A stretch of DNA of 26,717 nt from a virus, in IMG/VR virus record IMGVR_UViG_3300014489_000164, positions 1 through 26,717 of that record. One strand, 5' to 3'. The notes beneath the pieces are model-generated. The model was not told the DNA's origin. It made no database searches and was given only the letters and a program-made list of their open reading frames with translations. Shown piece after piece: positions 1 through 26,717 of the stretch. The first letter of the stretch is position 1. The number at the start of each line of letters is the position of its first letter. Position numbers and translations under genes: made by a program.

Positions 1-1096
1 CGATGGTCCACCAGATCTTGTCCACGGTGCTCCAGCCGAGAGCAGTAAAGTCGATGTGAACGTGCCACGATACGTTGTCGGATGAGCCGCCCGACAGGTT
101 CCAGTTGGCGGCGGTGAAGTACAGACGGCTGCTGCTGTTGTTGTCCGTCTGGTAGAAAGCCACCATGTTGCCGTCGGCGCCCGGCGTTGCAGTGATCACC
201 AACTGGTTCGGCACCATCACGGTGGCGGCGAGCACGGCGGGGCCGTTCTGCACCCAATTGACAGCGTTGATCTGCTGGGCAATGGACTGCAGGATGGATG
301 CGGCGGTCGTCTGCGTGAGCGTGTCCGCGGCCGATCCGTCCGAACTCGAAACCGCCACCGGCCCGGAGATTCCAGCCTTCAACGTGATAAAGATCTCGTT
401 GCCATAGGCCCCGCCCGTGGTGGCCGTGCAGTTCGGATCGGAGGCATTGATTTGGCCGGCGATGTTGATCGCCACGCCTGCGCTGTTCAGCGAGTCTTCC
501 AGGCAGGAGTACGTCGCCGACCCGATGGTGACCGAGTGGTTGTACGCAGCGTTGCCCTGCCACCACATGGCCTGATCGGTGGTTGCGTGCGCCGCAGAAA
601 TAGCAGGGCTGGTGAAGGATTGGTTCTGATACCACAGCGTGACTTTGTCGCCGGGTTGCGGGCTGTTCAGGTTGAGCGTGAAGGTGGCCGACGCGCCGGT
701 GCGGCCTGTCGTATTGCAGGTGACCGTGATTCCGGACGAGCCGAACCACTTCATGTCGTTGTGCCCGACGCCGTTGATGGAGTAGTCGAGCGTGTTCCAA
801 TCGGTCCACGGGTTCTTGAGCGACTCCCAGGATTGAATGCCCTGCCAGGTGACGTCGAAATCGAGAACGAGGCCCGTCAGATCGCCATCCGGCAGGTAGG
901 AGAACAGCGGGTGACCGAATGGATCGTCTTTCTGGAATAGGACCAGCACGGCGAAATCGGCCAGGTCGCGAAACACGCCGGACACGGTGAAGCCGGTGTC
1001 GGAAGCGCCCCACAGGGCAGCCGCCGCGCCATAGTCGTCAAAGCCCTGCAAGTGCATCGTGCGATGCGGTTGCAGCTTGTAAATGGCGTCTGGCAT
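1..1096 (-). CDS. Putative phage tail-tip / receptor-binding structural protein (3' end outside window)
   Basis: The reading frame is open from an ATG at 1096 to the left edge, giving 365 visible residues and no stop, so the C-terminus is missing. It starts seven bases after the TAG of the tail-spike gene, in the same late operon. I do not recognise a named family. The N-terminus begins MPDAIYKLQPHRTMHLQG. Residues of about 35-110 contain a tryptophan-rich stretch (FDVTWQGIQSWESLKNPW). The rest is rich in Thr, Ser, Gly and Asn with alternating hydrophobic residues, as in beta-structured fibre or baseplate proteins. No signal peptide or membrane segment is seen. Its place after the hub and spike genes suggests a tail-tip or host-recognition protein; a glycan-binding or glycan-degrading role is possible but not shown. 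No clear Shine-Dalgarno sequence lies before the ATG, so translation may be coupled to the spike gene. Confidence 0.72.
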   Translation of the reverse strand, partial: MPDAIYKLQPHRTMHLQGFDDYGAAAALWGASDTGFTVSGVFRDLADFAVLVLFQKDDPFGHPLFSYLPDGDLTGLVLDFDVTWQGIQSWESLKNPWTDWNTLDYSINGVGHNDMKWFGSSGITVTCNTTGRTGASATFTLNLNSPQPGDKVTLWYQNQSFTSPAISAAHATTDQAMWWQGNAAYNHSVTIGSATYSCLEDSLNSAGVAINIAGQINASDPNCTATTGGAYGNEIFITLKAGISGPVAVSSSDGSAADTLTQTTAASILQSIAQQINAVNWVQNGPAVLAATVMVPNQLVITATPGADGNMVAFYQTDNNSSSRLYFTAANWNLSGGSSDNVSWHVHIDFTALGWSTVDKIWWTI

Positions 1097-1103
1097 CGCG
1101 TCG

Positions 1104-3659
1104 CTACTTGGAAAGGCACTCCCAGACCCCGTTATTGCGGAACGCCAGCGACCCGCTGCCGCCGCCGGCGCACGGCTTCGCGTTGCTCCCACAGTCGGTG
1201 CAGTACACTAGCGAGTTGTTGGTCGTACCCAAGTTGCCAAAGCTCACGGGCGTGAGAATCGGCGTTCCGATAAACGATGTGGCGGTGATGTTTCCAGCTT
1301 GGGAGCCATCGTTAATCACCGCCATCACGGCATTCGATTGGGGGAACTGCGGCGACCATCCAGCCACATGCACCGTCCCATAGGGCAACGCAACGTAGCG
1401 GTTCGTCGCCCCACTGCCCCCGAACGCGAAGAAGATGAAATCGGCCTGCGACGGAGTGTTGTGGAACATCGTGCCGGGAATCGCATTCGGCGACTCCACA
1501 AAGAAAATGGATGCGCCGACGGCGCTCGTGTAGTCGATCTGATATCCGGTGTTGTTCACCATCGTCGCGGTGCAGTTGCAACTCCCGCCGTTCAGTTTGA
1601 TCGCGGCAGCCGTCGAGTTGACCACATTGCCCGAAATGAATTGCCCCGGTGCCCTGATCTCCAGGGCGGTCGGGCCGGCGAACTGCGACGCATGCAGATT
1701 ATGCGTACCCGATCCGGTGTCGATCAACATGCCCCACCCGACCGACGACGTCGCTTCCACTTGTGTGCCGTCGAACGAGGAGTTCGAATAGATCCCGCCA
1801 TTCGAATTCAGGTATGTGTTGAGATTCGAGATATGGCCATTCCCGTTGTAGGCCGCCGAAGTCTCAACCCGCAAGCCCCATCCTCCGTTTTTGTACAGCA
1901 CCACGTTCGTGAACGTCGAATCGTGCGGTCCCCGGAACGTCCACCCATTGCTGCCATTGAACATCGAACGGATCTCGGTGAAATAACCCTCCAGGTCCGT
2001 ATTCGGCGACGCGTAGGTCGAGTCGATACCCCACTCGGTGTAGATGCCATCCGAGTAAGCGTTCTGCACCGTCACATCGTGCAGATACAAGCCGTGCCCA
2101 TACAGCCGGACGCCGTAACTTACGGCAGACTGTCCTGCCTTGTTCGCATCGAACGTGCAACCGTTAATCTCGCCACGAAAGAGGCCATACGGACTGTTCG
2201 CACCAGTGAGGGATGCGAAGTTGACCTGCGACACCAGGTCGCGGTTCGCACCATTCGCCAATCGAATTGTAGTCAAGCCAGAGCCGGCACAGTAGAGCTT
2301 TCCGATGCCGGTCTGATCCGTGGTCGAGTCGGTAAAGAGGATGCCTGCTACAGTGTGCGTCCCGGCTCCGAAGTATAGCGCCTCGTTTTTCGGGATCGTG
2401 ATGACGGAGGCCAGGACGTAGTTGCCGCCATCGGCGCGCACCTCTGTCGCGCCGGCAGCCAGCGCGGCCGTGAACGCCGCCGAGTCGTCGGTGGCTCCAT
2501 CGCCGAGAGCGCCGAAGTCCTTGACGTGGACGGAATCTCGCAGCTTGTCGCGCGCACCACGATTCACGGCACCCGCTCCGTTCGCCTGGAAATAAAGGTT
2601 CTGAAGCGCCGCGCCTCGATCCGTCATGTCGGTCAGGTTGTTGGTGGTGTTCGCCACCCCAGCCGGCAACTGGCCCCAGGCAGCGGCCCCGGAGATCTGA
2701 GAGAAGGTATAGTCACCGGCCTGTGCGTTCACCGCTCCGGTCCGCCCGAATACGCTCAGGACGCTCGACGGCGGCAGGGTGATCGGCTGCCATTTGCTCG
2801 CCGCCGCGCTCCACCCCAGATACTGGGCATCCGCCGGTGCTGTTGCTGCCAGGGCGCGGCCTTGCAGGGCCACCACGGTATTCGCAGTCGAGACGCCAGT
2901 GACGTCGCCATTCAACGTTCCACCGCTCCCGCACATCGCGCACGTAATCGTATTACCGGTCCGCGAGAGCGGCGCTGAAAATGTCAGCGGACTTTCGTAC
3001 AGGCCGGACATCGCGCTCAGCACCCGCGCGTTGGTGAAGTACTGGTTCGTTCCTTCGGGCACCTGCGTGGTCGTGTAGTCGCCGGGCTGCGCCACCACAT
3101 CCCCTATGCGTCCGAACACGCTGCTCACAGCACCCCCTCCGCCGGATGCGCTGATGTTCGATGGCATCCAACTCGACCCATTCCACTGCGGGACCTGCCC
3201 GAGGGCAGCGCCGCCCTGGTCCATCTGCGGCCATAGGACTCTCCACGACGGGCTTGGCGGCGGCGAGGTTATCTCGACCGTGCCGATATCCAGCGCGGTG
3301 GAATTGGTGGGCACGAGCCAGTAGCGTGGTCCCCACGAATACTGACCTACCGCTCGTCCGCTGACGGTCTGGTTCGGCACGGAGCATGTCACTCTGTAGT
3401 ATTGGCCGGATGGCGTGGCGCTGTCCGTGGGCGCCAGTGCTGCGGAGAATGAGCCGCCTGAGAAAGGCACCACCATGGGCACGCCCGTGACGCGCCAGCC
3501 AGTGGCCGCGCTGAATGGCCCAACGGCCTGAATCGAGCACGATCCGGAAAGCAGATCACCGGCGGGATCGGTGATCGTACCAGTCACCATGGTCGTCTGC
3601 GCGGCCGCGCTTGCCGCTGCCAGTAACAGCAGAATGATGCGCGTCTGTTTGATTGTCAT
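1104..3659 (-). CDS. Tail spike / fibre with pectate-lyase-type beta-helix and an N-terminal signal peptide
   Basis: An 851-residue protein likely to bind or degrade host surface polysaccharide. Residues 1-21 look like a Sec signal peptide: basic start (MTIKQTR), a hydrophobic core (IILLLLAAA) and an AxA-type site before Gln21. Residues 22-130 form a beta-sandwich-like module beginning VTGTITDPAGDLLSGSC. Two copies of the fibre motif FGRxGxVxAQxGDYT lie at about 182-196 and 304-318, with the fibre-type YFTNARV at 207-213. From residue 379, VKDFGALGDGATDDSAAF is the hallmark start of the pectate lyase / Pectate_lyase_3 right-handed beta-helix, followed by Asn/Gly-rich coils to about 700. The C-terminus has a Cys-containing cap (VYCTDCGSNAKPC ... 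WECLSK). It lies 16 bases after the hub gene. The spike assignment is strong; the substrate is unknown. A signal peptide is unusual for a virion protein assembled in the cytoplasm. Confidence 0.88.
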   Translation of the reverse strand: MTIKQTRIILLLLAAASAAAQTTMVTGTITDPAGDLLSGSCSIQAVGPFSAATGWRVTGVPMVVPFSGGSFSAALAPTDSATPSGQYYRVTCSVPNQTVSGRAVGQYSWGPRYWLVPTNSTALDIGTVEITSPPPSPSWRVLWPQMDQGGAALGQVPQWNGSSWMPSNISASGGGGAVSSVFGRIGDVVAQPGDYTTTQVPEGTNQYFTNARVLSAMSGLYESPLTFSAPLSRTGNTITCAMCGSGGTLNGDVTGVSTANTVVALQGRALAATAPADAQYLGWSAAASKWQPITLPPSSVLSVFGRTGAVNAQAGDYTFSQISGAAAWGQLPAGVANTTNNLTDMTDRGAALQNLYFQANGAGAVNRGARDKLRDSVHVKDFGALGDGATDDSAAFTAALAAGATEVRADGGNYVLASVITIPKNEALYFGAGTHTVAGILFTDSTTDQTGIGKLYCAGSGLTTIRLANGANRDLVSQVNFASLTGANSPYGLFRGEINGCTFDANKAGQSAVSYGVRLYGHGLYLHDVTVQNAYSDGIYTEWGIDSTYASPNTDLEGYFTEIRSMFNGSNGWTFRGPHDSTFTNVVLYKNGGWGLRVETSAAYNGNGHISNLNTYLNSNGGIYSNSSFDGTQVEATSSVGWGMLIDTGSGTHNLHASQFAGPTALEIRAPGQFISGNVVNSTAAAIKLNGGSCNCTATMVNNTGYQIDYTSAVGASIFFVESPNAIPGTMFHNTPSQADFIFFAFGGSGATNRYVALPYGTVHVAGWSPQFPQSNAVMAVINDGSQAGNITATSFIGTPILTPVSFGNLGTTNNSLVYCTDCGSNAKPCAGGGSGSLAFRNNGVWECLSK

Positions 3660-3675
3660 ATTTGAAACTCGCCGT

Positions 3676-6600
3676 TTACGAGTAGATGAAGACTGAAAGG
3701 TCTGAGCCAGGAAACGTTGTCCCCACCGCTGTGATTCCGATGGAAACCGCCGTGTTGGCCGGGATCTGGGTAAGAGCCTTGATCTGCGATGTTGTGGCGA
3801 CTACCGCCGTCTGGCCAGCGGAGATCGTCAGTGATAGCCAGGCTGCGCCGCCTACATAGATCGTGAACGTGATGCCCGAACCGGTGGGCGCCGCCTGCAC
3901 GTAAGCCTTCACGTCGCCCACCGTGACCGGACCATTCAGGTAGAGCGGCTGGGCCGCATTGGATTCGATGCCCAACGTGCCTTGCATCTGGAACACCAGG
4001 CCAGCAACCTTGGAGAGTCCCTCCGCGCCGAAGACCCAGTCCTCGCGGATCGGCTGGTCGCCGTCCGGAGACTCGTTGCCGTTCACGTCTACCGTGAAGC
4101 CGGCGATCAGCAGTGTCTCGTCCACGAAATTGCCGGTCGGCATGTTGATCGTGGTCACCGCCAGCGGGTTGCCGTTATCGAACGACGTCGTGTCGCAGGA
4201 ATAGGGCCAGGTCGGCTCTTCGATAATCCAGACATCGCCGGGATTGATCACCATCGGAAGGTCCCACGTGATGCTGGTCGGCGTATTCGCGACGATCTTC
4301 CGCGGCGGCGTGCCGCGCGACGCGCCCTGAATCACGCGAACGAGGTTGCCGACCTCCGCGCCAGGCGTCATGCCGTTGGGATAGACAGTGCTCTGCCAAC
4401 CGGAATCCGTGATCGAGGTCGGGTCGCTGGCGTTCGAAGCGTCCGCAGTAAACCGTAGTGCAATGCAGTCGCCCGCCTGCACGATTCCGTTGGGGTCCGG
4501 GGTCACAGCAACAGTGCCGGTGGTCTGGTCCCATGAAGTGACCGTCCCACTGAAGAACGGCGTGGCTCCTTCCGGCCTGCCGATGACCGAAATGAAGCGC
4601 CCAACCGGCGTCCATGTCGGGTTCGTGGAGGGCGGCGGTCCTTGGAACGATCCAACCACGAGCTGGCCCGAAGCAACACTCCAGACGGAATCTCCGATGA
4701 TTCCGCTGTGTCTTATATGCTTGGCCTTCAATCGGACCTTGCTCACGTATGGCGATGGCAGGGCCCATGTCGAGCGCACCAGCGGTCCGGCGAACGTGAT
4801 CGATCTGGGCGTGTAGGTGTTGTTCGCGCCCGCCGTCAACGTTCCGGTGGCCTGCGCGCAGATCAGATCGTCCTGCGTCGCGACGAACAGCACGTAAGAA
4901 ACGAGTCCGGCCACTGCCGGCCAGGTGATGCCTTCCAAGGTGAACGTGTCCGTTCCCGAGGCCGAGGTCCCGATGATGGCAATATTCGATGGAGCCGAAG
5001 GAAGCCCGCTTGAATCTATCGCGCAGATAGCCACGCGCAGCGTCGCGTTGGCTGGCAACGATCCGCCCGTCGCGGACTGCGAGACCGATCCGATACCGGG
5101 CGCACCCGCGCCGGTGGCGCTGAACTCGTTCACCGGCAGTTTCCCCGTCACCACCAGGTTCGCAAGCATGCTGCCGTCAGCCATCTGGGCGTAGGACTGG
5201 TCGGTATCGAAGGTCCACTCGCCCGGAAACAGCGCGTCATTCGTCGCCGCCTGCACCTGGTACGGTGCCCACGCGGGGCCGAGCGGGATCGCATAATACA
5301 AGGCCGGCAGGGGCGCGGGCACCACGTCCATCGGCTTCGGGCCAACGTCCAGGTCGTACATCGAGTCGGTGACGGTCTGCCCCTCGATCTGCACCGACCA
5401 GTCCTTCTTCAGGCTCCATCGCTGAACGCGGTAGCACATCGTGATGACCTGGAACGAAAGGCCGCTCCCGGATGGCGGCGCTGGCGACGTGGTGATCGTG
5501 GAGCCGTCGCTGCTGACGGCGGTGATCGTCACCTGCGCGCCGGCGATCACGATCTCTTTGTTGACCAATTCCGAATCCCCGGTCGCGCTTCCGGCATAGG
5601 TCCACGGATCGCCGCTCACCCACGTTGCAGTGCCGCCGGAGACGTTGCATGTGCCATGGAGGCCGGGAATGTCCGGGTGGGTCATCGAGACCACCTGCCC
5701 GACCTCGTTGCCGAGGCCGAGCAGCGTCGTCTGCCACGCCGCCGTTCGCGCGTCGCGCCATTCCGCGGGAGTCACGCCGCCGACCTCTTCGCGGGTGCGC
5801 GTGGCTGCGATCCGCAGCGCCTGGCTGAGTGACGAACAGCCCACCGAGTGCATCTGACTCGTCAGCGGCGACCCCGCGCGCCCGTAGTAAGCCGCGTGGC
5901 TCTTGTCGCAATACTCTGCCGTGTTTGCCTGGTACTGATAGGCAACATCGGCGAACGAAAGCACCAGGTGCTCGAAACCAGCCTGGATCGGCGTCAGCCG
6001 CAGAGTTTGAAACAGAGAGTTCGCGAGGGTGTAGGCATCCACCGCGCTAGCGTTGATCCGGCAGCCGAGCTTCAGCTTCCCGAACTCCCATGTGTAGAAG
6101 CCCAGGCAGCAGTTGAGCACCTCGGTAATCCAGTCGCGAAACGGCTTCTGGCTGCTGATGACTCCCTGGAACTGGAACTGGGTTTCGGTCCCTTGGACGC
6201 TGGTCTCCGTGACATACCCGAGCGAGAGCGCCTGCGCAATCGACATGGTGGTTTGCACGCCGCTCCCCTCCGGGGGCGGTGGGGGCGGGCTGGTCCAATA
6301 CGAAAACGAGTAACTGCCGTCCGGATTGAGATTGATCTGCGGAGCGGTGAGCGCCTCCCCTGCGGTGGTGAGAGCATAGTTCACGATTGGCGACGTGACA
6401 CCCAGGATCGGGGTCACTTGCGTCGCCGCGATCTCGGCCGCGCCGCTTCCATCGCCCACAATCAGCGACGGCAGCACGAACGTAGCGAGCTGCGCGGACG
6501 ACGTGGGGCCAGTCCCGCCAGCCGGGTTCGATCCCGTTGACGGATCGCCGTACAAGCCCATCGCACGCAGCAGCATGTTGACCGCAATCCAAAATGGATT

Positions 6601-8307
6601 GATCAGTCCTTTGACCCCGGTGCGGTTGCCGTTCTGGTCCCAGGTCCAGCCCCACATCCCGTAATCAATGGGGACGGTCATCTGGTGCTGCTCCGGAGTG
6701 CTCGGTTGAATCGTGGTGGACTTGACGATTCGAATCTCGCACGCCGCAGTGCCGGCCGCGTAGACATTCGGCTCCCAAACTTGCGGCGATCCCTGACCGA
6801 GCGAGAAGTAGTCGCTGCTCGGGTTCGCCGGGTCGCTGCCGGTGACGTAGCGCAGCCCCATGCCTGGTTGGTATTTCGTGATGTTCAGGTTGCCGTTAAC
6901 CGCCAGTCCTTGCCAGAGGTAGCCATCGACCATCGGAGCGACCACGTATTTGTAGCCATCCGCGTTCGTGACGACTGCCGAAGGGGTGAATCCACCGAGA
7001 GGTCCGGCGCTCAAGATACCGAGCGAGTCGGCGTAGCCCGACTCATCGCGGTAATCCACCATCAGTGCGCTAGCCATGAACGCATAAAGGGGATTGCCGC
7101 CCGAGTTGCACCAGATCTCCGGCAGCGCCAGGCCCCAGACCGTATCCGAGATGATCGAAGTCGCCGTGACGGTGTTGCGGCCGAAGCCGAGGAAGCCGGT
7201 GGAGTCGTCCTTGATGACGACGCCTTGCGGGTCGGCCTGCTGCCCGCCGAAATAGGGCGACATGCCATGCACCTGGCAACCGTTCGCCGATTCGAGGTAA
7301 TAGTCGCAGCTCGTGGAATCGCCGCCGGCAGCCGTCACCGCCGCGGCGCTGCGGCCCTTTGAGGCCCACGGGCAGGTCACGCCGTCGTTGTAGGTCTTCC
7401 AGCACTGGCGGCTGACCTGCCGCTCCGGATACTGGTTCATGATCTGGAAGAACCCGTCCGAGCACGTAACCGGGAAGATCGGCGTCCCGTCACTCGTGAA
7501 GTTCTGGATGACACCTTTCCAAAGCTGCAGCAGAATACCGGTGTTCACGTGGAAGAGGCACAGGTCGATCTCGGCATACTTCAGGTCGGTGTCGTTGGCA
7601 AGCTGCGTCATCACGCGGTCGCCGTTGCCGAAAGTGAAGCGGACGTTATCGGAGGTGCCTTTGATGTCCTGCGAAATCAGGACATCGGAGCCAGGCTCGC
7701 CGATCCCGATCAGGCGCGGCAGGTATAGCTGGCCGCCCACCGTGACGCGCCGGTCGGAGACGTAGATGTCGGCGACCGCGGATTCGCGAACGCGGATGTG
7801 GACCAGGGGGACGATCTGCTGGACCTCGGAAAGCAGGGCGGTGGACAGCGCGTTCGAGGGGAATCGCAGGCAGGTGGAGTTGACGGTGTAGCTGGGCGCC
7901 TGGGTCGGATCGATGACCTCGATGAAGTTCAGTCCGACCTGTACGGCGGTGCGCAGGTACTCGAACGAAATCGGCGCCTGCTCGAAGGTGACCAGCACGC
8001 CCGTGGTGGTTTCTTCGGGATTGGGGACCGTGTAGGTGAACGCCTGCCACGGCCCCTGCATCGACTCCCAAAACGCCTTGAGCTGGTTGGTTTCGGCCCA
8101 GTTCAGATTCGGGTGCTTGAACTGAAACTTGCGCGGGCCAATCCCGACGTAGTACCGCTGCTCCTGCTTGGCGTCGAGGCTGCCGAAGCGATGCACGATC
8201 AACGGGCGCTCGACGGAAAAGCCGAAGGGGTACTGCGTGGTAAGCGGGAATGTCTTGCCGGAGTTGGTCACCGTGGGCACGGTGATGCGGCCGATGGTGT
8301 CAGACAT
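3676..8307 (-). CDS. Tail-tip hub / host-specificity protein (fused Dit-like, gpL-like and gpJ-like modules)
   Basis: A 1543-residue central tail-tip protein. Residues of about 20-130 resemble a distal-tail domain and match the separate 138-residue protein encoded at 10750-11166. Residues of about 165-345 resemble lambda gpL / DUF2163, ending in four cysteines (C302, C312, C334, C344) spaced CWKTYNDGVTC ... CDYYLESANGC. In lambda gpL the matching cysteines hold an iron-sulfur cluster. The middle looks like the gpJ hub (FRDWITEVLNCCLGFYTWEFGKLKLG region), preceded by a run of six prolines. Fibronectin-like beta domains follow. The last 90 residues form a small beta-sandwich tip (LYLNGPVTVGDVKAYV ...). 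I chose the ATG at 8307 (MSDTIGR); an in-frame TTG at 8322 would add five residues. Neither has a clear Shine-Dalgarno sequence. The gene faces away from the helicase gene that interrupts the tail module upstream. Confidence 0.88.
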   Translation of the reverse strand: MSDTIGRITVPTVTNSGKTFPLTTQYPFGFSVERPLIVHRFGSLDAKQEQRYYVGIGPRKFQFKHPNLNWAETNQLKAFWESMQGPWQAFTYTVPNPEETTTGVLVTFEQAPISFEYLRTAVQVGLNFIEVIDPTQAPSYTVNSTCLRFPSNALSTALLSEVQQIVPLVHIRVRESAVADIYVSDRRVTVGGQLYLPRLIGIGEPGSDVLISQDIKGTSDNVRFTFGNGDRVMTQLANDTDLKYAEIDLCLFHVNTGILLQLWKGVIQNFTSDGTPIFPVTCSDGFFQIMNQYPERQVSRQCWKTYNDGVTCPWASKGRSAAAVTAAGGDSTSCDYYLESANGCQVHGMSPYFGGQQADPQGVVIKDDSTGFLGFGRNTVTATSIISDTVWGLALPEIWCNSGGNPLYAFMASALMVDYRDESGYADSLGILSAGPLGGFTPSAVVTNADGYKYVVAPMVDGYLWQGLAVNGNLNITKYQPGMGLRYVTGSDPANPSSDYFSLGQGSPQVWEPNVYAAGTAACEIRIVKSTTIQPSTPEQHQMTVPIDYGMWGWTWDQNGNRTGVKGLINPFWIAVNMLLRAMGLYGDPSTGSNPAGGTGPTSSAQLATFVLPSLIVGDGSGAAEIAATQVTPILGVTSPIVNYALTTAGEALTAPQINLNPDGSYSFSYWTSPPPPPPEGSGVQTTMSIAQALSLGYVTETSVQGTETQFQFQGVISSQKPFRDWITEVLNCCLGFYTWEFGKLKLGCRINASAVDAYTLANSLFQTLRLTPIQAGFEHLVLSFADVAYQYQANTAEYCDKSHAAYYGRAGSPLTSQMHSVGCSSLSQALRIAATRTREEVGGVTPAEWRDARTAAWQTTLLGLGNEVGQVVSMTHPDIPGLHGTCNVSGGTATWVSGDPWTYAGSATGDSELVNKEIVIAGAQVTITAVSSDGSTITTSPAPPSGSGLSFQVITMCYRVQRWSLKKDWSVQIEGQTVTDSMYDLDVGPKPMDVVPAPLPALYYAIPLGPAWAPYQVQAATNDALFPGEWTFDTDQSYAQMADGSMLANLVVTGKLPVNEFSATGAGAPGIGSVSQSATGGSLPANATLRVAICAIDSSGLPSAPSNIAIIGTSASGTDTFTLEGITWPAVAGLVSYVLFVATQDDLICAQATGTLTAGANNTYTPRSITFAGPLVRSTWALPSPYVSKVRLKAKHIRHSGIIGDSVWSVASGQLVVGSFQGPPPSTNPTWTPVGRFISVIGRPEGATPFFSGTVTSWDQTTGTVAVTPDPNGIVQAGDCIALRFTADASNASDPTSITDSGWQSTVYPNGMTPGAEVGNLVRVIQGASRGTPPRKIVANTPTSITWDLPMVINPGDVWIIEEPTWPYSCDTTSFDNGNPLAVTTINMPTGNFVDETLLIAGFTVDVNGNESPDGDQPIREDWVFGAEGLSKVAGLVFQMQGTLGIESNAAQPLYLNGPVTVGDVKAYVQAAPTGSGITFTIYVGGAAWLSLTISAGQTAVVATTSQIKALTQIPANTAVSIGITAVGTTFPGSDLSVFIYS

Positions 8308-8406
8308 GGTATGAGAAAGCAAAAATGCTTGCGCCAGAGTCTCAAATCCACTCGCGACGATCCGACTTGTTGGTAATCATGCTACCGTAAGCGGCGAGCC
8401 GCCAAA
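8308..8406. other. Divergent intergenic region between hub gene and helicase gene
   Basis: About 100 bases between two genes facing away from each other, so it should hold the helicase promoter and any secondary promoter for the tip genes. I see no good -35/-10 pair on either strand. Visible structure: a small hairpin AAGCA-AAAA-TGCTT at 8317-8330 just before the hub gene, and GCGG-CGAG-CCGC a few bases before the helicase ATG, where a Shine-Dalgarno sequence would be expected but none is clear. The second hairpin could mask translation of the helicase, which is speculative. Confidence 0.35.
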
Positions 8407-10713
8407 ATGGACTATAAGGTCGTTTATACAAAACCGTTTAATGGGTGTCTTCGCGGATTATTGCAACATGGCCAGAAGAAGGTTGTGCAGGCTGTTCGAG
8501 CCGCGATCTCCGAAGCGGGAATGACCGGTGAAATTCGCTCGCTGCCTCGCACCAAGCACGGTGAAACCCGTATCCAAGACGTAGAAAAATATGATTTGGC
8601 CGACGGTCACAGGCTTGTTATTCAACTCGTAGACGGCAAAGACAAAGTTCGTGCTTTCCTCTTCGTTGGCTCTCACGACGAAACGGAGCGCTGGTTGGAT
8701 GGACACCGAAATTATCGATGGATCAAGAACCGGAATGACGGCACTCTGGACTTCGTCCAAGTAAGTGAGCTTCAACGACACGTCCCTTCGGACCGAATGG
8801 ACCTCGAATCGCCTGAGGACATATTAGCTCTTCCACTACTGCGAGTTCTGTCCTCCGACGAGTGGTGCCGCTTAGAACTCGCGGGCGAAGCACAGGCTTT
8901 CGCCTCAAACATCACCGAAAACGAATACGAACGAGATGCGGAGGGCATCTTAACGCGACTTGACGAAGTTTCGGGTTACGAGAAGGCCTCGTTGGTCTTT
9001 GATCTGCTGGGACACGCTCATGCCGGCGAGTGGCAGCAACTTCATCAGCGCATAGGCTTGACTACCGGCGAGGCTGCTGTGACCGTGCCTGAGGAAGTCG
9101 CGCCCGCCATGTTGTCTCCGGAGAACCGCGAGTCGTTCGTAACGTTCGACGATCCAGACGAGCTGTCTACCTTCTTCGAAAACCATTCGATGGCGGATTG
9201 GATGCTTTTCTTACATCCCGAACAAAAGAAGGTCTCTGAAAAAGAGTTTAAGGGCCCAGCCCGGTTGCGCGGCGTGTCAGGCAGTGGCAAAACGTCTGTA
9301 TTGGTCCACAGGGCACGTTTTTTAGCTAAAAAGTATCATCAGCATGTTCTCCTAGTAACACTTACCGAGAGTATGCGGAAACTTCTGGATCACCTCGCTG
9401 ACGATCTCTGCGGAGTCGAGCGCAGCCTTATCGTTACCATGACCATGAGTTCATTGGCAAGGCACGTTGTCCAACAGCTTCATCCTCAGTCATCTGGCTT
9501 CTACACACTGATCAGTCAACAACAATCGGACAGTGTTATTTCTGTGGTGGCACAGCACGTCCGTTCCCACGCCGATTTCGCCCGTACGCCGCTTACAACG
9601 ATGGAAGACCGCGTACTATCGGAGTTCCTGCGCGATGAAATCTCATATGTACGTGGGCGCCTGCTTCCCGCTGACCTCGATCATTATCTCGATTCGCGCT
9701 TATTCCAACGCCGCGGGAGAGGCTTTGCTCTCAACGAGACCGCAAGAAGTGTCGTGCTCGACGCCATCCGCCTCTATGAACAAAAACTATGGGAGGCGGG
9801 CCTATTGGACCACGAGGGAATCGTCGCCGAGGCCGTCAGGCTCATAGATTCGGGTAACAGCCAAATCGATAGACCGCGTTGTATTCTCTGTGACGAGGTT
9901 CAGGATCTGTCGCAGTTGGAGGTTGCATTACTTGGGCGGCTGCCAACGCCAACCGGCGAGCACATGGCTGAAGCGGAGAATGGGCTGTTTTTAGCAGGCG
10001 ACGGCGCACAGACGATCTATAAACGGGGTTTTACGCTTCGACGCTTAGGGATTGATGTCAGCAGCCGCAGTTTTACTCTCCGAAAGAACTACCGAAATAC
10101 GCACGAGATTCTGACCGCCGCGTTTAGCTTGGTTTCGGAGTACGAGTTTGCGGATGTCGATGAGGATAACGTCATCAAGCCAACCGAGCCAGAATTTGCG
10201 AAACAGCATGGAGTACGGCCTGTGATAGTCCGCTGTTCGTCGCTAGCTGAAGAAGCAATGGTAATCGCCGAAAAGGTACGGGCCGACTTGGCCTATGGAC
10301 AAACTCCGGGCCAGATCTGTATTGTTGGCCCGAACACCAAGATTCGAGACGAAGTGCAGCGTGCACTGACGCGGATCGGCATCGCGTATACCGACCTACG
10401 CCAGGATGCCGACTACGAGAGCGATAGAGTCAAGGTCAGCACGATCGAGTCCGCAAAGGGACATGAGTTCAGCGCTGTCTTTATCGCGGGTTTGGTCGAA
10501 GGCGTTTTGCCTAATGGCGACGTCACGGAGGCTGAAATCCCGCGTGAGGCCGCTCGCCTATACGTGGCCATGACCCGCGCGCGGGACACGCTGACGCTTA
10601 GCTACAGCCCGTCGGGGCCGTATAGCGCCTCACGCTTCTTGCTGGCGATTCAGTCGCACTGCGACGAAGCTCGTGTTAGGGACGGGCAGATGTATCGTGT
10701 ACACGCATCCTAA
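8407..10713 (+). CDS. RelE/ParE-like domain fused to a UvrD/Rep-type superfamily 1 helicase
   Basis: A 768-residue protein, the only plus-strand gene here. Residues 1 to about 105 resemble the RelE/ParE toxin fold (start YKVVYTKPF; end HRLVIQLVDGKDKVRAFLFV then GSHDETERWL). Residues of about 106-268 are unrecognised and mostly helical. The helicase core follows: Q-motif-like HPEQKKV (270-276), Walker A GVSGSGKTS (289-297, Lys295), Walker B ILCDEVQD (493-500, Asp496/Glu497), motif III GDGAQTIY (531-538), motif IV LRKNYRN (558-564), motif V VSTIESAKGHEF (677-688) and motif VI YVAMTRARD (719-727). All motifs look intact, so ATP-driven DNA or RNA translocation is likely. Codon use (TTA, ATA, AAA, AAT) is visibly more A/T-rich than in the flanking tail genes, suggesting separate acquisition. 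It sits inside the tail operon on the opposite strand, as a prophage moron would. The role is unknown; defence or superinfection exclusion is inferred. Confidence 0.9.
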   Translation: MDYKVVYTKPFNGCLRGLLQHGQKKVVQAVRAAISEAGMTGEIRSLPRTKHGETRIQDVEKYDLADGHRLVIQLVDGKDKVRAFLFVGSHDETERWLDGHRNYRWIKNRNDGTLDFVQVSELQRHVPSDRMDLESPEDILALPLLRVLSSDEWCRLELAGEAQAFASNITENEYERDAEGILTRLDEVSGYEKASLVFDLLGHAHAGEWQQLHQRIGLTTGEAAVTVPEEVAPAMLSPENRESFVTFDDPDELSTFFENHSMADWMLFLHPEQKKVSEKEFKGPARLRGVSGSGKTSVLVHRARFLAKKYHQHVLLVTLTESMRKLLDHLADDLCGVERSLIVTMTMSSLARHVVQQLHPQSSGFYTLISQQQSDSVISVVAQHVRSHADFARTPLTTMEDRVLSEFLRDEISYVRGRLLPADLDHYLDSRLFQRRGRGFALNETARSVVLDAIRLYEQKLWEAGLLDHEGIVAEAVRLIDSGNSQIDRPRCILCDEVQDLSQLEVALLGRLPTPTGEHMAEAENGLFLAGDGAQTIYKRGFTLRRLGIDVSSRSFTLRKNYRNTHEILTAAFSLVSEYEFADVDEDNVIKPTEPEFAKQHGVRPVIVRCSSLAEEAMVIAEKVRADLAYGQTPGQICIVGPNTKIRDEVQRALTRIGIAYTDLRQDADYESDRVKVSTIESAKGHEFSAVFIAGLVEGVLPNGDVTEAEIPREAARLYVAMTRARDTLTLSYSPSGPYSASRFLLAIQSHCDEARVRDGQMYRVHAS

Positions 10714-10721
10714 CCCTAACA
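10674..10721. repeat. Nested inverted repeats at the end of the helicase gene
   Basis: TGTTAGGG at 10674-10681 pairs with CCCTAACA at 10714-10721, and the palindrome CGTGTACACG (10696-10705) lies between them. The helicase stop codon is at 10711-10713, so the structure spans the end of the gene. It lies between two convergent genes and could end transcription from either side or mark an insertion edge. There is no T-run on either strand, so a classical intrinsic terminator is doubtful. Confidence 0.4.
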
Positions 10722-10749
10722 GCGTCGCAGCGCAGTCTGGTCGTGAAGG

Positions 10750-11166
10750 TTAGGCCACCTCAACGAGATTCAGCCCTTGCACATTGGACCGTGAAATATC
10801 AGTTGATTGGGCCCAGTTGCCGCGGAACACCACCGTCACGCGCCCCTGCGTATTGTTGCCGGTGGGATCGTAGTTGCTGCCGATCTGCTGGCCCATCGCC
10901 ACGTCGAAGGGGTTGTAGAAAGCAAACGGGGTCAGCCCGGCATTCTGTGAGACCCAAAAGCTGTACAGGGCCGAAAGCAGCGACGCGCTCAAGCGCTTGC
11001 TTAGCCGGAACGTTCGCCGCGAGGTCTGAGCGAGTTGGGACCGTTGGATCGTGCCATCGTGAAACTGGTTCTGGAGTTGAGCGTACTCCCGCAACTCCGT
11101 GAAAGCGGTGCACAGCGATGCCGGCATCACCCCGTTGGGCTCGACTTGTGTGAGGTTGCCTGGCAC
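10750..11166 (-). CDS. Distal tail (Dit / gpM-like) minor tail protein
   Basis: A 138-residue protein in the position of lambda gpM, directly after the tape measure. Its core (RTFRLSKRLSASLLSALYSFW, then TPFAFYNPF, then GRVTVVFRGNW and LNLVEV) is the distal-tail / minor-tail-protein pattern. It aligns by eye with residues of about 45-130 of the hub protein (RKFQF, AFTYTVPN, GVLVTFEQAP, LNFIEV), so the two look like paralogous domains. Proteins of this kind form the ring joining the tail tube to the tip hub. The start is a GTG at 11166, four bases after the tape measure TGA, with GGTGG about nine bases upstream, so translation is probably coupled. In phage order the next gene would be the hub, but the opposite-strand helicase gene separates them. 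Confidence 0.75.
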   Translation of the reverse strand: MPGNLTQVEPNGVMPASLCTAFTELREYAQLQNQFHDGTIQRSQLAQTSRRTFRLSKRLSASLLSALYSFWVSQNAGLTPFAFYNPFDVAMGQQIGSNYDPTGNNTQGRVTVVFRGNWAQSTDISRSNVQGLNLVEVA

Positions 11167-11170
11167 GGGA

Positions 11171-14100
11171 TCACGCCACCGTCAATCCAGGTAGCTGCAT
11201 GTTGGCCGATTGCTGCGTGCGGCCGTAGCTCGAATACTGCGCCGCCATCGCCTGGTCGGTCACGAACTGCGGTGTCACAAACTGGCCGGTCATGAAGTTG
11301 GCCGCGTCGGAGCCGCTGATGTTCAGCGACATGTACGTCGCGCCGGTGCCGCCAGACGTGTTCGGGCCACCGGGAGTGGGATAGGTGCCCGCCGCGATCC
11401 CGCCGAGCGTTGGGATGTTCGAGGCGTAGACGTGCGCCTGGCCATCCTGGTAGCTGGCTTGTTGATACAGCTTGCCGCCCTGCTCGACCAAGCTCCCGGC
11501 ATAGGGCGTCGTGGCCGACAGGGGCATCTTCTGGCCAGTGGCTTCCGAGTACAGCATCACGAGTTGACGCACGCTCGGTGACCGCACGGCCACCGCAATA
11601 TCGCCGCCGAACTGCGACTGCGCGATCTGCACGACCTGCTTGATCGTCCCGCTGTTGGTCGGGATGCTCACGTTATAGATCGACTTGATGTCGTCGTGCG
11701 CCTTCTGCGCCGGCGACACAATACCGAGCAACATCTCCATCCCGCCGATAGCAAAGCCCGCAGCAGCGCCAATCGCCGCCCCCAGCGGTCCGCCCATCTG
11801 CATTCCGATCATTGCTCCGCCCGCAGTGCCCTCGGCGATGCCGCCCCACGTGCCGCGGTTGTTCCCCATCAAACCAGCGCTGGCGAGCATCATGCCGCCA
11901 GCACCAAGCGCAGCCCCGGCCACGCCACCTACGCCCGTGATCTTGCCGCCGGAATCTCCGGTCTGGACATCGTTGCCGTTCTCATCCGTGCCGTAGGTCG
12001 GACTGGACGGGCTCCGTTTGAAGCTCCCCCAGTTCGTGCTCTTGAGGTTGCTGACGATTCCCGCCAGGCCGCTCGGCCCGCTCGCGCCAGCCGCGTTGCC
12101 GCGCTCCCCGCCGAACAACAGCGCCAGCGGATTGAATCCGCCCGTCCCGCCCGGCGCCCGGTTCAACGTCGCCGTCCCCGCCGCTGCACCGGACCAATCT
12201 CCGCCACCAGCAGCCCAGGGAGCGGGAGTATAACCGCTGGTGGCCGCGCCCGGCGAAGAGTCACCCGTCCCGCTGAACCCGGTTCCGCCGCCAGCCGCTC
12301 CGGGGGCGCTCCGCGTGCCGCCGCTGAACAGCATTGCCACGGGCGAGAATCCAGTGCCGCTGGAACTCCAAGGAGCGGGGGAGTAGCCGCCCGCTCCCAT
12401 AGGTGCGCTCATCTTGGCCGGCGCCGAGATCGATGGAATGGAAATGCCCAATACGCCCGCTGCGCCGCCGGCGCGACTCTGCAAGGATGGAGCCGCCACT
12501 CCCAAGCCTGCGGCCAGGACAGCCGTGAGCGCCGCCATCACCGCGCTGTTCTGCATGGTCGCTGTGGTGTTCTGGTCGGTGGACACGCGCACCGGGTCCT
12601 GCTTACCGCCGACAGACCCCTTGAAAATGCCCGCGAGCCCGCCCTGCCCGTCCGCGCCATAGATGATCGGATGCAGAGCGTTCGCCGCCATGCCGCCCAG
12701 CTTCTCGGTCACCGGCTTGAGCACCGCGGAGTGGATCGTGTTCACCAAGTCCTTGCCGAAGTTCTTAGGCTTCGTGAACAGAACGTCGAACAGCTTCTCG
12801 GCCTGTTTTTGCAGGTTGTCGAACTGCGACTGGATCTCCTGCTGGCGTTTCTGCTGGAGCTGCGCTTCCTTTTCCTCAAGCTGATCCTGCGCTTGGGCGA
12901 TTTCCGTGAACAGATCCTTCTGCGCTTGCGCCGCCAGGACGGAGCGTTTGGCTGCGTTCTCTTCCTTCGATATCCGCTCCGCTTCGATGTTCGCCAACTG
13001 GACAGCCAGATCGAGCCTGATCTGGTAGGCTTGTTGCGCCGCTGCCTCTTCCTTTCGCGCCGCCATCTCCCGCTTTTCGGCCTCGGACATTGCCATCGGC
13101 GTTTCCTGACCGGCAGTCAGTTCCGCCATGCGTCCGGATCGCGCGGCGCGCCGCCGCAGTTCGTCCCGTTGCTCCTGGACTCCGATGTCCTCGATCCGTT
13201 CCTGCGCGGCGAAGCCTTCCTCCCACTCCTTCATCTGCCCCTTCGAAGGCATCATGAGGGCGAGCATTTTCTTGCTTTGCTCGGCTCGCTGCTTCTCGTC
13301 GTACTTCTCAAATTCCTCCCATGCCTTCTTCGATATGACGGCTGCCTGCTCGTCCGCCGCCTTGCGGATCGCCGCAATCTCCGATTCCGATGCCTTCACT
13401 TGCGCTGCCTGTTTCAGAAGCTGGTCCCGCTGAAAGTAGATCTTGCCGATTGCGTCGAGTTCGGCTTCATCGCCCTTCTTCTCGAACTCGGCGGCCTGAC
13501 GACGAAAGTCCTTGAGCTGTTCCGCGCCCTTTGCGACCGCATCCAGTGCTGCCTTGCGGCGCGCTTCGGTAGCTTCTGCGGTATGGAGTTGTTGCCCCAG
13601 ATCCTGTGCCTGGGCCTTCGTCAACGGCTTGTCCGGTTCAAGCAGTTGCTTCTGCAGCCGCTCGACATCCTTCTTGGCGTCGGCGTAGGCCCTCTCCATG
13701 CCCTCGTGCGTGCCGAAGAACCGGGCGCGAAGCCGATCCGTCTCTTCTTTGCCTGAACGCATGTCCGTCCGCTTGGTGGCCGCTTCGGCACCCTCCAGCA
13801 TCTTCTGCAACTGCTGGATCTGGGCCTGGATATCGCTCGCGCGCTTCGCTCGGGCTTCCTCGTCGCGCGTGGGGGCGATGGCCTGCAGAATGCCGAAGTC
13901 ACCGACCAGGCCTTGCTGTTGGGCCCGCAAATCCTCGATGCGCTTCAAGGTGGCATCGCGGTTCTTCATGATGTCCGGCGCCCGGCGTTCCAGGTCGGCC
14001 ACTTCCTGGCGGTGACCGGAGATCGACATCTTCGCTCCAATGCCGCCCGCCGCCCGAATGTCGGCGGCATCCTGCATCGCCTGTTCCTCTTCGCGACGCT

Positions 14101-15256
14101 GCCGTTCATCATCGCCGGCAGTCGAGACGTTGTTGAGGAACCAATCGACGCCCTTGCCGACCCAGGTTACGGTGACGACCAGCCCTTCTTTGAACTTGCG
14201 GACCAGCGCGTCCCACTTGGTTTCGAGTACGGTCACTTGGCGCTGGTATTCGGTAAAGCGACGAATGTCCTCCTCGGTCGGCCCGAAGCCCTGCTCGTGA
14301 GCCACGCGCAGGTTCTCGTTGAGTTCCGTCATGAACGGAATCGCCTCCACGCCCACGCGCTTGAACAGGTCCATGGCGGCGGCGTCCCGCTGAAGCCCTT
14401 CCGGCAGCTTGTTCAGACCCTCGGAGATCTCAACCAGAATCTCGGACGTGGGTTTCATCTCTCCGGTGGCGGTGCGCAGATCGATGCCCATCCCGCGCAG
14501 GGTGGTCCGCACCTTCTCGCCCTCCTGGGAATTGTCATCGGCCGCCTGGGAGAGACCGCGCATGAGCCGCTCGACAATCGAGATGTCCTGCCCGACCGCG
14601 CGCGCCGCAAAACCGAACTGCCCGACTTCCTTCGCGGCCAACCCGGTGCGCAGTTCCGCGTCCTTCACACGCGTCCCGTACTCGCCGAGGCTCTTCGCCG
14701 CCTCGAATGCGGAAACCGCGATAGTGCCGAGGACGGCCGCGCCGGTTGTGACAGCCACGCCAAAGGGGCCAAGAGCGGTAAGCACGGACGAGACCGCGCC
14801 CTTCGCTCCCTGGAGCGGATTTTCCATGAATTGGCTGACGCGCTCGCCGAACGAGGTAATGGACTCGGCCTGCTTCCGCAACGCCTCTTCGGCTTCCTTG
14901 GCTGCTTTGACCGCGAGAGCTTCGCGCGCGGCCTTCTCCTCCATGGCGATCATCTTCTCGTAGGACCTCGTGATCGCGTCGATGGCCTGCGGTTCGCGGT
15001 TGTACCGCTGGAGAAGTTGCTCCCGTTGGGTGATCAGCCGATCCACGCCCGACTTGCCATACGTCTCGGCCTGTTTTTCCAGGGAGGCAATCAGGCGCTG
15101 GACGCTGGTTCGCGTCTGGTCCGAAATCCGGATCACCTTGCCATGCGACGATTCGGCTTTCTTCTCGAAGCTGTCCAGACCGGTGTTGGCCTTGTCCACT
15201 ACTGGGGTGACCTGGTCCTCGGCTTCGAGGATGACGCGCTCTGCTTGGTCTGCCAT
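11171..15256 (-). CDS. Tail tape measure protein
   Basis: A 1361-residue protein that sets tail length and probably forms the DNA channel on injection. It has the typical layout: charged coiled-coil N-terminus (about 25-150), a hydrophobic segment at about 160-190 (FGVAVTTGAAVLGTIAVSAF), the phage tail tape-measure core around 195-370 (GLAAKEVGQFGFAARAVGQD, MDLFKRVGVEAIPFM), long Lys/Glu/Gln-rich coiled coils from about 390 to 880, then a Gly/Ala/Pro-rich C-terminal third. A glycine-zipper hydrophobic stretch lies at about 1111-1178 (GGPLGAAIGAAAGFAIGGM), which could enter the host membrane. The ATG at 15256 directly follows the TAA of the tail completion gene. Its length predicts a tail of roughly 200 nm using the usual 1.5 angstrom per residue rule (inference). 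The large antisense frames opposite it are GC-driven shadows. Confidence 0.93.
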   Translation of the reverse strand: MADQAERVILEAEDQVTPVVDKANTGLDSFEKKAESSHGKVIRISDQTRTSVQRLIASLEKQAETYGKSGVDRLITQREQLLQRYNREPQAIDAITRSYEKMIAMEEKAAREALAVKAAKEAEEALRKQAESITSFGERVSQFMENPLQGAKGAVSSVLTALGPFGVAVTTGAAVLGTIAVSAFEAAKSLGEYGTRVKDAELRTGLAAKEVGQFGFAARAVGQDISIVERLMRGLSQAADDNSQEGEKVRTTLRGMGIDLRTATGEMKPTSEILVEISEGLNKLPEGLQRDAAAMDLFKRVGVEAIPFMTELNENLRVAHEQGFGPTEEDIRRFTEYQRQVTVLETKWDALVRKFKEGLVVTVTWVGKGVDWFLNNVSTAGDDERQRREEEQAMQDAADIRAAGGIGAKMSISGHRQEVADLERRAPDIMKNRDATLKRIEDLRAQQQGLVGDFGILQAIAPTRDEEARAKRASDIQAQIQQLQKMLEGAEAATKRTDMRSGKEETDRLRARFFGTHEGMERAYADAKKDVERLQKQLLEPDKPLTKAQAQDLGQQLHTAEATEARRKAALDAVAKGAEQLKDFRRQAAEFEKKGDEAELDAIGKIYFQRDQLLKQAAQVKASESEIAAIRKAADEQAAVISKKAWEEFEKYDEKQRAEQSKKMLALMMPSKGQMKEWEEGFAAQERIEDIGVQEQRDELRRRAARSGRMAELTAGQETPMAMSEAEKREMAARKEEAAAQQAYQIRLDLAVQLANIEAERISKEENAAKRSVLAAQAQKDLFTEIAQAQDQLEEKEAQLQQKRQQEIQSQFDNLQKQAEKLFDVLFTKPKNFGKDLVNTIHSAVLKPVTEKLGGMAANALHPIIYGADGQGGLAGIFKGSVGGKQDPVRVSTDQNTTATMQNSAVMAALTAVLAAGLGVAAPSLQSRAGGAAGVLGISIPSISAPAKMSAPMGAGGYSPAPWSSSGTGFSPVAMLFSGGTRSAPGAAGGGTGFSGTGDSSPGAATSGYTPAPWAAGGGDWSGAAAGTATLNRAPGGTGGFNPLALLFGGERGNAAGASGPSGLAGIVSNLKSTNWGSFKRSPSSPTYGTDENGNDVQTGDSGGKITGVGGVAGAALGAGGMMLASAGLMGNNRGTWGGIAEGTAGGAMIGMQMGGPLGAAIGAAAGFAIGGMEMLLGIVSPAQKAHDDIKSIYNVSIPTNSGTIKQVVQIAQSQFGGDIAVAVRSPSVRQLVMLYSEATGQKMPLSATTPYAGSLVEQGGKLYQQASYQDGQAHVYASNIPTLGGIAAGTYPTPGGPNTSGGTGATYMSLNISGSDAANFMTGQFVTPQFVTDQAMAAQYSSYGRTQQSANMQLPGLTVA
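12098..12385 (-). repeat. Two degenerate repeats in the tape measure C-terminal region
   Basis: Two related units lie at residues of about 958-982 and 1010-1053 of the tape measure. Each begins with GGYSPAPW or SGYTPAPW and ends with GFSPVAMLFSGG or GFNPLALLFGGE, with Gly/Ala/Ser spacers of different length. This looks like an internal duplication in a flexible linker. Changes in copy number here would alter tail length slightly. Confidence 0.55.
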
Positions 15257-15715
15257 TTACGCTGCCTTAAGCATTACGAAGGGACGCGCCTGGAACGCCG
15301 CGAGAACCGCTTGGCGGTCGCGCGGCGACACGCCCCACTGCGCCTCGCGCCGGTTATTAAAGGCGGCGATCTGCGAGGCGGTCAACCGCCGGCCAGGAAG
15401 GCTCTCGTCGAGGAACCCGATTGCCGCGCGATTCTCGTTCGCAGTAAGGACCTTGAGGCAGCGGAGGGTATGCCCGCTCCACGTCCAGTCGCGGATCGGC
15501 TGAAGGCCGCGCGCCGCCTTGTAGTCGGGATACCCGCGCCGACCCGGCAGTCCGGGCTTCAGCGGCGCTGCCGCCTGGTCGTAGATGTTCTGGCCGTGTT
15601 GGATGCGCGCCCGGATCGCATCCGTCAGCACCTGTGCGAAGCCCTGCATTTCGGTGGCGGTGTAGGGCGAGTAGACAAAGCGAGCGCGCGTGATGACGGT
15701 TTGGAATCTGGCCAT
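15257..15715 (-). CDS. Phage tail completion / head-tail joining protein (gpZ or Mu gpG-like)
   Basis: A 152-residue protein. The pattern is that of the virion morphogenesis / tail completion family: an N-terminal basic helix (AQVLTDAIRARI), a Pro/Gly segment with PLKPGLPGRRGYPDY, then SGHTLRCLKVLTANENRAAI and a C-terminal segment with a Trp-Gly turn (QWGVSPRDRQAVLAAF). Such proteins close the tail end and help it join the head. I chose the ATG at 15715 because AAAGG stands five bases before it. An in-frame ATG at 15748 with CAGGG six bases upstream would add 11 residues and cannot be excluded. The gene ends exactly where the tape measure begins (TAA then ATG). In lambda the matching gene lies with the neck genes, so its place beside the tape measure, downstream of the KAP gene, is unusual. 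Confidence 0.6.
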   Translation of the reverse strand: MARFQTVITRARFVYSPYTATEMQGFAQVLTDAIRARIQHGQNIYDQAAAPLKPGLPGRRGYPDYKAARGLQPIRDWTWSGHTLRCLKVLTANENRAAIGFLDESLPGRRLTASQIAAFNNRREAQWGVSPRDRQAVLAAFQARPFVMLKAA

Positions 15716-15791
15716 GATAACCTTTAGCCGGGACAACGTGCGCAGCATGAGCGGCCCTGCACGAAGTCTCTATTGGGAATCAACACCGGCT

Positions 15792-15806
15792 CGCCCTTTA
15801 AGGGCG
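15792..15806 (-). terminator. Possible terminator hairpin after the KAP gene
   Basis: CGCCC-TTTAA-GGGCG forms a five-base-pair stem (seven complementary positions around a central T) directly beside the KAP gene stop codon at 15807. No T-run follows on the minus strand, so it may only slow polymerase or mark the edge of inserted DNA. Confidence 0.35.
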
Positions 15807-18800
15807 TCAGGTTACGCCGGCCCATGCCTTTTTGAAGCGCTTTGCTGCCACCTGGGTCGGCGTGAAGCGCGCCCCTTTCTGCGTCGCCGCCTCAAGTGCT
15901 GCTTGGTATGCCTTCCTTTTCTCTTGGGCGGGATCCTCAGCGCGTCTGCGAACTTCCGCCAGCGGATCCGCGCCCTGCTCGGCCAAGCGCAACACCAACC
16001 CTGAATCCAGGCTTGACAAAACGCCCAGACCGACGAGAGCTGGTTCCGGCACCGCTTCATCAGCATTCTCTGCAGAAGCGATGAAACGCAATTGATTCAG
16101 GAAGCGCTTGAGCTCCCTGGGCGAAGGTGAGACTTCGAATGCCGCCGGGGTCCAGATGTTCAGCGCCCTGACAAACTCCGGCGAGTCCAACTCCACAGCC
16201 GGTAGTAGACCACGGCGAAGCTGTAGCCAAAGGGCGAGAATCGCGAGCAATCCGAGCGGCAGTGCAATACCCAGCAAGAGCCTCGCGGTAACGGCAGGTG
16301 CCGACTCCCGTGACTCATAGCTCGGGCCTTGGACGGCACCGATGTCCTTGGACTGCGCCGGGTGTGGTTCGATCTGCGGCGACGCGAGCGATGACTGACC
16401 GGTTACGAGTGTGGGGCCGGCCGGGAGTGAAGAGATCTGCACCGGGTGCAGCGCACGGTAGACCATGTCGCCGCCAAAGTAGCCGCTGATTGCGAGCGTC
16501 AGGGCAACGCCACCGACTGCCGCGATTCGCCAGGCGCGGTCGGTGACGGCGATCGCCCTCTGAAGATTTTCGCGTCCCGCCTCCGCCACGAGGCGGCTGG
16601 CAGCGCCAGCGTCGAAGTCCGGGACCGGCACCTCCATTTGGATGAGTTTACGCAAGTAATTCTCAGCGAAGCGGTTTCGTGCCTTTCGTTCATCCGTCTC
16701 TGCGGGAGCGTCCTCCTTGGCCATCGCGGCGTAAGCCAAACCGATGCCGTTCAGCACCTGCTTGCGGTCGATTCCGAGGATAACGAAACAATGGCCGGCG
16801 TTGGTTAGAAAGTTAATCGTTTCCATGATTTCGGCGATCTGGTCGGGACGACAGCGGTCGAGGTCGTCGATGATGATGGTGAGTCGGCGATCACCGAGCG
16901 CCTCAGTCACCTCCTTGAGTGCGCCTGCGAACCTAGTGCGGAAAGCGAGTTGGCCGCCAAGGTCAGTCCAACGCGTAGCACGGACCGTGCTGGCCATAAG
17001 CTTCCCTGGGTCAAGCCCGCGCGACTTCAGACGATCACGGAAGCCCCAAACGGCGCCGTACAATGCCCATATGACGCCTGCTGCGGGGAATAGATTTTTC
17101 ACTTCGGTTCTGGCGACTGCATCCGATAGCGTCGACAGATTAATCCTGGCTAGGTACTTGAATATCGAGGCCCACTCGCCGCTTGATCGTGGCAAGCACA
17201 ATGCAACGATGAAGCTGCAGGCCACCAACCCCCCGGCCCAGCAAAGTGGCTTCTCAGCGACCCGCTGACGGAAGAGGCGAGTGCGCACGCGAAGGCCGGC
17301 AAGGCTAAACACCGGGGGTACTGCCTGCTTCCGAACCTGTTGCAACAGCGCTGCAAAGATATTTTCCTCCTTCTGGTGGTGCCACGCGTTGAACCAGACG
17401 GGACGGATCTCGCGCCTCCGCAGGTCCTGGCGAAGGCGGTTGAGTACGCTCGATTTCCCGGTGCCCCAAGGCCCAGTGACGGCAATCGTCAACGGCGGCT
17501 CGGTTTGCGAATTGCGGAGGAAACGGCTGATCTGAGTGGCAAGAGTCTCGGCACCAGCCACATCCTCGTCACCGTCATCAAGAGGGCGATCAGGTGTGAA
17601 CAGGCCGGCGAGGCTAGTGACGTAAAGCTCGCGCTTCCGCGACGGGAGGGGCTGAAAGGCTGGCAGCGCAGTGACGAAGCCGACCACCAAGAGCAGCCAA
17701 GTGATGGGTGCCAGCGACCTGCGATGCAGCACCTTTTGCCACGTTTGTCCTGCGTCGGTGCTACGCACGATCGTGTTACCAATGCCCACTGCGATGGCAG
17801 TGCGGCCATCTGCGGCCAAGGCAATCGCATCGAGATGGCCCTGGTTCCCGGCGCGGACACTTGACCAGTTAGCACCGGTATCGGCGCTACGCAGAATATT
17901 GCCGCCAGCGCCGACGGCCAGGGCGGTGCGGCCGTCAGCGGCAATTGCAACTCGCCATAGAAGGCCATGCCCCGCCGCAACGCTGACGGGCGTCCAACTG
18001 GCACCAGCATCGAATGTGCGCAGGCTCGCCGCGGCCATCTTGCCGTCATCCCCCACCGCAATGCCAGCGCGACCGTCTGCGGTTACTGCGACGCCGTTGA
18101 GTTGACCTAGAATGTCGATGCTGGCCGGTGACCATGTGGCCCCTGCATCATCGCTGTGCAGAATCGGGCCGTGGGCACCCACCGCGATGGCGTTGCGACC
18201 GTCCGCTGCGACGGCTATTGCCAGAATTGGGTGCTTGGCTCTGGTGCCGGCCGGCGACCAGGTTTGGCCCCCATCGGTGCTGCGCAGGATGGTGTCGTCC
18301 TCGCCCGACGCGATCACTACGCGACCGTCTGAGGCCAATGCTATGCTGCGGAGGTTGTGGTCCGGTCCAACGGGCACCGTCACCCAGGTGACCCCACCAT
18401 TGATACTGCGTAGGACCGCACCATTGAGGCCTGCGGCGATGGCGGTGCGGCCATCTGCGGCAAGGGCGATTCCGGTGAGGATGGCTCGGGGAGCCGCAGT
18501 AGTCGTCGACCAAGTGATGCCAGCATCAGTGCTGCGGAAAACCGTTCCGTCCTGACTCAACGCAATGGCGGTGCCTCCATCTGCGCTCAGGGCGACGCCG
18601 ACGAGAACGGACTGGCTCCCACCTGCGATGAGCGACCAGCTGTTGCCCGAATCGGCGCTCCGCACGATGGTGCCAGGCCCACCGACGGTGATCGCGATGT
18701 TGCCGTTCGCGCTCAGAGCGACGCTATAGAGGGAGGCGTCCGCTCCAATGCTGAACGACGACCAAGTGACACCTGCATCGCCACTCCGCAGGATTGCACC

Positions 18801-19733
18801 GCCCCAGCCTACCGCGATGGCGCTACGGCCGTCCGCAGCTAGGGCAACGCCCAGCAACTCGGCGGTTGTGGCTCCGGCGTTTATCGCCGACCAACTAGTG
18901 CCCGCATCAGTGCTTCGCAGGATCGTATTTTCATAGCCGACAGCGATGGCTATACGCCCGTCACGGGCGAGGGCGACGCGGGTAAGGGCAGCCCTGGTTT
19001 CAGCATTTACCAGCTGCCAAGTGCTGCCGGAGTCAACACTACGAAGGATCGTTCCGCCGGACCCGACCGCAATCGCCACGCGGCTGTCCGCTGCGAGGGC
19101 GACGCTGTTGATGCTCGCCGAAGTGCCACTGTTAGCCGATGACCAAGTGGCGCCCGCATCAGTACTGTGCAGAACGGTGCCTTTACCGCTTACTGCGACG
19201 GCGGTGCGACCATCCCGAGTAATGGAGACGTCGCGAAGGTCGTCCTTAGTGCTGACGTTGACTGGGACCCAACTCGCACCCCCATCAGTACTACGAAGGA
19301 TAGTGCCTCCTTCTCCGACCGCAATGCCGGTGCGCGTATCCGCGGTGAGGGCTATGCCTTCCAAGTTAATCGGCTTTCTGGCACCGGCCAAGGACCAAGT
19401 GGCGCCCGCATTGTCACTGCGTAGGATGGTCCCTCCGTGACCGATCGCAATGGCCGTGCGTCCGTCCGCAGCGAGGGCGACTGCGTTCAGCGGTTCATCA
19501 ACGAGTGACAGCCGCGCGAAGGCATTCTGCTCCTGCGGCTCCAGCCACCATGCCGAACTCCACCGTTCTGCGAGTCGGAAGGGATCGGCGCGCAACGGCA
19601 GCCAAGCCGTCAGCGCGACGCCAAGCCCGCAGAACGCCAGCGCCGCCATTAGCCAGGGCAAGCGCAGCCGGATCCAGGGCATTGACGGCCACGTTCTGGC
19701 CCTGGAGTTCGACGCTTCAGTCTTGCCCACCAT
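15807..19733 (-). CDS. Membrane KAP-family P-loop NTPase with an extracytoplasmic 14-blade YCF48/BNR-like propeller
   Basis: A 1308-residue protein. TM1 (about 25-45) follows a basic N-terminus. Residues of about 82-667 hold 14 repeats of the form VALAADGRTAIAVG-GGTILRSTDAG-TW, with the closing Trp at 113, 155, 197, 239, 281, 324, 366, 408, 450, 492, 534, 580, 623 and 665. TM2 is at about 676-693. The KAP NTPase follows: Walker A GPWGTGKSS (754-762), FNAWHHQKEENIFAALLQQ (781-799), a transmembrane pair inside the domain (about 830-848 and 882-898), and Walker B IIIDDLDRC (953-961). TM5 (about 1068-1086) and TM6 (about 1151-1171) bracket a short external loop. Predicted topology: propeller outside, NTPase inside. 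KAP proteins include the F-plasmid exclusion protein PifA and membrane signalling proteins. A sensor joined to an NTPase effector is therefore plausible, but the function is unproven. AAGGGAGGT lies 13 bases before the ATG. Confidence 0.9.
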   Translation of the reverse strand: MVGKTEASNSRARTWPSMPWIRLRLPWLMAALAFCGLGVALTAWLPLRADPFRLAERWSSAWWLEPQEQNAFARLSLVDEPLNAVALAADGRTAIAIGHGGTILRSDNAGATWSLAGARKPINLEGIALTADTRTGIAVGEGGTILRSTDGGASWVPVNVSTKDDLRDVSITRDGRTAVAVSGKGTVLHSTDAGATWSSANSGTSASINSVALAADSRVAIAVGSGGTILRSVDSGSTWQLVNAETRAALTRVALARDGRIAIAVGYENTILRSTDAGTSWSAINAGATTAELLGVALAADGRSAIAVGWGGAILRSGDAGVTWSSFSIGADASLYSVALSANGNIAITVGGPGTIVRSADSGNSWSLIAGGSQSVLVGVALSADGGTAIALSQDGTVFRSTDAGITWSTTTAAPRAILTGIALAADGRTAIAAGLNGAVLRSINGGVTWVTVPVGPDHNLRSIALASDGRVVIASGEDDTILRSTDGGQTWSPAGTRAKHPILAIAVAADGRNAIAVGAHGPILHSDDAGATWSPASIDILGQLNGVAVTADGRAGIAVGDDGKMAAASLRTFDAGASWTPVSVAAGHGLLWRVAIAADGRTALAVGAGGNILRSADTGANWSSVRAGNQGHLDAIALAADGRTAIAVGIGNTIVRSTDAGQTWQKVLHRRSLAPITWLLLVVGFVTALPAFQPLPSRKRELYVTSLAGLFTPDRPLDDGDEDVAGAETLATQISRFLRNSQTEPPLTIAVTGPWGTGKSSVLNRLRQDLRRREIRPVWFNAWHHQKEENIFAALLQQVRKQAVPPVFSLAGLRVRTRLFRQRVAEKPLCWAGGLVACSFIVALCLPRSSGEWASIFKYLARINLSTLSDAVARTEVKNLFPAAGVIWALYGAVWGFRDRLKSRGLDPGKLMASTVRATRWTDLGGQLAFRTRFAGALKEVTEALGDRRLTIIIDDLDRCRPDQIAEIMETINFLTNAGHCFVILGIDRKQVLNGIGLAYAAMAKEDAPAETDERKARNRFAENYLRKLIQMEVPVPDFDAGAASRLVAEAGRENLQRAIAVTDRAWRIAAVGGVALTLAISGYFGGDMVYRALHPVQISSLPAGPTLVTGQSSLASPQIEPHPAQSKDIGAVQGPSYESRESAPAVTARLLLGIALPLGLLAILALWLQLRRGLLPAVELDSPEFVRALNIWTPAAFEVSPSPRELKRFLNQLRFIASAENADEAVPEPALVGLGVLSSLDSGLVLRLAEQGADPLAEVRRRAEDPAQEKRKAYQAALEAATQKGARFTPTQVAAKRFKKAWAGVT
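17730..19490 (-). repeat. Fourteen tandem 42-codon propeller repeats
   Basis: The coding DNA of the propeller has a period of 126 bases. Eleven of the thirteen Trp-to-Trp spacings are exactly or nearly regular: ten of 42 residues, two of 43 and one of 46. The repeats are diverged at the DNA level but keep recognisable blocks such as GCGGTGCGGCCGTC. Fourteen blades could fold as two seven-bladed propellers. Confidence 0.85.
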
Positions 19734-19746
19734 CGAGAGTCTTTTT

Positions 19747-19755
19747 ACCTCCCTT
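19747..19755 (-). promoter_or_regulatory. Shine-Dalgarno sequence of the KAP gene
   Basis: AAGGGAGGT on the minus strand, 13 bases before the ATG at 19733. The match is strong but the spacing is longer than usual, so translation may be less efficient than the match suggests. No in-frame start codon is closer to it. Confidence 0.5.
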
Positions 19756-19958
19756 CAGTACCGCAAACGGTAAATCGTCGTGTTCGGCAATGGAAGTGTG
19801 GCTCATTCGTTGCCCCGTCGCGCGGCTCATGCCACATGTGTCCGGCCACTGCGGGCCTTACGTTTCGGTCGTTGCGAGCTTGTCTCAGGTACACTGCATC
19901 TTATCACTCCGAACGTCGTATTAAGACGGCGACTTCATTTACGGGGAGGACAGACCGC

Positions 19959-19970
19959 GAACCGCGGTTC
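19959..19970. promoter_or_regulatory. 12-bp perfect palindrome, possible operator or hairpin
   Basis: GAACCGCGGTTC reads the same on both strands. It lies 36 bases beyond the stop of the zinc-ribbon gene and about 225 bases before the KAP start. It is flanked by GGGGA (19943-19947) and TCCCC (19969-19973), which could pair as an outer stem. It could be a repressor site for the KAP gene or part of a terminator for the tail-tube operon. Confidence 0.35.
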
Positions 19971-20006
19971 CCCTGGGACTGAGACATTGGAGGCGTCTCG
20001 AAAAGA

Positions 20007-20372
20007 TTACCGAGAACTCTTGTTTCCCCGGTCCCCGCTCTGGATCTGCTCCTGGCGCTCGGCTTCGATCAACTCTAGCACCCGAAACTCCTCCTCGGTG
20101 ATGTCCGCCAGTGTGATCGTCAGCCCGATGCTCTTCGCGTTCAGTATGCGGAAGCATCGACGTACCAGAGCGCCGTGGGGCGTGTCCATCGCCTCTTCGA
20201 GCAGGTTTTTCGGACAGCCCGGCCCGTGGCTGACGTCGATGGCTTTCCAATCCGCGCGGCAAGCGGGGCAGCCATTCAATTCCGCCTGCGCCGAGTAGCC
20301 GCACTTCCGGCAGCGGAAGACGCGGTCGGGGCACTCTTCCTCGGCTCCGCACAGCCCGCCCTGGTGCAGCAC
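20007..20372 (-). CDS. Zinc-ribbon protein in the gpT position (probable tail assembly accessory protein)
   Basis: From the GTG at 20372 the product is 121 residues. A zinc-ribbon-like pair of knuckles, CRKC then CPAC ten residues later, is followed by two further cysteines nearby and a helical, acidic C-terminus (ITEEEFRVLELIEAERQEQ). By position, between the chaperone-like gene and the tape measure module, it corresponds to lambda gpT; the family itself I cannot name. The GTG has no Shine-Dalgarno sequence. The frame stays open and coding-like for 19 more codons upstream (ITTPGDWPEDPGVRFLIRS) to an ATA at 20429 that overlaps the upstream TAA as ATAA. The true N-terminus is therefore probably at or near 20429, giving about 140 residues. 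I list the GTG only because it is the first standard start. Confidence 0.72.
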   Translation of the reverse strand: MLHQGGLCGAEEECPDRVFRCRKCGYSAQAELNGCPACRADWKAIDVSHGPGCPKNLLEEAMDTPHGALVRRCFRILNAKSIGLTITLADITEEEFRVLELIEAERQEQIQSGDRGNKSSR

Positions 20373-20425
20373 CGACCGGATCAGGAATCGAACGCCCGGA
20401 TCTTCCGGCCAGTCGCCGGGCGTCG

Positions 20426-21034
20426 TTATTCCGGGTCTTCGTCAGCCTCGATGGCCAGTTGCGCGATCACTTCGGAGACCGCCGCTGACTTGTGAACGAT
20501 GGGCACGGCGCCGGCATAGCCATCGTGCGAGATGTGCAGCTTGTCGTAGAGCGCTCCGCTCGGTTCAAGAAACGCGCGCGTCTCGACCGACCGCCGTGCG
20601 GCCACAACGCTGGTGGAAGCCCGCTCGTGGTCCTGCATCTCCTTCGCGGTCGGCATGCGCAGCACGTGAACCCCGCGGGCGCCGGGCACCTTCATCTCGA
20701 TCCGGTAGTTGACGCCCTCACGCTCGACGCTGGCCACGGCGCACCGCTCAATGCGACCGATCACCATACCCGCTTCAGCGTCATCGAACTCGGGGCCATC
20801 CTTGTCGGTGCGGATCTTTGAGAACAACTCGGCGTTGATCTTCGGCAGATCCACGTCCTCGCTCTGGGATTTCCCGCGTCCGAGAAAATGCCGGACCGTG
20901 CGCTGCGCGCGCGCCCACGCGCACCACTCCTCATCCGAAGGGAACCGCACCTCGCAACTTTTCTCGCCGCCCGACAGGATCGGCACCACAAACGGCTTCG
21001 ACGCATCGAAGCCCGCTTTCTTTTCGGTTTCCAT
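20426..21034 (-). CDS. Tail assembly chaperone-like protein (gpG position)
   Basis: A 202-residue, acidic, soluble protein directly after the tail tube gene, where siphophages place the tail assembly chaperone that coats the tape measure before tube assembly. Visible features: MPTAKEMQDHER in the middle, an N-terminal beta-rich part (FVVPILSGGEKSCEVRFPSDEEW), and an acidic C-terminus (AIEADEDPE). No membrane segment or catalytic motif is seen. The start is well supported: AGGAGG overlaps the TAG of the tail tube gene and lies five bases before the ATG at 21034. The stop TAA overlaps the upstream extension of the next gene. The assignment rests on position more than on motifs. Confidence 0.65.
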   Translation of the reverse strand: METEKKAGFDASKPFVVPILSGGEKSCEVRFPSDEEWCAWARAQRTVRHFLGRGKSQSEDVDLPKINAELFSKIRTDKDGPEFDDAEAGMVIGRIERCAVASVEREGVNYRIEMKVPGARGVHVLRMPTAKEMQDHERASTSVVAARRSVETRAFLEPSGALYDKLHISHDGYAGAVPIVHKSAAVSEVIAQLAIEADEDPE

Positions 21035-21043
21035 TCAAGCCTC

Positions 21044-22072
21044 CTATTGGCAGATGCCCGTTTGCGGCGTCATGACGGTCATCGTCACCAGGCCGTTGGT
21101 GGGGTCGTAGAGTTGCACGCCGGTGATCTGGAGTGTCACGATGCCGTCGGTGTTGCTGAGTTCCGCGACGTTGAAGCCCATCTTCTGGATGAGCATGGTG
21201 AAGGAATTGTTGGTGTCGCGAGTCACGGTGAAGGTGGCCGTGCCGGTGGTCAGATTGATCAGATTCGAGTACTCGGCCGATCCGGCCTCGACACGCACCA
21301 CGAACTGCACCGCGAATACGCGGTCGCCCCATTCGAACCGCCCCTGGATCTGGTAGCCGTCCTGCGCCCCCGAACCAGGGAAGAAGCCGGGCCGGAAGTT
21401 GTTCTCCCAGGACGCTTCCATGGACACGAAGTCCTTCGCGCTGCTGCCGGAGAGATAGTTGATGCCATTAAAGGTCAGCGCGGTGATCATTCCGGCATTG
21501 AACTCATGCGGTGAATACACGGCGGGCAGGGTGATTCCGCTGGGCGAGGTGTACTGTCCGGTAGTCACACATTCCGCCGCGATCATCGCGCTGGCGCGAC
21601 CGGGACTGTTCTTGATGGACAGCTTCCACGATTTGACGGCGCAGCCCACCAGCATTTCGTCCAGCACTGCCGAGCCGCCAGGCCGGATCTGCTGCACGAA
21701 CGAGAAGTAGGGCAACTCGAGGCCGGTCGGATTCGTCGCCCCCAGAGCCGGAATGATGGTGTACGTGTACGGGCCGCTGCCGCTCACGGTCACGTTGCCC
21801 AGCGAGAACGCCATCGCCCATGCGAGGATTTCCGACGAGGCGTACTTCGAGATCTCGTAAGTCGGCATGTTGTAATGCGACTTGAAGAGCTGCGTCGGGA
21901 ACTCATGGCCCTTGCCAATCTCAGCCCGGTCATCCTCGTTCACCGGAACTTTCGCCCACGGCTTCGTATTGAGGTTCGTGTGACGCCAGATAGCAGTGGA
22001 GGCATTCGCCGTCCCGATGGCGGTCTGCTTGCCGAAGCCCCAGCCATTCAGCAGTTCATTGATGTTTGCCAT
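21044..22072 (-). CDS. Major tail tube protein
   Basis: A 342-residue protein expected to form the stacked rings of the siphovirus tail tube. Features: start MANINELLNGWGFGKQTAIG, typical of tail tube proteins (a short lead before the first beta strand); a mid-region with beta strands and a GSGPYTYTI-type loop; and a C-terminal part with TGTATFTVTRDTNNSFTMLI and MTVMTPQTG. No signal peptide or membrane helix. It lies between the probable tail terminator genes and the chaperone-like gene, exactly where the tube gene is expected, and should be among the most strongly translated genes here. The ATG at 22072 starts one base after the stop of the 52-residue gene (TAG C ATG). Confidence 0.85.
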   Translation of the reverse strand: MANINELLNGWGFGKQTAIGTANASTAIWRHTNLNTKPWAKVPVNEDDRAEIGKGHEFPTQLFKSHYNMPTYEISKYASSEILAWAMAFSLGNVTVSGSGPYTYTIIPALGATNPTGLELPYFSFVQQIRPGGSAVLDEMLVGCAVKSWKLSIKNSPGRASAMIAAECVTTGQYTSPSGITLPAVYSPHEFNAGMITALTFNGINYLSGSSAKDFVSMEASWENNFRPGFFPGSGAQDGYQIQGRFEWGDRVFAVQFVVRVEAGSAEYSNLINLTTGTATFTVTRDTNNSFTMLIQKMGFNVAELSNTDGIVTLQITGVQLYDPTNGLVTMTVMTPQTGICQ

Positions 22073-22073
22073 G

Positions 22074-22232
22074 CTACTTTTTCTCCTGAACCGGAGTTGC
22101 CGGTTTTGGGCCAGTGGCCGCTGGCGGGGGAACCTGACGCCACCCGGCGACCATGAGCGGTGTGAGCTCTGCGGCTGTCGCTTCGACTTCCTTCACTTCG
22201 CCCTCGGGCGATTGCATGAAAACCCAATCCAT
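22074..22232 (-). CDS. Small phage protein of 52 residues (unknown function)
   Basis: A short gene with strong translation signals: AGGAG six bases before the ATG at 22232. The product begins MDWVFMQSPEGEVKEVEAT, has an AELTPLMVAGWRQV segment and ends in a Pro/Ala/Lys-rich tail (PKPATPVQEKK). Small proteins of this kind with a 'leucine/valine, then GW.qV' core are common next to tail tube genes, but I know no function. A longer frame runs upstream to 22856, but that part lies antiframe to the two neighbouring genes; only this last section is supported. It sits in the gap of less than 175 bases between the terminator-like gene and the tube gene, which it fills exactly. Confidence 0.72.
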   Translation of the reverse strand: MDWVFMQSPEGEVKEVEATAAELTPLMVAGWRQVPPPAATGPKPATPVQEKK

Positions 22233-22243
22233 AACGTTCTCCT

Positions 22244-22747
22244 TCACTCCCCGCCGGGATTGCCTTGTTCCACCAGCGTTGCTTGCACCTCGAAATAGTC
22301 GAGCGTCGCGCCGTCTGCGCTCACCACGACCGTGTTTCGCTGGGCAGACGGAAGATCCATGTCCATCGGGTAACAATTGGGGTCGATCTGGAAATGCAAG
22401 AGCGATGACCACGATGGAGCACCCGTTGGTATCGAACTGACCAGCAGCCAGAACAGGTCGGCATACGTGGCGGTGGAGTTCTGTTCCGGCGCGCGCAGGT
22501 AAATCGAGAAGCGATGCGCAAAGTGCAGCGCCCCGCCCGTGAGACGCCGCGGAGTGGTGCCATTCCACGCCACAAGAATCGAGCCAGGCGGCGTTTGCAG
22601 GATGGCCAACCGAAGATTGTTGTCGGTAGCCAATCCTTCCATGAACGCGCGGATGTTGTTGCCGTCGCCTCCGACCGCCGTCACCAAGTCCGGGCAGGAC
22701 TGGAGCGCGGTGACCCACTCGCCAAGTATGGTTTTCGGATTGATCAC
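22244..22747 (-). CDS. Probable tail terminator protein (gpU-like position)
   Basis: A 167-residue soluble protein. It begins INPKTILGEWVTALQSCPDL and has AHRFSIYLRAPEQNSTATYA and a C-terminal YFEVQATLVEQ strand. This helix, then beta-sheet, then final strand layout fits tail terminator proteins, which cap the tube and bind the head connector; the family is inferred from pattern and position. The start is a GTG at 22747 with GAGG seven bases upstream. The gene lies nine bases after the joining-protein stop and before the tube gene, as lambda U lies before V. Confidence 0.6.
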   Translation of the reverse strand: MINPKTILGEWVTALQSCPDLVTAVGGDGNNIRAFMEGLATDNNLRLAILQTPPGSILVAWNGTTPRRLTGGALHFAHRFSIYLRAPEQNSTATYADLFWLLVSSIPTGAPSWSSLLHFQIDPNCYPMDMDLPSAQRNTVVVSADGATLDYFEVQATLVEQGNPGGE

Positions 22748-22756
22748 ACGGAGGCC

Positions 22757-23083
22757 TCAACTCGCGCGCTGCAGCAGTGCCAGGTTGAGCATGCCGTAGG
22801 CGTCCGGCTGCCGCACCGTCGTCACCACGTATTGCGTGCCCCAGGCAGTCACCCAATCGCCCTTCGCCGGCGGATTCGAGAAGTCGGACGGATTGACCGA
22901 GATCTCTTCGAAGCTCGCCACCGCGCCTGACTCCTCGCGCGGGCGAAGGTGGCGAATGGCGGTTACCGTGAACGGGTCCCCCTGCGCTGCGCCTGCCTGC
23001 ACCGGTTGGTACACCACCGGCTCGCCGAAGGTTTGGAGCATGACGCCGTCTACCAGCGCCTCAATGGTGGGCCAGTTCCCCAT
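22757..23083 (-). CDS. Head-tail joining protein (gpFII-like)
   Basis: A 108-residue, beta-rich protein. The pattern GEPVVYQPVQAGAAQGDPF, FEEISVNPSDFSNPPAKGDWV and TTVRQPDAYGMLNLALLQ is that of head-tail connector proteins of the lambda gpFII kind, which form the ring between the portal-side connector and the tail terminator. No catalytic motif. The ATG at 23083 starts one base after the TGA of the upstream gene (TGA G ATG), so translation is coupled. Its position between head and tail genes agrees. Confidence 0.7.
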   Translation of the reverse strand: MGNWPTIEALVDGVMLQTFGEPVVYQPVQAGAAQGDPFTVTAIRHLRPREESGAVASFEEISVNPSDFSNPPAKGDWVTAWGTQYVVTTVRQPDAYGMLNLALLQRAS

Positions 23084-23084
23084 C

Positions 23085-23411
23085 TCACGTCCAGTAGGCG
23101 ACGATCAGACCCTCGCCCGCGTTGTTGGCATCGATGTAGTAATCCGATGGCAGCAGCAAATGGCGTGCATCTTCCGCCCAGATCTCGTAAGCGTCCGCGA
23201 CGCCGCCACCAGAACCGGTGGGCCAGAACTCCTTGACCACGCCTGCGCCGTTCGTCTTGTTCATGCCGGAGACGCCGAGGAACACGCGACCTGTCTGACC
23301 GATCACTGCGGCGAAGCGCATCCGCTCCACCCGCAGATTCGGGTCGCTGGAAACGGGGACGGGCGTGCCGGGCGTCGGTACCGGGATGTTGCCGAACGAG
23401 TTTGCTTTCAT
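23085..23411 (-). CDS. Small phage structural protein, neck region (unknown)
   Basis: A 108-residue protein with an N-terminal Pro-rich stretch (NIPVPTPGTPVPVSSDP) and then a compact beta-type region (RFAAVIGQTGRVFLGVSGM ... HLLLPSDYYIDANNAGEGL). I recognise no named family. The Pro-rich start may act as a flexible arm. The gene is packed between the other neck genes with a five-base gap upstream, so a structural or assembly role at the head-tail interface is the natural inference. An alternative is a decoration or fibre protein. Confidence 0.65.
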   Translation of the reverse strand: MKANSFGNIPVPTPGTPVPVSSDPNLRVERMRFAAVIGQTGRVFLGVSGMNKTNGAGVVKEFWPTGSGGGVADAYEIWAEDARHLLLPSDYYIDANNAGEGLIVAYWT

Positions 23412-23416
23412 CGTAA

Positions 23417-23725
23417 TCAGAGCCAGGCAAGGACCTTGTACTTGGCCCCCGTGGTCACCGTCACGAGCACGTTGGTCGCGGTGTGCGTACCTTCTGTGAC
23501 CGTGAAGACGTTGGTGCTCCCGCTGTTGTCCGTGCAGGAGACCAGCACCCCTGCGGGCACTGCGCCCAAGCCGTGCGCGATGCTTTGCTGCGCGCCGCTG
23601 CCCGTTTGCACCGCCGACAGGAACTGCTTCTGTTTCGATGGGTAGCTGCCCTTGAAGTTCGGCTGCGGCCCCGCGCTCTGAAACTCCGGAGCGTTAACGG
23701 GTGTTTTTTCCACTTTGACTGCCAT
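23417..23725 (-). CDS. Small beta-rich phage structural protein (unknown)
   Basis: A 102-residue protein. The first 40 residues are basic and disordered-looking (VKVEKTPVNAPEFQSAGPQ). The rest is a Thr/Val/Ser-rich beta domain (AHGLGAVPAGVLVSCTDNSG ... TGAKYKVLAWL) of the type seen in small head or fibre decoration proteins (the 'hxHGLGxxP' motif is common in phage structural proteins). Its start overlaps the end of the upstream gene by 32 bases. No enzyme motif is seen. Confidence 0.66.
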   Translation of the reverse strand: MAVKVEKTPVNAPEFQSAGPQPNFKGSYPSKQKQFLSAVQTGSGAQQSIAHGLGAVPAGVLVSCTDNSGSTNVFTVTEGTHTATNVLVTVTTGAKYKVLAWL

Positions 23726-23984
23726 GCCTCTTTTCCTTTCCCGGCTTGGCCGGTTCCTGCTTGGGAAGCTTGGAGAGCGCCCGCTCGACCTCGGCCTGAG
23801 TCCCGATCCTGCGTTGCTCGTAGAGTTGCCGCGCGCGCGTCAACTGGACCTTGTTTGTGGCATCGGGAGCGGGATACTCATCGCCGATGTCTGATGGCGT
23901 AAAGCCCTGCAACGGGCGCAGGACGTAAAGCGGCGGAACCAGGCTCCTGGTCAGCCGCGCCCACGATTCACGACGAAGCATCAT
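23694..23984 (-). CDS. Small basic protein after the capsid gene (possible packaging or neck accessory)
   Basis: A 96-residue protein, very basic at both ends. It begins MMLRRESWARLTRSL and ends in KQEPAKPGKEKRHGSQ, with a helical middle (VQLTRARQLYEQRRIGTQAEVERAL). In phage order it follows the capsid gene by two bases, the position of lambda FI. I do not see FI family motifs, so I make no functional claim beyond position. Its 3' end overlaps the next gene by 32 bases in a different frame. Confidence 0.6.
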   Translation of the reverse strand: MMLRRESWARLTRSLVPPLYVLRPLQGFTPSDIGDEYPAPDATNKVQLTRARQLYEQRRIGTQAEVERALSKLPKQEPAKPGKEKRHGSQSGKNTR

Positions 23985-23986
23985 GG

Positions 23987-25000
23987 CTACACCGCCGAGA
24001 TCACGTTGTTGAAGTAGAACCCGAGATCCGCAGAGACCAGGCGCATATCGAACGCCGAGTCGATCTCCACGCGATCCGAAGCCAGGTGCTCCATGCGGAA
24101 CGTCTTGATGCGGACGCCGGCGCCACCGGTCGTTCCGATCAGGCCCGTCCAGTTGAACACGTACCCCGCGCTGGGAGTCATCAGGCCGGCATTCTTCGGG
24201 CGGTAAAACAGTGCCGCGCTCATGCCGCCGATGAACGCGTTGGATTCGGCCGCGCCTTCCGCCGCCGTGTTGTAGACGGCGTCGATGACCAGGACATCCT
24301 CCAGTTCGAGAATCTCGGCCATGATCTGGCGAGTCGCCACTGCCGGGTTCGGCGCGGTCTGACCGTACTTGGTGCGGTCGATGAAGTCGGGGTGATCCAC
24401 AAGCTTGTCAAACACCGGACGGCTCACCACGAAGATGTTGGGCGCGAAGCCACCGCTCGACAGCCGCATCTGGGTCTTCGCATGGCGAATGTCCGTGATC
24501 GGGTTGCCGTTCGGATAGTTCCCGGAGTCCCAATAAATGACGTGCGTGGAGTCCGCGGTCGCCTGGCCGGTTACGTTGTTGGTCCAGATGCCGGTGCCGA
24601 AGAACTTCGTGACCCACTGATTTTCGCGGCGGATCAACGCCTTCTGCGTCAGGAAAATGGTAGCGTCGCGGTCGGGTGCGAGCGGCGAGTCGCTGTTGGA
24701 GCGGATCTGGTCATCCACATCCTTGTGCAGCGACCAGACGTCGCAGTTGTAGGTACCGGTGGAGTTCAGGTTGTAGCCCGTGCCGGCGGATTCGGTAGCC
24801 AGAGCGCGCTTCTGCATCTCGTCGCGGTTGAAGTCGGCCCGCGCGTAGGTGTAGTAAAGATCGCTTTTGTTTTCGACCGGCACCGCCGGGAAGGCCTTGT
24901 CGGCGACGAATTCGACTCCGGCGGCCTCCTGAAGGTAGGCCACTGAAACATTCGTCAGCGGGCGATTGACGTGGACGTCTTGTAGTGTTGGTTGAGGCAT
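23987..25000 (-). CDS. Major capsid protein (lambda gpE-like, HK97 fold)
   Basis: A 337-residue protein with the layout of the phage major capsid E family: a short N-terminal arm (MPQPTLQDVHVNRPLTNVSV), then FVADKAFPAVPVENKSDLYY, the long-helix region (DRDATIFLTQKALIRRENQW), the IFVVSRPVFDKLVDHPDF segment of the P domain, ILELEDVLVIDAVYN, and a C-terminal RMEHLASDRVEIDSAFDMRL typical of this family. It forms the icosahedral shell. AGGAG precedes the ATG, and the gene follows the decoration protein gene, as D precedes E in lambda. Length is close to the family norm (about 340). Confidence 0.94.
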   Translation of the reverse strand: MPQPTLQDVHVNRPLTNVSVAYLQEAAGVEFVADKAFPAVPVENKSDLYYTYARADFNRDEMQKRALATESAGTGYNLNSTGTYNCDVWSLHKDVDDQIRSNSDSPLAPDRDATIFLTQKALIRRENQWVTKFFGTGIWTNNVTGQATADSTHVIYWDSGNYPNGNPITDIRHAKTQMRLSSGGFAPNIFVVSRPVFDKLVDHPDFIDRTKYGQTAPNPAVATRQIMAEILELEDVLVIDAVYNTAAEGAAESNAFIGGMSAALFYRPKNAGLMTPSAGYVFNWTGLIGTTGGAGVRIKTFRMEHLASDRVEIDSAFDMRLVSADLGFYFNNVISAV

Positions 25001-25026
25001 TTGTGATTTCTCCTATTGATGAACGG

Positions 25027-25410
25027 CTACATCTTGTACGGGCCGAGAAGCAGCGCGGGGATAATCACGCCAGCGCCGCCCGATGCCGCCAGCGCGCGCG
25101 CCCGCACGAAATTGCCGGAGGTCGCAGTGATAGCCTGACCGCTGGCGTTGGCCATGAGCGGGTCGCCGTTGTTGACCGCAGCGCCGGTCAGCAGCTTGGT
25201 GATTCCGAGGATCGCGACCTCGCCCTCGACTCCCTGCGCGTTGGGCTTGTCCTGGACCACGCCATCGGCGACGGCTCCAGCGCCCGTGAAGTTGATCTGT
25301 CCGGACGAGTTGACGGTCACGAAGTAGAACTGCGGATTCACAGTTCCTCCGCTCGTGAGGTCTGCCGCCGCCGGAAGCCCGACTGAACGTAATGTCTGTT
25401 CGAATGCCAT
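25027..25410 (-). CDS. Capsid decoration protein (DUF2190-like)
   Basis: A 127-residue beta-rich protein. It is small and Gly/Ala/Val-rich, with the repeated 'G..v.g...A' pattern of DUF2190-type decoration proteins (VADGVVQDKPNAQGVEGEVA, then LLTGAAVNNGDPLMAN and ATSGNFVRARAL). Such proteins bind the outside of the mature shell and stabilise it. It lies between the protease/scaffold gene and the capsid gene, matching lambda gpD. AAGGAG lies ten bases before the ATG at 25410. No cysteines or catalytic residues are seen. Confidence 0.83.
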   Translation of the reverse strand: MAFEQTLRSVGLPAAADLTSGGTVNPQFYFVTVNSSGQINFTGAGAVADGVVQDKPNAQGVEGEVAILGITKLLTGAAVNNGDPLMANASGQAITATSGNFVRARALAASGGAGVIIPALLLGPYKM

Positions 25411-25431
25411 GTGTGTTGGTCTCCTTTCGCC

Positions 25432-26717
25432 CTACCGGGCGAGGCGAATGCCAGCGCGCTCGAGCGTGGCGATCAGGCCCTTTGCGTTGTGCTGCGCCAC
25501 AAACGCGCCGTAAACCTCGGGGTGCTCTTCGAGCATCTGAGCGTAGGCGCGCTCCTTGGTCAGCTTGGTGGTACCGCTTTCGGCGTAAAGATTCGGAGTC
25601 TCTTTGCCGCGATTCTGGCGGGCGTAGGAAGTGGCTTGGGCTTCAAGTTCCTGAAGCGAGCCAGTTGCGCCCTGGTTCGGATTGACGTGCGAAGTAATCA
25701 TGCTCCTCTCGCTTTCGATCACGCGGGCGGCAGTCAGTTCCTCGCTGATTTCCGCCACGCTGAAGTACTGGCCGGTGGACTTCTTCTTGGTGAGGAGCTC
25801 CGCGGCCTTGTCGGGACATCCGGCCATCTTGCACAGTGCGCCGATGGCTTCGATGTCACCTTCGGGTCTCATCTTCAACGCTTCGCCAGCCACCGCGGCC
25901 AGGCCAATGAGCGGGGCCACGCCTTCCGGTTTCTTGGCGTCGCCCTTCACGTTCTCGCCGCAGGCGTGGCAGAACGTCGCATCCGCGTGAAGCTTGGTGC
26001 CGCACGCATGGCAGTACTTCGGCTCGTTGTTGGTCTTCTCGTCGCCGTCACTGGGCTTCTTACCCTCGGCGGCGATTGTCGTTTCATCGGGCATACTTGC
26101 TGTTACCTCCTTGGTTGTGGACATTGCGGCAATGGCCGCCGTTGAACTCTGGACCGGCTCACCCAGCAGTTGACGAAGCGCGTTCATGGCATCGCCAAGT
26201 GTTCCTACCGCATCGGCGAGAAGCGGAACGGCATTCTCCGACCAGTACACGCCGGCCTGTGTCGCGATGATCTTCTCTGCGTCAGCCTTCCGGTTCCGCG
26301 CGACCGTTGCTACGAACTGGTCGTACTGCCGGTCAATCTCGGACTGGATGTCTTTCTCGGCCCGCTCCGACAACGGTTCATGCGGGTTCCCATCGACCTT
26401 CCTGTCGCCTTTGAAGATGTAGGTGTACTTGAACCCCTGCTCGTCGTTGAACTTGGAATCCTCGGTATGCAGCACCACCACGCCGACGGACCCGACGGCT
26501 CCCATGCGCGTGATGAAGATCCTGTCGGCCGCGCTGGTAAGAGCGTAGGCCGCCGAGAATGCGAAGTCGTCAGCGACCGCATAGATCGGCTTCGCGCCGC
26601 GAATTGAGTAGATGTAGTCGGACAGTTCCAGGCAGCCCGTGGTCTCGCCGCCCGGCGAATCAACCTGCAACAGAATCGCCCGCACTCCGGCGTCGTTGAC
26701 CGCATCCTGAAGGTAGC
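25432..26717 (-). CDS. Prohead protease (S49/ClpP-like) with zinc-ribbon and scaffold-like C-terminus; 5' end outside window
   Basis: The frame is open to the right edge, so the N-terminus is missing. In-frame codons before the GTG at 26685 read YLQDAVNDAGV and continue the S49 fold, so that GTG is not the start. Numbering from it: LLQVDSPGGETTG (5-17), the nucleophile-type FAFSAAYAL with Ser44, and GAVGSVGVV (62-70) are peptidase S49 hallmarks of phage prohead proteases (lambda gpC-like). A linker follows, with a zinc ribbon CHAC ... CHAC (C225, C228, C239, C242). The final 170 residues are charged and helical (scaffold-like), ending LERAGIRLAR. The protease would cut the scaffold from the prohead interior. 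An internal perfect Shine-Dalgarno sequence suggests a separate scaffold product. Confidence 0.9.
   Translation of the reverse strand, partial: YLQDAVNDAGVRAILLQVDSPGGETTGCLELSDYIYSIRGAKPIYAVADDFAFSAAYALTSAADRIFITRMGAVGSVGVVVLHTEDSKFNDEQGFKYTYIFKGDRKVDGNPHEPLSERAEKDIQSEIDRQYDQFVATVARNRKADAEKIIATQAGVYWSENAVPLLADAVGTLGDAMNALRQLLGEPVQSSTAAIAAMSTTKEVTASMPDETTIAAEGKKPSDGDEKTNNEPKYCHACGTKLHADATFCHACGENVKGDAKKPEGVAPLIGLAAVAGEALKMRPEGDIEAIGALCKMAGCPDKAAELLTKKKSTGQYFSVAEISEELTAARVIESERSMITSHVNPNQGATGSLQELEAQATSYARQNRGKETPNLYAESGTTKLTKERAYAQMLEEHPEVYGAFVAQHNAKGLIATLERAGIRLAR
26105..26112 (-). promoter_or_regulatory. Internal ribosome binding site within the protease gene
   Basis: AAGGAGGT on the minus strand is a complete match to the anti-Shine-Dalgarno tail. 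It lies ten bases before an in-frame ATG at 26094 (MPDETTIAAEG), between the protease domain and the zinc ribbon. Initiation there would give a 220-residue scaffold-like protein ending at 25432, much as lambda Nu3 is made from within C. The spacing is slightly long. Confidence 0.55.

Follow-up and report, generated by a model that had tools for sequence, protein, structure and literature searches.

A RelE-fold/SF1 helicase fusion gene, probably an ArmD-like stand-alone defence moron, in a variable junction of a phage tail operon

The DNA analysed in this study (the window) is an IMG/VR virus record, a linear contig of 26,717 bases. It carries, opposite in strand to its late operon, a gene whose 768-aa product joins an N-terminal RelE-fold domain to a complete SF1 helicase. 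Judging from sequence comparisons, this gene is probably a self-contained anti-phage defence moron, which resembles ArmD of the ARMADA system and occupies a cargo hotspot of the late operon. The gene and the parts of its product are as follows.

8407..10713, plus strand: RelE-like/SF1 helicase fusion gene, 768 aa (open reading frame with an ATG start)
8407..8736, plus strand: N-terminal RelE-fold domain, residues 1-110 (AlphaFold2 model, fold search, profile links and alignment)
8737..9192, plus strand: middle region, residues 111-262, predicted to be mostly helical and showing the lowest conservation (full-length AlphaFold2 model, identity per domain)
9193..10710, plus strand: SF1 helicase core of the UvrD/Rep type, residues 263-768 (Pfam, PDB fold matches to UvrD/PcrA/Rep, motifs)
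9271..9294, plus strand: Walker A motif GVSGSGKT, with K295 (K266 of ArmD; alignment)
9892..9906, plus strand: Walker B motif DEVQD, with D496 (D454 of ArmD; alignment)

On the evidence of its homologues this is a real gene and not a chance reading frame, because it has full-length relatives, 43-71% identical, in Vibrio phages, Acidobacteriota, Halopseudomonas, Vibrio and Alcanivorax. The original prediction had described the gene as reversed and richer in A/T than its surroundings; indeed, every other large gene recognised in the window, including those for tail, capsid and peptidase proteins, lies on the minus strand, and the G+C content of the gene is 54.2%, compared with 61.9% for the window. 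The predicted set of main UvrD/Rep helicase motifs, in the same frame as the RelE-like domain, was also borne out, with agreement between Pfam (UvrD-helicase, E=1.4e-15; UvrD_C, E=6.6e-21), PHROG_1967 (DNA helicase, E=1.2e-39) and the motifs. The helicase makes up the C-terminal two thirds of the protein, is related to UvrD, PcrA and Rep by PDB fold matches and contains the full set of main SF1 motifs (I-VI): GVSGSGKT (residue 289), DEVQD (496), GDGAQTIY (531), KNYRNT (560), STIESAKGHEF (678) and LYVAMTRARD (718). The full-length AlphaFold2 model was weak (mean pLDDT 69, pTM 0.38), with domain contacts that could not be read. Scanning for promoters and terminators around the gene gave signals no higher than in shuffled sequences, and the tRNA and Rfam scans were empty.

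Both the predicted structure and sequence profiles place the N-terminus in the RelE/ParE superfamily (BECR fold). AlphaFold2, run with five relatives, gave a RelE topology for residues 1-126 (pLDDT 83), and a Foldseek search of the PDB gave RelE, YoeB, YafQ, ParE or HigB toxins as nearly all of its 50 best matches (probability about 1.00), the top TM score (0.77) being to YafQ. Thus, the RelE-like fold proposed from the sequence was recovered in topology as well as in structural matches. Pfam gave no match for residues 1-119, and a profile built only from the clade of the window protein matched no PDB chain; the RelE homology is therefore shown through intermediates. The ArmD-type proteins of plasmids have N-termini that match RelE and YoeB chains (E=2.4e-6), the window-clade profile aligns with the ArmD-type N-terminal profile (hhalign 93%, E=2.8e-7), and a joint profile matches RelE of Thermus (E=1.4e-7) and of E. 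coli (0.0028).

The RelE domain is the best-conserved part of the protein, with a mean pairwise identity within the clade of 62%, compared with 52% for the helicase and 39% for the middle region (synonymous sites are saturated among these relatives, hence no dN/dS value is given). Twelve of its residues (T49, G52, E53, R55, K61, L64, R69, L70, F86, G88, H90 and W96) are invariant in 11 aligned relatives. In the joint alignment, K52, K54, R61 and R81 of RelE correspond to K61, D63, R69 and H90 of the window protein. Thus, the comparison with the RelE catalytic residues suggested by the original prediction gave a divided answer: the equivalents of K52 and R61 are present, whereas K54 and R81 are replaced by Asp63 and by the invariant His90, respectively. 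The catalytic histidine of YafQ and YoeB sits at or near the position of RelE R81, which makes RNase activity of this domain plausible, and the presence of Asp63 at the K54 position renders catalysis uncertain.

The original prediction had also stated that RelE-UvrD proteins lack an established function. A relative with a tested role is known, however: the RelE-UvrD fusion ArmD, a component of ARMADA Type II, whose anti-phage activity has been validated, as described in a 2025 preprint (PMC12458937). According to the same preprint, deletion of any one of the four ARMADA genes abolishes protection, the K266A substitution in ArmD (helicase Walker A lysine) abolishes defence, D454N weakens it, and the protected cells remain viable (PMC12458937). 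ArmD is thus known as one of four parts, and no test of its RelE domain was found in the text consulted (PMC12458937). The window protein shares with ArmD the order of its domains, RelE-like at the N-terminus and then a UvrD helicase resembling GajB, and its K295 and D496 correspond to K266 and D454. In contrast, its helicase is only about 27% identical to that of ArmD, and its gene stands alone in a phage hotspot, without ArmA, ArmB or ArmC: Pfam scans revealed none of the three in the window, and none was seen beside the relatives in loci L005-L009 and L022, whose neighbours were partly judged from ORF starts only. In the helicase tree, the window clade (8 members) is split from ArmD with 100/100 support and an inner branch of 1.89, and the window protein groups with two Acidobacteriota proteins (support 100/99). 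Membership in ARMADA was rejected on account of the missing partner genes.

Related arrangements were noted on plasmids. A protein of an E. coli IncY plasmid is very probably ArmD itself, because K266 and D454 occur exactly at the published positions (PMC12458937) and the gene is preceded by one for a 2113-aa DEAD/DEAH helicase; this region (L026:4583-13035) accordingly appears to hold the ArmC-like helicase and ArmD of ARMADA Type II. Other plasmid RelE-UvrD genes (L028, L029 and L033) adjoin DISARM-like (helicase and PLD protein), DNA methyltransferase/restriction and DUF4011 systems, which suggests that the module recurs outside ARMADA.

Whether the RelE-fold domain acts as an RNase is, in our estimation, about an even question: the conservation and the Lys/Arg/His triad argue for this step, and Asp63, the lack of an antitoxin and the non-abortive character of ARMADA argue against it. 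The main competing explanation, to which we give a little less than an even chance, is that the domain has no catalytic function and acts as a docking or regulatory module (for the ribosome, RNA polymerase or a partner), and that the helicase alone performs defence or DNA processing, in the manner of GajB assisting GajA. It would account for the replacement of K54 by Asp63, for the missing antitoxin, which an active ribosome-dependent RNase normally needs, and for the fact that ARMADA defence does not shut down the host (PMC12458937). A parallel is provided by CnuH of the CoCoNuT systems, whose RelE-like domain lacks sequence conservation to characterised members (PMC11090510). Against a docking module, however, the RelE domain is the best-conserved part of the fusion, and the Lys, the Arg and the invariant His at catalytic positions exceed what a scaffold would need. 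This explanation disputes only the RNase step, and is compatible with a defence role.

The closest full-length relative (71%) comes from an Acidobacteriota MAG of Bryobacteraceae, and a further one from another genome of the Acidobacteriota sample; those of Halopseudomonas, V. harveyi and Alcanivorax (two) show 45-54% identity, and the two Vibrio phage proteins, near-identical to each other, 43%. Among the genomes sampled, the full architecture was present in 1 of 369 from gammaproteobacteria, 2 of 396 from Acidobacteriota and 1 of 197 from Vibrio, each count including the genome used as the sample centre. Scans of viral contigs with the helicase or its alignments, at pattern-based sensitivity, revealed no further relatives, so that at this sensitivity the fusion appears to be rare in phages. 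A housekeeping helicase was ruled out by this scattered distribution; the concern, raised in the original prediction, that the gene might prove to be mainly a chromosomal housekeeping one is thus removed, and its relatives often reside in defence islands.

The chromosomal neighbours vary among the relatives and are of defence type in four of six cases: (i) Hachiman HamB and HamC with a TIR effector (L006), (ii) an LmuA-like large NTPase (L007), (iii) an OLD-type ATPase and a Dcm DNA methylase (L008), and (iv) a NERD-UvrD gene, directly downstream of which the copy lies (L009). The two Acidobacteriota copies (L005 and L022) stand alone on the chromosome among ordinary genes, without defence neighbours. 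In none of these six loci was a constant partner or antitoxin seen. The Vibrio phage copy is likewise alone on the strand opposite to its neighbours; a separate pair annotated as RelE-like and Shedu SduA was noted beside the helicase there (L002:22419-23335, minus strand). Acidobacteriota are the likely hosts of the phage, since they are the source of the two nearest helicase relatives, and one genome of this phylum contains a distant version (46%) of the tail module.

Comparison of related phage loci revealed that the fusion gene occupies a variable junction, designated hotspot A.

8308..10749, no strand: cargo segment of hotspot A, 2442 bp, from the stop codon of one tail gene to the start codon of the next (relatives lack it or have other cargo)
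10750..11166, minus strand: upstream anchor, a conserved 138-aa tail-operon protein (77 relatives)
3676..8307, minus strand: downstream anchor, a large tail protein with its start codon at 8307 (weak Phage-tail_3 match)

Scans with the two flanking tail genes retrieved 74 and 77 viral loci, the first set originating from 52 different metagenomes. After de-duplication by identical cargo sequence only, which left three pairs of related cargo, there were 68 distinct junctions: 15 were empty (0-12 bp), 3 contained 156-230 bp and 50 contained 0.6-4.7 kb. Cargo of more than 300 bp was therefore present at 50 of the 68 sites, compared with 0 of 24, 3 of 56, 1 of 74 and 15 of 74 at four other junctions of the operon. 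The flanking DNA of the window is 83-95% identical to that of nine relatives, with which its cargo shares nothing; the similarity is lost some 20 bases or less from the stop codon and resumes at the start codon on the other side. This is the moron-like insertion that had been proposed, placed exactly between two tail genes. The RelE-helicase gene occurs at this site in none of the other phage loci sampled.

The cargo is highly diverse, its 74 ORFs of at least 100 aa (called mechanically) forming 70 clusters. The longest ORF has the orientation of the late genes in 24 sites and the reverse orientation in 22, and the G+C content of the cargo is below that of the flanks in every case listed. The Pfam domains detected include TIR (alone or with AAA), a TIR-like domain with WD40, a Cap4 nuclease beside an SMC-like ATPase of Lamassu-like character (LmuB), GmrSD and a PLD/restriction nuclease, as well as HD, FRG, DUF4365, PIN, NYN, protein kinase and thymine-hypermodification enzymes. 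PADLOC matches were obtained for LmuB, NsnA, PD-T4-6, PD-T4-2_A, HEC-09, mad6 and TIR-TM, counts that have no matched baseline. Only part of the cargo is recognisably defensive, and some genes have no Pfam match. With its conserved anchors and fast-changing cargo, the junction has the layout of a phage antiviral hotspot, and a defence-cargo hotspot is the best reading of it. It resembles the P2/P4 antiviral hotspots (PMC9122126) in being a small locus, flanked on both sides by conserved phage genes, whose 1-5 kb of cargo turns over rapidly, and differs from them in lying inside a tail operon of uncultured phages, in having two such junctions per phage and cargo on either strand, and in being known here by domain content.

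Two further observations concern this region. One cargo segment (L045:4967-7782) encodes an alpha-glutamyl/putrescinyl thymine pyrophosphorylase and a thymidylate synthase-looking protein, possibly a DNA hypermodification set. Between the tape measure and 138-aa genes (11167-11170 in the window, where it is lacking), several relatives (L056, L058-L061, L096, L150 and L165) carry a conserved 2.2-kb gene for a protein of about 715 aa with a signal-like start.

The second variable junction of the operon is hotspot B.

15749..20425, no strand: hotspot B, occupied in the window by the gene 15807-19733 (junction comparison)

The junction measures 0.37-3.3 kb in 64 relatives and 4.7 kb in the window, where the gene 15807-19733 (minus strand) encodes a 1308-aa protein that has a KAP NTPase domain and an N-terminal beta-propeller of the BNR/YCF48 type. 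Cargo found here includes TIR, AIPR, HD-CE with HATPase, DUF4365, and XRE with an IrrE peptidase. Another occupant (L141:1720-2502, plus strand, 260 aa) combines an ArmD-type RelE-like N-terminus (E=3.6e-20) with a C-terminal domain that was not recognised.

Other known systems share single traits with the fusion. Like GajB of Gabija, the window protein has a UvrD-like SF1 core, and the PADLOC GajB models match it (E down to 1.2e-29); unlike in Gabija, no GajA gene lies beside it, and a GajB-like Geobacillus protein (472 aa) begins directly at the helicase, whereas the window protein has an extra N-terminal domain. The OLD-type nuclease partner GajA is absent from the window, an OLD-like ATPase adjoins only the L008 copy among the relatives, and membership in Gabija was rejected because of the missing partner. 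The top PADLOC match was NERD-UvrD (C3a187, E=7.4e-31), which similarly places a nucleic-acid enzyme domain before a UvrD helicase, this being a NERD nuclease-related domain where the window protein has the RelE fold. CnuH with an RTL domain, which belongs to a predicted defence system, also joins a RelE-like domain to an SF1 helicase, but its helicase is UPF1-like and the system is a multi-gene one of the McrBC type (PMC11090510). With regard to type II toxin-antitoxin modules, no cognate antitoxin was found beside the window gene, which is flanked by tail genes, and none is conserved beside the relatives, in accordance with the original prediction. A review of multidomain RelE proteins excluded those lacking antitoxins and does not mention helicases (PMC11980606).

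The likely defence role that had been proposed thus gains support from relatives in defence islands and from the often defence-type cargo of the hotspot. Defence is our best reading in view of (i) the RelE fold, (ii) the defence-island relatives, (iii) the scattered distribution, (iv) the hotspot site and (v) the ArmD K266A result. Counting against it are the dependence of ArmD on three partners that the window lacks (ArmA, ArmB and ArmC), the L005 and L022 copies without defence neighbours, and the only partly defence-type cargo. An unlikely explanation is that the gene serves counter-defence or superinfection exclusion, aiding its carrier phage against host defences or host RecBCD. It is indeed phage-borne, hotspots may house genes of several roles, and helicase-nuclease systems, Gabija among them, interact with RecBCD-blocking phage factors that sit on DNA ends (PMC12407980); however, relatives reside in bacterial defence islands without phage genes, and the hotspot cargo resembles host-type immune effectors. 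An accessory helicase of the Rep/UvrD kind for phage DNA replication or repair, with an incidental RelE-like domain, is still less probable: the SF1A core is related to UvrD/PcrA/Rep and PHROG_1967 is classed under DNA metabolism, but the gene is absent at this site from every related phage locus sampled, runs opposite to its neighbours and is rarely present in bacteria. Least credible of all is a selfish addiction gene uniting toxin and helicase, as the RelE fold, the mobility and the single gene without an antitoxin might suggest, since an antitoxin domain is absent and a single polypeptide does not permit differential stability, and hence post-segregational killing.

For the gene as a defence moron, we infer the following mode of action. 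Because the gene lies on the strand opposite to the late operon, it would probably have a promoter of its own and be expressed independently of the late genes, and would protect the infected or lysogenic host against competing phages. The SF1 motor, of 3'-5' polarity by family and bearing the RelE-fold domain at its N-terminus, may engage the nucleic acid of an incoming phage where it is single-stranded or has exposed ends; sensing of DNA ends or single strands is a reasonable guess by analogy with Gabija, which prefers phage DNA ends unguarded by RecBCD (PMC12407980). ATP-driven movement would then position or release the RelE-fold domain, which might cleave RNA, either ribosome-bound or nascent phage mRNA. 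As there is no antitoxin gene, the helicase and the helical middle region may hold this domain silent until triggered. The viability of ARMADA-protected cells speaks against a general mRNA-destroying toxin. More tentatively, and in our judgement doubtfully, the whole clade might represent complete one-gene immune systems, in which the helicase is both the invader sensor and the built-in antitoxin of a RelE-type RNase, acting like ArmD without ArmA, ArmB and ArmC and spreading via a tail-operon hotspot that stores many undescribed defence genes in uncultured phages.

The RelE-UvrD architecture was already known from ArmD; what is new is above all the context of the gene. A stand-alone clade carried by phages, with a highly conserved RelE domain, reduces the matter to a one-gene question, i.e. 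whether helicase action licenses a RelE-fold RNase. It is also worth mentioning that two pairs of anchor genes retrieve dozens of nearly all different cargo genes from short metagenome contigs, and that cargo without Pfam matches sits next to clear immune effectors. The anchors thus give direct access to new defence systems of uncultured phages, whose hosts are probably Acidobacteriota.

Finally, two- and three-gene clusters of gammaproteobacteria (L010:3088-5172, L018:656-2752 and L019:623-2571) were found to combine the same RelE-like domain with an apparent coiled coil, the coiled-coil-like genes adjoining the RelE-like fusion.
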